Positions 1-64,000 of a stretch of DNA of 64,000 nucleotides are shown here, one piece after another. Below the pieces are notes generated by a model that saw only the letters and a program-made list of their open reading frames with translations, was not told the DNA's origin and did no database searches. Within the stretch, counting starts at the first letter, position 1. Each line of letters opens with the position of its first letter. The stretch covers positions 1,426,001-1,490,000 of the forward strand of contig NZ_LT702999.1 in the NCBI RefSeq assembly GCF_900149685.1, in the 5' to 3' direction. Source of the DNA: Erythrobacter sp. Alg231-14 (GTDB lineage Bacteria; Pseudomonadota; Alphaproteobacteria; Sphingomonadales; Sphingomonadaceae). The position numbers and the translations under genes were made by a program.

Positions 1-579
1 ATATCTAACCGTGTTCTCAATCTTCGAATGACCAAGCAAGATTTGGATCGCTCGTATGTTGCCGGTTGCTTTGTAGATGATTGACGCTTTGGTCCTTCGC
101 AGCGAGTGAGTACCATACTCGTCGGGCCGCAAGCCGATTGCTTCTACCCACTCATCGACCAGCCTTGCATATTGGCGTGTGCTGAGATGGCGTGCATGAT
201 CAACCCGGCTGGGAAAGACATAGTTCTCGACATCACCCCCTCGAATTTCGAGCCATGCGAACAAACTTTCTCTGGCGTCCTTAGCTATCTCAAATTGGAC
301 TGGCCGCCCTGTCTTGCGCTGAGTGACCGTCGCCCGCGTCCTGACTTCCGGGCCGCTTACCAGATCGCCGATCTTCAACTCCACGAGGTCACAGCCTCGC
401 AGCTTGCTGTCGATTGCTAGGTCAAACAATGCTCGATCCCTAATGCGTTTCTCGCGATCAAGAAAGAACCGGATCGCCCAGATCTGTTTCTGATTGAAGG
501 GGCGCTTAGGACCGATCTTGGCACCGAAGTTCCAAGGAACTCGGTTCTGAGCTGCAGGGTCAAAATGTGAGTATGTCAT
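1..579 (-). CDS. Tyrosine recombinase/integrase, 3' end cut by window edge
   Basis: The complement of 579 to 1 is open throughout and encodes 193 residues of a phage-integrase-family catalytic domain. Visible motifs are the box-I arginine (SKLRGCDLVELKIGDL), the box-II HSLRR, and LLGHS. The codon at 3-1 is TAT in the context ENTVRY, which fits the nucleophilic tyrosine, so only a short C-terminus is missing. The protein starts almost directly with the catalytic domain and has no room for an arm-type/SAM-like N-terminal domain, so it is a short integrase. The ATG at 579 is preferred over an in-frame ATG at 585 because AGGAG (593-589) lies 7 nt from 579 but only 1 nt from 585. The neighbouring serine recombinase cluster and tRNA genes suggest it belongs to an integrated element. 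Family assignment is secure; its target site is inferred. Confidence 0.85.
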   Translation of the reverse strand, partial: MTYSHFDPAAQNRVPWNFGAKIGPKRPFNQKQIWAIRFFLDREKRIRDRALFDLAIDSKLRGCDLVELKIGDLVSGPEVRTRATVTQRKTGRPVQFEIAKDARESLFAWLEIRGGDVENYVFPSRVDHARHLSTRQYARLVDEWVEAIGLRPDEYGTHSLRRTKASIIYKATGNIRAIQILLGHSKIENTVRY

Positions 580-802
580 TTTCATTCTCCTCGGCCGGAA
601 TGGCCTGGGAGAATGTCCGCTTTCGAGCACTAAGATCTCGGATCGCTATGTCTTGAACTGGGGCGCAAAGCTGACATTCCCACTGGACTGTAGCAGCAAG
701 CTGAGCATTGCTGTGCGCATAGAATGCGCCGCGTGAGCCAACGGGCTCAGCGGCTTGGGTCAGTGCAAGGCCGGAAGTTCCAGCTCGCACAGGAGACCCA
801 TG

Positions 803-1042
803 ATGACATCAACGACGAATACACCCCGCAAGACCAAGGCGGCAACCGTCAACCGCATGCTGCGCCGTGTGAAAGGCGCCACGCTGGCAGAGATCGAGAG
901 GGCGACTACCTGGAAGCCGCACAGCTGCCGCGCCTTTTTGAGCGGAGTACGCAATCAAGGTATCACCCTTGCCAAGGAAGAGCGTCCCAATGGCGTGGTT
1001 GCCTACAAGATGTCGGACGAGGCAGGGCAATGCCAAGCCTGA
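803..1042 (+). CDS. DUF3489 domain protein, small helix-turn-helix-like
   Basis: A 79-residue basic protein. Its core, GATLAEIERATTWKPHSCR followed by AFLSG, matches the DUF3489 pattern, a short winged-helix-like fold found next to DUF2924 genes and serine recombinases in alphaproteobacterial integrated elements. A DNA-binding role is inferred from the fold and context and has not been shown. Two tandem ATGs occur at 800 and 803; AGGAG at 791-795 is better spaced (7 nt) for 803. The end overlaps the start of the DUF2924 gene by 13 nt, indicating translational coupling in a three-gene unit with the recombinase at 1469. Confidence 0.75.
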   Translation: MTSTTNTPRKTKAATVNRMLRRVKGATLAEIERATTWKPHSCRAFLSGVRNQGITLAKEERPNGVVAYKMSDEAGQCQA

Positions 1043-1476
1043 GCATCACAGAGCTAGAGACCATGTCACCTGCACAATTGCGGGCGGCATGGCGGGAACA
1101 GTTCAGGAAGCCGGCACCGGCAATTGGTCCGGCACTGTTGCGTCGAGGGCTATCCTGGCAGATCCAGGCACGCGTGCATGGCGGGCTACCTAACTCGACA
1201 AGCAAGGCGATCGACAGGGCGCACTTGATGTTGGAGCGGACCGGATCTGTCACTTCCGAGCGCAGCATATCCATAAAAGCTGGCACACGGCTGGTACGCG
1301 AATGGCATGGCAAGACCTATCACGTACTCGTACTCGACGAGGGCTTCGAGCACGAGGGTCGGCGCTACGAGAGCCTGTCACAGATTGCGCGGGCCATAAC
1401 CGGAGCACACTGGTCCGGCCCCCGTTTCTTCGGCCTGCGCTCACGCTCCCCAAAGAAAGCTGCCGCAGATGGCTGA
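1030..1476 (+). CDS. DUF2924 domain protein
   Basis: A 148-residue protein. It begins SLSITELETMSPAQLRAAW, continues with an RRGLSWQIQARVHGGL segment, and ends in a basic tail after a WSGPRFFGL segment. These are hallmarks of DUF2924, a family that almost always sits just upstream of a large serine recombinase in alphaproteobacterial elements. Its biochemical role is unknown; a recombination directionality or accessory factor is a reasonable guess only. The ATG at 1030 lies inside the end of the DUF3489 gene, and the 3' end overlaps the recombinase start by 8 nt. The open frame runs back to 724, but that extension lacks family similarity and overlaps DUF3489, so the shorter start is used. Confidence 0.8.
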   Translation: MPSLSITELETMSPAQLRAAWREQFRKPAPAIGPALLRRGLSWQIQARVHGGLPNSTSKAIDRAHLMLERTGSVTSERSISIKAGTRLVREWHGKTYHVLVLDEGFEHEGRRYESLSQIARAITGAHWSGPRFFGLRSRSPKKAAADG

Positions 1477-3046
1477 TAAGAAGCGCTGTGCGATCTATAC
1501 GCGCAAGTCGACCGAGGATGGCCTCGAGCAGGACTTCAACAGTCTTGATGCGCAGAAGGAAGCCTGTGCGGCTTACATCCTGAGCCAAGCAGCCGAGGGC
1601 TGGGAGCCGATTGCAGAGCATTACGATGACGGCGGCTGGTCCGGGGGTTCGGTGGATCGTCCTGCGCTCAAACAGCTTCTTGCGGACGTCGAGGCAGGCA
1701 AGGTCGATATCATCGTGGTATACAAGGTCGACCGGCTGACTCGGAGCCTTGCTGACTTCGCCAAGATCGTCGAGGTACTCGACCATCATGAAGCCTCGTT
1801 CGTCAGCGTGACACAGGCCTTCAACACAACCAACTCAATGGGACGATTGACACTCAACGTATTGCTCAGCTTCGCCCAGTTCGAGCGCGAGGTCACAAGC
1901 GAACGCATCCGCGACAAGATCGCGGCGTCCAAGAAGAAAGGCATGTGGATGGGCGGGCCTGTGCCGCTCGGATATCGTCTTGAAGACCGCATGCTTCACA
2001 TTGAACCTCGCGAGACCGAGACGATCCGCTTCATCTTCGATGCCTATTGCAGGCTTCGCTCGGTCCAGCGGGTTGTCGATGCGCTGGACGCGAGGGGAGC
2101 AAGAACCAAGACCCGTATCTACAAAAGCGGCAAGACAGTTGGGGGCGGACCCTTCACGAGAGGCATGCTGGCGCTCATGCTGAAGAACCCGATCTATACT
2201 GGCCGAGTCAGGCACAATGACACGGTCTACGAAGGGCAGCACGAGGCGATCATCCCGCTAGAACAGTTCGAGCTGGTCCAGTCCATTCTCAAGGAGAACA
2301 GGCGCAATCATCACCTTGGCAACCGCGCAACGAACCCGAGCTTACTGGCCGGCCTCATCAGCGATCCCGATGACCGTCCAATGTCGCCAAGCCATACGAC
2401 GAGAAGACATCGGCGCTATCGCTACTACAAGACCCGCTTTCTACCTGGCGATACAAGGAGCACGCCATGGAGTGTGCCTGCAGGAGAGCTCGAGAAGGCG
2501 GCCGTCCGCCTGACAGCCCAGTGGCTGCGATCGAACGGCGAAGGCGATGCTGTCGACATTGCTGCGAGAGGAGAACTGGCGACAGACCTCAAGGCGATGC
2601 CAACGGCCGACCTGCGCGCAATCCTGTTGGAGCATGACCTCCAGTTCAAACTCGCAACAGACAAGCTGGTTCTCCGCAACGGAGAAGGGACACTTCACAC
2701 AGCTTTACCGACCAAGCTTGTCTCGCATGGAGCCGAGAAAAAGCTGCAGTTGCCGCCCGACGGAAACGCAGCGCCCAACAATCCCGACCCGGTTCTTATG
2801 AAGCTTTTAGCCCAGGCGCGCGCCGCGCAGCGCATGATTATTCATGGAAGCGAAGAGCCTGTCGTTGCAAAGTACAGCAAGCGTCACCTCTGGCAACTTC
2901 TCAGGATCGGATGGCTCGCACCTGATATCACGACGGCGATTGTCGAGGGGCGCCAACCGGTCAGCCTGACAGGGCGTCAATTGTTGCGCGCAGCAGCCTT
3001 GCCACTCGACTGGGCAAGCCAGCGCGCGTTTCTCGGGTTTACCTGA
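1469..3046 (+). CDS. Large serine recombinase
   Basis: A 525-residue resolvase/invertase-family recombinase. The N-terminal catalytic domain (about 1-150) has the nucleophile S14 in the IYTRKST motif, the YKVDRLTRS motif and a FEREVTSERIRDK helix. The recombinase domain follows (about 170-270; GYRLEDRMLHIEPRE onward). Where many family members carry a Cys-containing zinc ribbon, this one reads LAGLISDPDDRPMSPSH without cysteines, as in an alphaproteobacterial subgroup. Such enzymes cut and rejoin att sites without host factors. It is translationally coupled to DUF2924 upstream and ends 206 nt from the 3' end of the tRNA-Thr gene. Function is confident; whether it or the tyrosine recombinase mobilises the element is unknown. 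Confidence 0.93.
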   Translation: MADKKRCAIYTRKSTEDGLEQDFNSLDAQKEACAAYILSQAAEGWEPIAEHYDDGGWSGGSVDRPALKQLLADVEAGKVDIIVVYKVDRLTRSLADFAKIVEVLDHHEASFVSVTQAFNTTNSMGRLTLNVLLSFAQFEREVTSERIRDKIAASKKKGMWMGGPVPLGYRLEDRMLHIEPRETETIRFIFDAYCRLRSVQRVVDALDARGARTKTRIYKSGKTVGGGPFTRGMLALMLKNPIYTGRVRHNDTVYEGQHEAIIPLEQFELVQSILKENRRNHHLGNRATNPSLLAGLISDPDDRPMSPSHTTRRHRRYRYYKTRFLPGDTRSTPWSVPAGELEKAAVRLTAQWLRSNGEGDAVDIAARGELATDLKAMPTADLRAILLEHDLQFKLATDKLVLRNGEGTLHTALPTKLVSHGAEKKLQLPPDGNAAPNNPDPVLMKLLAQARAAQRMIIHGSEEPVVAKYSKRHLWQLLRIGWLAPDITTAIVEGRQPVSLTGRQLLRAAALPLDWASQRAFLGFT

Positions 3047-3252
3047 AACTCCTCGACTCACTCAGAGCCTGCAACTGGTGGCACGATTCTGGGCCCTTGA
3101 GACACCGGGCCTATTCAAGGGCAATACAGCGGGGCAAATTCGTCTCTGCGAAGAGGCGTTAGCCCGCAAGCGCGGACAAGCCTCAGAAATATCGCAGGTA
3201 AAAAGGGCGTAATCAACGCAAATTGGGTCCGGGCGATTGCATGTAGAAAGGG

Positions 3253-3328
3253 TGGTGCCGCTTAGAGGACTCGAACCTCTGACCCCATCATTACGAATGA
3301 TGTGCTCTACCACCTGAGCTAAAGCGGC
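3253..3328 (-). tRNA. tRNA-Thr (anticodon CGT)
   Basis: Read on the minus strand, the sequence starts GCCGCTT and ends AAGCGGC plus discriminator A and an encoded CCA, forming a perfect 7-bp acceptor stem. The anticodon loop is TTCGTAA within a CATCA/TGATG stem, so the anticodon is CGT (Thr, ACG codons). The T-arm contains GGTTCGAGTCC. Length is 76 nt. Its 3' end faces the recombinase cluster at 1-3046, the usual geometry for an element inserted at a tRNA 3' end. Confidence 0.96.
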
Positions 3329-3378
3329 GTAGACGCGCGGGCTTCGAATTCGAAAGCACCCTTGCGCAATCAAGAAAG

Positions 3379-3452
3379 TGGAGGCCCGAGCCGGAATCGA
3401 ACCGGCCTTCACGGATTTGCAATCCGCTGCGTAACCACTCCGCCATCGGGCC
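3379..3452 (-). tRNA. tRNA-Cys (anticodon GCA)
   Basis: On the minus strand it begins GGCCCGA and closes with TCGGGCC, then T and an encoded CCA. The anticodon loop is TTGCAAA between GGA and TCC stem bases, giving anticodon GCA. The D-arm (GGCGGAGTGGTTACGCAGC) and T-arm (GGTTCGATTCC) are canonical. Length is 74 nt. It lies 50 nt upstream of tRNA-Thr on the same strand, so the two may share a transcript. Confidence 0.96.
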
Positions 3453-3618
3453 GAGCCGCCTCACTACAAGGCGGAAGCGGCGCACTAGCGATTCGCGGAG
3501 GTAAAGGCAATGCAGGTTTCGCATCTAAATCGTTCGATGATCGATTGGCGCCTAAATTCCGAGGCTTTCTAGCATCTGAGTCTGGACCGCGCGCAAAGGT
3601 TTGGGCACAGGTCTTCGC

Positions 3619-4398
3619 ATGACAATTTCCAGTTTACTCGAACCCATCACAGGGAAATCCGGCCCGGCTCGACTCAATCACGCCAACGATTGGATGCAGG
3701 GGCGCACAATGTATGGCGGCGCCAGCGCATTGATTGCATTCACTCAGGCCAAGCGCGCCTTTCCCGACCTTCCCCCTTTGCGCGGCGCTCAGGTTGGGTT
3801 TGTGGCCCCCTTGGGCGAAGACATTGAACTGTCGGCCGAGATTGTCCGCCAAGGGCGCAACGTTACCCAGATCCGCAGCGAAATTTACAGCGACGGGAAA
3901 GTGGCTCTAACGGCGTTCTGGTTGTTCGCAGCCGAGCGGGAGGCCAACGCCGAACGCCCTGCTGATACGCTTGAACCTTGGCCCGGTGCGCCATCGGACA
4001 ACGAAGTGGCGATGGGCGGACAGGGGCCGTCCTTTATTCAGAACAATTTCGAGATTCGCTTTGGTCAATCAAAGGATGTCGATCACGGCGCAACGATCCG
4101 CCGGTGGGCGCGATTGACGGAGGACCATGAATTGGACCCGGTCAGCAAACTTGTGTTGATGGGTGATGTCATGCCGCCTGGTGCCATGCGGATCATGAAA
4201 CGAATGGGACCGATCAGTTCGGTCAATTGGTCATTCAACATCCTAGATCCGGAAACGCGTTCGCAAGACGGATGGTATCTGGCCGAAAATGCCAGCCAAC
4301 ACGCCGCAGCAGGCTATTCATCGGAACGGCTGCGGATGTGGGACACCGAAGGCCGCCAAGTTATTGACGGCCTCCAATGTGTGGCAGTGTTTGGCTAA
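3619..4398 (+). CDS. Acyl-CoA thioesterase family protein (double hotdog)
   Basis: A 259-residue protein resembling TesB-like/thioesterase-superfamily proteins: an N-terminal half with the MYGGASALIAF segment after a DWMQGRTMYGG turn, and a second half with WARL and DVMPPGAMRIMKRMGP. It probably hydrolyses acyl-CoA thioesters in the cytoplasm; substrate chain length cannot be read. A TTG at 3601 extends the frame by six codons, but the ATG at 3619 fits the family start better. It is convergent with the enoyl-CoA hydratase gene (20 nt between stops), so the two are neighbours in acyl-CoA metabolism but not one operon. Confidence 0.75.
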   Translation: MTISSLLEPITGKSGPARLNHANDWMQGRTMYGGASALIAFTQAKRAFPDLPPLRGAQVGFVAPLGEDIELSAEIVRQGRNVTQIRSEIYSDGKVALTAFWLFAAEREANAERPADTLEPWPGAPSDNEVAMGGQGPSFIQNNFEIRFGQSKDVDHGATIRRWARLTEDHELDPVSKLVLMGDVMPPGAMRIMKRMGPISSVNWSFNILDPETRSQDGWYLAENASQHAAAGYSSERLRMWDTEGRQVIDGLQCVAVFG

Positions 4399-4418
4399 GC
4401 CGACGCGCGTAGGGTCGG

Positions 4419-5237
4419 TCAGACGTCTTCGAATTTGGGCGCGCGCTTTTGCATGCCCGCCATCACCGCTTCCATCTGATTCTTGGTGCGCATGATGGCG
4501 TGTTGCTCGATGCTTTCTTCAAGCAAAATGCCATCTGTATCCCGCTCAATCATGCCAGCCGACAGGCGCTTTGCCCCGCGGATGGCATGAGGGTTTCGAT
4601 TGGCAATGTCGGTTGCGATGGCCGTTGCGCGGCCATGCGGATCCTCGTCAACATATGTCGCAAGGCCCAACGATTGAGCCTCAGCGCCCGAAAATTCACG
4701 GTTGGTGTACACCAGTTCGCGCAGCACATCGTCACGGATCAATCCACGCCACAAGGCATAGCCGCCCATATCGGGCACCAAACCCCATTTCAGCTCCATA
4801 ATCGCCATGCGTGTATCGGGATGGGCGATACGGATATCCGCGCCGCTTGCGATTTGAAGACCGCCGCCAAAGCACACACCATGCAGCGCGGCGATGACCG
4901 GGACCGCCAGTTTGCGCCATTGCGTCGCGACCTGTTGGAACTTGTTTGAATTGCCATAGGTGCGTTCGGTCAAATCAGGTTCATCGTTGCTCGGTGTGCC
5001 TCCCAAGCTGGTTATGTCCAAACCTGCGCAAAAGGCGCGACCTTCGCCGGAAAGCACAACTACGCGAACACCATCGGCTTTTTCCAAAACCGATCCCGCT
5101 TCAATAATGCTTGCGAACATATCCGGGTCGAGCGCGTTCATTTTGTCGCCGCGGGTTAGGCGGACCTGAGCCACGCCATCTTCTCCCAATTCGATCGAAA
5201 CGCGATCATTGCCGGGCATCAACTGGGTTACGGACAT
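4419..5237 (-). CDS. Enoyl-CoA hydratase/isomerase (crotonase) family protein
   Basis: A 272-residue crotonase-fold protein. The oxyanion-hole segments are visible as GEGRAFCAGLD (about 68-78) and ALHGVCFGGGLQIASGADIRI, and the family's WGLVPDMGG segment follows. It likely hydrates or isomerises an enoyl-CoA in fatty-acid or related degradation; the exact substrate is not readable. The open frame extends upstream to 5498, but that part overlaps the winged-helix gene at 5332. The ATG at 5237 has a GAGGAAAA ribosome-binding site and gives the standard family length, so it is taken as the start. Confidence 0.88.
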   Translation of the reverse strand: MSVTQLMPGNDRVSIELGEDGVAQVRLTRGDKMNALDPDMFASIIEAGSVLEKADGVRVVVLSGEGRAFCAGLDITSLGGTPSNDEPDLTERTYGNSNKFQQVATQWRKLAVPVIAALHGVCFGGGLQIASGADIRIAHPDTRMAIMELKWGLVPDMGGYALWRGLIRDDVLRELVYTNREFSGAEAQSLGLATYVDEDPHGRATAIATDIANRNPHAIRGAKRLSAGMIERDTDGILLEESIEQHAIMRTKNQMEAVMAGMQKRAPKFEDV

Positions 5238-5331
5238 ATGCTTTTCCTCAAAATCAAACGGGTTTCGATACGAAACTGGCGCAAGGAACAGCGCGTGTCC
5301 AGTCGCGATTACGCAAAAGCAATTGCGATTT

Positions 5332-5727
5332 TCAGGTCGGCGTCTCGCCTGACAAGGTGAATTCACTGGGACCCGGTGGGGCATCAAGATAATAGCCGCC
5401 ATCAGGGTGGGTCGCGAGAATTTTGGACAATCCGAACGCGCCAAGTTTGCTGCGCACACGCGCGACGTGCACCGCAACACTGTTCGTTTCAGGCTCAAAG
5501 TCTATGCGCCAAACGTCGGCCAACAATTCGCGGCGAGTCATCGGCACGCCGGGTTGTTGCGCAAGCCGCCACAACAATTCGAATTCGCGCGGGTGAAAGC
5601 CCAGCCAACGATCATCCACACGGCCGTCACGATGAAACAGGTCAAGCGTTACATCACCCGCTTCGCGAAAGCGCGAAATCAAGGAATCGTCGTCCGGGAA
5701 CATGTGTTTTGCAGCTATTGAATTCAT
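5332..5727 (-). CDS. Stand-alone OmpR/PhoB-type winged-helix protein
   Basis: A 131-residue protein made almost only of a Trans_reg_C winged helix: FHPREFELLWRLAQQPG, TRRELLADVWRIDFEPETNS, VHVARVRSKLGAFGL and HPDGGYYL match the wing and recognition-helix pattern of OmpR-family regulators. There is no receiver domain, so it is not a phosphorylation-controlled response regulator by itself; it may be driven by abundance or by partners. Its ATG overlaps the stop of the RadC-like gene upstream by 4 nt. It is the last gene of a five-gene minus-strand operon (7678-5332) headed by another HTH protein. DNA binding is confident; targets are unknown. Confidence 0.8.
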   Translation of the reverse strand: MNSIAAKHMFPDDDSLISRFREAGDVTLDLFHRDGRVDDRWLGFHPREFELLWRLAQQPGVPMTRRELLADVWRIDFEPETNSVAVHVARVRSKLGAFGLSKILATHPDGGYYLDAPPGPSEFTLSGETPT

Positions 5728-6143
5728 AGTTTGCCCCCGGCTCGCATCGAATAGACAGCGTCATGAGTGAAAATGAGATGATCGAGCAGCTTGATATCCA
5801 AACCTTTGGCCAGCGTGTTCAGCCTGCAGGTTGAATCAATATCAAACTGGCTGGGCCGGCAACTACCAGAAGGGTGATTGTGCGCGATCACCATGCCGCT
5901 GGCGTCAAATGCGAGCGCATGCGTGAACAATTCTCGCATTCGAAACGACAGACTACCCAGACGCCCCTGACCCAAAGGGGCATCACCAACAAAGCCCTGC
6001 TTTTCGTCCAAGAATACGGCGTGAAAGCGTTCCAATCGGTCCTTCGAAGACAAAACCATTGAGCGCAAATATTCAAGAATTGCCCGCTCGCGCGGGTCGA
6101 CTTCTGTAGTCCGAAGCAGCGCAATTGAGGAAAGATCAATCAC
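5724..6143 (-). CDS. RadC-like JAB/MPN domain protein
   Basis: A 139-residue protein corresponding to the C-terminal JAB (MPN+) domain of RadC/UPF0758. The metal-binding JAMM pattern appears as VIAHNHPSG followed by PSQFDIDST, with an upstream Glu in FLDEKQGF. Full RadC proteins (about 220 residues) also carry N-terminal helix-hairpin-helix segments, which are absent here. The RadC role in DNA repair is disputed, so a metal-dependent peptidase or nuclease activity is only family-based inference. Both ends overlap neighbouring genes by 4 nt, so it is embedded in a tightly coupled operon. Confidence 0.8.
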   Translation of the reverse strand: MIDLSSIALLRTTEVDPRERAILEYLRSMVLSSKDRLERFHAVFLDEKQGFVGDAPLGQGRLGSLSFRMRELFTHALAFDASGMVIAHNHPSGSCRPSQFDIDSTCRLNTLAKGLDIKLLDHLIFTHDAVYSMRAGGKL

Positions 6144-6712
6144 GTTAAATCGTCACGCCAAGACTTTTTGGCATCGCCTGCAAAATTTGCGGCGGTGATC
6201 TTTGGATTCGAGAACAACGACAACTTGTCAGGGGTGCCGGTAACCCGCCAATCGCGATACGCGCCGAAGCGGCGTCTGCGCAAGATATGTCGAATTAAAC
6301 CAACGGCCAGCAACAGAAGTTGAATCCAACTGGGTGCAATGACCATGACGGCATATCCCAGCTGAGAAATCGGTTCTGCGATCCCTTTCGCAAGATGCGC
6401 AGACACGGCCAACACTTGCATCGCGGCTATCCACAAAGTGTAATTGCGGTTCGCATAAAGCGCGATCGCGATCCAACAAACTGCAGCCAAACCATCAACC
6501 GATGCGTAGAAAGCGTCGACATTGGCTAAGAAACGCCCTCTATCGTCAAGCAGAGCGAAGAGTTCATGCAGCACTTCAAACAGCAGCAACCACGTAATCG
6601 CGACCGCTCGCTCGGGACCTGCCCCCCAGATGAGAGCACAGATACAGATTGTCCATGCAAGGACATCTTGCAGGATTACGCGGAAGTCCCAAGCGAGCAG
6701 ATCAACGATCAT
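6140..6712 (-). CDS. Multi-pass membrane protein of unknown function
   Basis: A 190-residue hydrophobic protein with about five predicted membrane segments (around residues 15-30, 38-55, 72-88, 92-108 and 120-142), then a basic cytoplasmic tail (RRRRFGAYRDWR) and a polar C-terminus. No family is recognised. It lies 8 nt downstream of the 108-residue unknown gene and overlaps the RadC-like gene by 4 nt, so it is co-translated with the regulatory operon 7678-5332. No strong Shine-Dalgarno sequence precedes the ATG, which fits translational coupling. Confidence 0.6.
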   Translation of the reverse strand: MIVDLLAWDFRVILQDVLAWTICICALIWGAGPERAVAITWLLLFEVLHELFALLDDRGRFLANVDAFYASVDGLAAVCWIAIALYANRNYTLWIAAMQVLAVSAHLAKGIAEPISQLGYAVMVIAPSWIQLLLLAVGLIRHILRRRRFGAYRDWRVTGTPDKLSLFSNPKITAANFAGDAKKSWRDDLT

Positions 6713-6720
6713 GGGAGGTG

Positions 6721-7047
6721 TTAGTCGACCAGTTCTGGCGTCGAATCAACAGCCATCGCGACGAGGGGTGTTTCATTTTCGGGGCCCAGTTTCTCAACAC
6801 CGATTTTGTTCAATTCTGCGTGGACCCGCAAAAGACTTGTCGACATCGACAATGCCTGCCCTTCCGCTTGGTTTAGTCGCAACAATGCGCGTTGACCTGC
6901 GTCGACTTCGGCGTTGGGATTTTGTCGGGCGGTGAGCATTGCTTGCTTCAATCGGGTGAAGGCAATCATCGATTCATCGGCGAGAGCTTCGGCTTCGCGG
7001 ATCAGTTTGCGGATGTTCTGTGCGTCAGATTTCATGCGGTCGGTCAT
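6721..7047 (-). CDS. Small helical protein of unknown function
   Basis: A 108-residue protein with a long amphipathic helical region (RKLIREAEALADESMIAF, then LKQAMLTARQNPNAEV and RALLRLNQAEGQALSMST). It has no signal peptide or membrane segment and no recognisable family. The open frame extends to 7134 but would overlap the upstream HTH gene; the ATG at 7047 is preceded by GGAG at suitable distance. It is the second gene of the minus-strand operon, 31 nt after the LuxR-type gene. It could be a partner or adaptor of the regulators; nothing in the sequence proves this. Confidence 0.55.
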   Translation of the reverse strand: MTDRMKSDAQNIRKLIREAEALADESMIAFTRLKQAMLTARQNPNAEVDAGQRALLRLNQAEGQALSMSTSLLRVHAELNKIGVEKLGPENETPLVAMAVDSTPELVD

Positions 7048-7078
7048 AAGGGCAACTCCGATAACGCCCCCATACCCG

Positions 7079-7678
7079 TTAGGGGGAATTTTGTTCGTTA
7101 GCCGGGCCAGCAATCTGCGCGTCCAACGCCTCACTAATTGTCAATGCAGCCGTCACCGTCAAAACCACAGCGGCCAAAAAGACAAACGCAATCAACATGA
7201 TTGCGGCAAGGCGAAACAAAACAGCGTGTTCACCGTCGAGCACCCGGGCAACGACCCTTGGTTCTCCCGGGCGCAACCAAGGCGCCTGGTCAACCAATGG
7301 CATAACGTCGCTCATCACGAGTTCGCCCGGGTCGTTGTCCATTGCTGTTTCTTTGATTTCGGCGTGACCGGGCACCTGATTTTTGTTGTATACAGGTTCA
7401 CTGTAGCCCTTCTGTTTCTCATTATCCTTCTGAGAATTAACGGAATTATTTTCATCAACCAGTGGGGTTTTGGCACGATTTTCGGCCCGGTGGCGCTCCA
7501 CAAGCTCCCCGAGATTCTCCGCGTCATAGATATCCTTAAGGGCGCGAATGTGCTGATTGATTCGAGTCTCAGAAACGTTGAGCTCTTGTGCAATCACCTT
7601 GATCGGAGTTCGCCGATCGATTCGCTCCATCACCGCACGCTGTCGTTCTGTCAGCGGCCGCGACGTTGAGGATGACAT
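7079..7678 (-). CDS. LuxR-type HTH protein with C-terminal membrane anchor
   Basis: A 199-residue protein. Residues about 8-65 form a GerE/LuxR-type helix-turn-helix (PLTERQRAVMERIDRRTPIK, VIAQELNVSETRINQHI). A charged linker of about 90 residues follows. A single hydrophobic helix near the C-terminus (VLFRLAAIMLIAFVFLAAVV) should anchor it in the inner membrane with the HTH in the cytoplasm. There is no receiver or autoinducer-binding domain, so it resembles a one-component membrane-bound regulator. It heads a five-gene operon that also holds a lone winged helix and a RadC-like domain. HTH and TM calls are strong; signal and targets are unknown. Confidence 0.78.
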   Translation of the reverse strand: MSSSTSRPLTERQRAVMERIDRRTPIKVIAQELNVSETRINQHIRALKDIYDAENLGELVERHRAENRAKTPLVDENNSVNSQKDNEKQKGYSEPVYNKNQVPGHAEIKETAMDNDPGELVMSDVMPLVDQAPWLRPGEPRVVARVLDGEHAVLFRLAAIMLIAFVFLAAVVLTVTAALTISEALDAQIAGPANEQNSP

Positions 7679-7777
7679 GAAACCCTCCTTTATTCTTGGC
7701 CCACCGCCGAGAATGCGCTTCTTAGCAGTGTGCTCCGCATTCCCAGCAATAAATAACTATCGACCTATATACATTCA

Positions 7778-8977
7778 CTAAGCGGCTGAACTGTTCACGC
7801 CCAAAGACGAAAGATATCGTTTTATATTACGTGCCGCTTGGCGAAGCCTCTGCTCATTTTCGACCATTGCTATGCGCACATAGCCCTCACCTTCTTCGCC
7901 ATAACCGACACCCGGCGCGACAGCGACTTCGGCTTCGGTCAGCAATTGTTTGGAAAATTCCAAACTGCCCATTTCGATTAGTGCGGGCGGCAATGGAGCC
8001 CACGCAAACATCGATGCCGATGGCGGCGGAATGTCCCAACCCGCACGGCCAAACGATTCGACCATCACATCGCGCCGCTTGCGATACAGTTCTCGGTTGG
8101 ATTCCACGATGTCCTGCGGCCCATTGAGAGCAGCACAGGCGGCCGCCTGAATTGGAGTGAACGCCCCATAATCCAGATAGGATTTCACGCGCGTCAAAGC
8201 CGCAATCAGCTGCTTATTGCCGACCGCAAAGCCCATGCGCCAACCGGCCATCGAATATGTTTTGCTCATGCTGGTAAATTCAACGGCCACGTCCTTCGCG
8301 CCCTCAACCTGCATGATCGAAGGGGTTGGGTTCCCGTCATAATACAATTCAGAATACGCCAAATCGGACAAGACCCAGACCTTGTTCTCTTTCGCCCAAG
8401 CGACGAGCCGCTCATAAAACGCAAGATCAACGGTTTCAGCGGTGGGGTTGGAAGGATAGCTCACCACCAACACACTGGGGCGCGGCACCGTGTAGTTCAT
8501 GGCGCTTTCGAGCGATCGCCAATATTCCTCGTCCGGCGTCGTTGGAACCGCGCGGATCGTCGCACCGGCGATGATAAAGCCGAATGTGTGGATCGGATAG
8601 GATGGGTTCGGCGCAAGCACCACGTCGCCGGGCGCAGTGATCGCATTGGCAAGAGAGCCAAGCCCCTCTTTCGACCCCATCGTGACCACGACTTCGCTTT
8701 CAGGATCGAGATCCACGCCAAATCGACGGCCGTAATAATTCGCCTGCGCCCGGCGCAGGCCCGGAATGCCCTTCGATTGGGAATAGCCATGCGCAGTGGG
8801 CTTAGCCGCGACTTCGCACAGCTTATCGATAACATGCTGCGGAGGCGGCTGATCCGGGTTGCCCATACCCAAATCGATGATGTCGCGCCCCTCTTGCCTC
8901 GCGGCGTGTCGCATCGCATTCACTTCTGCGATAACGTACGGCGGCAACCGCTTCATCCGGTAGAATTGTTCGTCCAT
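7778..8977 (-). CDS. Class I/II PLP aminotransferase, AlaC/DAP-aminotransferase type
   Basis: A 399-residue fold-type I aminotransferase. Recognisable are the N-terminal FYRMKRLPPYV, DLGMGNPDQPPP, the PNPSYP motif, SYPSNPTAE, the aspartate in LSDLAYSELYYDG, and the PLP lysine in SMSKTYSMAGWRMGF. This pattern matches proteins annotated as alanine transaminase AlaC or LL-diaminopimelate-type aminotransferase. It likely transfers the amino group between an amino acid and pyruvate or 2-oxoglutarate; substrate is not certain. A TTG at 9022 would add 15 residues, but the family starts at the MDEQFYR segment, so the ATG at 8977 is chosen. It is monocistronic and divergent from phaC. Confidence 0.87.
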   Translation of the reverse strand: MDEQFYRMKRLPPYVIAEVNAMRHAARQEGRDIIDLGMGNPDQPPPQHVIDKLCEVAAKPTAHGYSQSKGIPGLRRAQANYYGRRFGVDLDPESEVVVTMGSKEGLGSLANAITAPGDVVLAPNPSYPIHTFGFIIAGATIRAVPTTPDEEYWRSLESAMNYTVPRPSVLVVSYPSNPTAETVDLAFYERLVAWAKENKVWVLSDLAYSELYYDGNPTPSIMQVEGAKDVAVEFTSMSKTYSMAGWRMGFAVGNKQLIAALTRVKSYLDYGAFTPIQAAACAALNGPQDIVESNRELYRKRRDVMVESFGRAGWDIPPPSASMFAWAPLPPALIEMGSLEFSKQLLTEAEVAVAPGVGYGEEGEGYVRIAMVENEQRLRQAARNIKRYLSSLGVNSSAA

Positions 8978-9160
8978 TTGACCCCAGGCCTTGCTTGAAT
9001 TTGGAATTTGTGTGCTGACCAACGCCGCAGTTTACGGCAATAACAGTCGATGTGAAGAGTCGTTTGGTCTAGTCCGCATAAGAGATTGCGCAATTGTCGA
9101 CCAAACACATCGGAACAACACGGCATTTGCGGCAAACACCAATTGAGGAATAGCGACACA

Positions 9161-11131
9161 ATGGCTGGCAATGACGACAACAAGCCGGATCAAGACGGCG
9201 TTTTCGAAGCCATGACGTCGATCACTTCGTTCTTCGAAATGCAAGGTAAGGCGATGCGCGATATGTTCGCGCAGGCGATGCCGGGCGCCGCCTCAGACAA
9301 CACGATGCCAATGGGCACTGAACAATTCGCCGCGCTCTTCCCAGACGGAATGAAAACGGGCGAATTGGCCGAGTGGGCCAAAGCAAGTGCCGAACTGCAA
9401 AAAATGTGGCTGGAATTTGTAACGCATCAAGCGGGCGCAATTGCGAAGAATCCGGGCGCTGGCAAAAGCCTGCTCAACCCGGCTCAATGGTTGATGATGT
9501 CGCAAAGCATGCTCAAGCAGCTGCCGACCGGCGCGATGGAGGCGCAGGGCAAGCTTGCGCAAGAAACGTTGCAATTGTGGCGAGGTGTTTTTGAAAACTT
9601 CGTCGGCAATATCGGCGGGGCCACCGGCAACGATGGCGATGGAAACACAATGCAATTGCCGCGCAAGGATCGCCGGTTCGCCGACCCAGCATGGCGCGAA
9701 CAACCCGCCTTTGCCCTGTTGCACCAAACCTATTTGATGTTGACTGAGTACTTTCAGAAAGCTGCGGCGAATGTCGATGGCATAGATGGTGCCAAGAAAA
9801 AGCAATTGCAGTTCGCCGTAAGCGCGCTTTCCGAAGCGATGAGCCCTGACAATTTCTTGCTCACCAACCCGGTCGTGATGAAACGCACGGTCGAAACGCG
9901 TGGGCAAAATCTGGTCCGAGGCATGCGGCATCTGATCACCGATCTAAAACGCGGTCAATTGACCCACACCGATCCCGACGCGTTCACCTTAGGTGAGAAC
10001 TTGGCCGCGACGCCTGGTAAGGTCGTTTACGAAACGCCGCTGTTCCAACTGCTGCAATACAGCCCATCGACTAAGGACGTGTACGAAGTCCCATTGGTGA
10101 TCTTTCCACCATGGATAAATCGATTCTACATTCTCGATCTGACACCCCAAAAGAGCTTCATCAAATGGGCCGTTGATCAAGGCATCACCGTTTTCGTTGT
10201 GAGTTGGAAATCGGCGGATGAAACAATGGGCGACGTGGTGTGGGACGATTACATTCGATCTCAGATCGAGGCGATCGACACAATCCAAGATCGGCTTAAA
10301 GTTCCTGATGTCCATGCCATCGGATATTGCGTCGCGGGCACCACCCTTGCTGCGACTTTGGCAATCTTGGCCAAGCGGGGTGAGGCCGACAAAGTTCGCA
10401 GCGCGACATTCTTCACCGCCCAGGTCGATTTTGAACGCAGCGGCGATCTCAAGCATTTCATCAAGGAATCCCAGCTTGAGATGATCGATAACCTGTCGCC
10501 AACCGGCTATCTCGATGGACGATACCTTGCCGCAACATTCAACGCATTGCGCAGCAAGGATTTGATCTGGAACTACGTCGTCAACAATTACCTATTGGGC
10601 GAAGACTATCCGGCCTTTGACCTTCTCCATTGGAACGGCGATGTTACAAACCTTCCGTCAAAGTGGCACAACGATTATCTCAGAGACCTCTATCGCGACA
10701 ACAAATTGGTCGTTCCCGGAGCGATCGAAGCCGATGGCACTGAGATTGATCTAACCCAGGTAAAGACGCCAACCTATATCCAAGCGGGTCGCGAAGATCA
10801 CATCGCTCCTGCTGAAAGCGTGTGGCGGATCACAGATCACTTCTCGGGGCCTTTGGAATTCTTGCTTGCTGGATCGGGGCATATAGCCGGCGTGGTCAAT
10901 CCTCCGGCCGCCGGAAAATACCAATATTGGATCGGCGACAGCAAGGCCTCCTCGCTCAACGAATTTATCGATGGCGCAGAGGAACACCCCGGCAGTTGGT
11001 GGCCGCATTGGCGCGATTGGCTCGAAGGCCAATCCGCCACGCGCGTCCCTGCAACGGGGAAACGCAAACCGGGTGGCCGAAGCGACACCGTTTTGGGCGA
11101 TGCCCCCGGCAGTTATGTAAGAACGAGGTAG
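9161..11131 (+). CDS. phaC: Class I polyhydroxyalkanoate synthase
   Basis: A 656-residue PhaC with the usual N-terminal domain and an alpha/beta-hydrolase catalytic domain. The lipase-like box reads GYCVAGT with nucleophile C390; most class I enzymes have GYCxGG or GFCVGG, so the second Gly is Ala here. Also visible are the PPWINRFYILDL segment, the aspartate region VKTPTYIQAGREDHIAPAES, and the catalytic histidine in LAGSGHIAGVVNPP. It polymerises 3-hydroxyacyl-CoA at granule surfaces. The ATG at 9161 has GAGGAA upstream; the open frame to 9086 lacks similarity. The phasin gene follows 144 nt downstream behind its own promoter, while phaA/phaB/phaR are not in the window. Confidence 0.95.
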   Translation: MAGNDDNKPDQDGVFEAMTSITSFFEMQGKAMRDMFAQAMPGAASDNTMPMGTEQFAALFPDGMKTGELAEWAKASAELQKMWLEFVTHQAGAIAKNPGAGKSLLNPAQWLMMSQSMLKQLPTGAMEAQGKLAQETLQLWRGVFENFVGNIGGATGNDGDGNTMQLPRKDRRFADPAWREQPAFALLHQTYLMLTEYFQKAAANVDGIDGAKKKQLQFAVSALSEAMSPDNFLLTNPVVMKRTVETRGQNLVRGMRHLITDLKRGQLTHTDPDAFTLGENLAATPGKVVYETPLFQLLQYSPSTKDVYEVPLVIFPPWINRFYILDLTPQKSFIKWAVDQGITVFVVSWKSADETMGDVVWDDYIRSQIEAIDTIQDRLKVPDVHAIGYCVAGTTLAATLAILAKRGEADKVRSATFFTAQVDFERSGDLKHFIKESQLEMIDNLSPTGYLDGRYLAATFNALRSKDLIWNYVVNNYLLGEDYPAFDLLHWNGDVTNLPSKWHNDYLRDLYRDNKLVVPGAIEADGTEIDLTQVKTPTYIQAGREDHIAPAESVWRITDHFSGPLEFLLAGSGHIAGVVNPPAAGKYQYWIGDSKASSLNEFIDGAEEHPGSWWPHWRDWLEGQSATRVPATGKRKPGGRSDTVLGDAPGSYVRTR

Positions 11132-11199
11132 GAAAAAATTTTCAATACACGGCGTGTTGAGTCGTATTCTCACATAATTACATCGCCTTAAGTCCAATA

Positions 11200-11260
11200 T
11201 TGTGCACTGCACAAAAAACTTGACTTCGCATCTGCAATCGCTATTTTGTGCACTGCAACA
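11200..11260 (+). promoter_or_regulatory. Phasin promoter with two PhaR-like palindromic operators
   Basis: TTGTGCA-C-TGCACAA at 11200-11214 is a perfect 7-bp inverted repeat around one base. A second, imperfect copy (TTGTGCA-C-TGCAACA) lies at 11246-11260; the two share a 12-bp direct repeat 46 bp apart. Between them is a plausible sigma-70 promoter: TTGACT at 11220-11225, 16-bp spacer, TATTTT at 11242-11247. The downstream copy overlaps the -10 and the start region, good geometry for repression. PhaR repressors of alphaproteobacteria bind TGC/GCA-rich repeats before phasin genes, so PhaR is the likely ligand, by inference. Confidence 0.6.
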
Positions 11261-11275
11261 TAAAGCGAGGACATT

Positions 11276-12127
11276 ATGGCAGACGCCAACACTCAGACCG
11301 CAAAGACACCGGCTACCAAAGCTACGGTCGCCAAAGCGCCAGCAGCAAAGTCGCAATCGAAGATCGACGTCGCTGCTGAGAAAGCATACGCAGACGCCGC
11401 GGCGAAAACGGAAACGCCAAAGACAGAGGCGAAAGCTGCCCCTGCAAAGAAAGCAGCCCCTGCTCGTAAGACCGTCGCAAAGAAAGCGCCGGCAAAGAAA
11501 ACTGTGACAGCGCGCAAAACCGCCGCGAAGAAAACAGCAGTGAAAAAGACACCAGCGAAGAAAACCACCGCTGCGAAAAAGCCTGCCGTCAAAAAGACGC
11601 CGGTCGCCGCAGCCAAGAAAGCAGCCCCTAAGGCCGCTCCTAGAACCACAACCAACAATCCCGTTACAAAACTGAAGGACACCATCATGGCTACCGCAGA
11701 AAAAACCACGATCACCACGCAAGCCAAAGAAATGGCCGCTGACATGCAAACCCGCGCCAAAACCGCTTACGCAAAAGCTGGTGTGTTCGCTGGCGAAGCC
11801 GGTGAGTTCAACAAAGCCAACCTCGACGCGGTTGTCGAAAGCGGCAAAATCTTCTTCAACGGCGCCCAAGAATTGGTTCGCGAAAACGTTGAAACCGGTA
11901 AAAACGTTGTCGAAATCGTCACCGAAGACGCCAAGAAAGTTGCTGCGATCAAATCGCCAACGGAACTGGTTCAATTGCAAGGTGAACTCGCACGTCGCAA
12001 TTTCGACGCCGTCGTATCATTCGGTTCGCAGCGCACCGAAGCTTGGGTCAAGCTCTACAACGAAGCGTTCGCGCCGATCTCTAACCGCGTAAGCGTTGCC
12101 GCCGAGAAAGTCTCGAAAGCCGCATAA
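11276..12127 (+). CDS. Phasin with histone-H1-like Ala/Lys/Pro-rich N-terminus
   Basis: A 283-residue two-part protein. Residues about 1-135 are almost only Ala, Lys, Thr, Pro and Val with PAKK/AAKK-type repeats, like histone H1 or the basic domain of PhaF/PhaM. Residues about 138-283 are a phasin_2-type helical domain (YAKAGVFAGEAGEFNKANLD, then VVESGKIFFNGAQELVREN, LQGELARRNFDAVVSFG). Phasins coat PHA granules; basic tails can tether granules to the nucleoid. An in-frame ATG at 11687 preceded by AAGGA with 7-nt spacing would yield only the 146-residue phasin domain. The main start has a GAGGA site before 11276. Expression is probably controlled by the palindromes at 11200-11260. Confidence 0.88.
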   Translation: MADANTQTAKTPATKATVAKAPAAKSQSKIDVAAEKAYADAAAKTETPKTEAKAAPAKKAAPARKTVAKKAPAKKTVTARKTAAKKTAVKKTPAKKTTAAKKPAVKKTPVAAAKKAAPKAAPRTTTNNPVTKLKDTIMATAEKTTITTQAKEMAADMQTRAKTAYAKAGVFAGEAGEFNKANLDAVVESGKIFFNGAQELVRENVETGKNVVEIVTEDAKKVAAIKSPTELVQLQGELARRNFDAVVSFGSQRTEAWVKLYNEAFAPISNRVSVAAEKVSKAA

Positions 12128-12199
12128 GCGACAAAAGTTTCTCAGCCGGGCCTCTCCTCTCTCTCCCAAAACCCGGTTGATAAAAACGCGCGCAAGCGC

Positions 12200-12243
12200 A
12201 AGGGCCGCACAGACCATTCTTGGTCCGTGCGGCCCTTTCTTTT
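12200..12243 (+). terminator. Rho-independent terminator after the phasin gene
   Basis: The arms AGGGCCGCACAGACCA and TGGTCCGTGCGGCCCT pair with one mismatch around a TTCT loop and are followed by TTCTTTTC. It lies 73 nt after the phasin stop and separates it from clpS. Confidence 0.85.
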
Positions 12244-12352
12244 CCGACATAGGCGCGTTGGTAATTTGAAAACGGGTGCACGCTATGGCTTTGCGCGCGC
12301 ATTGATTCAAATCATCTTGCGTCTGTGCAATCGAATCCCTTAATGGACACCC

Positions 12353-12787
12353 ATGGTCGAACCTTTGCTGATCCAACTTGATGTAACGCCGGAAATTGGC
12401 GCGCCTTTTCGCTTCGACGATTTGGGCGACCTTTGCTGTGTTGCTTCGGACGATGGGGACAAAGACGGGGACGACGGCAAGGATGGCGGCGAAACCGAAA
12501 TTGGTATCGCCACCAAAACCCGCACCAAGCCAAAAAAGCCAAGCCAATACAAAGTATTGCTGTTGAACGACGATTACACCCCGATGGAATTCGTGGTGAT
12601 GGTCCTCAAACGATTTTTTAGCATGGATATCGAACAGGCAACGCGTGTTATGCTGCATGTCCATCAAAAGGGCGTCGGCATTTGCGGCGTGTTTTCGTAT
12701 GAAGTGGCCGAAACCAAGGTCAATCAAGTGATGGATTTTGCAAAGCAGAACCAGCACCCGCTGCAATGCACGCTTGAACAAGAATGA
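12353..12787 (+). CDS. clpS: ATP-dependent Clp protease adaptor ClpS
   Basis: ClpS delivers N-degron substrates to ClpA-ClpP. The core domain is clear at about residues 62-144: [56 protein letters not shown]. The N-terminal part is unusually long: about 25 residues without similarity, then an acidic Asp/Gly-rich stretch before the normal domain. If translation begins at an in-frame TTG near 12422, the protein would have a standard length, so the start at 12353 is uncertain. No Shine-Dalgarno sequence decides it. The clpA partner is not in the window. Confidence 0.88.
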
Positions 12788-12830
12788 CCGGCGCGCGCCT
12801 TCGCACAAAGGCCGATGCGCGCGAGATTGA

Positions 12831-13337
12831 ATGAGACAACCGCATCATCCCACCCCCGATCCGGTTAAACCGGGTCAGGAAAGCGTTTGGGATTATCCGC
12901 GCCCGGCCATCACAGAACCGACTCCCCGCCGCATACAAATCGTGCATCGCAATGTTGCTCTGGTGGATAGCCGTGCGGCGTGGCGAACGCTGGAAACCAG
13001 CCACCCTCCGACATATTACATTCCCCAATCCGACGTCGCGATGCAACACCTTCACCCCAACCCGCGCCGGTCGATGTGCGAATGGAAGGGCCAGGCGCGG
13101 TATTACGACATTGTGATCGGCAACACTCGGATCAACGCCAGGGCCTGGTCTTACTCCAATCCAAGCCCAAGTTTCGCCGGCATAAAAGACGCGATCGCGT
13201 TCTATCCTGATCTTTTGGACGAATGCCGTGTCGACGGCGTCAAGATCACGCCCCAGCCCGGCCAATTTTACGGGGGCTGGATCAGCGAATTCGAAGCCGG
13301 CCCATTCAAAGGCGGTCCTGGCACTCGATTTTGGTAA
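12831..13337 (+). CDS. DUF427 domain-containing protein
   Basis: A 168-residue protein with the DUF427 signature: VWDYPRPAITEPTPRRIQI, then TSHPPTYYIPQSDV, SMCEWKGQARYYDI and AIAFYP near the C-terminus. The family is a small beta-rich fold of unknown function, common in actinobacteria and alphaproteobacteria. There are no membrane segments or signal peptide. It lies 43 nt after clpS on the same strand and could be read from the same transcript. Confidence 0.8.
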   Translation: MRQPHHPTPDPVKPGQESVWDYPRPAITEPTPRRIQIVHRNVALVDSRAAWRTLETSHPPTYYIPQSDVAMQHLHPNPRRSMCEWKGQARYYDIVIGNTRINARAWSYSNPSPSFAGIKDAIAFYPDLLDECRVDGVKITPQPGQFYGGWISEFEAGPFKGGPGTRFW

Positions 13338-13558
13338 ACCGGATCAGCGATTGCAATCGCTAGAGTAAGCCTATGGACATGAGCATCGGCACCGGGATCG
13401 ACGCCATCTCAACCTCAGTTTTTGATATTCGGGGGCATGACGCCGTCAAAAATTCCCGCTAGGAGCCTGTGACGCATGCGGCGATGACCACCATCACCGC
13501 GCCGCAAGCCACAGCCACCCAGCCAAAGCGGCCGGGCAATCGGGATGACGGATAAAAC

Positions 13559-14830
13559 GTGCTGAAACGCATTCCCAGTGTTGATCGATATATTTTCCGC
13601 CTGGTGATCGTGCCGATGTTGGGCGTGTTTGCCTTGGCCGCTTCGCTCTTGCTGCTGGAAAAAATGCTGCGATTGTTCGATTTCGTTGCGGTCGAAGGCG
13701 GTCCTATTGGCGTCGTGTTCAAAATGCTCGGCGCTTTGATCCCTGAATATGCAAGTTTGGCCATCCCGCTTGGGCTATTGCTGGGCGTATTGTTGGCCTT
13801 TCGCAAATTGGCAACATCGAGTGAGCTCGACACGATGCGCGCCGTGGGCTTGTCCTATTGGCGGCTTTTGCGGGTGCCCTACGCGATCACGTTGGTGTTG
13901 GTAGCGGTCAATGTGGCCTTGGTGTTTTATGTCCAACCGCTGAGCCGTTATTACTACGAACAAATGGAATATGAACTGAGATCCGGCGCGTTGGGCGCAT
14001 CGATCAAAGTGGGCGAATTCACCACGCTGGCCGATCGCATGGCGTTGCGGATTGAAGAAAGCGAAGATGCGGGACAGCGTTTGGTTGGCATCTATGCCCG
14101 GGTCGCGAATGACCGCGATCAAATCCTAACGATCAGCGCACGCGAAGGGTCGTTCATGGCGACCAACGATGATCCGGACACGATCATCCTGCGTCTGACC
14201 GAAGGCATGATCATTCAAGACACCGGCAGCGAAACCCCGCGCGTCCTATCCTTTAGCCGTCATGATTTGCCGATCGATTTGCCGGCCATCGAAGAATTTC
14301 GAAGCCGGGGCGAGGCCAGTCGCGAATACATATTGCCCGAATTGTTGCGCATCGGATGGAGCGAAGGCGGTACAGAGGCGGAGCGCGATGCCAGCCAAGC
14401 GACGTTCAATTATCGCCTCGTCGAAGTGGTCATGATGTTGTTGATGCCGTTGCTTGCGGTGGCATTAGCGATACCTCCGAAACGTTCGACCAGCGCGCTG
14501 GGCGTGTTTGTCTCGATCATTCTGGTCGTGGCCTATCACAAGATAAACCAATACGGTGAGGACATCGCGACGCTGGGCCGGATTGATCCCATCGTTGCCC
14601 TATGGGGACCGTTCGTGGTCTTTGCGGCGTTGATTTTGTGGATGTACCATCGAACCGCGCATGTTCCGGGCGGACAAGCGTTGGGTGCATTGGAAACGTT
14701 GTTTGCCAAATTGTCGAAACGCGTCGGCAAATTGTTCTCTCGACGTAAGCCTCCATCATTGGTTGCAGAACACGAAGTCACCGAAATTGGTGAGACTGAT
14801 AATTCCGGGACCGTGGGGTTGAACGCTTAA
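13559..14830 (+). CDS. lptF: LPS export ABC permease LptF
   Basis: A 423-residue YjgP/YjgQ-family permease. Three N-terminal membrane segments (about 15-35, 55-78, 100-120) are followed by a periplasmic beta-jellyroll domain (about 140-280) and three C-terminal segments (about 290-375), the standard LptF/G topology. With LptG and LptB2 it extracts lipopolysaccharide from the inner membrane. The start is a GTG at 13559, giving the usual LKRIPSVDRYIFR beginning. lptG follows after 4 nt. The C-terminal tail of about 50 residues is polar and cytoplasmic. Confidence 0.9.
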   Translation: MLKRIPSVDRYIFRLVIVPMLGVFALAASLLLLEKMLRLFDFVAVEGGPIGVVFKMLGALIPEYASLAIPLGLLLGVLLAFRKLATSSELDTMRAVGLSYWRLLRVPYAITLVLVAVNVALVFYVQPLSRYYYEQMEYELRSGALGASIKVGEFTTLADRMALRIEESEDAGQRLVGIYARVANDRDQILTISAREGSFMATNDDPDTIILRLTEGMIIQDTGSETPRVLSFSRHDLPIDLPAIEEFRSRGEASREYILPELLRIGWSEGGTEAERDASQATFNYRLVEVVMMLLMPLLAVALAIPPKRSTSALGVFVSIILVVAYHKINQYGEDIATLGRIDPIVALWGPFVVFAALILWMYHRTAHVPGGQALGALETLFAKLSKRVGKLFSRRKPPSLVAEHEVTEIGETDNSGTVGLNA

Positions 14831-14834
14831 TATC

Positions 14835-15932
14835 ATGCAGTTCGATTTCTTCCCCTCACGCACATTGACCATTTATCTCGCCAAACTGTTCGTGGTGCGC
14901 ATCTTTGCGGTGTTGGTCATGTTGGTCTTGGTGCTTTTGGCGCTCGATCTGCTGGGCTCCACCGGAAAGATTCTTGAACCCGATGGCAATGGTCAGGCCG
15001 AAATCTTGAAATATGCCGGGCTTAGAGTGCCGCAACTCATATCGCGGTTTTTGCCTTATTCCGTCTTGCTGGCGACGTTGATCACCTTGGTGACGTTGAA
15101 CCAAAACAGCGAAGTGGTGGCGATGAAGGCCGCTGGATTGTCTGCGCATCAAGTGCTTTCCCCGCTCTTGCTCACCGCGGCGATCCTTGCGGTGGTGAGT
15201 TTTGGTTTCAACGAACGGGTCGTCACCCGGGCCAATTCCACTTTGAAAGCATGGGAAGCGGCCGATTATGGCAAGATACCTGAGGATTCCGGCACTCGCA
15301 CGAATGTCTATCTGACTGATGGACAAAATATTCTGTCTGCGTCGTCTTTGACGGGGACGGGCGAAACGATCGTTTTGGAAAATGTGACATGGGACGCGCG
15401 CGGCCCGGGTGGCATCGTGACCGAACAAATCCGCGCCACCCGCGCAACATATGCGGCGCCGGGATGGCGATTGGAAAACCCGCGCAGTTTTGACGTGGGC
15501 AGCGCAGACATTGAGGACATCGAAAACACCGTGGTCGGGGAAAGCCTGACGCCTGCGCAAATCGATCTTCAGTCGATAGACACCGATGGCCAATCCTTTT
15601 GGGAATTGGCCGAAACGATCGGCGCATTGGATGCAGTCGGTAGGCGCACGTCGGAAATGCGGGCCAAATGGTGGCACCGCATTTCGGGGCCGCTGGCCGC
15701 GTTCTTGATGCCATTATTGGGTTCGATTGCGGCGTTTGGATTGGCGCGGTCGGGCCAATTGTTTGTGCGCGCCATTGTCGGCATGGCGTTGGGATTTGCC
15801 TATTTCGTGGTCGACAATGCGGCTCTCGCCATGGGCAGTTTCGGCGGTTATCCGCCTTTCCTTGCGGCATGGGCGCCGTTCTTCCTATTCTTGCTTGTCG
15901 GTGAGACTGTCCTCATCCGAACCGAAGAATGA
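14835..15932 (+). CDS. lptG: LPS export ABC permease LptG
   Basis: A 365-residue partner of LptF with the same 3-TM, periplasmic-domain, 3-TM layout (TM around 20-42, 60-82, 98-118, then 275-360). The N-terminal FFPSRTLTIYLAKLFVVRI and the SEVVAMKAAGLS segment are typical of LptG. It forms the LptB2FG exporter with the upstream gene. The spacing to lptF (4 nt) and to the GNAT gene (10 nt) suggests one transcript. Confidence 0.9.
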   Translation: MQFDFFPSRTLTIYLAKLFVVRIFAVLVMLVLVLLALDLLGSTGKILEPDGNGQAEILKYAGLRVPQLISRFLPYSVLLATLITLVTLNQNSEVVAMKAAGLSAHQVLSPLLLTAAILAVVSFGFNERVVTRANSTLKAWEAADYGKIPEDSGTRTNVYLTDGQNILSASSLTGTGETIVLENVTWDARGPGGIVTEQIRATRATYAAPGWRLENPRSFDVGSADIEDIENTVVGESLTPAQIDLQSIDTDGQSFWELAETIGALDAVGRRTSEMRAKWWHRISGPLAAFLMPLLGSIAAFGLARSGQLFVRAIVGMALGFAYFVVDNAALAMGSFGGYPPFLAAWAPFFLFLLVGETVLIRTEE

Positions 15933-15942
15933 GAACCCCTTC

Positions 15943-16467
15943 ATGACCAAACGCGAGTGGTCATTGCGCCTCGCCCAGCCGCAAGACGCGGAAAAAATGC
16001 CTCCGATTGAGGCGGCGGCAGGCAAATTGTTCGAAACGATCGATGGCCTGTCCGATGTGGCTGGACAGGAAACAGTCCCTCTCGATCGGTTGCAGCGATA
16101 CATCCGCAAAGGCCATTGTCTGGTCAGCCATATTGGCGAAGAAATGGTCGGCTTTATCGTCACCGAACCGTTTGGCCGTGAATTGCACATTTGGGAGGTC
16201 GATGTGCACCCCGATGCGCAAAATCTTGGTGTTGGATCGGGTTTGCTGCGAGCCTGTATGATTGATGCTCGCAACGCCGCTTTCCGCGCAGTCACGTTGA
16301 CGACATTCCGCGATGTGCCGTGGAACGCCCCGTTCTATGCGAAATTGGGATTTGAAGAAGTCACCGCTTTGGATGCGCATCCGCGGCTAGCAGGTGAATT
16401 GGCGCTTGAGGCGGATCACGGCCTCCCGCCTTATCGACGATGCGCGATGATCCACTTTATTGACTGA
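15943..16467 (+). CDS. GNAT family N-acetyltransferase
   Basis: A 174-residue protein with the GNAT core: LHIWEVDVHPDAQNLGVGSG contains the acetyl-CoA-binding Q/R-x-x-G-x-G/A loop (QNLGVGSG), then DVPWNAPFYAKLGFEEV. Substrate is unknown. The ATG at 15943 follows lptG by 10 nt; the open frame extending to 15727 would overlap lptG and is rejected. Operon position suggests co-expression with LPS export, but an envelope role is not shown. Confidence 0.82.
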   Translation: MTKREWSLRLAQPQDAEKMPPIEAAAGKLFETIDGLSDVAGQETVPLDRLQRYIRKGHCLVSHIGEEMVGFIVTEPFGRELHIWEVDVHPDAQNLGVGSGLLRACMIDARNAAFRAVTLTTFRDVPWNAPFYAKLGFEEVTALDAHPRLAGELALEADHGLPPYRRCAMIHFID

Positions 16468-16536
16468 TAGCTAGATTGGCGGGCCAATTCCACGCCCTCT
16501 CAATCCACGCCAAACTCAAAAAAACCGAAAGCGCGT

Positions 16537-17625
16537 TTATCCTCCGCCCATTGTGCTGCGAGCGATCCGTGCGACCAACGTCGCCATGCCGGGATGATTG
16601 GCCCCTTCATAAGTCGAACCGTTACCCAATGCGCCGGCCAATCGACGATGCGCCTCGGGCAGGTCGTGATAGGGCATGGACGGCATCAAATGATGCAGCG
16701 CGTGATACCGCAACCCAACTGGAGCCCAAATCTCAGCCGCGATCCCCGGCGGGGGCACATTCACGCTGTCGAGGAATTGCGCGGTGACCGTCATCGGATC
16801 ACCCTCATTCTCCCACAGATGCGCGACCAAGGTGCGCAACTGGTTCAAAAGCGCGGTGAGCGACACAATCGAAAGAGCGATAAGCAATGGGCGCCAGCCA
16901 ATCGCAAATGTGCTGCCGATCAAGACCAGCGACCAAATCGATGCACCCGCCTCTTGCCAAAATACGCGTTTGGCAAATGCCCCGGTTGCCGGTTTGCGGC
17001 GGAAATCCGGGTTGATCGACAAAGACGACAACCGTTCCCAAGTGAACGTTCGAACAGCCGGAATAACAGCGCCAAGCGGCACCAAAATCGCATTGCGAAC
17101 AATCAAAGCGACCGGAGCGAGCAATGCAACGATCACGAACAGAGGCAAGCTCCACGGTTTCATCAACGCCAATGGAAGATATTCGGGATCCTCAATCGTG
17201 CCATATTGGGTCCGCTTGTGGTGGATGACATGGACCCCTTCATACATGAAGCTGGGCGTGAGCATCGGGACGCCAACCAGCGCGTTCCACGCGGTCCGGA
17301 ACCCAGGCAATGCGTCGCGATGAATGTGCGTTAATTCATGAATGAACATCAACGAGCGATACAAGGCCAACGACGCGCATAGCCCTGCCACAATTGCGAT
17401 CGCGATGTTGCTGCTCAAAATCGCGACCGCGATCCCGCCATAGCCAATCGCTGTCGAAACCAGCATGTCGGTCCAATAGATTGCCCCCCGCGCCTCACCC
17501 AAATCCTTGGTCAGATCGCGAGCCGCGCGCAGCATATCCTTATCATCGGCGTCAACGAAATCGGCGCGTCTCGCGCGGGGCTTCGCGCTGATATCGGTTG
17601 CGGTGGGGTGTATCGGTTGGTTCAT
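16537..17625 (-). CDS. Fatty acid desaturase-family membrane protein
   Basis: A 362-residue membrane-bound di-iron enzyme. Three histidine clusters are visible: HELTHIH (box 1), HVIHH with HKRTQYG (box 2) and HALHHL (box 3), with about four membrane segments between them. It probably introduces a double bond or hydroxyl group into an acyl chain or lipid at the inner membrane; the substrate cannot be told. A charged 40-residue N-terminus precedes the first membrane segment. It is monocistronic and convergent with the GNAT gene. Confidence 0.83.
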   Translation of the reverse strand: MNQPIHPTATDISAKPRARRADFVDADDKDMLRAARDLTKDLGEARGAIYWTDMLVSTAIGYGGIAVAILSSNIAIAIVAGLCASLALYRSLMFIHELTHIHRDALPGFRTAWNALVGVPMLTPSFMYEGVHVIHHKRTQYGTIEDPEYLPLALMKPWSLPLFVIVALLAPVALIVRNAILVPLGAVIPAVRTFTWERLSSLSINPDFRRKPATGAFAKRVFWQEAGASIWSLVLIGSTFAIGWRPLLIALSIVSLTALLNQLRTLVAHLWENEGDPMTVTAQFLDSVNVPPPGIAAEIWAPVGLRYHALHHLMPSMPYHDLPEAHRRLAGALGNGSTYEGANHPGMATLVARIARSTMGGG

Positions 17626-17797
17626 AAATGGGTTCGTTGGGATCTGTTCTATGGTTTTATGGAAGTTCCCCTACCGCATTGGAGGCGTTCGGGGCAAACC
17701 TGCTTTATTGGCAAGAGTGATCGATTGGCTTGCACGACGCGATCGGGCACGACACAGAAGCATACAACACGGTAACAATACGAAGGCAGGTCCCGCG

Positions 17798-18952
17798 ATG
17801 GATGCGCAAATAGGCATTGAAGCAATCACCGACAAGAAAGGGCGCGCGCGCTTTGTCGATGTGGGGCGCGAATTTGCCGCTCGATTGGAACATTCGGTCC
17901 CACAATTGCGCAGCGAGCAATTGGAATTGGTCGATCCGGCCAAAAACCCATTTTTCGGCCATGCCCGCGCTCAATTGTACATCGCCCATATCAATGGAAA
18001 GCCGGTGGGGCGCATTTCTGCTCACATTGACGAACTCGCGCTCGAAATGCCGCCAGAACAAGGGTTCGGTCCCGGAACCGGCATGTTTGGGTATCTCGAT
18101 GCGGACAGCGAAGAGATCGCAGCAAAGTTGATCGACACAGCTCAAGATTGGCTGCGCGAACAAGGGATGACCCGCATTGTCGGCCCAATTTCTATGTCGA
18201 TCTGGGAAGAGCCTGGATTACTAGTCAGAGGCCAAGATCACCCTCCCATCATCATGATGGGCCATCATCCCGCCCACTACGCCCAATGGGTTGAAAACGC
18301 CGGTTTTGAACGGGTTAAAACGCTCTACACCTACGATCTTGATATCACCGCAGAATTCTCACCCCTGTTACAGCGTGTTGTGAAATCGGGCGAACGCAAT
18401 GCCCGCATCACAGTTCGCCCGGTGCGGAAAAAAGAATGGGACACCGAAGCGGCCACCATCCTAGAAATTCTCAACGATGCCTGGTCGGACAATTGGGGTT
18501 TTGTTCCGCTGACCGCTGACGAGGTCGCCTATACCGGGGTCAAATTGAAGCCGATCATTCACGAAGATTTGAACATGATCGCCGAGGTGGACGGCAAGCC
18601 AGTCGCGTTCATGTTAACTTTTCCGGACGTCAATCACGTTCTGTCGAAAATTAACGGCAAGCTGATGCCATTTGGCTGGTTCCACATGCTGCGATGGCTG
18701 CGCAAACCCAAAGGGTCGGATATGCGTGTGCCTTTGATGGGCGTTTTGAGGGAGTATCAAAATTCTCGTATGGCCAGCCAGCTCGCTTTCATGATGATCA
18801 CCGCGATCAAGAAAGTCGCGACCGGGAAATATGGATCGACGCGCGGTGAGTTGGGATGGATCCTTGAAGACAATCAAGGAATGGTCGCAATCTCCGACGC
18901 GATCGAAAGCGAGGTCAACCGTGAATACACAATCTACGCCAAATCCCTTTAG
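17798..18952 (+). CDS. Acetyltransferase-like (GNAT-fold) conserved protein
   Basis: A 384-residue protein conserved in alphaproteobacteria and often annotated as N-acetyltransferase. It has AQLYIAHINGKPVGRISAHI and FGYLDADSEEIAAKLIDTAQ in a first GNAT-like half, and NMIAEVDGKPVAFMLTFPDV in the second, followed by a segment with the GVLREYQNSRMASQLAFMMI helix. The true substrate is unknown. The ATG at 17798 is chosen because AAGGCAGG precedes it by 7 nt; the longer open frame to 17507 overlaps the divergent desaturase gene. Confidence 0.7.
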   Translation: MDAQIGIEAITDKKGRARFVDVGREFAARLEHSVPQLRSEQLELVDPAKNPFFGHARAQLYIAHINGKPVGRISAHIDELALEMPPEQGFGPGTGMFGYLDADSEEIAAKLIDTAQDWLREQGMTRIVGPISMSIWEEPGLLVRGQDHPPIIMMGHHPAHYAQWVENAGFERVKTLYTYDLDITAEFSPLLQRVVKSGERNARITVRPVRKKEWDTEAATILEILNDAWSDNWGFVPLTADEVAYTGVKLKPIIHEDLNMIAEVDGKPVAFMLTFPDVNHVLSKINGKLMPFGWFHMLRWLRKPKGSDMRVPLMGVLREYQNSRMASQLAFMMITAIKKVATGKYGSTRGELGWILEDNQGMVAISDAIESEVNREYTIYAKSL

Positions 18953-19295
18953 GTGGGCCCACCCCTGAACCGCGATACCCCGCCGCCGGGAAGGAGCGCC
19001 GCAAAAAGAAAGACCTCCACTCGGGAGGAGCGAAGGCCTTTCGGGTTCATATCACCAGCCGCTTGGACGGGAGGGGGGTCTCGGCGGTGATACAAAGACA
19101 ATGCGCGCGCGTGAAAGGTGTTCCCATGTTTCGCATTTTTTGTGAAAATTGACGAAGATCGGTGACGTTGCGCGACAAAAATTCAAGTGGGTCAGACATC
19201 AGCAACATCGATTTCATTGGGGGGCGACGGCTTCGCAATCTGACGCTATGGCCGGTGCACGCATTCAACCGCTTGGCATTTTGCAGGAGAAGAAC
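18953..19295. other. Gene-free interval upstream of phyR
   Basis: This 343-bp stretch has no convincing gene. It starts with a perfect 12-bp palindrome GGTGGGCCCACC at the preceding stop codon. Around 19010-19042 an imperfect hairpin (GAAAG...CCTCC, GGAGG...CTTTC) could act as a terminator, although no good T tract follows. A 73-residue minus-strand frame (19268-19047) has no recognisable features and is treated as spurious. No GGAAC-N16-CGTT site is seen on the plus strand, so phyR is probably not expressed from a standard EcfG promoter here. Confidence 0.4.
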
Positions 19296-20093
19296 ATGTC
19301 ACTGGGTAAGCAAGTCGCAGCCAACCTGCCATTCCTGCGCCGCTATGCGAGGGCGCTCACCGGTTCTCAATCAACCGGCGATGCATTTGTCCGCGCCACA
19401 TTGGAAGCGGCGTTGGCGGATGAGGATCTGAAGGCATCGTTGAATGGCGGCCGCATCCCATTGTATCGTGCGTTCAACTCAGTTTGGTCGAGCGCCTATC
19501 TGGAAATTGACAGCGCCAACGACACGACCGGCGGCGAACACGAAATGGGCGCGCAAAACCGGCTGGGCGCGATCACGCCGCTCAATCGACAGGCGCTGCT
19601 TTTGACCACATTGGAAGATTTTTCCGCAGCACAGGCCGCGCAAGTGATGGATTTGGAAACATCCCAAGTCGAAGCATTGGCCGCAGAAGCCGTCCGCGAA
19701 ATTGACAAAGAACAGGCGACATCGGTCCTTATCATTGAAGATGAGCCGCTCATTTCTATGCAGCTCGAAGATTTGGTGACATCGCTGGGTCATGACATTT
19801 TTGGAACCGCCGCAACCCGGACTCAAGCTTTGGCGGTAGTGTCGGAGAAAAGGCCGGGCCTAGTGCTGGCCGACATTCAATTGGCGGATGGGTCATCCGG
19901 CCTTGATGCGGTGGATGACATTCTAGCGATCGACACAGTGCCGGTGATTTTCATCACTGCCTATCCCGAACGGCTTTTGACTGGCGATCGGCCAGAGCCG
20001 ACCTATTTGGTGACAAAGCCGTTCCAAGAACAAACGGTTCAAGCCGCCATCAGCCAGGCTTTGTTTTTCGGATCAAGCCGACCGCTGGATTAA
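19296..20093 (+). CDS. phyR: General stress response regulator PhyR
   Basis: A 265-residue PhyR: an N-terminal sigma-factor-like domain (about 1-130, including FLRRYARALTGSQSTGDAFV) and a C-terminal receiver domain (about 140-260) with the phospho-acceptor D193 in VLADIQLADG, the acidic pair in IIEDEP, T/S in FITAYPE and the lysine in VTKPF. When phosphorylated, PhyR uses its sigma-like domain to capture NepR and free EcfG. The ATG at 19296 follows AGGAGA; the extension to 19149 is rejected. It is convergent with the sensor kinase gene and near nepR-ecfG, the typical alphaproteobacterial arrangement. Confidence 0.95.
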   Translation: MSLGKQVAANLPFLRRYARALTGSQSTGDAFVRATLEAALADEDLKASLNGGRIPLYRAFNSVWSSAYLEIDSANDTTGGEHEMGAQNRLGAITPLNRQALLLTTLEDFSAAQAAQVMDLETSQVEALAAEAVREIDKEQATSVLIIEDEPLISMQLEDLVTSLGHDIFGTAATRTQALAVVSEKRPGLVLADIQLADGSSGLDAVDDILAIDTVPVIFITAYPERLLTGDRPEPTYLVTKPFQEQTVQAAISQALFFGSSRPLD

Positions 20094-20113
20094 AAACCTC
20101 AGCCGGGCATCGC

Positions 20114-21787
20114 TCAAGCGGATTTTTCGGGCGCCTGTCGGATTTGAAAGTCGCCGCGTTTTCGAATGGGAACGCCCATCGCGCAGCGCACACCGGTGGG
20201 CAGAAATTCAATCTCGACTCGATGTTTGAGTTCGTGGGCGACGACCTTTTCGATCAACTCCGTCCCAAACCCGCGCGCGGTTGGCTTTGTTACCGCCGGA
20301 CCGCCGGTCTCTGTCCATTCCACAATGGCCAAGTCATCGCGTTCACGATGCCAACGCACAGTCACCACACCATCCGCCGCGCTCAAAGCGCCGTATTTCG
20401 CGGCATTGGTCGCCAATTCATGAATCGCCAATCCGAAAGATAAGGCATCGTTGGGAGCCAATTGCACCGGGGGTCCCTCGGTGTGCACATTGCCTCCGTT
20501 GGCATCTCCATTGGCATCAACAAAGTGCCCCAGTTCGGCATCGATCACCGCTTCAATCGGCGTGGTGCCCCAATCCGTGACCGTCAATAGATCATGGGTG
20601 GCTGAAAGCGCCCTAATGCGCCCTTCCAAACTGTCGGCAAAACTGTCGAGATCATTGGATCGGCGACGCGTGAGCGAGAGGATCGAAAGTACGTTGGCCA
20701 GAGCATTTTTCACCCGGTGATTGAGCTCTCGACTGAGTGAATTTCGGATCGAGTTTTGCTCTTCGAAAAAGGCCAATCGCGCTTGATCCTCGATCGTTTG
20801 TTTGACCAACATTCGCAGGATCAACATCAGCAGGCTCGCCATGGCCAGCCCTGCGATCAAGGTCAGCATCGACAACGCGCCCAACCGCTCTGCTCCGGCA
20901 GAATCGATCACCAGCATCAAGTCGCGATTGGCGATGGTGACGGGCTGTTCAAAACGATCGGTTCCAGCGGCCCCGAGCGATCGCGACACCAACAGATTGG
21001 ATCCATCGGACGCGCCATCGTAGAGCCGCACGCCCAATTGTGTTGGCGGCGCGCGTTCTATCGCGGCATCCAGAAATTGGCCCGCATCAAAGGAACTGAA
21101 CACAAATCCCGCCAATGCACGCTCTTGCTCCACAGAGCCGGGGACCGGCTTGTAAACCGGCATGAAAATCACGAAACCCGGCGCTTCGCCCGCGCCTTCT
21201 TGTACCAAGACGATTTTGCCCGATGCGACCGGCATGATTGTGCGCTTTGCCTCATCCATCGCGGCCGCCCGTGCGGGTTCCGAATACATATCAAATCCAA
21301 GCGCACGGCGATTGCGGCTTGTATCGGGAGAGAACATTGTCACCGGGGCCATAACACCGCGACCCGCGGCGGCCGAGGCGTCCAATGTCGGGAAATCGGG
21401 TTGGTGCGCCCTCACCCGGGACAAAAACTGTTCAGTATCGTTGGGGCTAACGGCACTGGCCCAACCGATCCCTTCGGCGCCGCGATAATTTTGACCCAAA
21501 CGCAATTCTGCGACGAATTGCCGGAACGTTTGCGGCGTCACTTCATCAACGGTCGAAAACAACGCGGCCCCGGCCCGCAAATAGGCCGAAAAACTGTTGC
21601 CCCGCCGATCCAAAGCCGAAGCAATAGACTGGGCGTATTCGCGCACTTCGCCGCGTTTGCGTTCTTGGGCGTTGCTTTCAATCGCAAACACACTGACCAA
21701 GGTGATCGCTGCAATGAAAATGAACAAAGCAATCGGGATCGCACGCGGATAAGTGACAAGCCAAGCGCGGGCGCGTCCGGAGGTCAA
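20114..21787 (-). CDS. CHASE-domain sensor histidine kinase (HWE/HisKA_2 type)
   Basis: A 557-residue membrane kinase. A first membrane helix (about 17-36) and a second (about 305-327) flank a periplasmic CHASE domain (about 70-265, with LGQNYRGAEGIGWASAV). The cytoplasmic part has a HisKA_2 dimerisation helix with phospho-acceptor H357 in RELNHRVKNALANV, and an HATPase domain with IHELATNAAKYGAL and a GFGTELI glycine loop. This family phosphorylates PhyR in other alphaproteobacteria (PhyK/GsrK-like proteins), and the gene lies between phyR and nepR. The 5' region contains an EcfG-like promoter, so it may be induced by the stress sigma factor. Ligand unknown. Confidence 0.9.
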   Translation of the reverse strand: MTSGRARAWLVTYPRAIPIALFIFIAAITLVSVFAIESNAQERKRGEVREYAQSIASALDRRGNSFSAYLRAGAALFSTVDEVTPQTFRQFVAELRLGQNYRGAEGIGWASAVSPNDTEQFLSRVRAHQPDFPTLDASAAAGRGVMAPVTMFSPDTSRNRRALGFDMYSEPARAAAMDEAKRTIMPVASGKIVLVQEGAGEAPGFVIFMPVYKPVPGSVEQERALAGFVFSSFDAGQFLDAAIERAPPTQLGVRLYDGASDGSNLLVSRSLGAAGTDRFEQPVTIANRDLMLVIDSAGAERLGALSMLTLIAGLAMASLLMLILRMLVKQTIEDQARLAFFEEQNSIRNSLSRELNHRVKNALANVLSILSLTRRRSNDLDSFADSLEGRIRALSATHDLLTVTDWGTTPIEAVIDAELGHFVDANGDANGGNVHTEGPPVQLAPNDALSFGLAIHELATNAAKYGALSAADGVVTVRWHRERDDLAIVEWTETGGPAVTKPTARGFGTELIEKVVAHELKHRVEIEFLPTGVRCAMGVPIRKRGDFQIRQAPEKSA

Positions 21788-21887
21788 CAGACCGTCCGAC
21801 TTCGCTGTTTCCGCATCTGTTTCAACCTCGACGGTGATGCCTTGCGCTCCCTTACGCCCGCGACGGGCAGATTTTGCGTTTACTCAC

Positions 21888-21914
21888 GGAACAAAAGACC
21901 CAAAACATCGTTCC
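21888..21914. promoter_or_regulatory. Bidirectional EcfG-type promoter
   Basis: On the plus strand GGAAC (21888-21892) is followed after exactly 16 bp by CGTT (21909-21912), the consensus of the general stress sigma factor EcfG, directed at nepR-ecfG. On the minus strand the same 27 bp read GGAAC (21914-21910), 16 bp, TGTT (21893-21890), a near-consensus site directed at the kinase gene. Predicted leaders are roughly 95-120 nt in each direction. The two promoters overlap fully, so they should compete for polymerase. Confidence 0.75.
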
Positions 21915-22020
21915 CATAATGTTGCACCGCCTGAACCAAATTTGGTTTTCTCTAACGTGCGGGCTATTTCACCAAAGGTTTTGGCCCTGGATTTGGACCG
22001 GGGCGGGATGCAGACATTAG

Positions 22021-22215
22021 ATGGGATCGGATCGGCGCATGGCATCCAAGAAAAACGCAGGCACAGATGGCCCCCTTGCTGGCGGGAAAACGCCGGCTTG
22101 GGCAGACGGTTTGAAACAGCTTTATGATGATGTTGTCGATGAACCATTGCCTGATGCGTTCAAGGATTTGCTCGCACAACTCGACGATAGCGACATCGAC
22201 GGGGATGCCGCGTAG
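22021..22215 (+). CDS. nepR: Anti-sigma factor NepR
   Basis: A 64-residue (or 58-residue from the ATG at 22039) protein with the NepR core LKQLYDDVVDEPLPDAFKDL and LLAQLD. NepR holds EcfG inactive until phosphorylated PhyR binds it. The polar N-terminal tail and acidic C-terminus are family-typical. The stop overlaps the GTG start of ecfG by one nucleotide, indicating translational coupling and stoichiometric synthesis. The EcfG-type promoter at 21888-21912 lies upstream, so the pair is probably autoregulated. Confidence 0.9.
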   Translation: MGSDRRMASKKNAGTDGPLAGGKTPAWADGLKQLYDDVVDEPLPDAFKDLLAQLDDSDIDGDAA

Positions 22216-22838
22216 TGGCCGAGAAACAAGAAAGCCCGCCACGCACACCGGCCCAGAAGGCAGACTTTAAGCGTGAATTGACCGATGTAGTCCCGCATCT
22301 GCGGGCGTTTGCACGCGGTTTGTGCGGTCGTCCGGACATGGCCGACGATCTGGTTCAGGAAACCATGTTGAAAGCTTGGGCTGCCCAAGACCGGTTTGAA
22401 CCGGGCACTTCAATGCGAGCGTGGACGTTTGTCATTTTGCGCAACGCCTATCTTACCGATATGCGCCGCAACCGTTTCCGCGGCGAATATGACGAAGGCG
22501 TGGCCGAACGGATTCTGACCGCTCCTGCCGGTCAGGAAGAGCCCCTGCACTTGTCCGATATGCATCGCGCATTGCTGACATTGCCGCCCGAACGACGGGA
22601 AGCGTTGTTGTTGGTGGGTGCGGGCGGTTTTTCATACGAAGAAGCCGCAGAAATCTGCGGATGTGCGGTGGGGACCATCAAAAGCCGGGTTGGCCGGGCG
22701 CGCGCGACACTGACTTCGATGTTGGCCGATGGTGATATTCCCCAACGTTCGGTCCATGATGACATCGCGCATAGGGCAATTTTGGAAGAATTGGATCAGG
22801 TTGCAGCCGGCAACGGGATAGCCGCAGCCAAAGCGTAA
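22215..22838 (+). CDS. ecfG: General stress ECF sigma factor EcfG
   Basis: A 207-residue ECF15-type sigma factor. Region 2 is visible as LCGRPDMADDLVQETMLKAW and RAWTFVILRNAYLTDMRR; region 4 as LLTLPPERREALLLVGAGG, SYEEAAEICGCAVGTIKSRV. It directs polymerase to GGAAC-N16/17-CGTT promoters during stress. The start is a GTG overlapping the nepR stop. The tail after region 4 (about 30 residues) is typical for EcfG. Confidence 0.94.
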   Translation: MAEKQESPPRTPAQKADFKRELTDVVPHLRAFARGLCGRPDMADDLVQETMLKAWAAQDRFEPGTSMRAWTFVILRNAYLTDMRRNRFRGEYDEGVAERILTAPAGQEEPLHLSDMHRALLTLPPERREALLLVGAGGFSYEEAAEICGCAVGTIKSRVGRARATLTSMLADGDIPQRSVHDDIAHRAILEELDQVAAGNGIAAAKA

Positions 22839-22962
22839 AATTGACGCGGCGTTTTGTCCGCTTGGCGAACCGGCGTTGCGCTGCAATAATGGCGTATTCG
22901 ATCCGAACATCCGCCACACTTTGGCGGGAACGCGCCAATAGGGCAGAGTTGACCCAACGATC

Positions 22963-24147
22963 ATGACGACGCCGTCACCCGAAAACCCACCACCAACCTC
23001 CGGCGCTAACAGCCGCCGAGGTTTGGCGATGGCAGAACAAGAATTGCGGTTGTTGTCGGCCTTGGTCTTGTTGATCGGTTTTGGCCTCTTCCTTGCCCTG
23101 CCATTTGTCCTGTCTATCGGGTCTGTGGTCTTTCTGCCGCTTGTGACAGCGTTGTTGTTGACGATCTTGCTGTCGCCGCTTGCTGACAAATTGGCACGTT
23201 TTGGTCTCCCCAATGTCGTGGCCTCCATCGGCGCGCTCGCTGTATTTTTGGGGATTTTGCTGCTGTCGCTGGCTTTGATTCTCCAACCGGCGCTCGCCCT
23301 GTTCGATTCGTTGCCAGCGATCACCGAACGCGTGACCGAACGGTTTGCCGACCTGCGCGATGAATTCGCCTGGATGGCCATCGCCAACGAGGAACTCACC
23401 AAAATCATGGGTGGCACCGGCCCGCGCGAAGTCGTTTTGGCAACGCCCACCATCCTTGAAGAGATTGCCTTTGCAACGCCCAGCATTGTGCTGGAAGTGT
23501 TGATCATGTTCTTGATGGCGTTCTTCATGATCGAGGCGCGCGTGCGGCTAAGGCGGCATTTGCTATTTGATCGGACCAGCTTCGGATCCAGCGTGAAAGC
23601 AGCGCGCGTTATGCGCGAAGTTCAAGATCGCGTCGCCGCCTATATTATGACCGTTGGCATGATCAACGCCGGGATTGGTGTGATTGTTGCGCTGGGCGCA
23701 TGGGCATTGGGCGTTGATGCGCCGATCATGTGGGGCGGACTTGCCGCGACACTTAATTTCATCCCGTATGTGGGCCCGCTCGCAATGACGGCCCTTTTGG
23801 CTTTGTTTGGGATTGGAACGGCGGACACATTGTGGCTCGGCCTGATTCCGGCCGCCGCATACATCGCGCTACACACAGTGGAGGCAAACGTGATCACTCC
23901 GTCGATCCTAGGCGCGCGTTTCACAATGAGCCCGGTAATGATCCTCATCGCTTTGTCCTACTTCACGTGGGTTTGGGGCGTGCCGGGCGCATTGTTGTCG
24001 GTGCCGATCCTTCTCACGTTGACCGCATTGTTCGACCATATCGGTCGGCCCAATGTGGTCGGCTTTATATTCGGAGAGCCGCTTTTCAAAAGCGACGTTC
24101 TTGAGCGCGGGTTAGAGGATGAACAGGCGGGCCCTGCCCAAATGTGA
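22963..24147 (+). CDS. AI-2E family transporter
   Basis: A 394-residue polytopic membrane protein of the AI-2E_transport/PerM family. About eight membrane segments are visible, with a paired N-terminal block (about 22-62 and 75-110), a central soluble region with coiled potential (about 115-160), and the family's GLAATLNFIPYVGP segment near 265 plus EANVITPSILG near 310. The substrate is unknown; only some members move AI-2, others act as Na+/H+ antiporters. It follows ecfG by 124 nt and is convergent with the symporter gene. Confidence 0.85.
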   Translation: MTTPSPENPPPTSGANSRRGLAMAEQELRLLSALVLLIGFGLFLALPFVLSIGSVVFLPLVTALLLTILLSPLADKLARFGLPNVVASIGALAVFLGILLLSLALILQPALALFDSLPAITERVTERFADLRDEFAWMAIANEELTKIMGGTGPREVVLATPTILEEIAFATPSIVLEVLIMFLMAFFMIEARVRLRRHLLFDRTSFGSSVKAARVMREVQDRVAAYIMTVGMINAGIGVIVALGAWALGVDAPIMWGGLAATLNFIPYVGPLAMTALLALFGIGTADTLWLGLIPAAAYIALHTVEANVITPSILGARFTMSPVMILIALSYFTWVWGVPGALLSVPILLTLTALFDHIGRPNVVGFIFGEPLFKSDVLERGLEDEQAGPAQM

Positions 24148-24172
24148 TCCGGCGTGCTACTGATCGGGCCGG

Positions 24173-25462
24173 CTATGTTTCGGTTCGGTCGACCGCGCTG
24201 ACCACCGCAACATTCATCGTCACATTGGCCAATGTGCGCATAATGTCGGGTATCATTTCGACCGCGACCAACAAGACCAACGGTTCAATTGGAATGCCCA
24301 TTGCCAATGCGATCGGCCCGATAGAAACCACAAAGCTAATCGAACCGGGCAAACTCACCGATCCGACGCTGATGATCAAAGCCACCAAAATACCCGCAAA
24401 TGCCAAAGCGGGCGTGACCTCGATCCCCGCCAAAGCCGCCACATATAGCGCGACCGCCATGTTCATTGCAGGGCTGGTCGCGCGGAATATTGCGACGGCC
24501 AAAGGCAGCACGAATTCGCTGGTGGTGGATCGCAAATTCAACCGTCCGGCGCTGTCCAACATGGCAGGCAAACTGGCCAGAGAGCTTTGTGTCGACACCG
24601 CCACCGCTTGGGCCGGGAGCATTGCGACGGCAAAACGCGCAGGATTGATCCCACCCAACGCCCAAGCCACGCCATAGGCCAGCACCAGGGTAAAACCGCC
24701 CATTGCAGAGACGACGAATATGTAATGCGCCAAAGCGGCAAAGGCACCGCCCCCACTGCGCAAACCGACGCCAAAGGCCAAGGCCAGCACGCCGATGGGG
24801 GCCAACCATAAGACCCACCCAATGATTTGCAGCATCACATTGGCAAGCGCGTGGAAAAATCCCAGCATGCGGTCTTCTTGCTCTTTGGGAAGGCGCGTGA
24901 TCGCGACCGCAAACAACGCAAAGAAGATCGTCAGCGGCAACATGCTGGTTTCCGCCGCGGCGGCGATGATATTCGGCGCGATAAGGGAAGCCAGAAAATC
25001 AAGGATGTCGGGCACTTCTTGCGCTTCGCCCGGTGCTGCCGCCAAAAAGCCGCTGGCGCTTTCGGGGATCGGTATAACCGTCAACAACCACGGCAAGATC
25101 GCCGCCGTGAACATCCCACCTGCGATTAAGACCGCAAACACCAAAGCCAAGAAACGCCGCGCAGCCGCACCGGCCCGAGCAGCTTGGACCATTTGCGAAA
25201 GGCCCAACACCAAGAGCGCCGCGACCAATGGAATAATCGTCATCTGCAACGCGCGCAGCCATAATGTGCCCACCAACGAGACCGCCTGAAGCGCCTTTTC
25301 CGGCAATGACACACCCGAAAACAGGACACCTAAAGCCAATCCTGCGATCAACCCAGCAAAAGTCAAAACCACCGGCAACCGGATCGCGACCAGCTCAAAA
25401 CCGCTTTGCGTGGACGTCACCGAATTTGTCGCCGCGCCATTTGCTTCGGGATTGCTGGTCAC
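24173..25462 (-). CDS. Dicarboxylate/amino acid:cation symporter (DAACS family)
   Basis: A 429-residue transporter of the glutamate/dicarboxylate:cation symporter fold. It contains the serine-rich hairpin AVSTQSSLASLPAML (the family's SSSAATLP-like re-entrant loop 1) and the region LPLAVAIFRATSPAMNM (family motif around NMDGTAL, here diverged). About eight membrane helices are visible. It should import dicarboxylates or acidic amino acids with Na+ or H+. A GTG at 25462 with AAGGA 6 nt upstream is taken as start, because the open frame to 25636 would overlap glmM on the other strand. It is divergent from glmM. Confidence 0.85.
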   Translation of the reverse strand: MTSNPEANGAATNSVTSTQSGFELVAIRLPVVLTFAGLIAGLALGVLFSGVSLPEKALQAVSLVGTLWLRALQMTIIPLVAALLVLGLSQMVQAARAGAAARRFLALVFAVLIAGGMFTAAILPWLLTVIPIPESASGFLAAAPGEAQEVPDILDFLASLIAPNIIAAAAETSMLPLTIFFALFAVAITRLPKEQEDRMLGFFHALANVMLQIIGWVLWLAPIGVLALAFGVGLRSGGGAFAALAHYIFVVSAMGGFTLVLAYGVAWALGGINPARFAVAMLPAQAVAVSTQSSLASLPAMLDSAGRLNLRSTTSEFVLPLAVAIFRATSPAMNMAVALYVAALAGIEVTPALAFAGILVALIISVGSVSLPGSISFVVSIGPIALAMGIPIEPLVLLVAVEMIPDIMRTLANVTMNVAVVSAVDRTET

Positions 25463-25577
25463 TTTGGTTCCTTCTCGATTGATACGGGGCCTTCCATTCC
25501 GGCGATAACCACGCCAGAAGCGCCTGACAAATGATCGCGCGCATTCGTGCGCGGAACTTATGAAGGATCTTTCACAA

Positions 25578-26915
25578 ATGGCACGCAAGTTCTTTGGCAC
25601 AGACGGTATCCGTGGACGGACCAATGCTGGTGTCATGACGGCGGCAACGGCAATGCGCGTTGGCCAAGCGGCGGGGAATTATTTCGTGCGCGGCGGCCAC
25701 CGTCACCGGGTTGTGATTGGAAAAGACACGCGGTTGTCAGGTTACATGATGGAAAGCGCATTGGTCGCTGGTTTCACCAGCGTCGGGATGGACGTGATCA
25801 TGACAGGCCCATTGCCAACACCTGCGATCGCCCTGTTAACACGGGAAATGCGCGCCGATTTGGGCGTGATGATTTCTGCAAGCCACAACCTTTTTCCCGA
25901 CAATGGCATCAAATTGTTCGGTCCGGATGGGTTCAAACTTTCTGACGAAGTCGAAGCCGAGATTGAAGCTTTGTTGGAAGTGGAGCCGCAATTGGCCATG
26001 CCCGAGGGGATCGGACGCGCGCGGCGGATCGAAGACGCCCGTGGCCGCTACATTCACGCGCTCAAACAATCGGTTTCGAACGAGGTCAGTTTTGATGGAT
26101 TGAAAGTTGTCGTCGATTGCGCCCACGGCGCCGCCTATCAAGTTGCACCATCGGCCATCTGGGAATTGGGTGCAGAGGTGATCACCTTGGGCGTCACCCC
26201 CAATGGAACCAACATCAACGACGGGGTTGGTTCAACCGCGATAGAGGCGCTTCAGGCGAAAGTCGTAGAAGAGGCCGCCGATATTGGCATTGCGTTGGAT
26301 GGCGATGCCGACCGGCTGATCGTCGTCGATGAAAAAGGGACAAAGGTCGATGGCGATCAAATCATGGCCCTTATCGCCACACGCATGCATGAAAAGGGCG
26401 CCCTTACCGGTGGCGGCGTCGTTGCCACGATCATGTCCAACCTTGGTTTGGAACGCTATTTCGAAGGACTTGGCCTTACGCTGGAGAGGACAAAAGTCGG
26501 CGATCGATATGTGTTGGAGCGGATGAAAGAAGGCGGCTTCAACGTTGGCGGTGAACAATCCGGCCACATGATTATGTTGGACCACGCAACGACCGGCGAT
26601 GGTTCGGTCGCCGCCTTGCGCGTTCTGACCAGCCTTGTTCGATCACAAAAACCGGCAAGCGAAATTCTCCACCTGTTTGATCCTGTTCCTCAATTGCTCA
26701 AGAACGTCCGATATGATGGCGGCGCACCGCTGGAAAATGACACAGTGAAAACGGTGATCGCCGATGCAGAGGCCGAATTGCTCGGAAAAGGGCGGCTGGT
26801 CATTCGCCCATCTGGCACCGAACCTGTCATCCGCGTCATGGCCGAAGGTGACGACGCGACACAGGTTGAAAGCGTCGTTGACCGCGTCTGTGACGCAGTG
26901 CGCGCGGCAACATAA
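25578..26915 (+). CDS. glmM: Phosphoglucosamine mutase
   Basis: A 445-residue alpha-D-phosphohexomutase that converts glucosamine-6-phosphate to glucosamine-1-phosphate for peptidoglycan and LPS synthesis. The start [10 protein letters not shown], the phosphoserine S102 in MISASHN, the metal loop LDGDADRLI and the sugar-binding GGEQSGH are all intact, with the phosphate-binding [12 protein letters not shown] at the end. The ATG at 25578 gives the canonical N-terminus; an in-frame ATG at 25560 would add six residues. It leads a tight operon with DUF1272, thiD and a desaturase. Confidence 0.97.
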
Positions 26916-26925
26916 GGGCACAACC

Positions 26926-27150
26926 ATGCTTGAAATGCGCCCTGATTGCGAACGTTGCGGCAGCGATCTACCGGCCGAAGCGCCCGGTGGTTTCATCTGC
27001 AGTTTTGAATGCACATTCTGCGCGCCATGCGCCGAAGAATTGGATGACATCTGCCCGAATTGCGGCGGTGAATTGATGGATCGGCCCACCCGGACACGCG
27101 CGCTGCAAGAAAAATACCCCGCCAGCACAGAGCGAAAGTTCCAAGGATGA
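26926..27150 (+). CDS. DUF1272 zinc-ribbon-like small protein
   Basis: A 74-residue Cys-rich protein. Paired cysteines appear as RPDCERCGSDL, FICSFECTFCAPCAEEL and CPNCGG, which fits a metal-binding double zinc ribbon and the DUF1272 family. Function unknown. It starts 10 nt after glmM and its stop overlaps the thiD start by 4 nt, so it is co-translated within the operon. Confidence 0.82.
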   Translation: MLEMRPDCERCGSDLPAEAPGGFICSFECTFCAPCAEELDDICPNCGGELMDRPTRTRALQEKYPASTERKFQG

Positions 27151-27995
27151 ACGGGTCAAAAGACACACCGTCCGAACGAACTCCACCACGTGTTTTATCG
27201 ATTGCGGGATCGGATTCATCGGGCGGCGCGGGAATCCAAGCCGACATCAAGACAATCACCATGCTGGGCGGATACGCGATGACCGCGATCACCACCGTGA
27301 CCGCGCAAAACAGCGTGGGCGTTCAAGCCATCGTGCCATTGGCCGGACAGGTCGTGGGGCAACAAATAGCGTCCTGTGTCGATGATATAGGTGTGGACGC
27401 GATCAAGATCGGCATGTTGCACGACGCCGATATCATCGCTCAGACGGCGCGGGCATTATCTGTGTTGGATGTACCGATCGTGCTGGATCCAGTCATGATT
27501 TCGACAAGCGGCGCCGCGTTGATCGATCCCAAAGCCATCACAGCAATGCGCGAGGAGCTGTTCCCGCTGGCAACTCTGATCACACCAAACCTACCCGAGT
27601 TGGGGCATTTGTTGGAACGCAATGTGACCAGCAGTGCGCAAATGACCGAGGCAGCCGAAGAATTGAGCAAGAAAACCGGCGCTGCGGTTCTCGCCAAAGG
27701 TGGCCACACCGAAGATCAACGCATCATCGATGTATTGGTCCAACGGTTCGCGCAAGAGGACGCCCCGGATATTTGGCGCGGTGTGCAATTCGACCATGCG
27801 CGGATCAACACGCCGCACACGCACGGCACCGGATGCACCCTTTCTTCTGCCATCGCGACCCTATTGGCCCATGGCCAACCGTTGGAGCACGCGGTTCGAT
27901 TGGGCCGGAATTTTGTCCTGCGCGCGATTGAAAGCGCGCCGGGTTATGGCGAAGGCAACGGTCCCTTAGGGCATCACGCGGTCCGAAAATTATGA
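27147..27995 (+). CDS. thiD: Hydroxymethylpyrimidine/phosphomethylpyrimidine kinase
   Basis: A 282-residue ribokinase-fold kinase that phosphorylates HMP and HMP-P in thiamine synthesis. The N-terminal IAGSDSSGGAGIQADIKT, the mid-region VLDPVMISTSG and TPNLPELGHLL, and the C-terminal anion-hole motif THGTGCTLSSAIA are all present. Overlaps by 4 nt with both neighbours show tight coupling between DUF1272 and the desaturase. No THI-box riboswitch is visible upstream because the gene sits inside the glmM operon. Confidence 0.95.
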   Translation: MNGSKDTPSERTPPRVLSIAGSDSSGGAGIQADIKTITMLGGYAMTAITTVTAQNSVGVQAIVPLAGQVVGQQIASCVDDIGVDAIKIGMLHDADIIAQTARALSVLDVPIVLDPVMISTSGAALIDPKAITAMREELFPLATLITPNLPELGHLLERNVTSSAQMTEAAEELSKKTGAAVLAKGGHTEDQRIIDVLVQRFAQEDAPDIWRGVQFDHARINTPHTHGTGCTLSSAIATLLAHGQPLEHAVRLGRNFVLRAIESAPGYGEGNGPLGHHAVRKL

Positions 27996-28903
27996 TGGCG
28001 CCGGTGATCCGGATCGATGGCAGCGTGGCAGATCCCACCGCTGGCACCGTTCGGATCGACTGGCCAAAGGCAGTATGGAACGGCGCGATGTTGTTGGGCA
28101 CGGCCTGCGCGATCGCGTTGGCAACATGGCAAAGCGTGCTGCTCTTTCTTGCGCTGACATACGCGACCCTTTTGATCGGCCATAGCGTGGGCATGCATCG
28201 CATGATGATCCATCGCAGCTTCAAATCACCGCGCTGGTTCGCCCGCATTCTGATCTATATCGGCACCCTTGTTGGAGTGTCAGGACCATCGGGTATCATC
28301 GCCATCCATGACATTCGCGATTGGGCGCAACGCGAACCGGCATGTCACGATTTCTTCGCTCACCGCCGATCACTGTTTCAGGATTTGGTCTGGAACCTAA
28401 CATGCCGATTTGAATTTGACCGAACACCCGTTCTCACAATCGAGAGCAAAATCGCCGACGACGCATTCTATCAATTCTTGGATGCGACGTGGCGATGGCA
28501 TCAATTGCTGATCGCCATTGTCCTGTATTGGATCGGTGGTTGGCCATTTGTCCTATGGGGCATCTGCGCCAGAGTCTTTGTCAGCGCAGCGGGCCATTGG
28601 ACAATCACCTATTTCTGTCACAACCCCGGTCCGGGGCGATGGCAGGTCAAGGCCGCAGGTATCCAAGCATCAAACCTGCCTGGCTTAGGCCTGCTGACTT
28701 ACGGAGAATGCTGGCACAACAATCACCACGCCTTTCCCGAAAGCGCGCGAATTGGGATAGAAAAAGGACAAAGCGACCCCGGTTGGTGGATCATCCGCAT
28801 GTTGGAAAATATCGGCCTTGCCTACGAAGTCGGGCGGCCCCGCGGCAACAAAGCGCGCGGCGACCTGCTCGACCTAACTCAGGATCAGCGTTCCAATTCG
28901 TAA
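27992..28903 (+). CDS. Acyl-CoA desaturase-like protein with altered second histidine box
   Basis: A 303-residue membrane protein of the delta-9 desaturase group. Box 1 is HSVGMHR. The third box is GECWHNNHHAFP, near-perfect. In place of the usual HxxHH second box it reads IHDIRDWAQREPACHDFFAH, so the middle ligands are rearranged (HDxRDW...CHDxxxH). I believe this variant recurs in sphingomonad relatives, so it may bind metal differently, or use a different substrate. Four hydrophobic segments fit the fold. It is the last gene of the glmM operon (4-nt overlap with thiD) and its end overlaps the convergent LOG gene by 19 nt. Confidence 0.75.
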   Translation: MMAPVIRIDGSVADPTAGTVRIDWPKAVWNGAMLLGTACAIALATWQSVLLFLALTYATLLIGHSVGMHRMMIHRSFKSPRWFARILIYIGTLVGVSGPSGIIAIHDIRDWAQREPACHDFFAHRRSLFQDLVWNLTCRFEFDRTPVLTIESKIADDAFYQFLDATWRWHQLLIAIVLYWIGGWPFVLWGICARVFVSAAGHWTITYFCHNPGPGRWQVKAAGIQASNLPGLGLLTYGECWHNNHHAFPESARIGIEKGQSDPGWWIIRMLENIGLAYEVGRPRGNKARGDLLDLTQDQRSNS

Positions 28904-29769
28904 AACTCGGCAATGTGCGCCCAAGCTTCATCGGCAGTTTCGCACCATTGGAACAAATCGAGGTCTTTCTTTGAAATCGTGCCTTCTTCGGCGATCGCTT
29001 CAAAATTCACGACGCGAGTCCAAAAATCTTTGCCGAACAACAAGATCGGGATCGGCTTCATCTTGCCTGTCTGGATTAAAGTCAGCAATTCAAAGAATTC
29101 ATCGAACGTGCCGAAACCACCTGGGAACACTGCAACCGCGCGAGCGCGCAGCAGGAAGTGCATCTTGCGAAGGGCAAAATAGTGGAAGTTGAGCGACAGA
29201 TACGGCGTCACATAAGGGTTCGGCGCTTGCTCATGCGGCAGCACAATATTCAACCCGATCGACTCGCTGCCTGCGTCGCTGGCGCCGCGATTGCCTGCTT
29301 CCATGATTGATGGGCCGCCTCCGGTTGTGACGACAAATTGACGCTTTCCATCCTCGATGATGGCTTTCTCAGAGACCAGGCGCGAAAGCTTGTAGGCCTC
29401 TTCGTAATATTTGGCTTTTTCGGCTTGCCTGGCCGCGACCCTTTGTTCGTATTCATCGCCGTCTTTGGCCGCATCGATGCGCGCTTGCCCCTCTTCGGGG
29501 GACGGTATCCGCGCCGATCCGTACATCACCATCGTCGATCCGACCCGCGCCTCGTCTAGAAGCATTTCGGGTTTCAGCAATTCGAGCTGGAAACGGACCG
29601 GGCGAAGTTCATCGCGCAGCAGAAATTCGTGGTCGCTAAACGCCAGTTTATAAGCGGGATGTTCGGTTTGAGGGGTGCTTTCCGGAGCTTCATCGGCAAA
29701 GCGGCTCTCCTCACCAGCGCGGTAGAATTTGCGGTCGGTGAGGTCGTGATCGGGGTTTTTATCTGTCAT
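28885..29769 (-). CDS. LOG-family / TIGR00730-type Rossmann-fold protein
   Basis: A 294-residue protein with the lysine-decarboxylase-like LOG signature PGGFGTFDEFFELLTLIQTG and upstream VTTGGGPSIMEAGNRGA. Such proteins hydrolyse nucleoside 5'-monophosphates to base plus ribose phosphate. It is longer than classic LOG proteins because of an N-terminal extension of about 100 residues (with LLKPEMLLDEARVGSTMVMY). Start at the ATG at 29769. Its 3' end overlaps the convergent desaturase by 19 nt. Confidence 0.85.
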   Translation of the reverse strand: MTDKNPDHDLTDRKFYRAGEESRFADEAPESTPQTEHPAYKLAFSDHEFLLRDELRPVRFQLELLKPEMLLDEARVGSTMVMYGSARIPSPEEGQARIDAAKDGDEYEQRVAARQAEKAKYYEEAYKLSRLVSEKAIIEDGKRQFVVTTGGGPSIMEAGNRGASDAGSESIGLNIVLPHEQAPNPYVTPYLSLNFHYFALRKMHFLLRARAVAVFPGGFGTFDEFFELLTLIQTGKMKPIPILLFGKDFWTRVVNFEAIAEEGTISKKDLDLFQWCETADEAWAHIAEFYELER

Positions 29770-29905
29770 TCATTCTCATCTAGGCGCGCCAAGCAGCACC
29801 GGCAAGGCCCTGCTTGCTTAAGCAGTCGCGCTAGGTTGCTTGCTCTGCGAAGCCACCCCTGTTACTTTCGCATCAGGTTCTGACGCCACTATTCGCGTCA
29901 GTGAT

Positions 29906-31180
29906 ATGAAAGAATTCAATATGGCGGATACACTTCCGCCGGACGCACAAAAAAGTGCTGGTAAAAAACGGGGCCGTAAGTCCGGTAAAGTAGCCGATTT
30001 TCGCTACAAACGCTCCAACCAGCCCGGCAAACGGTCACGCCAATCGCGCGCGGGTCATCCACGCAAGGACGATGGCAACCAATCCAAAAATTCGCCGCGC
30101 GCAGCACATGGCGATAAACGCGCGCAATCCGCACGGGCTCCGGCAATGTCGGGTGCACCGCGAAAAGGCGAAGCCTATGCTGCGCTTGACCTTGGCACCA
30201 ACAATTGCCGGCTTTTGATCGCCCGTCCCTCTGGCAAAGATTTCACCGTGATCGACGCGTTCAGCCGGGTCGTGAAACTGGGTGAAGATCTTGCGACCAG
30301 TGGGCGGCTTTCTGATGAAGCGATGGATAGGGCCTTGGGCGCGTTAAAGATCTGCGCGGAAAAATTGCGGCGGCGCAATGTCCGGCTAGCCCGATCAGTC
30401 GCCACCGAAGCGTGCCGTAGAGCCATCAACGGCGCCGCTTTCATTGAACGGGTTCGGCAAGAAACTGGCATAGCCCTCGACATTATTAGCGCCGAGGAAG
30501 AGGCCCGTTTGGCCGTGCTGGGTTGCCATATTTTGTTGGAGCAAGGCGAAGGCCCTGCAGTGATTTTCGACATTGGCGGCGGATCCACTGAGTTGGTCTT
30601 GCTCCAACCCGGTGGGAAAATTCCCGAGATCATCGATTGGCAAAGCGTGCCCTGGGGCGTCGTTTCGTTGACTGATACGGTTGGTAAAAACGGATCCGAT
30701 CGAGAAGCACGGTTGGAGCGTTACGCTCGTATGCGTGAGGTAGTGTCCGAAAGCTTTGCCCCATTTGCGAAACGAATTGCGGGTTCGGCAAACCAAGAGG
30801 ACATCCGACTGCTCGGCACAAGCGGTACGGTCACCACCCTTGCCAGCCTGCATCTCGAATTGCCGCATTATGATCGCAAGGCGGTCGATGGCTTGATCGT
30901 GCCATCCCACGCCATGCGCGCGATCAGCACGGATTTATCGGGAATGTCACCCGACGAACGAAGCACATTGCCTTGCATAGGCCAGGATCGGGCCGATTTG
31001 GTTGTGGCGGGATGCGCGATTTTGGAATCAATTTTGGATTTATGGCCAGCCGAACGGTTGGGCGTTGCGGATCGCGGCATTCGCGAAGGGATTTTGCGCA
31101 GTTTGATGGCAGCCGAACGACACAGCGAGCGGAGCCTTAAAGCGCTTCATGAAACGCGCGCAGAAAAAGGGGGGCGATAG
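29906..31180 (+). CDS. Ppx/GppA family phosphatase
   Basis: An exopolyphosphatase/guanosine pentaphosphatase-family protein of the actin-like ATPase superfamily. The core starts at about residue 88: YAALDLGTNNCRLLIARP, VARSVATEACRRA, FDIGGGSTELV and LLGTSGTVTTLASLHLELP. The N-terminal 80 residues are very basic (KKRGRKSGK, Arg/Lys/Ser rich) and probably disordered, perhaps nucleic-acid or polyphosphate binding. Starts at 29906 and 29921 are both possible; neither has a strong ribosome-binding site. The stop is immediately followed by the rlmE start codon. Confidence 0.85.
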   Translation: MKEFNMADTLPPDAQKSAGKKRGRKSGKVADFRYKRSNQPGKRSRQSRAGHPRKDDGNQSKNSPRAAHGDKRAQSARAPAMSGAPRKGEAYAALDLGTNNCRLLIARPSGKDFTVIDAFSRVVKLGEDLATSGRLSDEAMDRALGALKICAEKLRRRNVRLARSVATEACRRAINGAAFIERVRQETGIALDIISAEEEARLAVLGCHILLEQGEGPAVIFDIGGGSTELVLLQPGGKIPEIIDWQSVPWGVVSLTDTVGKNGSDREARLERYARMREVVSESFAPFAKRIAGSANQEDIRLLGTSGTVTTLASLHLELPHYDRKAVDGLIVPSHAMRAISTDLSGMSPDERSTLPCIGQDRADLVVAGCAILESILDLWPAERLGVADRGIREGILRSLMAAERHSERSLKALHETRAEKGGR

Positions 31181-31846
31181 ATGTCCCGTTCCGGAAAAGA
31201 CCCCGATCGACGCGTGAGAACCGCGAAAAAGCGGACCGCGTCTCAAGTCCGTTGGTTGGAGCGTCAGCTTAACGACCCCTATGTCAAACAAGCAAAGGCC
31301 GATGGCTATCGCAGCCGAGCGGCGTACAAATTGATCGAATTGGACGATCGCTTTTCGCTAATCCGCAAAGCGCGCCGGATCGTGGATTTGGGCATCGCGC
31401 CGGGCGGGTGGAGCCAGGTCGTTCGGGCAAAATCGCCCAAGGCCGAAGTCGTCGGTATCGATCTGCTGCCGACCGAACCGATCGACGGCGTTACGATATT
31501 TGAGATGGATTTCATGGACGACGCCGCGCCCGCCGCCCTTGAAGATGCCTTGGGCGGGGCTCCGGACCTTGTTTTATCAGACATGGCCGCGAACACCGTT
31601 GGCCACAAACAAACCGATCACTTGCGCACGATGGCCTTGGTCGAAGCGGGCGCATGGTTTGCGACCGAGACGCTAGAAAAAGGCGGGGCATTTGTTGCCA
31701 AAGTCTTGGCCGGCGGGACCGACACCGAATTGCTAAATCTGCTGAAGAAACACTTCACCAGCGTCAAACACGCCAAACCCCCGGCGAGCCGTAAGGGCTC
31801 ATCGGAGTGGTACGTCGTTGCTCAAGGATTTAAAGGGCGGGACTGA
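31181..31846 (+). CDS. rlmE: 23S rRNA 2'-O-ribose U2552 methyltransferase RlmE
   Basis: A 221-residue FtsJ/RrmJ-family SAM methyltransferase. SAM-binding motif DLGIAPGGWSQV and the K-D-K-E catalytic tetrad are visible: K in SRAAYKLIELD, D in LSDMAANTVG, K in FVAKVLAGG and E in SSEWYVVA. It methylates U2552 (E. coli numbering) in the peptidyl-transferase A-loop of assembled 50S subunits. It begins directly after the phosphatase stop codon, so the two are cotranscribed. Confidence 0.94.
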   Translation: MSRSGKDPDRRVRTAKKRTASQVRWLERQLNDPYVKQAKADGYRSRAAYKLIELDDRFSLIRKARRIVDLGIAPGGWSQVVRAKSPKAEVVGIDLLPTEPIDGVTIFEMDFMDDAAPAALEDALGGAPDLVLSDMAANTVGHKQTDHLRTMALVEAGAWFATETLEKGGAFVAKVLAGGTDTELLNLLKKHFTSVKHAKPPASRKGSSEWYVVAQGFKGRD

Positions 31847-31868
31847 TCCCGCCCAAAGCGCAATTGGC

Positions 31869-32564
31869 TTATTCGCCGGCTTGTGCCGCTGCGGTTTCTT
31901 CTGATGTTGATTCCGCTGCTTCTTGGTTGCCTTCAACCTCTGCGACTTCATCCGCAATGGCTTCGGCTTCTTCGGCGGCCACCGCGACATATTCAGGAAC
32001 TGGCAGGTTTGAGCCGTTCTCATTCATGTAAAGCGCGACAGCAGCGCGATCTTCGATTTTCGAAAGACCGGCAAAGCCCATTTTCGTGCCGTCCATGTAA
32101 CTGCGTGGGTTGTTAAGCCAATCGTTCATTTCGTCCCAGCCCCACTGACCGCCAAAGCTGGTCATAGCGGTGGAATATTCATAGCCAGACACTGCACCGA
32201 CATTGGCGCCCATAATGCCATGAAGGTTAGGGCCCGTGCCATTGGCGCCGCCCGCATCGATCGTGTGACATGCAACACATTTGGCAAAGACTTTTTCACC
32301 GGCGGAAACATCAACGCCTTCCATGCTCAACGCCTGAGTCATGGTCATTTCCACTTCGTCAACGTCTTCTTCGACGCCTTCGATCACGTAGCCGACTGTC
32401 TCAGGCCGTTCTGGATCGGTGCCGTCAAAATGCTTGGCACTCAAATACGATAGGCCAAGCCCCAGACCGGCTGCGAAAAGCACCCAGCCCGCTGCTGTGT
32501 TGAACAGGTCGCTCGAGCCCGTTTCGGTGCTCTGCGGTGCGTCGTTGTTGGTTTTGTCTGTCAT
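31869..32564 (-). CDS. Membrane-anchored c-type cytochrome
   Basis: A 231-residue protein with one N-terminal membrane anchor (about 22-42, AGWVLFAAGLGLGLSY), a periplasmic class I cytochrome c domain with heme motif CVACH and Met ligand in GTKMGF, and an acidic, Ala/Glu-rich tail of about 40 residues. It resembles CycM-type cytochromes that shuttle electrons to terminal oxidases. The open frame runs to 32681, but the ATG at 32564 gives the family start. It is divergent from pheA, an arrangement conserved in many sphingomonads. Confidence 0.9.
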   Translation of the reverse strand: MTDKTNNDAPQSTETGSSDLFNTAAGWVLFAAGLGLGLSYLSAKHFDGTDPERPETVGYVIEGVEEDVDEVEMTMTQALSMEGVDVSAGEKVFAKCVACHTIDAGGANGTGPNLHGIMGANVGAVSGYEYSTAMTSFGGQWGWDEMNDWLNNPRSYMDGTKMGFAGLSKIEDRAAVALYMNENGSNLPVPEYVAVAAEEAEAIADEVAEVEGNQEAAESTSEETAAAQAGE

Positions 32565-32763
32565 CCCGGCGTTCCCATAATGCCGCCTGTGCCACCGCGC
32601 AAGATGAAACGCATCATGAATTGGTGCATGAAACGCAAGAGATCGGTCCAAAATCGCCGCGTTCGAACGATCCACGGGCATTTCCCAACGACGAGGTCCG
32701 CGAAAAAGCGTGATTCAGCCCCCTTGCTCACTGTCTGCACAAACGTGTAGCAGCGTCGCAATC

Positions 32764-33663
32764 ATGCGTAGCTTTCCCAAACCAGCATTAGCCATCGTCG
32801 ACAAATTGCGCACCGAAGCGCAAGCGGATCCCGCGCGCGCCATCGCGTTTCAAGGATCGCCAGGTGCCAATTCCCATAGAGCCGCGATGGAAGCGCGACC
32901 CGATGCCCTGCCGTTGCCGTGTTTCAGTTTCGAGGACGCGTTGGACGCGGTCAAAGATGGCCGCGCCGGTCAAGCGATCATCCCGATCGAAAACTCTCAA
33001 CATGGCCGCGTTGCCGACATTCACTTTCTATTGCCCGAAAGCGGCCTAACGATTGTTGGTGAGTATTTTATGCCGATCCATCACGCTTTGATGGGTGTCG
33101 GCACTGGCCCGTTTGAGGCCGTCTACAGCCATCCGCAGGCATTGGGCCAATCTCGGTTCTTCTTGCGCGAAAGAGGGATCGTCCCGCTGAGTTACGCCGA
33201 CACAGCCGGTGCGGCGGCCTTTGTTAGCGAACGCGGCGACCCCAATGTCGGTGCCATCGCCCCGGCCATCGCCGCGCAGCTGTACAATCTGAACATTGTG
33301 GAGCGGCACGTCGAAGACAGCGACGACAATATGACCCGGTTTGTCATCCTTTCCGATGGGCCCGCCTTCTTGAAGGTGGACGAAGAAAAGCCCGCCATGA
33401 CCACGTTCATTTTCGAAGTGAAGAACATCCCAGCCGCGCTTTACAAAGCGCTTGGCGGATTTGCGACCAATGGCGTGAACATGACGAAATTGGAAAGCTA
33501 TCAGCACGGCACCAGCTTTTCTGCGACCCGGTTCTATGCCGACATTATCGGCGTACCCGGCGACCCCGCGGTGGACCGGGCTTTGGAAGAATGCGGCTTT
33601 TATTCCAAGGAATTGCGCATTTTGGGATCGTACCAACAAGGTCGAAAACGCGGCACGTCGTAA
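32764..33663 (+). CDS. pheA: Prephenate dehydratase
   Basis: A 299-residue enzyme making phenylpyruvate for phenylalanine synthesis. The PDT domain (about 20-200) shows IAFQGSPGANSH, IIPIENSQHGRV and the catalytic TRF in DNMTRFVIL; an ACT domain (about 213-290) carries the Phe-sensing region (AALYKALGGFATNGVNMTKLES). There is no chorismate mutase domain, so it is monofunctional. The ATG at 32764 is used; an upstream in-frame start at 32710 would add 18 residues without similarity. Confidence 0.94.
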   Translation: MRSFPKPALAIVDKLRTEAQADPARAIAFQGSPGANSHRAAMEARPDALPLPCFSFEDALDAVKDGRAGQAIIPIENSQHGRVADIHFLLPESGLTIVGEYFMPIHHALMGVGTGPFEAVYSHPQALGQSRFFLRERGIVPLSYADTAGAAAFVSERGDPNVGAIAPAIAAQLYNLNIVERHVEDSDDNMTRFVILSDGPAFLKVDEEKPAMTTFIFEVKNIPAALYKALGGFATNGVNMTKLESYQHGTSFSATRFYADIIGVPGDPAVDRALEECGFYSKELRILGSYQQGRKRGTS

Positions 33664-33703
33664 AGTAATGCGCGACGCGGCAAATGCGACTGCGGTGTTT
33701 TTG

Positions 33704-33731
33704 TTGTCATTCAAAGTAAAGATCATAAATT
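33704..33731 (+). promoter_or_regulatory. Possible promoter of the MoxR/DUF58 operon
   Basis: In an AT-rich stretch, TTGTCA (33704-33709) and TAAATT (33726-33731) are separated by 16 bp, 54 nt before the first gene of the operon. It is only a plausible sigma-70 site. Confidence 0.3.
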
Positions 33732-33785
33732 TGTGATCGAAAGTGTGTTGCACGACGCAATTACCCGTGCCACCACTGTCGGCGG

Positions 33786-34565
33786 ATGACGAAAGCTGTG
33801 CAATCCATTCCGGCAGAATCAGGGGCGCCCAATGATAGTCCCGCAGCGACCAGCGGCGGCGCTCCGGAAAGCTGGCGCGAAGTGCGCGACAATTCCGACA
33901 TTCAGTTCGAAGAGTTGGGGGTCAAACCGCCCGAAGAGATCGTACCACCTGAACCGAGTGAACCCAGCTGGCTCGAAGAAGTGCTGACAGCGTTTTTCGG
34001 CTTCCTCGGAGAAATCTTTGCGCCGGTTGGTCAATTGATCGCCATAGCCTGGCCTGTGTTGCAATGGGTCTTGTTGGGGTTGGCTGTGGTTTTTGTGCTC
34101 TACATGGTTTTGCGCAGTTTCGGGCCGCTGTCGCATCGCATCGCGAAGAAGAAAAAGGTGGTCAGCGAACCGGAATGGCAGCCCGATCGCGAAGAAAGCG
34201 TTGCCTTGCTCGAAGATGCCGATCGCTTGGCTGCCGAAGGGCGCTTTGACGAAGCGACGCATTTGTTGTTGCAACGCAGTGTGGGACAAATCGCGACGGA
34301 ACGCCCAGATTGGGTCGATCCGTCTAGCACGGCGCGCGAATTGGCCGCCCTACCCGCATTGTCTGAGGCCGCACGATCGGCCTTTTCCACCATTTCACAA
34401 CGGGTCGAGCGCAGTTTGTTCGCCTTGAGCGCATTGGATCGCACGGATTGGGAAGCGGCACGGTCCGCTTATGCAAATTTTGCTTTGGCCAAAATCGAAG
34501 CGCCTGATCAACAATCAATCGACCACACACCTCAACGCAAATTTGGCCGCAAGGTGTCGGCATGA
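33786..34565 (+). CDS. DUF4129 domain protein, first gene of MoxR operon
   Basis: A 259-residue protein: a soluble N-terminal part, one membrane helix (about 82-108, VLQWVLLGLAVVFVLYMVLR) and a C-terminal DUF4129-type helical domain with DADRLAAEGRFDEATHLLLQ and STARELAALP. Proteins of this type sit with MoxR/DUF58 genes and probably belong to a membrane complex, function unknown. Its stop overlaps the DUF4350 start by 4 nt. Confidence 0.75.
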   Translation: MTKAVQSIPAESGAPNDSPAATSGGAPESWREVRDNSDIQFEELGVKPPEEIVPPEPSEPSWLEEVLTAFFGFLGEIFAPVGQLIAIAWPVLQWVLLGLAVVFVLYMVLRSFGPLSHRIAKKKKVVSEPEWQPDREESVALLEDADRLAAEGRFDEATHLLLQRSVGQIATERPDWVDPSSTARELAALPALSEAARSAFSTISQRVERSLFALSALDRTDWEAARSAYANFALAKIEAPDQQSIDHTPQRKFGRKVSA

Positions 34566-35848
34566 CGGGGCAATCCAACACTTCGCCGCGAATGGGCGCT
34601 TCGCCGTTTGGCAGGGGCGCGGTGCTTGCCGTTTTGTTGGTGGGCTTCACCACGTTTATTGCCATGCTCTATTTCATTGGCGCAGGCGACACCGGCGGAA
34701 AAGAGCGCGGCGGCGCAGCGCACGCGGCAGCCAACGGTCTGAACGGGTATTCCGCTTTGGTCGAATTGTTGGAAGCAGAAGGATACGATGTCGAACGTTC
34801 GCGCGGGCGATCGGGGCTGGAAACGAACGGCCTATTGATCCTGACCCCTTCGTCATATGCCGATGCCGAGGAAATTTCTGTTATACTTTCCAATCGGGAG
34901 TATGTCGGCCCGACATTGGTCGTCTTGCCAAAGTGGTTCGCAACCCAGCCAGGCAACGACATTGTCGATGAAGACGCTGAGCGGATGAAGCGCGATTGGG
35001 TGCAATTGCTCGATGCTTCCCCCAGCGCGTGGCCCAGCGATTTGCCTGCGCCATTCACTATCAACCAAGAGATCGATACCTTGAATGAGGATGAGTCCCC
35101 ATTTTATGATGGCTTGCGCACGTCAGGCGAATTGCCAACGCAAACGATCCAATATGCAAATGAGGACTCCAACCACGACCCGATCGTGGCGGATTCGGCC
35201 GGCCATGCTTTGGTCGTCAACGTGGTCGGCACCGAAGGCACAGATTATTACGAGAATGCCCATTGGACGATGTTTGTCGTCGAGCCCGATTTGGTGAACA
35301 ATTACGGTTTGAGCGATCCGCAAAGGGCGGCGACGGCGCTCGCTCTGATACAAGAGGCCGGATACGGCGATACGACCACAATCACTTTTGACATGACGCT
35401 CAATGGCTTTGGCAATTCTGTGAACTTGCTCACTTTGGCGTTTGAGCCCCCGTTTTTGGCCGCGACCCTGTGCTTGATCCTTGCGATGTTGATCATTGGG
35501 TGGCGGGCCTTTTTGCGGTTTGGGCCACCTGTCGCGCCGGGCCAGGAAATAGCTTTTGGCAAAAAGCGGCTGGTCGCCAATGGCGCCGGTTTGATTGTGC
35601 GCGCGCGCCGATTGGGATTGTTGGCTGCGCCCTACACCGCGCTTATCGAAAGACGTTTGGCGCGATCATTGGGCATTGTGCGGCCCGACCCGGAGGCAAT
35701 CGATAGAGCGATGGCCGCCCGCATGCCCGATCAGGAACCCTTTTCAAATTTGGCCGCGCGTCTGCACAACGCCGACAAGCCCATGGATATATTGCGCGCT
35801 GCGCAGGATCTAAGCGCATTGAGCGAGAGCCTGACCGGGAAGAAATGA
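34562..35848 (+). CDS. DUF4350 domain membrane protein
   Basis: A 428-residue protein with an N-terminal membrane helix (about 20-40), a large extracytoplasmic domain with the DUF4350-type beginning ([20 protein letters not shown]) and a second membrane helix near 300-322 ([20 protein letters not shown]), followed by a cytoplasmic helical tail. The family is a Rossmann-like domain of unknown function found in MoxR operons. It is coupled to the DUF4129 gene by a 4-nt overlap. Confidence 0.72.
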
Positions 35849-35909
35849 TCATGATGACATCCGCTGCGACACCAACAAACATGACGAGAACGACAGGGAA
35901 ATCTGCGAA

Positions 35910-36965
35910 ATGACCACCGATCCAGCCAATCCGACGCCATCGAACGGCGGTATCGTTCAACCCGAAACCGGCTCAGGCAATGCCAATTTGGCGGGTCAAG
36001 AAATTGGCATGACCCTTGGCGAAGTGCGCAGCCTCGCCGACGCGATCCGGGCCGAAGTTGCAAAGGCGGTTGTCGGACAAGATGCCTTGATCGATCAATT
36101 GCTGGTTGCTTTGATTAGCCAAGGGCACGTCCTACTCGAAGGGCCTCCGGGCACAGCGAAAACATTCTTGTCTCAAGCATTTTCGACGGCCTTGGGCCTC
36201 GATTATGGGCGCATCCAATTCACACCCGATCTGTTACCCGGCGACATTTTGGGATCGAACCTGTTCAACTTTCAAACGAGTGAATTCACTCTCACGCGCG
36301 GGCCGATATTTTGTGAATTGTTGCTCGCGGATGAGATCAACCGGACCCCGCCAAAAACCCAAGCAGCTTTGTTGGAAGCCATGCAGGAGCGGCGCGTCAC
36401 ACTGGACGGGGAAACCCACGAATTGCCACCGCGCTTCATGGTGGTGGCCACGCAAAACCCAATTGAGAACCAAGGCGTCTACCCGTTGCCTGAGGCTCAG
36501 CTTGACCGGTTCTTGTTCAAGCTTTTGGTCCCCTATCCCGATGAAATGGAAGAAACACGCATTGTCGCCAGCTATGGGTCAAAGCAAGGGCCGCAACGCC
36601 CTGCTGATTTGGGTGTGAGCGCAGTGGCGAGCGCCCAAACACTCGCCGCAGCAAGCGCCGCGCTTGATCACGTGACAGTGGCCGATGAAATCACGCAATA
36701 TGTCGTGCGATTGGTGCGCGCGACACGCGAACACGCCGAACTGGCCGTGGGCGCATCGCCGCGTGCCGCTGTAATGCTTGCCAACGCTGCGCGCGCGCGC
36801 GCAGCGTTGGAAGGGCGCGCCTATGCAATTCCCGACGATGTCAAAGCGCTTGCAGTGCCGGTGTTGAGACACCGTCTAACGCTAAGCCCGGCCGCGGAGA
36901 TTGAAGGGCGGGACATTGAAGCATTGGTGGCCGAACTGATCGAAGCGACAGAGGCACCTCGGTAA
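35910..36965 (+). CDS. MoxR-family AAA+ ATPase
   Basis: A 351-residue MoxR ATPase. Walker [11 protein letters not shown], Walker [22 protein letters not shown], sensor [22 protein letters not shown] and the C-terminal lid are all present, after a Gly/Asn-rich N-terminus of about 35 residues. MoxR proteins act as chaperones for partners carrying vWA-like domains; DUF58 encoded next door is the usual one. The start at 35910 is preceded by AGGGA; 61 nt separate it from DUF4350. Confidence 0.92.
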
Positions 36966-36980
36966 AGCACCGCAACTCCT

Positions 36981-38321
36981 ATGGCCCTTCCCCGCCCCAA
37001 CCTTCCTTTGGTCCCAACCGAACGCGCCGCTTGGACAATCGCAGCCTTTGCGCCGATTGCGATCGTGATTGCCGCTGCGTCGCCCCAATTGTGGGTGATT
37101 GCGCCGATGGCCGCGACTGCTTTGGTGGTGCTGATTGTGTTGGATGGTTTGCTCGCGGGATCATGCCAAGAATGGCAAGTGATTGTTCCCGCCGACACCG
37201 AAGTGGGTCAAGACACCGCGCTCGACGTGCATGCTCGGTTCACCCGTCGCTTAATCAGCGGACCCAAGGCCGCTTTGGAAGTCGACACACGCCTCGCACC
37301 CAGCGGCCGGGTGACCATTGCGCTTTCCCGAGATTCCGAAACTGGCGACTACAGCGGCACTGTCGACGTTCAACCGGAACGAAGAGGAACCGGAGCGATC
37401 GTGCATGCCTGGCTGCGTTGGTCCGGGCCACTGGGCCTTGGCGCGCGTCAGACTCAGCGTTCCTTGGAATCGGCAGTCCGCGTTTGGCCCGATTTGTCCC
37501 CCGTGCGATCCAAAGAATTGCAGACATTCATGCGCGACGCGCAGAACGGATTGATCGCTCGACGCATTCGCGGGGAAGGCACGCAATTTGAGGCTTTGAC
37601 CGAATATCAGCCGGGCATGGATCGCCGCAAAATCGATTGGAAGGCCAGCGCCCGACACGTCCACCTCTACGCACGTGAGAACGAAAGCGAACGCAACAAT
37701 CAAATCGTCTTTGCGTTTGATTGCGGTCAGGCCATGTGCGAACCGGTTGACGGAATGCCGCGCATCGACAGGGCTGTCTCAGCCGCACTGACATGCTCCT
37801 ATGTCGCGTTGAAAGGGGGAGATCGGGTCTCGCTGTTCGGCTTTGCCCAACGCCCACAGGTTTTGACCCCGTTCGTGAACGATTCCAGAGCGTTCCATCG
37901 TCTGCAAAGCGCCGCAGCGGCGTTGGATTACGACGCCGCTGAACCAAACTTCACTCTGGCTTTGGCGACGTTGACCGCGAAATTGAAACGCCGATCACTC
38001 ATCGTTCTTTTCTCTGATTTCACCGACCCAACCGCGGCCGAGATGATGATCGAAAGCATCGGTCGGTTGGTCAGCAAGCACCTCGTATTGTTTGTGACCA
38101 TCGCCGATAGCGATCTAGAGACTTTCATCGATCAAGAGCCCGATGACATCGCCACTTTGGCGCGCAGCGTGACCGCCGATACATTGCTGACGCAGCGCAG
38201 TGTCGTCCTGCAACGGTTGCGACGGATGGGAGTGGATGTGGTTGAAGCGCCGTATGACCAAATCGGATATCAATTGATCGATCGATATTTCATGATCAAG
38301 AACAGCGAGGCAATCGGATGA
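36981..38321 (+). CDS. DUF58 domain-containing protein
   Basis: A 446-residue protein with two N-terminal membrane segments (about 16-30 and 38-56), a beta-rich region, and a DUF58/vWA-like C-terminal domain beginning at GEGTQFEALTEYQPGMDRRK and IDWKASARH, then FAFDCGQAMCEPVDG (modified metal-site motif). It is the classic partner of MoxR ATPases. Start 16 nt after moxR; end overlaps the next gene by 4 nt. Confidence 0.88.
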   Translation: MALPRPNLPLVPTERAAWTIAAFAPIAIVIAAASPQLWVIAPMAATALVVLIVLDGLLAGSCQEWQVIVPADTEVGQDTALDVHARFTRRLISGPKAALEVDTRLAPSGRVTIALSRDSETGDYSGTVDVQPERRGTGAIVHAWLRWSGPLGLGARQTQRSLESAVRVWPDLSPVRSKELQTFMRDAQNGLIARRIRGEGTQFEALTEYQPGMDRRKIDWKASARHVHLYARENESERNNQIVFAFDCGQAMCEPVDGMPRIDRAVSAALTCSYVALKGGDRVSLFGFAQRPQVLTPFVNDSRAFHRLQSAAAALDYDAAEPNFTLALATLTAKLKRRSLIVLFSDFTDPTAAEMMIESIGRLVSKHLVLFVTIADSDLETFIDQEPDDIATLARSVTADTLLTQRSVVLQRLRRMGVDVVEAPYDQIGYQLIDRYFMIKNSEAIG

Positions 38322-39397
38322 ACACGCCCGCCGTTGGATCGTGGCTTGGCCCGGCAGCAATGTCCGCACCCACCGATATTGAAAGCGCTGCATTGCGTTC
38401 GGACCGTTTCCGGTTGGAACGCGAAGGCGATTGGACGCGGCTCGAGGAAATCGTCGTGTCGATGGAAAAAGGCGGACTGCGGCGGGTTGACGATGATGAC
38501 TTGCTTGCGCTGCCCACATTGTATCGCACCGCCGCATCCAGCCTTTCGGTTGCGAGAGAGACGAGCCTTGATGCCGCGACGCTAAACTATCTTGAAAGTC
38601 TAGTTCAGCGAGCATGGTTCCAGGTGTATGGCCCCCGCAAAGGGTTCTTCAGCTGGTTTAGAGAATTTCTGTTTGGCGGGTGGAGTCGGGCCGTTCGCGA
38701 AATCTGGCTCGACATTTGTATTGCCCTGTTTGTGATGGTCGCGGGTGCGATCGTGGGTTGGTTGTTGGTGGTTCAGGACACCGATTGGTATTACCGGCTT
38801 GTGTCCATTCAGATGGCAGACACTCGTGTGCCCGGCGCCAGCAAAGATGCGTTGCTCGAAACGTTGGAAGTAACCGAGAACGCCGATGGTCTATCGACAT
38901 TCGCAGCGTCCCTTTTCAGCAACAATGCAGGCGTGTGCATCTTGGCGTTTGCGCTCGGCTTTGCCTTTGGGGTGCCGTCTCTCATGCTGCTCGTGCACAA
39001 TATGGCGATGCTGGGCGCGATGTTGTGGCTGTTTGCAGAAGCCGGTTTGATCACGGAATTTTCCGCGTGGTTGAGCGTGCACGGAACGACCGAGTTGTTT
39101 GGCATTTTGTTGGCCGGTGCGGCGGGATTGCACATTGGACGTTCGATGGCTTTTCCCGGGGATCGTTCCGTTTTGGAAGCGGCATCGGAAAGCGGCAGAC
39201 GCAGCGCGGTCGTTATGGTGGGCGTGGTCATCATGATGGTGATCGCCGCCTTGCTAGAGGCATTCCCAAGGCAATTGGTCGAAGGCGCCCAGAGCCGGTT
39301 TATCATCGGCGGATCTTTCTTGGCGTTTTGGCTTGCCTATTTCTTCCTCTATTTCCCGCAAAGGCTTAAAGGCGGACCGGCGGAGCAAGACGCATGA
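38318..39397 (+). CDS. Stage II sporulation protein M-like (SpoIIM) membrane protein
   Basis: A 359-residue protein. An N-terminal soluble helical part (about 1-120) is followed by about five membrane segments from about 135 onwards, with the NNAGVCILAFALGFAFGVPS and LSVHGTTELFGILLAGAAGL segments typical of the SpoIIM/DUF95 family. In non-sporulating bacteria it travels with MoxR, DUF58 and RDD genes; function unknown. It overlaps both neighbours by 4 nt. Confidence 0.82.
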   Translation: MNTPAVGSWLGPAAMSAPTDIESAALRSDRFRLEREGDWTRLEEIVVSMEKGGLRRVDDDDLLALPTLYRTAASSLSVARETSLDAATLNYLESLVQRAWFQVYGPRKGFFSWFREFLFGGWSRAVREIWLDICIALFVMVAGAIVGWLLVVQDTDWYYRLVSIQMADTRVPGASKDALLETLEVTENADGLSTFAASLFSNNAGVCILAFALGFAFGVPSLMLLVHNMAMLGAMLWLFAEAGLITEFSAWLSVHGTTELFGILLAGAAGLHIGRSMAFPGDRSVLEAASESGRRSAVVMVGVVIMMVIAALLEAFPRQLVEGAQSRFIIGGSFLAFWLAYFFLYFPQRLKGGPAEQDA

Positions 39398-40326
39398 GCG
39401 GAGCCGCCCCGTCCGATTTGGCATTCCGACGCGCACGGACATTGATCACTCCAGAGGGTATTCCCCTCCCAGTGACTGTGGCATCGCGCGGCTCACGGTT
39501 GGGCGCGTTGATCCTTGATATAATGATCCTGGCTGCGGGTCAGATCGCCATCCTGTTGTTCCTGCTCTTCGCATTTGGCGGTGTGTTGGAAGAAATGGAG
39601 GCGTCACCCGATGACCGTATTTCAGGCGCCGCAGAGTTCTTGGTCATCATCATCATCTTGTTCGTCTTTGTGGCCCGATACGGATATTTTTTGAGCCTTG
39701 AACTGGGACCGCGCGGGGCGACCTTGGGGAAACGCGCGCTGGGCATTCGGGTCGCCGCGCGCAAAGGCGGTCGGCTAACCCCAGAAGCCATTGTCGCGCG
39801 CAATTTGCTGCGCGATATTGAACTGTTCTTTCCATTGACTTTCATCATGGTCACCACGTTTTCCAGCATCGCCAACGTTGATGCGGGCGGGGCAACTTGG
39901 GCCGCGCTTCTATGGTTCATGATCTTCATGGCCTTCCCGTTTTTTAACAAAGACGCGTTGCGCGCGGGCGATGTGATTGCGGGGACATGGGTGGTTGAGG
40001 CACCGCGCACAAAACTGGCGGAGGCTCTGTCCACGCATGGCGCGGCGGTCGAAGGGTCCAGCGAAGTGACCGGGGCACAATACCAGTTCGGCGAAGATGA
40101 ATTGGCCGTCTATGGTGAACATGAATTGCAGACGCTTGAGCGGATGCTGCGCGACGCACAGCCCGATGCGCTTGCCGCGGTTCACGATACGATTTGCCGC
40201 AAAATTGGTTGGGATCCGGGCGCTGGCGATGAACGCGCGTTTCTAGAGGCGTTCTACGCGCAATTGCGCGCCAAACTCGAAGGGGACATGCGGTTCGGCA
40301 AGCGCAAGGCCGACAAATTTTCATGA
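39394..40326 (+). CDS. RDD family membrane protein
   Basis: A 310-residue protein with an RDD domain (about 30-205): SRGSRLGALILDIMILAAGQ (Arg-Asp-like start), GATLGKRALGIRVAARKG, three to four membrane segments, and a cytoplasmic C-terminal part of about 100 residues. Some RDD proteins are ion antiporters or help membrane complexes; role here is unknown. It overlaps the SpoIIM-like gene and the beta-lactamase gene by 4 nt each. Confidence 0.82.
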   Translation: MSGAAPSDLAFRRARTLITPEGIPLPVTVASRGSRLGALILDIMILAAGQIAILLFLLFAFGGVLEEMEASPDDRISGAAEFLVIIIILFVFVARYGYFLSLELGPRGATLGKRALGIRVAARKGGRLTPEAIVARNLLRDIELFFPLTFIMVTTFSSIANVDAGGATWAALLWFMIFMAFPFFNKDALRAGDVIAGTWVVEAPRTKLAEALSTHGAAVEGSSEVTGAQYQFGEDELAVYGEHELQTLERMLRDAQPDALAAVHDTICRKIGWDPGAGDERAFLEAFYAQLRAKLEGDMRFGKRKADKFS

Positions 40327-41261
40327 CCTACAATCGGCGCTCAATCCTAAGCAGTGGGTTGATATCCCTGGTCGCCTTAGGTGGCACGCTGGGGTTGAGC
40401 GGCTGCATTCCACCCGATCAAAGCCCGGCAGGCCGTTTTGTTGCGATGCTGCGAATTATCGAAGCACAGATGGGCGGCGCCTTAGGGGTGGAATTGTTCG
40501 ACACGCAAACGGGATTATCGATCGGATTGAACAGCGGAATGCGGTTTGGACACTGCTCCTCGTTTAAGCTCTCGCTCGCGGCTTTGGTGTTGGCTCGCAA
40601 TGCTGCCGGTGCGGATGATGCGGATCGGATCGTGACATGGGAAGAAAGCGATCTGATGTTCGTTTCCCCCTTCACAACCGAGCGTTTGAACGAAGGGGCA
40701 AGTTTGCGCGAATTGGCGGAATTCACTCAGAAATATTCCGACAACGCCGCCGCCAACATCCTTCTTAGAGAAGTGGGCGGCCCAGCGGCGCTGACCGCTT
40801 TTTGGCGATCAATCGGTGATGGCACCAGCCGCCTCGATCGGATTGAGCCGCATCTCAACAATGTCCCATCTACCGAGATCCGCGACACGACAACTCCATC
40901 CGTTATGGCCCGCACCGTCGCAAAACTCATCTACGGCGATGTCCTGCCAGATGCAGAGAAAGCGACGCTGCGCCAATGGATGGTCGACACATCAACCGGC
41001 ACCCGCCGTGTCCGCGCCGGATTGCCAGGCGATTGGCGCGCAGGCGATAAAACCGGCACATCGATTTGGCCGGGCATGGGCAGCCTATATGTCGACATTG
41101 GCTTTGTTGAAAACCCATCCCGCGGCCCAATAACATTCGCCACCTATCTACGCATGCCCAATGAAAGCGATGGTATCGATCCCGCAGCCGAAGCCGCCCT
41201 TGCCCAAGTGGGCGAAGTCTTGACCAAATTTGCCGAAGAACCGGGCATGTTTCCAATTTAG
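40323..41261 (+). CDS. Class A beta-lactamase, predicted lipoprotein
   Basis: A 312-residue serine beta-lactamase. The N-terminus has a twin Arg (R5-R6), a hydrophobic core and a lipobox with C28 (LSGC), so it is probably a lipoprotein and possibly Tat-exported. All class A motifs are intact: nucleophile S79-SF-K82, S139-D140-N141, E175 with LN179 in the omega loop (LDRIEPHLN, then EIRDTTTP) and K243-T-G245. A cysteine precedes the nucleophile (HCSSFK), as in carbapenem-hydrolysing class A enzymes, but the partner Cys at the position after KTGT is Ser, so the stabilising disulfide is absent. Its ATG overlaps the RDD stop by 4 nt, placing it last in the MoxR operon. Confidence 0.92.
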   Translation: MTYNRRSILSSGLISLVALGGTLGLSGCIPPDQSPAGRFVAMLRIIEAQMGGALGVELFDTQTGLSIGLNSGMRFGHCSSFKLSLAALVLARNAAGADDADRIVTWEESDLMFVSPFTTERLNEGASLRELAEFTQKYSDNAAANILLREVGGPAALTAFWRSIGDGTSRLDRIEPHLNNVPSTEIRDTTTPSVMARTVAKLIYGDVLPDAEKATLRQWMVDTSTGTRRVRAGLPGDWRAGDKTGTSIWPGMGSLYVDIGFVENPSRGPITFATYLRMPNESDGIDPAAEAALAQVGEVLTKFAEEPGMFPI

Positions 41262-41316
41262 TGGCAATCTGCTACTTATCCTCAAAGGGGTCGATGGAGG
41301 CATTTGGGCGAGGGAT

Positions 41317-41511
41317 ATGGAACGTTTACTCAAGACCATTGCGGGCAGCTTGCCGCTCATATTCGCCTTTGCCTTTCTGGTGCCGGTGATTGATCAAGGG
41401 ATGCAGGCCGCGCAGGTCTCCGCTCCATTCGGCCTAACGACTTTGACAACAGCGATTTTGATCGGCGGCGGTTGGGGCGTGTTCGCTCTTCTTAAAGGGA
41501 GGTGGGTGTGA
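41317..41511 (+). CDS. Small two-helix membrane protein
   Basis: A 64-residue hydrophobic protein with two membrane segments (about 8-25 and 38-58). The ATG at 41317 is preceded by GAGGG. No family is recognised. Its stop overlaps the GTG start of the following desaturase-like gene by 4 nt (GTGA), with GGGAGG serving the latter, so the two are probably coexpressed. Confidence 0.6.
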   Translation: MERLLKTIAGSLPLIFAFAFLVPVIDQGMQAAQVSAPFGLTTLTTAILIGGGWGVFALLKGRWV

Positions 41512-42395
41512 CTATCCAATCAACGATCCTTCCCGATGATCTTTCATCCCTTTCCGATGCGGAATTGCGCAAACTTGAAAATGCCGTTGCCCGAAAACAT
41601 TCGGGCATGGTCCCATGGCTCGCGGTGATCTGGGCGTTTGGCAATCTGGCGGTTTGGCTATCGCTGTGGCCTTTGGTTTTTTCCGGCCTTTTGCCGCTTT
41701 GGGCGGCTTTTCCGATCGCGACCGTCAACATGGCCTTGGTTTATCTACCCACCCATGAGGCGCAGCATGACATCATTGGTCGGCCCGGCACGCGTCTAAG
41801 GTGGCTCAATGAAATGGTAGGTCACGCGACCAGTTGGATGATGTTAATGCCTTTCCAAGTGTTGAGGATCACCCATCTTGATCACCATCGGCACACCAAT
41901 GATCCGGAAAAAGATGTCGACATCACCAGCATGGCACCCGGTCCATGGAGCGCAATATGGTACGCAATCCAAGGCCGCCAACCCCGAGCAAAACGGAACG
42001 AAGATTACAGCGCCGCTGTGATACGCGCCGGGCGCCCTGAATTGCTCCTATTGGCGTTGGCCTATCGGTTGGGCTTTATCGTCATCCTTGGCGCTCTTGC
42101 CTGGAATGGATATGCGCTGGAGGCGTTGTTCCTGTGGTGGTTGCCCTATCAGATCGCGATGACATACCTCGTGTTCTTCCTGTCATGGGCACCCCACCAT
42201 CCCGGATCGCATCAAACGCGTTACACAAACACGCGCAGCTGGCGTTCCAAGGTTGGAAACATCGGATCCATGGGGATGCAGTTCCACATCGTGCATCACT
42301 TACACCCCTACATACCGCTGGACCGGACTCCGGCCGCGTATCACGAAATGCGCCCGATCTTAGAAGCGCGTGGGTGCAGGCTAGGCGAAAATTAA
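41508..42395 (+). CDS. Fatty acid desaturase/hydroxylase superfamily protein
   Basis: A 295-residue di-iron membrane protein. Histidine boxes are HEAQHD, HLDHHRHTN and HIVHHLHPYIP, with four or five membrane segments. The boxes and the LHPYIPLDRTPAAYHEM ending resemble beta-carotene hydroxylase/ketolase relatives as well as lipid desaturases, so the substrate remains open. The start is the GTG at 41508, 5 nt after GGGAGG; the upstream GTG at 41502 is less well spaced. Confidence 0.78.
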   Translation: MTIQSTILPDDLSSLSDAELRKLENAVARKHSGMVPWLAVIWAFGNLAVWLSLWPLVFSGLLPLWAAFPIATVNMALVYLPTHEAQHDIIGRPGTRLRWLNEMVGHATSWMMLMPFQVLRITHLDHHRHTNDPEKDVDITSMAPGPWSAIWYAIQGRQPRAKRNEDYSAAVIRAGRPELLLLALAYRLGFIVILGALAWNGYALEALFLWWLPYQIAMTYLVFFLSWAPHHPGSHQTRYTNTRSWRSKVGNIGSMGMQFHIVHHLHPYIPLDRTPAAYHEMRPILEARGCRLGEN

Positions 42396-42401
42396 GCAGG
42401 C

Positions 42402-43511
42402 CTATTCGTCTGCAAAGATTGCAACCTCATTCACGCCATTGCTGGTCGCGCGCCCACGATACATGCCGCTTGTGTTGAAGCTATAAAGTGCGTGGCCTTC
42501 TGGTGTGACCAGGATGATCCCGCCGTCGCCGCCTAGCTCTTTGACCTCTGCCATGACGTCGTCAGCAACTTCTTGGAATATGTCGACACCCATCGCCAAT
42601 TCGGAGGCATGGACGATGTAAGTGGGGCCGTTCTCATCGTGAGGGACACTCAATTGAGCCTCAAGAGCCTCAACGCGGATTTGATAGCGCAACCGCGTGC
42701 AAATCTCCTGCGCCACACCGACGCGGATAAAGTATTCGCCCCACCCGGTTGCCGACACCGCACAACTGCGATTGTCCGCATAGGTCCCCGCGCCAATCAC
42801 AGGCGCATCGCCAATCCGGCCCCAGCGCTTGCCGGTCATGCCGCCGGTCGATGTGCCTGCTGCCATGTTGCCGTCTTGGTCCAGTGCCACTGCGCCGACA
42901 GTTCCAAATTTATGATCGACGTCCAACGCAGACAATTGCCGCTCACGCATCCGTTCCAACGATCGGCGGCGGGCTTCGGTCGCAAACCATTCGGGCGGCG
43001 TCACGTCGAAACCCTGCTCGCTGGCAAACTGCTCCGCTCCACCTCCCATAAGGAACACATGCGGGCTATTCGTGCGGACCCGATCGGCTAACAATATTGG
43101 ATTGCGCACCGTCGTCACGCCGGTCACCGCCCCGGCGCTGCGGTCACGGCCATCCATGATTGAGGCGTCGAGTTCATTGCGCTCTTCCCATGTAAACACC
43201 GCGCCTCGCCCGGCATTGAACAACGGATTGTCCTCCATCGGTAAGATCGCCGCCTGAATTGCATCCATCGCGCTGCCCCCATCTGCGAGGATTGCTGCGC
43301 CTGCGTCCAACGCCTCTTGCAAAGCCGCTTCGTAAGCGGCGCGCCGCTCGGGTGTCATCCGGTCGCGATCAAGTGTTCCCGCCCCTCCGTGGATCGCAAT
43401 TGACCAAGTCGGCTCTCCATTGTCAGCATTGACGCGCGCAGCAGAAAGACCACCAAGGGACAAGTCAGCCAATGTTAAGGCTGTTAGAACTATTGAAATT
43501 ATGTTACGCAT
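42402..43511 (-). CDS. Isoaspartyl peptidase/L-asparaginase family, secreted
   Basis: A 369-residue Ntn-hydrolase precursor (IaaA/EcAIII type). A signal peptide (about 1-29, IISIVLTALTLADLSLGG) precedes IAIHGGAGTLDRDRM. The autocleavage site and nucleophile Thr are in the GTVGAVALD segment, followed by GMTGKRWGRIGDAPVIGAGT and the substrate-binding region. It should be exported and self-process into two subunits that cleave isoaspartyl dipeptides or asparagine. The open frame to 43601 is longer, but the ATG at 43511 gives a standard signal peptide. It is divergent from the gene at 43641. Confidence 0.9.
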   Translation of the reverse strand: MRNIISIVLTALTLADLSLGGLSAARVNADNGEPTWSIAIHGGAGTLDRDRMTPERRAAYEAALQEALDAGAAILADGGSAMDAIQAAILPMEDNPLFNAGRGAVFTWEERNELDASIMDGRDRSAGAVTGVTTVRNPILLADRVRTNSPHVFLMGGGAEQFASEQGFDVTPPEWFATEARRRSLERMRERQLSALDVDHKFGTVGAVALDQDGNMAAGTSTGGMTGKRWGRIGDAPVIGAGTYADNRSCAVSATGWGEYFIRVGVAQEICTRLRYQIRVEALEAQLSVPHDENGPTYIVHASELAMGVDIFQEVADDVMAEVKELGGDGGIILVTPEGHALYSFNTSGMYRGRATSNGVNEVAIFADE

Positions 43512-43640
43512 AATAGATAGAAAGCCTCTTTGGTTTTTTAACAACGAATGCTTTGGCGCAATAAAATGTAACTTACCAAGATACATTTGAGCCTTGAACA
43601 CTGATAAACTTCATCTTTTCATTAGAACACAGGGGACAAT

Positions 43641-44801
43641 ATGCAAATCGGACGATACTCATTCGACGCCGACCTAGCCATGGCGCTGGGTCAAAAGGCG
43701 CTTTACGCCATTCTCATTCTCGCAGTCACATGGCTGCTCGCGAAGGCCGCGAAGTGGGCCTTTGCAAAAATTGTTGATCGGATTGGCTTTCTTAATCGCG
43801 ACACCGGGACCGGCGAAAGCATCGGCACTTCGTTGGGCAAGATCGTATCGCTCTTGATCTGGTTGTTCGGCCTGCTGGCTATCTTGGATGTTCTGGAATT
43901 GGGCGGCGTTGCCGGACCGATCAACGAACTGCTTGATACAGTGATGGGCTACATCCCCAACCTCGTGGGTGCGGGATTGTTGTTGTTCATCGGGTTGATG
44001 ATCGCTGGCATCGTTCGCGACATTGCGGTTACCGCCATGCGGACGGTCAATCTCGACAAATGGGCCAATCGTGGCGGCGTTGACGAAGTGACCGGCAACA
44101 CCACCATCACCACGACATTGGGCACTATCATCTACGCCTTGATCGCCATTCCTGTCGCCATCGGCGCGTTGGGCGTGTTGAACATCGCGGCGATTTCGGT
44201 CCCTGCAACCGATATGCTTTCGCTTGTCATGGCCGCCATTCCAAACATTATTGCCGCCGGCATTTTGTTGGGCATCGGTTATTTGATCAGCCGCTTTGTA
44301 GTCAGCATCCTTAGCGAAGTTCTCAGTGGATTGGGCATCGATGGCCCGGTTTCTGCGTTGGGCTTGCTTCCTGCAGAGACAAAGGCTTCTGCCGCTCTTG
44401 CACGGATTGCTCAGATCGGGATCATCCTGTTCTTTGCCATCGCAGCGACCAAGATGCTGGGCTTCCCTGAATTGACCGCAATCCTCGACGAAGTGCTCGA
44501 ACTGGGCAGCAGCGTCTTGTTTGGTGCGGTCGTGATCGGCGTTGGCTTTATGATTGCCAACCTGATCGCCAAATTCCTTGGCGGACCAGATGGTAAATCA
44601 ATGGCGGGTACATTGGTGCGTTACGCAGCGATCTTGCTCTTCACCTTTATGGGCCTGCAATTCATGGGCGTCGGTGAAGATATCGTACAAGTCGCATTTA
44701 GCGCGGTCGTAATCGGCCTTGCGGTTGCTGGCTCGTTGGCCTTTGGTCTGGGTGGACGCGATTGGGCAGCCAAGAAACTGGAACAGCTAGACAAGGATTG
44801 A
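43641..44801 (+). CDS. MscS-like membrane protein with conserved TM-helix repeats
   Basis: A 386-residue protein with repeated TM_helix (PF05552-type) units: paired hydrophobic helices joined by the recurrent pattern IPNLVGAGLLLFIGLMIAG (about 110) and IPNIIAAGILLGIGYLIS (about 200), about eight to ten membrane segments in total. These repeats occur in small mechanosensitive-channel-related proteins that lack the MscS beta domain. Channel function is inferred only. It is followed by a GC-rich hairpin at 44843. Confidence 0.78.
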   Translation: MQIGRYSFDADLAMALGQKALYAILILAVTWLLAKAAKWAFAKIVDRIGFLNRDTGTGESIGTSLGKIVSLLIWLFGLLAILDVLELGGVAGPINELLDTVMGYIPNLVGAGLLLFIGLMIAGIVRDIAVTAMRTVNLDKWANRGGVDEVTGNTTITTTLGTIIYALIAIPVAIGALGVLNIAAISVPATDMLSLVMAAIPNIIAAGILLGIGYLISRFVVSILSEVLSGLGIDGPVSALGLLPAETKASAALARIAQIGIILFFAIAATKMLGFPELTAILDEVLELGSSVLFGAVVIGVGFMIANLIAKFLGGPDGKSMAGTLVRYAAILLFTFMGLQFMGVGEDIVQVAFSAVVIGLAVAGSLAFGLGGRDWAAKKLEQLDKD

Positions 44802-44842
44802 TCCATGGGATCATCCGCAGGCTATCCAGTCTGTGAAAGTTC

Positions 44843-44873
44843 GGGGGCGCGGTGGTCATGCCATCGCGCCCCT
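44843..44873 (+). terminator. Possible terminator hairpin
   Basis: GGGGCGCGGTGG and CCATCGCGCCCC pair with one mismatch around TCATG. The following sequence is TGTTACGTTGGG, without a strong T tract, so termination efficiency is uncertain. Confidence 0.5.
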
Positions 44874-44912
44874 GTTACGTTGGGTTCAAAGAAATTTTGG
44901 GAAGGATGACTG

Positions 44913-45863
44913 ATGAGCGGCTTTGGCAAAACGAGCACCACCGATGAGGTGTTGGCAGGCAAAGATTTGACCGGAAAAACCGTCTTCATCACCGGCGGAA
45001 ATTCCGGTTTGGGTCAGGAAACCGGGCGGGCCATGGCCGCCAATGGCGCGCATGTCATCTTGGCGGGTCGCGACGCCGCCAAACTTGATGAAGCCGCCAA
45101 CATCATCAGAACCGAAACACAAAACGACAATGTCGAAACGATCATTTGCGATCTGGGCGCGATCGAAAACGTAAAGGCCTGCGGGGAAGAAGCCAGCACG
45201 AGGTTCGAATCGATCGACATCCTGATTAACAATGCCGGGATAATGGCCACGCCAAAGGGCGCTACCAAAGACGGATTTGAAAGCCAATTTGGCACCAACC
45301 ATTTGGGCCACTTTGTTTTGACCAAAGCGTTGATGCCGTTGATCGAAAATGGTTCGGACAAACGGATCGTGAACTTGTCCAGCCGCGGTCACTTTATGTC
45401 ACCGACCCTTTTGAACGATCCCAATTTCGAAACCACGACATACGATCCATGGGTGAGCTATGGCAGCGCAAAAACTGCGAACATCCTGTTTTCCGTGGGT
45501 TTGGAAGAGCGTTTCGCGAAGAAAGGGATCCACGCTTATGCCGTGCATCCCGGTGGGATCGAAACCAATCTGGGTCGCCATCTTACGGCAGAACAATCAG
45601 CCGCTTTGGTAAGCCGCGTGACCACAACGGATCCCGATTTCGCATGGAAGACCATTCCCCAAGGGGCGGCAACATCGGTTTGGGCGGCCACTGCAGATGA
45701 ATTGGCCGATCAAGGCGGCGTCTATTGCGAAGACTGTAATGTCGCAGAGATTGACAATGAAAGTCCCACAAGCGGTGTGCGCAGCTATGCCTTAGACAGC
45801 GGCAACGCCGATGCATTGTGGACCATGTCAGAACAGATGACCGGCGAAGCTTTCACCGCATAA
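44913..45863 (+). CDS. Short-chain dehydrogenase/reductase
   Basis: A 316-residue SDR. Cofactor motif TGGNSGLGQETG, the NNAG motif, catalytic Ser in NLSSRG and the Tyr-Lys pair in YGSAKTAN are intact. The length and the LSSRGHF segment resemble retinol dehydrogenase/WW-domain-oxidoreductase-like SDRs. It reduces or oxidises an unknown carbonyl/alcohol with NAD(P)H. Its end is 6 nt from the convergent hydrolase gene stop. Confidence 0.88.
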   Translation: MSGFGKTSTTDEVLAGKDLTGKTVFITGGNSGLGQETGRAMAANGAHVILAGRDAAKLDEAANIIRTETQNDNVETIICDLGAIENVKACGEEASTRFESIDILINNAGIMATPKGATKDGFESQFGTNHLGHFVLTKALMPLIENGSDKRIVNLSSRGHFMSPTLLNDPNFETTTYDPWVSYGSAKTANILFSVGLEERFAKKGIHAYAVHPGGIETNLGRHLTAEQSAALVSRVTTTDPDFAWKTIPQGAATSVWAATADELADQGGVYCEDCNVAEIDNESPTSGVRSYALDSGNADALWTMSEQMTGEAFTA

Positions 45864-45869
45864 ACGCGG

Positions 45870-46808
45870 CTATTCGGCAAGAAATTCCCTTAGCAAGGCA
45901 TACGTATCCTTTGCCTCGCGCGTGGGTACGATCGCCATGTAAACGTGCGGCGATGCTTCGTATTCATACAGCTTCGCATCCACGCCTGCATCGCGCAATT
46001 TGCCCGCAAATGTCCGCGAATCCACGATGAACAGATCATGCCGGCCGGTCCAAATGCGTGTGGGTGGCAGCAATGCGAGATCATCTTTGGCGGTGTAAAG
46101 CGGGCTGCATGCTGGCGAAGAGGGATCGCGATCATCGGACCAGATCGTGCCCATCGCGCGGACCGCGCCGATTTTCAGCATGAAGTCATTCGGTTCTACC
46201 GCCTGCATCGCTTCGTCCCGCATTGTGACATCAAGCCATGGGGCAAACAAAGCCAGCTTGCCGGGCGTCGGACCGCCAGCTTTGGCCAAACGCATCGCAA
46301 GACTAAAGGCCATATGGCCCCCCGCGCTATCGCCATTGAGGATGATCTTCGCCGGATCATGTTCGCCTGCCAATTTCGCAAAGGCGGCATCGGCCAATTC
46401 ATCCTGACGCGAATAATGCGCCTCTGGCACCACATCATAAAGCGGCAGAGACACGCTCATACCGCATTGTTCGACCAACGCTTGTGCCAAGGGCCAATGT
46501 TCTTTGAACATCGGCAACACAAAGCCCCCGCCGTGGAAATACAGCATATGCCATTCTGCGGGACCGGATTTTGGATGCAGAGTGACGACTTTCTGTCCGG
46601 CGGCGGTCCACTCTTCCACTTGGAACTTCTGATTGAAATTGGCCGGCATAGGCGCGTCAACGGGAGGGGTCCGGTTGGCCAGATACGGCGCAATCTCGTC
46701 TGCTTGCCGCGGAAAGACCGACGACCGTTTGCTCATGATCCATTTGACCGTGCGCATCATAATGCTTGGTTTCGGGCTGCGCAGTTCAATTGATGTGTCG
46801 GTCAGCAT
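45870..46808 (-). CDS. Alpha/beta hydrolase (hormone-sensitive lipase family)
   Basis: A 312-residue esterase/lipase. The oxyanion motif HGGGFVLP and nucleophile motif GDSAGGHMA are typical of the HSL (family IV) esterases, with the acid in the GRHDLFIVD segment and His in ASPHVYM. It probably hydrolyses short acyl esters. The ATG at 46808 has GGAGA at 6-7 nt; the longer frame to 46835 is not needed. Confidence 0.88.
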   Translation of the reverse strand: MLTDTSIELRSPKPSIMMRTVKWIMSKRSSVFPRQADEIAPYLANRTPPVDAPMPANFNQKFQVEEWTAAGQKVVTLHPKSGPAEWHMLYFHGGGFVLPMFKEHWPLAQALVEQCGMSVSLPLYDVVPEAHYSRQDELADAAFAKLAGEHDPAKIILNGDSAGGHMAFSLAMRLAKAGGPTPGKLALFAPWLDVTMRDEAMQAVEPNDFMLKIGAVRAMGTIWSDDRDPSSPACSPLYTAKDDLALLPPTRIWTGRHDLFIVDSRTFAGKLRDAGVDAKLYEYEASPHVYMAIVPTREAKDTYALLREFLAE

Positions 46809-46889
46809 ACATTCTCTCCAAAGCCTATCGGCCAAAAAGAGACTGAACGAGTGGGAGTGGAAGTCAAGATGAGCGGACCAGCGCCGAGA

Positions 46890-47741
46890 TCACGGATTGA
46901 TGCCGGTAATGATGCCTTCTTGTAACCACTGACCCAGTATGGCCCCCGCACGCATTGCGGCCTCATGGACGCTTTCTGGCGACGGATCGAGATCATCCCC
47001 GATCAATTGCCCGATAAGGTCGGCATAGGTCGCGCCCTCTTGCATGATCGCAAATGCATCGACGTGATCTGCTTGCGCCATGATGAAAGTCGGACGCTCG
47101 CCTTCGCGCCAAACGATACAGGCTTGCGCCTCGGATAATTGGGCATTGGGCCTGATGTAGCCGTTTGTTTCTGATGTTGTGAGTGGTGCGCCGTCGCCTT
47201 CCACCGGTGCATCTTCGCCGAGCGATCGCCAAATCATAGCCAGATCGTGTTCGACCAAACGGCATGTGGCCCTCGGCCCAAATTCCAAACGCAACGCCTC
47301 CCATTCGGCATCGCCAAACGCAGCTGTCGCAGCGCCGAAGGCGGCCGGGTCCATCGGTGTGGTATCCGGCGCCGTTGCCAAGTCGAGCATAGCGCGCTCC
47401 AGCCATGCCAGCTCAGAAATCTCAGGGTTTTGACCAAAAAACTGCGCGCAGGTCGCGTCGAAACCCACTCCGGCATCATCCAACGTCCAGCCGGTAGGAG
47501 GGTGTTTGATCACGTGATTGATGCTCGCCTGGGCAAAGGGTTGATCGCCGGCATATCGCGCGGTTCGTTCATACGTATCCGTCAAGGATCCCAACAACGC
47601 TGCCCGATAATTGCCGCGATACACCGCCATCCCGGCCGTCTGCCGGTTGCTCCACCCTTCGGGTAATGGCGCTGCATCATCCAAAATGGCGCGGAGAAAG
47701 TCGGCCTGTCTTTGAGCCAAAGATGTGGAAGCGCCGGTCAT
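46890..47741 (-). CDS. bufC: Bufferin maturation partner BufC (DUF2063, HvfC-like)
   Basis: A 283-residue protein with the DUF2063 N-terminal domain (QADFLRAILDDAAPLPEG, MAVYRGNYRAALLGSLTDTY, ARYAGDQPF) and a C-terminal helical and beta domain. DUF2063 proteins are the obligate partners of DUF692 MNIO enzymes; they bind the precursor and present it to the enzyme. It overlaps bufB by 4 nt on the minus strand, so enzyme and partner are co-translated. Both are read from a SigF-type promoter at 48771-48746. Partner role is established for the family; the substrate here is inferred to be the product of 48932-49213. Confidence 0.85.
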   Translation of the reverse strand: MTGASTSLAQRQADFLRAILDDAAPLPEGWSNRQTAGMAVYRGNYRAALLGSLTDTYERTARYAGDQPFAQASINHVIKHPPTGWTLDDAGVGFDATCAQFFGQNPEISELAWLERAMLDLATAPDTTPMDPAAFGAATAAFGDAEWEALRLEFGPRATCRLVEHDLAMIWRSLGEDAPVEGDGAPLTTSETNGYIRPNAQLSEAQACIVWREGERPTFIMAQADHVDAFAIMQEGATYADLIGQLIGDDLDPSPESVHEAAMRAGAILGQWLQEGIITGINP

Positions 47742-48613
47742 GCAAGAACCGGTTCACGTTGATCATTCGCAATCCCGCGTCCCCGATCAAGTTCCATCAA
47801 CAAATGCGACAAAGGTGGAATATCTTCATCGCGTTCGATCATCGTAGCCACCGGCTGTGGCAACATGGTGAGCGCCTGAGCGTACAAGCCCCAAACATCG
47901 TCGCACACGGCGCGATCATGGGTATCGATAATGATGTCGCGTTCTGGGGTTGCCGGTTCATGGCCCGCCAAATGAATTTGCCGCACACGATCGAGCGGCA
48001 ATCCCGCCAAATATTCCTGCGCTGAAAAGCCGTGATTGCGGCTCGACACGTAGATATTGTTCACATCAAGCAGCAAGTAACACCCGGTGCGCTGCGCCAT
48101 CGCGCTCAAGAATTCCCATTCCGTCATCTCATCTTCGGGGAAGGTGAGATAGCTGGACGGATTTTCGAACAACATCGCCCGGCCCAACGTGTTTTGCGCA
48201 GCATCGATGTTGTCACACACCGCCTGCAACGCCTCTTGGGTCAACGGCATTGGCAAAAGATCGTGGGAATTGTGCGCGCTTGTCCTCGTCCAACACAGAT
48301 GGTCGGAAACCCAAAGCGGATCGATGCGCTGCTCCAATTTCTTCAATTTGGTCAAATAATCGGCGTCAAGGCCATCTGCCGAACCAATCGACATTGACAC
48401 GCCGTGGATGATCACGGGGAGCATTTCGCGCACCTTTTCTAAGATGCGCAGCTGGCGGCCGCCTTCGATCATGTAATTTTCGCTGATGACTTCCACGAAA
48501 TCCACTTTGGGCACACCGCCGTCACGCGGGCTCAAGAAATCGTCATAGTGCGTGCGCCTCAGACCAAGGCCGAAACCGCTGAACGGTTTGATAGGATCAT
48601 GTTGCTTTTGCAT
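47738..48613 (-). CDS. bufB: MNIO-family peptide-modifying enzyme BufB (DUF692)
   Basis: A 291-residue multinuclear non-heme iron oxidase with a TIM-barrel fold. Conserved ligand-type residues are visible: H70 (IIHGVSMSIG), H105 (VSDHLCW), E150 (LFENPSSY), D183 and the Asn pair (LLDVNNIYV), H214 and H218 (IHLAGHEP), D230/H232 (IIDTHDRAV) and E260. Family members install oxazolone/thioamide or 5-thiooxazole groups on precursor-peptide cysteines using O2. Here the likely substrate is the divergent DUF2282 peptide. Translation starts at the ATG at 48613; the predicted leader from the SigF-type promoter is about 125 nt. Confidence 0.92.
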   Translation of the reverse strand: MQKQHDPIKPFSGFGLGLRRTHYDDFLSPRDGGVPKVDFVEVISENYMIEGGRQLRILEKVREMLPVIIHGVSMSIGSADGLDADYLTKLKKLEQRIDPLWVSDHLCWTRTSAHNSHDLLPMPLTQEALQAVCDNIDAAQNTLGRAMLFENPSSYLTFPEDEMTEWEFLSAMAQRTGCYLLLDVNNIYVSSRNHGFSAQEYLAGLPLDRVRQIHLAGHEPATPERDIIIDTHDRAVCDDVWGLYAQALTMLPQPVATMIERDEDIPPLSHLLMELDRGRGIANDQREPVLA

Positions 48614-48710
48614 ATGCGCCTTTCATAGCAGACCATCCCAAAACGCACATTCCCAAAGATGCGATCCCATCATGGGCAAAGCCCGTTTGCGTGCGAATGT
48701 TTTGGACAAG

Positions 48711-48736
48711 AGCCCGGTTTTGGGCTTTCTTTCTAT
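48711..48736 (+). terminator. Possible plus-strand terminator between bufB and bufA
   Basis: AGCCC (48711) and GGGCT (48722) form a short stem around GGTTTT, followed by TTCTTTCT on the plus strand. No plus gene lies just upstream, so it might block antisense or read-through transcription; weak evidence. Confidence 0.3.
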
Positions 48737-48745
48737 AGAGGGAGG

Positions 48746-48771
48746 TTCGCAGCAATCCTTACGCCGGTTAC
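48746..48771 (-). promoter_or_regulatory. SigF-type ECF promoter of bufBC
   Basis: On the minus strand GTAACC (48771-48766), a 16-bp spacer and CGAA (48749-48746). This equals the motif I recall for SigF-dependent promoters of Caulobacter (GTAACC-N16-CGAA). It points at bufB with a leader of about 125 nt. The identical arrangement occurs on the other strand 69 bp away. Confidence 0.82.
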
Positions 48772-48839
48772 TCGCGCGAAAGTAGGCCGGCAACGGAACG
48801 CGAGAAAAACACAATCATTCAAAGTTTTTTGACATCGAT

Positions 48840-48865
48840 GTAACCACCCGGTGTGGCCACGCGAA
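48840..48865 (+). promoter_or_regulatory. SigF-type ECF promoter of bufA-doxX-sigF-nrsF
   Basis: GTAACC (48840-48845), 16-bp spacer and CGAA (48862-48865) on the plus strand, exact to the recalled SigF motif. It would start transcription near 48872, about 60 nt before bufA. Because sigF and nrsF follow in the same direction, it also implies autoregulation. Confidence 0.85.
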
Positions 48866-48931
48866 TGACAGTCCAGAGCCGACGATCAAGTCGGCGCTTG
48901 AATAAGAACACAGTTTAGAAGAGGAAATGTC

Positions 48932-49213
48932 ATGAAAGCCAAATCAATTGCCGGCATCGCCGGTCTCGCCCTCACCGCCACCATCACTGCCGGTATCGCA
49001 ACGGCTCCTGTCGCGGCACAAAGCTCTAAAGAAAAATGCTATGGCGTTTCGCTTGCTGGCGAAAACGATTGCGCCGCTGGACCAGGCACAAGCTGCGCCG
49101 GCACATCGACACGCGATTACCAAGGCAACGCCTGGACATATGTCGACACTGGCACATGCACCAGCATCTCCACGCCTAAAGGCCGCGGATCGTTGACACC
49201 CATCAACCGGTAA
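48932..49213 (+). CDS. bufA: Bufferin precursor peptide BufA1 (DUF2282)
   Basis: A 93-residue precursor with an N-terminal signal peptide (about 1-29, cleavage near APVAAQ). The mature part carries four cysteines, C36 (KEKCYGVS), C47 (ENDCAAGPG), C55 (GTSCAGTS) and C76 (TGTCTS), in the DUF2282 pattern with DYQGNAW between. In studied bufferins the two central Cys become 5-thiooxazoles and the peptide sequesters copper in the periplasm. The start has AGAGGA at 7 nt. It is preceded by a SigF-type promoter and followed by two hairpins before doxX. The modified peptide is inferred, not seen. Confidence 0.93.
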
Positions 49214-49272
49214 CTGTTTGCGCAAACAGTAGCCCAATAGGTGGCGGTCTCTCAGGCATCATGGAGACCGCC
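49213..49272 (+). promoter_or_regulatory. Two intercistronic hairpins between bufA and doxX
   Basis: ACTGTTTGCGCAAACAGT (49213-49230) is a perfect 18-bp palindrome directly at the bufA stop. GGCGGTCTC (49243-49251) and GAGACCGCC (49264-49272) form a second stem. No T tract follows either. They could stabilise the bufA mRNA or attenuate downstream genes, so that precursor is made in excess over DoxX, SigF and NrsF. Confidence 0.55.
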
Positions 49273-49297
49273 AACCAAACAACCCTAGGAGGGAAGA

Positions 49298-49771
49298 ATG
49301 AGCGGACTAGTATCACTTTGGAACCGGATCACCGGCATTTTGTCGGGTACCACGGTTGAAAGCATCGTGTTGTTTTTGGCACGCATCGCGCTCGCAGGAA
49401 TTTTCTGGCGGTCGTACGAAACCAAAGTCGAAGACGGCACATGGTTCAAAATCGACGAAGTGCAGTATTTCCTGTTTGAAAACGAATTTGCAGGATTGCC
49501 GCTTTCGCCTGACTTGGCCGTACCAATGGCAACATATGCGGAATTCCTGTTCCCGGTCTTGTTGGTGCTTGGCTTGTTCAGCCGGTTCTCAGCAGCCGCA
49601 TTGGCGGTGATGGCATTGGTCATTCAGATCTTTGTCTTCCCAACGATGGATCACTTCTTCGGTTGGGCGATTACGATCCTCGCTTTGGCGGGAATCATCA
49701 TTAGCCGCGGACCAGGCGTCATTGGAATCGATAAGGTTCTAAGCCTGGTGACCGGTTCGAAAGCAGCGTAG
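49298..49771 (+). CDS. DoxX family membrane protein
   Basis: A 157-residue protein with four membrane helices and the DoxX pattern: LARIALAGIFWRSYETKVED, PVLLVLGLFSRFSAAALAVM, then DHFFGWAITILALAGIIISRG. DoxX proteins regularly accompany MNIO/bufferin operons (HvfD-like), perhaps handling electrons, quinones or the product; function unproven. It has a strong AGGAGG-like site and lies between bufA and sigF, 11 nt before the latter. Confidence 0.85.
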   Translation: MSGLVSLWNRITGILSGTTVESIVLFLARIALAGIFWRSYETKVEDGTWFKIDEVQYFLFENEFAGLPLSPDLAVPMATYAEFLFPVLLVLGLFSRFSAAALAVMALVIQIFVFPTMDHFFGWAITILALAGIIISRGPGVIGIDKVLSLVTGSKAA

Positions 49772-49782
49772 GCCTCAGGTCA

Positions 49783-50313
49783 GTGGTTGCTGATGAACCC
49801 ACTTTCGCCCGCCTCATGGCAGCGACACAGGACGGCGACAAAGCCGCCGGTAATGTGTTGCTGACCGAGGTGGGCGTATGGTTGGAGCGGTATTTTCGCC
49901 GCCGCGTGCCACCGCACTCGATCGATGATCTGGTGCAAGAAGTTCTGATCGCGTTTTATACAAAGCGCGCGACATGGGACCCGGCTCGCCCCTTTCTGCC
50001 ATGGCTTGCTGCCATTGCTCGGTATCGTTGGGTCGATCACCTGCGCAAGGTCTACAAGCATGACAGCAAGGAATTGATGGAAGACGACGCCGTAGAAGAC
50101 AGTGAAGAAGATGTCGTCTTGGCCCGTGTAAGCCTTGATCGTTTGTTCGGGCAGCTTCCTGAAAAGCAGGCTGAAGTTATTGAAATGGTCAAAATTGGCG
50201 GCTTATCCATCCGCGAAGCGGCCGAAAAAACGGGACAAAGCGAAAGCCTAGTCAAAGTGAATATCCATCGTGGCCTTAAGAAAATGGCGACAATGGTTGA
50301 GAAAGCAGATTGA
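49783..50313 (+). CDS. sigF: ECF sigma factor, SigF-like
   Basis: A 176-residue ECF sigma factor. Region 2 reads SIDDLVQEVLIAFYTKRATW and PWLAAIARYRWVDHLRK; region 4 reads FGQLPEKQAEVIEMVKIGGL, SIREAAEKTGQSESLVKVNI. It resembles Caulobacter SigF (ECF16 group), which responds to heavy metals and oxidants. The start is GTG at 49783 after AGGT. NrsF follows after 1 nt. Both recognised promoters in the locus match the SigF motif, so it likely drives the whole locus including itself. Confidence 0.9.
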   Translation: MVADEPTFARLMAATQDGDKAAGNVLLTEVGVWLERYFRRRVPPHSIDDLVQEVLIAFYTKRATWDPARPFLPWLAAIARYRWVDHLRKVYKHDSKELMEDDAVEDSEEDVVLARVSLDRLFGQLPEKQAEVIEMVKIGGLSIREAAEKTGQSESLVKVNIHRGLKKMATMVEKAD

Positions 50314-50314
50314 A

Positions 50315-50992
50315 ATGAACACCCCTCCAACAAACCCACCTAAAGACGCGATGAGTCGTGAAGATCTGATCGCGTCTTTGACCGAAGATCTGACCCCGGT
50401 GAAACGGGTCAAGCCGGTCGAAGGGGTGGCTCTGATTGCTTTTGCGACGGTCGTCGCGCTGGTCGCATCCATTGCCGTTTACGAATGGTGGGGTGGCCTG
50501 TTGACCGGAGAGGCATCGGGCTATTTCATCATCACGCATGGATTGCTGCTTGTGCTTGGCGCGGCCAGCACCGCCGCGTTGGTGACGGGCGCTATGCCGC
50601 GCGTGGGTACGCGCGCAAACGCACCTTTGTGGAGCGCGATCATGCTGGCCATCTTGCCGGCGGGCGCCATTATCAATCTGATGTCTGGCAACGGCAATCA
50701 CGCACACGAAGGGTTGAATGATCCGGTGGCGTATATGTGCACGATGGCTTCCCTTTCTGCGGGCGCTTTGGTTTTGATTGCTGCGGTTTTGTTCCTGCGG
50801 CGCGGTGCCCCTGTTTCGATTGAACGTTCGGCATGGCTTTCGGGTCTGGCCGCGGGTTCGTTGGGCACACTCGCCTATGGCATCACCTGCCCGCTCGATA
50901 CGTTTTCGCATGTCGGATTGTGGCACGTTGCCCCCGTAGCGATCGGCGCGGTGTTTGCCCGGATTGTGGTTCCCCCGCTTATCCGTTGGTAA
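50315..50992 (+). CDS. nrsF: NrsF anti-sigma factor (DUF1109)
   Basis: A 225-residue membrane protein with six predicted helices (about 38-58, 70-92, 105-125, 140-162, 172-190, 200-220) after a cytoplasmic N-terminus (SREDLIASLTEDLTPVKRV) that should bind SigF. The family's two conserved periplasmic cysteines are C142 (AYMCTMASL) and C192 (GITCPLDTF), 50 residues apart, as I recall for Caulobacter NrsF, where they sense metals/oxidants. The end GLWHVAPVAIGAVFARI is highly typical. A shorter start at 50351 is possible. Confidence 0.92.
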   Translation: MNTPPTNPPKDAMSREDLIASLTEDLTPVKRVKPVEGVALIAFATVVALVASIAVYEWWGGLLTGEASGYFIITHGLLLVLGAASTAALVTGAMPRVGTRANAPLWSAIMLAILPAGAIINLMSGNGNHAHEGLNDPVAYMCTMASLSAGALVLIAAVLFLRRGAPVSIERSAWLSGLAAGSLGTLAYGITCPLDTFSHVGLWHVAPVAIGAVFARIVVPPLIRW

Positions 50993-51121
50993 TTCACCGA
51001 GCATCACGATTTTGGAAAAGGGCGTCCGATGCGGCGCCCTTTTTCATTTCTTGCGACGCGTTTTGACACCAAGCCGCTCTTATCATTGCCCCAATGCATG
51101 TGCGCGCCTATATGCGCTGGC

Positions 51122-52264
51122 ATGTCTTCAATACGGCCTTGGCGCGATATCGAACGGCGGCAATCCCGCCAGATTATGGTTGGTGATGTGCCGGTCGGTG
51201 GCGGCGCGCCGATCACAGTCCAAACCATGACCAACACCCCCACCGAAGACGCGGTGGCAACATTGGATCAGATCCGTCGGTGCGAGGAAGTTGGATGCGA
51301 TATTATTCGCGTGTCTTGCCCCACCGAAGAAGCGACGGCCGCCTTTAAAAAAATCACAAAAGCAGCGCGTATTCCAATCGTTGCGGACATTCATTTTCAC
51401 TACAAACGCGCATTGGAAGCCGCCGATGGCGGCGCGGCGTGTCTCCGCATCAACCCCGGCAATATTGGATCATCGAAACGCGTCGCAGAGGTTGTCCGCG
51501 CGGCCAAAGCCAATGGCTGCGCGATCAGGATTGGCGTGAACGCAGGCAGTCTAGAGAAAGACTTGCTCGAAAAATACGGCGAGCCTTGCCCCGAAGCGCT
51601 CATCGAAAGCGCGCTGGATCACATCAAATTGCTCCAAGATCACGACTTTCACAATTTTAAAGTCGCGGTGAAAGCCTCTGATGTTTTCCTTGCTGTGGCG
51701 GCCTATCATGGGCTTGCCGAAACGGTGGATTGCCCACTTCATCTCGGCATTACTGAGGCAGGCGGCTTGATCGGCGGAACGGTCAAATCGTCGATCGGCA
51801 TGGGCTCGCTGTTATGGGCGGGCATTGGCGATACGATCCGGGTCTCGCTTTCGGCGGAGCCTGAGGAAGAAGTCAAAGTCGGCTATGAAATGCTCAAGTC
51901 GCTGGGCCTACGCACACGCGGCGTGCGCGTGGTGTCCTGCCCTAGCTGTTCGCGCCAAGGGTTTGACGTCATCCGTACGGTTGAAACGCTCGAAAAGCGG
52001 CTTGAGCACATCAAAACTCCGATGAGCCTTTCCGTGCTTGGTTGTGTCGTGAATGGCCCAGGCGAAGCGCGCGAGACCGATATTGGCCTAACCGGCGGCG
52101 GCAACGGCAAACATATGGTCTATCTGTCGGGCGTGAAAGCGCACGCCATCCAAGACGAAGACACACTCGAACACATCGTCAAATTGGTCGAAGACAAAGC
52201 GGCCAAGATTGAAGCGGGCGAGGCCGTCGCGTTCGATCCTCACGCGACGGAAGCAGCCGAATGA
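51122..52264 (+). CDS. ispG: (E)-4-hydroxy-3-methylbut-2-enyl-diphosphate synthase
   Basis: A 380-residue MEP-pathway enzyme converting MEcPP to HMBPP. The N-terminal TIM-barrel ([33 protein letters not shown]) is followed by the [4Fe-4S] domain with cysteines in [12 protein letters not shown] and [11 protein letters not shown]. The frame extends upstream to 51029 but the start at 51122 ([12 protein letters not shown]) matches family length. The stop overlaps the next gene by 4 nt. Confidence 0.95.
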
Positions 52265-52767
52265 TCCGTCCCATTTTGTCAGGTCTGGCCGCCGGGTTGC
52301 TGTTGGTTGGGTGCGCGACTGTCGCCGACAACGTGACGACACACGCTGCCCACGATTATCCAGAGGCGCGATCTTACGACGTTAGCGAAAACGCGATGGC
52401 CGATGTAGACGCCGCCCTATCCCGCGCGGTGGCCAGCGACAAACGCGTGATGATCGTGATGGGTGCGAATTGGTGCCATGACAGTCGCGCATTGGCGGGC
52501 TGGCTTGGGACAGATCGCTTTGCCGCGTTGATCGATGCGAAATATGAATTGGTCTTCGTCAATGTTGGCATGCCGCAATCGGGCGATGGCCATAACATAG
52601 CCATCGCTCAACGCTTCGGCCTCGACGCATTGCCGGGCACGCCGAATGTTTTGATCGTCACCGCAGACGGAACGCTCATCAATGCAGACACCGCAACGAC
52701 TTGGCGCGACGCCGCCAGCCGCGAAGAAGACGCGATCTATGATGAGCTGGTCAGCCTTGCGAATTAG
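52261..52767 (+). CDS. Thioredoxin-fold lipoprotein with single-Cys active site
   Basis: A 168-residue predicted lipoprotein: signal peptide with lipobox LLLVGC, then a thioredoxin-like domain with [15 protein letters not shown] and a cis-Pro region [15 protein letters not shown]. The canonical CxxC is CHDS here, so only one cysteine remains and disulfide exchange by the usual mechanism is unlikely; a chaperone or reductase-partner role is possible. It is coupled to ispG by a 4-nt overlap. Confidence 0.75.
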
Positions 52768-52913
52768 CGCAAGAATTGATTGAAGCGGTGCGAAACTGCC
52801 TCCAAGTCGTTGCTCCGCTGGCATGGCCGGAAGTCGCAACTTGTCAGAGCGTTGGATCGGCAATCGTTGCCTTCGGCTACGCGTTTACGTTCCATCGTAT
52901 CGGCCAAGGGTAA

Positions 52914-53816
52914 ATGCTCCACGTCGTCCACCACGCCGACTATATGGCGCCTCGCCCAGCGCGCGGCACGTTCAAATTCGACAAATACCACCTCGTCATG
53001 GAGGAGTTACGCGGCTCTGGCGCGGCAATCACGGAACACGCTCCATCCCCTTGCCCGCGCGAATGGTTGGAAGCGGTGCATGACCCCGCTTATGTCGAGG
53101 AAGTGTTCACGGCCACCGTCCCACGCGATAAAGAACGGCGGATTGGGTTCCCTGTGACCGAGCGCATTCGCGACCGTGTGCGCCATACGAATGGCGGAAC
53201 TTGGCTCGCGGCGAAGCTGGCGTTGGACCACGGATACGCCGCCAACAGCGCGGCGGGCAGCCATCACGCTCTGGCCGATACGGGTGCGGGTTATTGCGTG
53301 TTCAACGATCTCGCAGTGGCATCCAACCGACTGATCGCGGAAGGGGATGCGCGGCGCATTTTGATCGTCGACCTTGATGTCCATCAAGGCGATGGGACCG
53401 CCAGCCTAACCGCGCTGCGCGAAGACATCTACACGCTCTCGTTCCACGCGGAAAAGAACTTTCCCGTGCGAAAGGCTCGGTCAAACCACGATGTTGCCCT
53501 GCCCGATGGATTGGACGATGCCGGATATATGGCTGCGTTGGAGCAACACTTGCCCGCGGCGTTGGACCGTTTTGCGCCAGATTTTGTGTTTTATCAGGCC
53601 GGGGTTGATCCGCATAAGGATGACAAATTGGGCCGATTGGCGCTGACGGATGAAGGGTTGGCCCAACGCGATCGTTTTGTAGTCCGAAATGCACGCAATC
53701 GCGGCCTGCCCATCGCCTCCGCATTGGGCGGCGGATATGGCGATGATCAACGCGCGGTCGGCGCACGCCACGCACGATCCATGCTCGCAATGGCTGATGA
53801 AAATGCAAAGGCGTGA
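52914..53816 (+). CDS. Histone deacetylase family protein
   Basis: A 300-residue zinc-dependent deacetylase-fold protein (acetoin utilisation/HDAC superfamily). Active-site elements are visible: [18 protein letters not shown], the metal motif [12 protein letters not shown] and [15 protein letters not shown]. Bacterial relatives deacetylate small amines, polyamines or proteins; the substrate is unknown. Start at ATG 52914. Confidence 0.88.
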
Positions 53817-53897
53817 TACGAGCGCAGTCACCCTCTACGAATGCGATTCGTTTGAAAAACGACGCGTTCCGCATCGAACCAAAGGATACCACAACCC

Positions 53898-55349
53898 ATG
53901 ACAGTCCATGAAACCGATTACCTTATCGTCGGCGCCGGCGCCGTGGGTTTGGCCTTTGCCGATACTTTGCTCGACGAAGACCCCGATTGCCACATCACTT
54001 TTGTTGACAAACACGCCAAGCCGGGCGGTCATTGGAATGACGCCTACTCCTTCGTGGCGCTCCACCAACCCAGCGCGACATACGGCGTCAATTCGATGGA
54101 GATGTGCCCCGATCGCGTCGATGAACACGGCCACAACGCTGGGATGTACCCTCTTGCCAAACACGCAGAGATTCTTGCGTATTACAGCAAATTGATGACC
54201 GAGCGCCTGATCCCTAGTGGGCGCGTCTCGTATCTACCATTGACCGAATATAAAGGTGGAACCGGCCCATCACACGCCGCACGCAGTATTTTGTCGGGTG
54301 AAGATCACACATTCACCGTGCGCCGCAAATTGGTTGATGCTACGTGGTTCCAAACATCGGTTCCATCCACCCATACGCCCGCCTTCGACATTGCTGATGA
54401 CGCGCGATTTGCGGCACCAGGCAAGCTTCCTGAACTTTGGATGCAAGCGGACAACTTGCCCGATCACTATGTTGTAATCGGCGGCGGAAAAACCGCGATG
54501 GACACGGCAGTATGGCTTTTGGAAGCGGGCGTTGCTCCGGAGAAAATCGATTGGGTTCGCCCGCGCGACAGCTGGATGTTCAACCGCAAATTGCTCCAGC
54601 CGGCCATTCATCACATCGAAGGTTTGATCCAATTTCAAACCGATCTGGTCGAATGCGCTGCAAGTTCAGAAACCGGCGATGAGATGTTCGCCAAATTGGA
54701 TGAGCGCGGCACGATGTTGCGGATTGATCCCGATGTTAAGCCAAAAATGTTCCATTTCGCTGTGATCTCCGAAGCGGAGGTCGCGATGCTGCGCACCATC
54801 AAGAACGTGCATCGTGGAAAGCGCGTCACCGCATTGGAACCGGGTGCGATGCATTTTGGTGATGAAACTGTCTCGCTGCACGCAAACACATTGTTCATCG
54901 ATTGCACCGCCCGAGCGGTGCCCTTTGACGCAAACGACAATGTCCGGCCGATCTTTGAAGGGGATCGCATCACCTTACAATTGGCTCAGGCCCCGTTCGT
55001 GCCGTACAGCGCCGCCCTCGCCGCCTTTTTGGAAGCGAATTTCGACAACGATATGGAACGCAACAACCTTGTTCCACCCGCGCCGTTGACCGATTCCACC
55101 GACACATACCCCTATGCGATCATGGCCAATTTGATGAGCACCGCGATTCTATCGGGCAATGAAAAGACTAACGCGTTCAACGCCCGGTCGCGCCTGCACC
55201 CCACCGGACCTGCCATCGCCAAGATGATGGCCGATCAAGATCCGCGCCTCGCTGCTCTCGCCAAAGTGGGCCCTGCGATTGCAGCCCATATGCCTGGCGT
55301 GATCAAACTGGGTATGGCAGCAAAGGCCATTCACGAAGGCGCTTCGTAA
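53898..55349 (+). CDS. FAD/NAD(P)-binding oxidoreductase (FMO-like)
   Basis: A 483-residue flavoprotein. The FAD motif LIVGAGAVGLAFADTLL and the PGGHWNDAYSF segment are followed by a second Rossmann motif VVIGGGKTAMDTAVWLL. This resembles flavin monooxygenase/SidA-like oxidases or FAD-dependent oxidoreductases. The substrate is unknown. It follows the deacetylase gene by 81 nt. Confidence 0.8.
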   Translation: MTVHETDYLIVGAGAVGLAFADTLLDEDPDCHITFVDKHAKPGGHWNDAYSFVALHQPSATYGVNSMEMCPDRVDEHGHNAGMYPLAKHAEILAYYSKLMTERLIPSGRVSYLPLTEYKGGTGPSHAARSILSGEDHTFTVRRKLVDATWFQTSVPSTHTPAFDIADDARFAAPGKLPELWMQADNLPDHYVVIGGGKTAMDTAVWLLEAGVAPEKIDWVRPRDSWMFNRKLLQPAIHHIEGLIQFQTDLVECAASSETGDEMFAKLDERGTMLRIDPDVKPKMFHFAVISEAEVAMLRTIKNVHRGKRVTALEPGAMHFGDETVSLHANTLFIDCTARAVPFDANDNVRPIFEGDRITLQLAQAPFVPYSAALAAFLEANFDNDMERNNLVPPAPLTDSTDTYPYAIMANLMSTAILSGNEKTNAFNARSRLHPTGPAIAKMMADQDPRLAALAKVGPAIAAHMPGVIKLGMAAKAIHEGAS

Positions 55350-55405
55350 CGGATGCAATTGGGGATTCACGCAATGGCCATCTTGGGGTAAGTATTAAGG
55401 TCACT

Positions 55406-56119
55406 ATGAACCGCCGCGACATCATCAAAGGTAGCATCGCCGCCAGCGCCGCTCTCGCCTTGCCAGTATTGCCTGCCAAACTTGCGGCCCAACCGCGCGC
55501 GGGTTCTGCGCGTGACAGAGTGTTGTTCGACATTGCCAAACGCGAATTGGACCGCGCAGGTGATGCGATCTGGCGTCGCGATATTGTTGGCATTGCCGAT
55601 TTCGGCGTGCATTCGGCCCAACGGCGATTTTACTTCGTCAACTTAGACCGTGAAGAAGTGAACCCGTTCCACGTCAGCCACGGCACCGGGTCCGATCCAG
55701 AACATGATGGCTGGCTCAATTCTTATTCCAACGTTGAAGGATCCAACGCAACCAGCCGCGGCGCCTATGTAACCTGGGAATGGTATCAGGGGCGGTACGG
55801 AACCTCCGTGCGCCTTGGCGGATTGGACAGCACCAACGATGCCGCCTTGCGCCGCTATATCGTGATGCACCGTGCGAAATACGCCGAACCTTCGCATATT
55901 GAACGCTGGGGTCGATTGGGCCGCTCGAACGGCTGCTTTGCCTTGGGCGAAGAACAGTTTCGGATTGCGCTGCTTAACCTATCGGGCGGGCGATTGTTGT
56001 TTGCCGACAGCTTGGGCCTTCAAGAGGATGGCGCGATGTTGTCACGCGAACAACAATTGGCGGCGCTGACGCCGGAAAACCCATCTCCGATGCAGCGTTA
56101 CAACCCCGGATCGTTCTAA
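55406..56119 (+). CDS. YkuD_2-type L,D-transpeptidase catalytic domain protein, Tat-exported
   Basis: A 237-residue exported protein. The N-terminus NRRDIIKGSIAASAALALPV is a twin-arginine-type signal. The domain carries FVNLDREEVNPFHVSHGTGS and the Cys active-site region WGRLGRSNGCFALGEEQF, typical of the murein L,D-transpeptidase catalytic domain family (PF13645). It may crosslink or modify peptidoglycan. It is convergent with a second L,D-transpeptidase gene at 56231. Confidence 0.85.
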   Translation: MNRRDIIKGSIAASAALALPVLPAKLAAQPRAGSARDRVLFDIAKRELDRAGDAIWRRDIVGIADFGVHSAQRRFYFVNLDREEVNPFHVSHGTGSDPEHDGWLNSYSNVEGSNATSRGAYVTWEWYQGRYGTSVRLGGLDSTNDAALRRYIVMHRAKYAEPSHIERWGRLGRSNGCFALGEEQFRIALLNLSGGRLLFADSLGLQEDGAMLSREQQLAALTPENPSPMQRYNPGSF

Positions 56120-56230
56120 AGCGTAGTCCAGCGGCAGTCGATCGAACTGTCGCTCTCAGAATTGCTTGCACCTGCCCCCCAATCGCCGCGCCTTTTTCAC
56201 TGAGCGCCGCGATCGTAGTCTGGCAGCAGC

Positions 56231-57613
56231 TTACTCCCCTGCGAGAGGATTGTTCTCGATTACGATAACCTCATCATCGCTTTCGCCCGAGCGGTTTTGA
56301 ACGCGTGGGCTATCGAGGCTCGCGAACACTGGCGCATCCCGATCATAGATGTCTTCGAAGGTTTGCAATTCCCCATCGATGTCCGTCGCCATTGTGAAAT
56401 AGGTGATGTAAGCGGGCATTTCGCGCGTAATCGGAACCTTGGTGTATTCGCCCGATTTTGAAATCGCGACGGCTTCATCGCGGGTCGCGCCGCGTCCCAA
56501 AATTGCCATCGCAATCGCCAATTCCAGCGCCCGTTCCGTACGAATACAACCGTGCGACAACGCCCGTCTTTCATTGTTAAACAGGTGACGTGAAGGCGTA
56601 TCATGGAAGAAAATCGCATGCGGGTTTGGCATTTCCAGCTTCATAAGACCAAGCGAATTGCCCGGTCCCGGTTGTTGCACCACAGTGATCCAACCGCTGT
56701 CACTGCGAGTGGCTTTGTATCCGTTACGCCTTGCCCAATCGGGATTGTTCAACACGCGTTCGCCCAATCCTTCGCCGCGCACAATTGATTGGGGGACCGT
56801 CCAAGTGGGATTGAAAACAACGCCAGAAACCATCTCGGCCAATTGCGGCGTGGCGGTCCGGCCCGGCTTACCAACGACAGTGCGGTACGTGGCAATGATG
56901 TTGTTGCCGACGGTCAATCTCAGTTGGTATTCGGGCACATTGGTGATCAGATATTGCCGACCCAAATCTTGAGCCAACCAACGCCACCGATCCATGTTTG
57001 CGCGAATCAACTTACGTTTGACCGCTTCGCTTTCAGGGGTAAGGGCCAATTCTTCCCGCAATCGCGCATAATCGGGATGCGTCGGGTGAAGCGACGCCAA
57101 AGTGCCCGCAATGTCGCCGCTTGCCAAAGCTTGGGTCAATAGATCTCCGGTGCGATTGGTGTCGCGATCAGGGTCGACCACAAACCATTGCTCCCGCGCA
57201 TCCATCGGCGTGCGCCCATCGCGAAAATCTTCGACCAACCAAACGAAATTCTTGGATGCCAACATGTTGAGCGCATCCGATGGTCCCTGTGCGATCAAGG
57301 CCTGCAATCCACGCAGGTTGTAGTCGGCCTGATCAAGGCCTTCGCTTTCGATCCCTTCGATCACAGCGATCAACGCGGCAGCATCATCGATGCTCCATGC
57401 TTGGACCAGTGGCCCCGGTGGCGAAAGATCGCCTTGAACCATTGGTTCCGAAACCATTTGAGGGAACGCCTCGTCAAAACTGGCGTCAGCCGCCGTTTCG
57501 GAGCCTGAAGCCGGGCCAGTTTCTGCCACCGCGTTGTCTTGCGCCAATGCGCCGCTCGCGATCAATGCGGCAGAGGCGATCCCCGCTCCGAAAATGCTGA
57601 CCAATGTGCGCAT
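56231..57613 (-). CDS. L,D-transpeptidase (YcbB/LdtD-like)
   Basis: A 460-residue secreted L,D-transpeptidase. A signal peptide (about 1-24) precedes a scaffold domain (about 60-170), then the YkuD catalytic domain: LRLTVGNNIIATYRTVVGKP, FNPTWTVPQSIVRGEGLG, and the Cys motif LSHGCIRTERALELA. The extended length and PTWTVPQSI region match the YcbB group that makes 3-3 crosslinks and can confer beta-lactam bypass. A class A beta-lactamase is also encoded in the window. Confidence 0.9.
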   Translation of the reverse strand: MRTLVSIFGAGIASAALIASGALAQDNAVAETGPASGSETAADASFDEAFPQMVSEPMVQGDLSPPGPLVQAWSIDDAAALIAVIEGIESEGLDQADYNLRGLQALIAQGPSDALNMLASKNFVWLVEDFRDGRTPMDAREQWFVVDPDRDTNRTGDLLTQALASGDIAGTLASLHPTHPDYARLREELALTPESEAVKRKLIRANMDRWRWLAQDLGRQYLITNVPEYQLRLTVGNNIIATYRTVVGKPGRTATPQLAEMVSGVVFNPTWTVPQSIVRGEGLGERVLNNPDWARRNGYKATRSDSGWITVVQQPGPGNSLGLMKLEMPNPHAIFFHDTPSRHLFNNERRALSHGCIRTERALELAIAMAILGRGATRDEAVAISKSGEYTKVPITREMPAYITYFTMATDIDGELQTFEDIYDRDAPVFASLDSPRVQNRSGESDDEVIVIENNPLAGE

Positions 57614-57850
57614 AGCTGCTGTCCCGTGTCGTTCCCAATACCCGCAATAATCAATGGCCGGCGCTGCTGTTGCAGGCGGTTTCTACCGTCCAAGATCGAA
57701 ATATATCCCCGTTTGGCCATCTCTATCAAGCATTGAGCCTGACCCCTCCATGAACCTCAATTATGGGGAACGATTTGAACCCACGCATTGCGTTGATCTT
57801 GCCCGGTTTATTCTGCGTGACTGGTTGCCCCGCGCGCTTTAGAGGGGCCA

Positions 57851-58756
57851 ATGATGTCTGACAGCACCCATTCCTCTGTGACGCGGCTCTTGCCATTTGC
57901 TGCCGCGGCGGCGGGCGTTGGCCTGCTGTCGTTGATGGACGCTTTTATGAAGGAAGCCGCCTTGGCGACCGGTGCGTACACCGCGACGGTCCTTCGCAGC
58001 ATTTTTGGGGCCGCCATCATCGCGCCGATTTGGCTGTTGCGCAAAAATGCATGGCCAACCCGCGCGGTTTTTAAATTGCATATGGAACGGGGCATTGTGT
58101 CCGCCTTTATGGCCCTCAGCTTCTTCTTCGCTTTGACCAAGCTTCCTTTGGCTGAAGCGATCGCGATCAGTTTTGTCGCTCCGCTCGTTGCCTTGTATTT
58201 TGCGCGCATATTCTTGGGAGAGGTGATCCAACCCAAGGCCATCTTTGCCAGCTTGCTCGGCTTTGCTGGAACATTGGTGATAGTTGGTGGGCGGATCGGT
58301 CAAAGCACGTTGGACAACGACACGGCGATGGGTCTGGCCGCTTTGCTTTTCTCAGCGCTGCTTTACGCTTATAATTTCATCGTCATCCGACGCCAAAGCC
58401 AATTGGCCGGCCCAATTGAAATCGCCACCTTCCATAGCGGTGTCGGCGGGATCGTTCTGCTGCTTTTTGCACCCTTCCTTGGCACTACACCGCTTCCCGA
58501 TGCATTCGCGCCAATCGGTGCCGCCGCCCTGCTTACCGTGATCGGAGCGATGGCGATGGCGTGGGCCTTTGCGCGCGCAGAGACACAAGCATTGGTTCCG
58601 TTTGAATATACTGGCTTTTTATGGGCCAGCTTGTTCGGATGGGTGTTCTTTCGCGAGACCGTTTCACCCACGACCTTGGCGGGGACGGCGTTGATCGTCA
58701 CTGGGTGCTACCTTGCGACGCGAAAATCCAAACCAGCAACGGCATCGCCGGCGTGA
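57851..58756 (+). CDS. EamA/DMT-family transporter
   Basis: A 301-residue protein with ten membrane helices arranged as two EamA repeats (about 15-145 and 160-292), with the first repeat ending ISFVAPLVALYFARIFLGE and the second ending FEYTGFLWASLFGWVFFRET, characteristic of the RhaT/EamA group. It should export a small metabolite such as an amino acid. ATGs at 57851 and 57854 both follow GAGGGG. Confidence 0.85.
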   Translation: MMSDSTHSSVTRLLPFAAAAAGVGLLSLMDAFMKEAALATGAYTATVLRSIFGAAIIAPIWLLRKNAWPTRAVFKLHMERGIVSAFMALSFFFALTKLPLAEAIAISFVAPLVALYFARIFLGEVIQPKAIFASLLGFAGTLVIVGGRIGQSTLDNDTAMGLAALLFSALLYAYNFIVIRRQSQLAGPIEIATFHSGVGGIVLLLFAPFLGTTPLPDAFAPIGAAALLTVIGAMAMAWAFARAETQALVPFEYTGFLWASLFGWVFFRETVSPTTLAGTALIVTGCYLATRKSKPATASPA

Positions 58757-58811
58757 TCACAAGCCGTACCCAGCATCATCGATTGAAAGAATGGGGTCGT
58801 TCAAATCGACC

Positions 58812-58861
58812 AAAGAAAATGGTCGGAGCAACGGGGGGGCTTCCTCAGTTGCTCCGACCAT
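58812..58861 (-). terminator. Minus-strand rho-independent terminator
   Basis: ATGGTCGGAGCAAC (58819-58832) and GTTGCTCCGACCAT (58848-58861) form a perfect 14-bp stem. On the minus strand it is followed by TTTCTTTG, so it ends leftward transcripts from 59013-59123. Confidence 0.75.
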
Positions 58862-59012
58862 CTCCACTTCAAGTAAAGACGATGCCGCAGATACAGACAT
58901 ATCGGCAGCGGGGGGTGGGTTTCGTCTCTAGTTGCAACCCGAAGTGGCTCAGTTCCGTTTGCACAACGCCATGCTGTGCTGCAGATGTTGACCGGTCTTA
59001 ACGCCGATAGGA

Positions 59013-59123
59013 CTATGAAAAAGCGAGCGCTGCACCAAAGCAGATAAGCACAACCATGACAGCGCCAATGATGCCAGCGGTTAAGCTTGCCTTCTTTGCC
59101 AAGATATCTTGACTGTGGTCCAT
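59013..59123 (-). CDS. Small single-pass membrane protein
   Basis: A 36-residue protein: a polar N-terminus (MDHSQDILAKKASL) and one membrane helix (TAGIIGAVMVVLICFGAALA). GAGG at 8 nt precedes the ATG at 59123; an in-frame ATG at 59141 would add six residues. A rho-independent terminator lies downstream. No family is recognised. Confidence 0.55.
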   Translation of the reverse strand: MDHSQDILAKKASLTAGIIGAVMVVLICFGAALAFS

Positions 59124-59415
59124 TGCGCTCGCCTCTTTCATATTCCCCAACAAGACTCGGCTCTGCCACAGAGCGATCAAAGAAGTTAAGTAAACACTTG
59201 TAACGACCCACGGACAGAGCGTTTGAGTTGTGTTTTCGCGCCATTTTATTCGCAATCGACTCGCAAGAAGCCGAGCACCCCTTGACCTAAGGGGCGCAGT
59301 CTAGCAGTTGCCGGACCGAGAATTATCTGCGGACTGGATCACCCCGATCCCCCCGCTTGCGCCCCCATCGAAAAGGGTGGTGCAACCTGGACAGAACAAC
59401 AAGGACACACACCCG

Positions 59416-62088
59416 ATGACAGCAACCGGCAAGGACACGCTCAACGCCCGCTCAAACCTCTCGGTAAACGGCAAGAATTACGCCTATTACTCGCTTTCCA
59501 AAGCGGCAGAGCAATTGGGCGATATTTCGAAGCTGCCGAACTCAATGAAGGTGTTGTTGGAAAACCTTCTGCGTTTTGAAGACGAAGGCTTCACTGTCGG
59601 ACGTGAACACATCCAAGCGATCGTCGATTGGCAAAAAAACCCGGCAACCGGCAATGAAATTCAATACCGGCCAGCGCGCGTGCTTCTGCAGGATTTCACC
59701 GGCGTGCCTTGCGTGGTTGACCTTGCGGCGATGCGCGATGCGATCAAAGAATTGGGCGGCGACACGGCCAAAATTAATCCGCAGGTGCCCGTCAATCTCG
59801 TGATCGATCACTCGGTCATGGTGGATGAATTCGGCCATCCCAAAGCGATGGAACAGAATATGGCGCTCGAGTATGAGCGCAACGCGGAACGTTATGACTT
59901 CCTCAAATGGGGGTCGAAGAGCTTTGAAAACTTCTCCGCTGTTCCTCCGGGCACAGGGATTTGCCACCAAGTAAACCTTGAGCACATTGCCCAAGGCATT
60001 TGGTCGAGCGAAGACGAAAACGGCGAAATGGTCGCCTATCCCGACACATGCGTTGGCACAGACAGCCACACAACCATGATCAACGGCCTTGGCGTGTTGG
60101 GTTGGGGTGTCGGCGGCATCGAAGCGGAAGCTGCGATGTTGGGTCAGCCTATCTCGATGCTCATTCCCGAAGTCGTCGGCTTTAAATTGACCGGCGCGAT
60201 GGCCGAAGGCGTGACCGCTACCGACCTCGTTCTGACTTGCGTGCAAATGCTGCGCGAAGTGGGCGTTGTTGGACGTTTTGTTGAATTTTACGGGCCGGGC
60301 GTTGCTACGCTCACCCTCGCCGATCGCGCAACCATCGCCAACATGGCACCGGAATACGGCGCAACCTGTGGTTTCTTCGGCATTGATGACAAGACCATCG
60401 ATTACATGCGACTAACCGGTCGCAGCGAAGACAATCTCGCACTCGTCGAAGCATACGCCAAAGAACAAGGCATGTGGTTCGATCCAGCGCATGAGCCGAT
60501 CTTCACCAACACATTGGAATTGGACGTCGCCACTGTGGTGCCCAGTTTGGCCGGACCCAAGCGTCCGCAAGATCGAGTGATCCTTCCCGAAGTGGATGAG
60601 CTGTTCAACGGCGACCTCAAAACGCTGTATAAGAAGGACGCCCCTGTGCGGACCCCAGTTGATGGCAAAGACCATGACATTGGAGACGGCGATGTCGTGA
60701 TTGCAGCCATCACCAGCTGCACCAACACATCCAACCCAGACGTTTTGATCGCAGCGGGTTTAGTCGCGAAGAAAGCCAATGAGCGCGGCATGAAACCAAA
60801 GCCATGGGTTAAAACATCGCTCGCCCCGGGCAGCCAAGTCGTGACCGACTACCTCGTGAAATCGGGCCTCCAAGATGATCTTGATGCCATCGGTTTTGAC
60901 CTCGTGGGCTATGGTTGCACGACCTGCATCGGCAATTCCGGCCCGTTGGCCGCTCCGATCAGTAAAGCGATCAACGGCAACGATATTGTCGCCGCATCAG
61001 TTTTGTCGGGCAATCGCAATTTCGAAGGCCGCGTTTCGCAAGATGTGCGCGCCAACTTCCTTGCATCGCCGCCGCTTGTGGTCGCCTATGCGTTGCTGGG
61101 CACTGTCACAGAAGACATCACGACCACCCCTCTTGGCCAGGACCAAGACGGCAATGACGTGATGTTGGCTGACCTTTGGCCAACCAACGCCGAAGTGGCC
61201 GAAAATCGGGCCGCCAACATTGACCGTTCAATGTTCGAAACCCGTTATGCCAACGTTTATGATGGCGATGAACACTGGCAAGCAATCACAGTGGAGCCAT
61301 CGGACACGTACAACTGGCGTGCCGGTTCGACCTATGTCGCCAACCCACCATACTTTGAAGGCATGGGAATGGAGCCGGAAGCGGTCGAGGATATTGTGGA
61401 CGCAAAGCCGCTCGCGATCCTTGGCGATTCCGTCACAACCGACCACATTTCACCTGCTGGCGCGATTAAGGAAGACAGCCCGGCTGGTTCTTACTTGGGC
61501 GCCAACCAAGTCGCGAAGAAGGACTTCAACTCCTACGGCTCGCGTCGCGGCAACCACGATGTGATGATGCGCGGAACCTTTGCCAACATCCGGATCAAGA
61601 ACGAAATGGTTCCCGGCGTCGAAGGCGGTGAAACCACGTATAACGGCGAACAAATGCCGATTTACGACGCTGCAATGAAGCACAAGGCCGACGGCACGCC
61701 GTTGATCGTTGTGGGCGGTAAGGAATACGGCACCGGCTCATCGCGTGACTGGGCAGCTAAGGGCACCATCTTGTTGGGTGTGCGCGCGGTTATCGTTGAA
61801 AGCTTTGAGCGGATCCACCGTTCCAACTTGGTCGGCATGGGCGTTCTCCCGCTTCAATTCAAAGACGGCGACACGCGCGAAACATTGAACCTTGGTTCTG
61901 ACGACACGTTCAGTATCAAAGGTTTGGCCGATCTTACACCGGGTCAAGATGTTGAAATCGAAGCGACGCGCGCCGATGGTTCGACATTCACATTCATGGC
62001 GCTTTGCCGGATTGATACGGCAAACGAGATGGAATATTACCGCAATGGCGGCATCCTCCATTACGTTCTACGCAAACTGGCCTCTTAA
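59416..62088 (+). CDS. acnA: Aconitate hydratase A
   Basis: An 890-residue aconitase that interconverts citrate and isocitrate. The [4Fe-4S] ligands are C435 ([10 protein letters not shown]), C501 and C504 ([12 protein letters not shown]), at the same numbers I recall for E. coli AcnA. The start region ([20 protein letters not shown]) and the C-terminal swivel domain ([36 protein letters not shown]) are intact. The ATG at 59416 is preceded by AAGGA; the open frame to 59308 is longer without similarity. Confidence 0.97.
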
Positions 62089-62112
62089 GGTCGGACAATA
62101 AAGGACACTGCA

Positions 62113-62619
62113 ATGATCGGTGCACGTTTCGCTTTCTGTTCAAGCTTGGTTTTGGCGATTGTCGCCTGCGCACCCAGCGATGGTCAGGATGAAAAACGTG
62201 CGCCGGATTTGCCCGGAGGCTTTGAATTGGCTGCGGTTGATGCGCCGGCTTCGCGCGAATTTGCCGCAGAGCCAATCGACTTCACCAATGCACAATCAGA
62301 GGCCGTCGATGTGACGGTCGAAGATCTTGCCGAGCGGTTGAACGAAGGCACTGTTTTCCTCATCGATGTTCGCACCGACGAAGAAGTGGCCGAAGGGATT
62401 ATCCCTGGCGCGGTTCATATTGCCTTGGATGAATTCGCGCCCAGCCCAGCTTTGTTGGAGCAGGCCGATGGCCGCGACATCGTGATCTATTGCCGGTCGG
62501 GCCGCAGATCGGCGATTGCTGCGCGCAATTTGTCCGGTTTCCTAGGTGCGCCCGCCGAACATCTCGGCGACGGTATCAACGGCTGGAAAGCCGCCGGTGA
62601 ACCGGTTGGGGCATTGTAA
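62113..62619 (+). CDS. Rhodanese-domain lipoprotein
   Basis: A 168-residue protein with a lipoprotein signal (VLAIVAC) and a C-terminal rhodanese domain: LIDVRTDEEVAEGIIPGAVH and the active-site loop YCRSGRRSAIAARNL. It should be a periplasmic sulfurtransferase or sulfide/thiol sensor. It starts 24 nt after acnA and is followed by a strong terminator. Confidence 0.87.
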   Translation: MIGARFAFCSSLVLAIVACAPSDGQDEKRAPDLPGGFELAAVDAPASREFAAEPIDFTNAQSEAVDVTVEDLAERLNEGTVFLIDVRTDEEVAEGIIPGAVHIALDEFAPSPALLEQADGRDIVIYCRSGRRSAIAARNLSGFLGAPAEHLGDGINGWKAAGEPVGAL

Positions 62620-62639
62620 CCGGCTTTCGATACAACCTT

Positions 62640-62696
62640 ATCGCACACAAAAAGGGCGGCATCCTCATAGAAGGAGCCGCCCTTTTTGTGTGCGAT
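62640..62696. terminator. Perfect 21-bp bidirectional terminator
   Basis: ATCGCACACAAAAAGGGCGGC and its exact complement frame a 15-nt loop (62661-62675). Internal runs of A on the left arm and T on the right arm suit termination in both directions, between the rhodanese gene and the convergent Ser-rich gene. Confidence 0.85.
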
Positions 62697-62705
62697 TGCC
62701 GCGCC

Positions 62706-64000
62706 TTATGCGTCGGCGGTTTCGCCTTCGGATTTCACTCCGAATTTCTTACGACCCAAAATAGCCGCTGCGGCAAGGCCGAAGAGGATCATCATAGGTG
62801 GCGCAGGAACATCTGTACCACCGCTGGTGCCGCCGCTGCTCGATGAAGAGCTGCTCGACGAAGATGATGAGCTGGATGATGAGGTTGTTCCACCAAAGCT
62901 AGACGTTCCGCCCGAAGAGCTGGAGCTGCTTGACGAAGAACCGGACGACGAGCTCGTGCCGCCAAAGCTCGACGTGCTGCCGCCTGAGGTGCTCGACGAA
63001 CTCGAGCTAGAGCTTGAGCCGGACGACGATGATGTCGTGCCGCCGCTGGTGCCGCCCGATGTGCTTGACGAACCTGAGCTTGAGCTAGAGCCCGAGGAAG
63101 AGCTGCTGCCACCGAAGCTGGTCGATCCGCCGCTGCTGCCCGAAGAACTTGAGCTGGAGGATGTCGAAGAGCTCGATGAAGAAGAGGTCGAACCGCCGCT
63201 TGTCCCGCCCGAACTGGAACCCGAGCTGGAGCTGGACGAGGAACCCGAAGACGACGATGAACCACCAAAGCTGGAGCTGCCGCCGGAACCGGTGCCGCCC
63301 GAAGACGAGCTTGATGACGAGCTGCTTGACGACGAGGACGAGCTCGTTGAGCTGCCCAAATTGCCTGAGCTGCCGCCGCTGGTCGCGCCACCCGAAGACG
63401 TGTTGCCGCCGGAACTGGAGCTGGACGAAGACGAGCTTGAAGAAGACGAGCTCGAAGAGCTGCCACCGCTGGTTGCGCCGCCCGACGTGTTGCCGCCAGA
63501 GCTAGAGCTTGAGCCGCTCGACGATGAGCTCGACGAGGACGAACCGCTGCTGCCGTTGCCGCCAGAGGTGTTACCGCCGGATGAGCCTGAGCTGGAAGAT
63601 GAGCTTGAGCTGCTGGAGGAGGACGAACTGGTGGAACCACCATTCGAACCACCACCGCTGGTGTTGCCACCCGACGAGCTTGAGCTGGATGAACTGCTCG
63701 ACGAAGACGACGATGAGCTAGACGATGTCGAACCACCGTTGGAACCGCCGGACGTGTTGCCGCCGGACGTTGATGTAGAGCTTGAAACGTCGCCCGATGT
63801 CGATGTCGATGTAGAGCTCGAAACGTCGCCCGATGTCGAAGTCGAAGTTGAGCTGGAGACGTCACCCGAAGTCGAGCTGGAGACGTTGCCTGATGAAGAG
63901 CTGGACACGTTGCCGGATGTCGTGCTCGAAATCGCACCGGTCGAACTGCTGACATTGCCAGAGCTGCTCGACACGTTGCCCGATGAACTCGAAACGTTGC
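62706..64000 (-). CDS. Ser/Gly-rich low-complexity protein with PEP-CTERM-like tail, 5' end outside window
   Basis: The minus frame is open from the right window edge to a stop at 62706, at least 430 residues. Almost all of it is Ser with Gly, Thr, Asn and some Phe (repeats such as SGNVSSS, GGSTSSS, SFGGTSS). The C-terminus has the tripartite shape of an exosortase substrate: a VPAP motif, a hydrophobic helix (MMILFGLAAAAILG) and a basic RKK cluster, followed by a short acidic extension. Such proteins are exported and anchored or processed at the cell surface. The true start and signal peptide lie beyond the edge. The family PEP-CTERM is inferred from the tail. Confidence 0.75.
   Translation of the reverse strand, partial: NVSSSSGNVSSSSGNVSSSTGAISSTTSGNVSSSSSGNVSSSTSGDVSSSTSTSTSGDVSSSTSTSTSGDVSSSTSTSGGNTSGGSNGGSTSSSSSSSSSSSSSSSSSSGGNTSGGGSNGGSTSSSSSSSSSSSSSSGSSGGNTSGGNGSSGSSSSSSSSSGSSSSSGGNTSGGATSGGSSSSSSSSSSSSSSSSSGGNTSSGGATSGGSSGNLGSSTSSSSSSSSSSSSSSSGGTGSGGSSSFGGSSSSSGSSSSSSSGSSSGGTSGGSTSSSSSSSTSSSSSSSGSSGGSTSFGGSSSSSGSSSSSGSSSTSGGTSGGTTSSSSGSSSSSSSSSTSGGSTSSFGGTSSSSGSSSSSSSSSGGTSSFGGTTSSSSSSSSSSSSSSSSGGTSGGTDVPAPPMMILFGLAAAAILGRKKFGVKSEGETADA

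Follow-up and report, generated by a model that had tools for sequence, protein, structure and literature searches.

The closest described system is that of Caulobacter crescentus, where the bufferin operon CC3254-3257, which SigF controls, and sigF-nrsF (CC3253-3252) encode the same protein families as the locus analysed here. In the accessible part of PMC3511200, the Caulobacter sigma-F promoter is GTAACC-N16-CGAA and the cysteine pair of NrsF is spaced by 50 residues, both as in our locus; the same part reports that sigma-F responds to chromium and cadmium, and that generators of reactive oxygen species do not induce its genes. According to the available portion of PMC8224329, the Caulobacter SigF regulon is induced by copper in all conditions tested and a sigF mutant is copper-sensitive. 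A Brucella ECF16 system responds to hypochlorous acid (PMC8315932, in the sections available). The arrangement differs, since C. crescentus has one bufABCD operon and a separate sigF-nrsF transcript, whereas our locus runs bufA-doxX-sigF-nrsF together and has a divergent bufBC with its own sigma-F site.

Mixed Buf1/Buf2 clusters are also known, either divergent (e.g., Qipengyuania) or co-directional (e.g., Dyella, Luteibacter and Pseudomonas); 'Pep4' in PMC8719888 looks like a co-directional one. They have the same BufB/BufC lineage as our locus, and the divergent ones also share the BufA1-DoxX-SigF-NrsF arm and the paired promoters. The mixed clusters keep BufA2 ahead of bufB, whereas the Erythrobacter-type clade is without BufA2. 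Its protein families identify the locus as a bufferin locus of the Buf1 (DUF2282) kind; it comes from a marine Erythrobacter relative. As a whole, we read it as a Buf1 system with a predicted autoregulated SigF/NrsF switch, probably descended from a double cluster, and give this reading a probability of about 75%.

Gene content and layout of the locus

The locus occupies positions 46890-50992 of the window, the 64,000-nucleotide stretch of DNA that was analysed. It consists of six open reading frames, whose families were assigned with Pfam and NCBIfam; the Pfam scores of all six proteins exceed their cut-offs. On the minus strand, bufC (46890-47741) encodes the DUF2063 partner with an RRE-like domain at its C-terminus (PF09836, 53.5 bits) and bufB (47738-48613) the MNIO bufferin maturase (PF05114, MbnB_TglH_ChrH, 345.3 bits), the two frames overlapping by 4 bp. 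Diverging from them on the plus strand are bufA (48932-49213), which encodes a Buf1 (DUF2282) precursor of 93 aa (PF10048, 84.8 bits), a bufD-like doxX membrane protein gene (49298-49771; PF07681, 52.5 bits), the ECF sigma factor gene sigF with a GTG start (49783-50313; Sigma70_r4_2, 55 bits; Sigma70_r2, 44 bits) and the anti-sigma factor gene nrsF (50315-50992). The DoxX protein scores below the cut-off of the HvfX-family NCBIfam model (37.9 vs. 80). The first-pass annotation had identified a bufferin system from its precursor, BufB, BufC and DoxX, all of which were found, and had described maturation genes that diverge from the precursor in departure from the bufA-B-C-D order; the gene table agrees on both points. 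It had also placed the SigF/NrsF pair directly behind the precursor. The pair does belong to the locus, but doxX separates bufA from sigF.

The SigF/NrsF pair and its predicted promoters

The bufB/bufA gap holds two exact GTAACC-N16-CGAA matches, one per direction: the match at 48746-48771 on the minus strand points toward bufB, and that at 48840-48865 on the plus strand points toward bufA. Both fit the ECF16 promoter pattern GTAAC-N17-CGAA and are predicted promoters. Outside this gap, the 64 kb window contains no further exact sigma-F site. The divergent layout, for which the first-pass annotation had proposed a search, recurs among relatives, for example in Erythrobacter longus DSM 6997 (L168), and a pair of ECF16-consensus sites facing both ways was present in 48 of the 49 divergent loci measured, compared with 2 matches in 511,234 strand-bases of flanking sequence. 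New here are these oppositely directed matches between bufB and bufA, together with the recurrence of such pairs in divergent loci. Among the Erythrobacter-type loci with both sites, 14 of 15 have GTAACG on the bufB side, one base off the Caulobacter form.

Genome-wide, the motif was not enriched (12 exact N16 sites vs. 21 for a reversed-pattern control), and the count is uninformative. By position, 10 of the 12 N16 sites lie upstream of a same-strand start codon vs. 2 of the 11 N15/N17 sites (Fisher p 0.003, counted by eye with sites within a longer frame set aside). Counting L017 as upstream (it falls within the last part of a frame but 91 bp ahead of the following one) gives 3 of 11 and p 0.012. 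A glutathione-transferase site (L011, L138, L158) is not counted as part of the regulon, since nearly the same stretch, including the spacer, is also found in G102 and G104. Sites L004 and L019 were rejected as promoters, being located in or across reading frames. Sites L012 and L022, which precede genes, are possible members, although no matching site was seen among those listed for G012 and G091.

The sigma factor is assigned to the SigF/ECF16 type by its neighbour, an NrsF/DUF1109 anti-sigma factor (PF06532, 108.6 bits) that adjoins it; this NrsF scores below the cut-off of the narrower NF042994 equivalog (36.7 vs. 300). Its C142 and C192, 50 residues apart, are invariant in an alignment of nine proteins. 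The two exact promoter matches and this cysteine pair back the SigF control that had been predicted for the locus. We propose that copper in the periplasm, or a different metal or oxidant that reacts with thiols, would act on the NrsF cysteine pair and free SigF, which would then fire the back-to-back promoters of bufA-doxX-sigF-nrsF and bufB-bufC. Transcription of the former would provide feedback together with its own brake. SigF may also fire a distant third promoter, that of a lipoprotein BufA.

The main signal and purpose of the same machinery could be something other than copper, namely hypochlorite or a different oxidant or metal that reacts with thiols. We consider this rather unlikely. 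The Brucella response to hypochlorous acid, the chromium and cadmium responses of Caulobacter sigma-F, and the thioredoxin/CcdA and pyridine-nucleotide-disulfide-oxidoreductase genes in the footprinted regulon here are in its favour, but the copper induction of the Caulobacter regulon, the copper sensitivity of the mutant and the lack of induction by generators of reactive oxygen species argue for a switch that would respond to copper.

One maturase and two Buf1 precursors

The cysteines C36, C47, C55 and C76 of BufA, whose positions had been given correctly, are invariant in five aligned BufA proteins. By eye, its N-terminus has a lysine, a hydrophobic stretch and an AxA-like site and resembles a Sec signal peptide. 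BufA scores 19.6 against the Buf2 model NF050166 (cut-off 60), and the EGKCG motif of oxazolin (HvfA) is absent from its sequence. BufB passes the NCBIfam bufferin-maturase equivalog NF050167 (366.2 bits, cut-off 310) and falls below the methanobactin MbnB equivalog (75.9 bits vs. 325); counterparts of the Asn, Asp and His essential in HvfB are present, as read by eye. BufC has no NCBIfam match. In the PDB, its AlphaFold model (mean pLDDT 87) is closest to chain A in TglHI entries (E 1.7e-4 and 2.8e-4; chain A was taken as the partner TglI), with the RRE protein TbiB1 next as a weak match (E 0.38).

The locus had been called self-contained. It is not, because the genome has one MNIO (bufB is the sole PF05114 match at E <= 0.001) but two DUF2282 precursors; it has one NrsF. 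The second DUF2282 gene encodes a distant predicted lipoprotein and is preceded by its own sigma-F-type site. The lipobox of this protein, LAAAC, is not the commonest form. The lipidated MNIO products DybA and NedA (accessible part of PMC12636315) also have a lipoprotein-signal substrate, as predicted for the second BufA; E. coli expression was used to test them, whereas the second BufA is a distant Buf1 paralogue and is predicted only. By analogy with Caulobacter and other systems, BufBC would turn the central BufA cysteines into 5-thiooxazoles in the cytoplasm, Sec would export both peptides, one soluble and one probably membrane-anchored, and the exported peptides would bind excess copper after induction.

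The BufB tree has 99 rows, with the C. crescentus BufB itself absent and several Buf1-linked rows on long branches. A 100/100 branch separates 22 BufBs whose genes come directly after bufA1 from the 77 others. The window BufB is split from all 22, outside the Buf1-linked MNIO subgroup, and groups with the Buf2-linked BufBs; the BufB of Caulobacter sp. S45 (L205_3241), of the plain BufA1-linked type, lies on the opposite side of the branch. Buf2 clusters (NF050166) have this BufB lineage in common with the window, but the six-cysteine BufA2 has no match at E <= 0.01 in this genome or in G012 and G091.

BufBC might be imagined as a relic of a Buf2 pathway that leaves the Buf1 peptides to act unmodified, as the tracking of precursor families by MNIO subgroups (PMC12452194, in the part available) would allow. 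We regard this as improbable: BufB, BufC and the two BufA forms have been retained along with sigma-F sites, their aligned sequences have conserved residues, and both precursor classes occur in four survey genomes that have just one MNIO (G044, G050, G068, G077). If our reading of maturation by BufBC after descent from a double cluster is true, it becomes testable whether one MNIO-partner pair processes two unlike precursor classes and what sets the specificity. The family offers a natural before/after set, single-MNIO relatives with both precursors vs. the clade that dropped one.

The BufA2 position between bufA and bufB

Of 80 related loci, 32 carry bufA2 precisely in the slot that separates bufA1 from the divergent bufB, the interval that corresponds to the bufB leader here (48614-48745, minus strand), and 27 of these 32 share the same NrsF-SigF-DoxX-BufA1 arm. 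These frequencies are biased because the loci were chosen by similarity to the window BufB; genes were called with small custom profiles (that of SigF from one sequence). The 20 BufA2-less Erythrobacter-type rows form one clade (95/85) nested among double clusters. The most plausible reading of the layout is a double bufferin cluster minus BufA2, in which a Buf2-lineage enzyme would be left with Buf1 substrates. The first-pass annotation, right about the bufferin identity, had missed this lineage and the BufA2 position. Ancestrally, BufA2 would have stood ahead of bufB, and the window BufBC would therefore come from a Buf2-tied lineage; the loss of BufA2 in this clade would have left only Buf1 substrates.

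A simple inversion of an ordinary Buf1 cluster, splitting bufA from bufB-bufC with BufA2 never involved, would suit the plain A-B-C-D order of Caulobacter and the Erythrobacter-type leaders without a visible BufA2 remnant, but it is highly improbable and was set aside because of where BufB falls in the tree and where BufA2 lies in related loci, with locus L179 also against it. The remnant search applied a simple residue pattern to the window gap and to 16 measured Erythrobacter-type gaps, each read in its three frames on the bufB strand; it found none, and neither proves nor disproves the loss of BufA2.

Returning to descent from a double cluster, we tentatively suggest, at somewhat less than even odds, a broader scenario. 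One BufB-BufC pair would ancestrally have matured both Buf1 and Buf2 peptides; Erythrobacter would have lost the Buf2 peptide, and a lipid-anchored Buf1 encoded elsewhere, behind the same kind of promoter, would have joined the pathway. The sigma-F regulon would also reach a periplasmic thioredoxin/CcdA, a VTT-oxidoreductase fusion, a DoxX-oxidoreductase fusion and a YHS lipoprotein, an envelope metal/redox response wider than reported for Caulobacter. The lipoprotein BufA paralogue was found in 14 of 15 BufA2-less genomes vs. 0 of 15 BufA2-bearing genomes, an association that may be a single coincidence because the loss of BufA2 and the paralogue both map to one clade. Locus L179, which lies near the Erythrobacter clade in the BufB tree (weakly, 88/30; the wider node including L183 has 99/96), contains BufA2, and the stretch immediately ahead of its bufB looks similar by eye.

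Locus architecture and predicted chemistry

All six frames named in the first-pass annotation were recovered as reading frames, and family profile searches assigned them to the families it gave. The genes lie in the order bufC and bufB on the minus strand, a 318-bp gap, and bufA, doxX, sigF and nrsF on the plus strand (46890-50992). The bufB and bufC genes overlap by 4 bp, and 1 bp separates sigF from nrsF. The gene after bufA is doxX, not sigF as had been stated. The locus is also not self-contained, since a second DUF2282 gene lies 0.75 Mb away in the 3.14-Mb, two-contig genome, which has one MNIO gene, one NrsF gene and two DUF2282 genes. In an alignment, the second product shared the four-cysteine core of BufA. 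Its first hydrophobic stretch is followed by LAAAC, which we take to be lipobox-like by the lipobox rule (hereafter lipo-BufA), and its gene has an exact sigma-F site of its own. A search for BufA2 with NF050166 (E up to 0.01) gave no match in this genome or in its sisters G012 and G091. The 13 named loci closest to this one by BufB were 77-83% identical in that protein; most carry Erythrobacter titles, the others being a Qipengyuania sp. and an Erythrobacteraceae bacterium. The host is accordingly an Erythrobacter or close kin, and we label this group Erythrobacter-type.

In relatives, bufferin cysteines are converted to 5-thiooxazoles and copper is sequestered in the periplasm (PMC12452194); this modification is installed in all MNIO-PME1 cases characterised so far (PMC13097082). 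By extension from these relatives, the same chemistry would operate here. The essential HvfB residues N175, D242 and H244 (PMC13419390) correspond, in our reading via a 3BWW alignment, to N185 or N186, D230 and H232 of BufB. The BufC model shows two joined domains, one helical and one RRE-like; its best match was chain A of TglHI, and the RRE protein TbiB1 was a weak third.

An alpha/beta hydrolase gene (Abhydrolase_3; 45870-46835) lies behind bufC on the same strand, and similar frames follow bufC at the G012 and G091 loci. In two genomes (stretches L071 and L072), bufC is followed by a secreted protein with a QGCSSCPPAD motif, presumably DUF1223; the G091 copy (L152) has its own sigma-F site in front.

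Predicted sigma-F promoters and their probable signal

Caulobacter sigma-F recognises GTAACC-N16-CGAA (PMC3511200), and the broader ECF16 consensus is (T/C)GTAAC-N17-CGAA (PMC8315932). The bufB/bufA gap contained two exact Caulobacter-type sites, one facing bufB (48746-48771, minus strand) and one facing bufA (48840-48865, plus strand); no further GTAAC-N17-CGAA match was found across the 64-kb window. We surveyed this pattern in 80 named loci, of which 49 were divergent and measurable by script (a looser rule gives 53, leaving four outside the measurement). Sites facing both ways were present in 48 of the 49, all but L171; the flanking sequence of these loci contained 2 matches in 511,234 strand-bases. 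Among 17 Erythrobacter-type loci submitted, 16 were measurable and 15 had both sites; the bufB-side site read GTAACG rather than GTAACC in 14 of these 15.

For the wider regulon, we compared exact sites, mostly with diverged spacers, upstream of equivalent genes in three genomes (this one, G012 and G091), with names taken from Pfam for this genome's copies and sister copies matched by eye. Sites preceded bufA, lipo-bufA, a thioredoxin-CcdA gene and a VTT-domain oxidoreductase gene in all three genomes, and a DoxX-oxidoreductase fusion gene and a YHS lipoprotein gene in two. The bufBC site was exact in two and reads GTAACG in the third. The genome-wide motif total showed no enrichment. In G091, sites also preceded genes resembling, by eye, arsenite methyltransferase (L145) and cyclopropane-fatty-acid synthase (L137).

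NrsF C142 and C192 were invariant among nine aligned proteins, and their 50-residue spacing equals that of cysteines 131/181 in Caulobacter and 129/179 in Brucella NrsF. Because the Caulobacter SigF regulon is induced by copper and a sigF mutant is copper-sensitive (PMC8224329), copper would by analogy be the likeliest signal here, hypochlorite or thiol-reactive metals other than copper being the rival candidates.

BufA2 and lipo-BufA in related loci

The 80 loci were picked by similarity to the window BufB, which biases the sample, and their genes were called with small profiles built for this analysis (that for SigF from a single sequence). BufA1 (the bufA product) and BufA2 occurred together in 59 loci, 35 of them also with SigF and NrsF; SigF, NrsF and BufA2 co-occurred in 36, one of which (L224) lacked BufA1. 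The 18 loci without BufA2 were 17 Erythrobacter-type loci (L159-L174, L177) and L201 from Massilia. In 32 of the 80, BufA1 and BufB were divergent and BufA2 sat immediately between them, with the NrsF-SigF-DoxX-BufA1 arm intact in 27 of these; sigma/NrsF genes lay in between in six. Another 17, e.g. from Dyella, Luteibacter and Pseudomonas, carried BufA1-DoxX-BufA2-BufB on one strand, resembling 'Pep4' as listed in PMC8719888. Several double clusters (within L181-L196) showed, by eye, a GC-rich hairpin-like stretch just before bufB and behind BufA2, which may act as an attenuator in favour of the precursor.

Lipo-BufA was sought in 30 genomes chosen from the 80, requiring the match to include the N-terminus. 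It matched in 14 of 15 BufA2-less genomes versus 0 of 15 BufA2-bearing ones; the sole BufA2-less genome without a match, G116, is a 2.2-Mb MAG. The lipobox-like stretch was LAAAC in 12 of the 14 and ATAGC in two (L248, L249). Adding this genome, G012 and G091 brought the set to 17, of which 12 had a sigma-F site upstream of lipo-bufA; no such site was found for L239, L248, L249, L250 or L252. Since BufA2 absence and lipo-BufA both belong to one clade here, they count as one association, not fifteen.

BufB phylogeny and the order-wide survey

The BufB tree held 99 of 135 rows (36 were omitted by choice of representatives), five of them labelled by hand from gene calls or coordinates where the script saw no precursor. 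A 100/100 branch separated the window BufB from every one of the 22 BufBs encoded after a BufA1 gene, the group concerned by the program's long-branch warning. The 20 BufA2-less Erythrobacter-type rows formed one clade (95/85) near the BufA2-bearing loci L179 and L183 (22-row node, 99/96; L179 alone, 88/30). A bufferin locus with SigF/NrsF is already known, and lipidated bufferins have been predicted as a subset (PMC12452194; PMC12636315); neither Erythrobacter bufferins nor the reading that BufA2 was lost appeared among the best matches in open-licence literature.

Gene coordinates from 99 surveyed genomes in the order agreed with the tree. The bufA1 and bufB genes were divergent without BufA2 in this genome (G000), G012 and G091, and divergent with BufA2 in front of bufB in G050, G068 and G077; NrsF and BufA2 lay between them in G039 and G044. 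Over the cut-off, G044, G050, G068 and G077 each had a single MNIO match, a single BufA1 and a single BufA2; if both precursors are modified there, they must share the enzyme. In the relative G039, a DUF2282 match (C6:952778-952939) carried an in-frame TAG inside its open frame.
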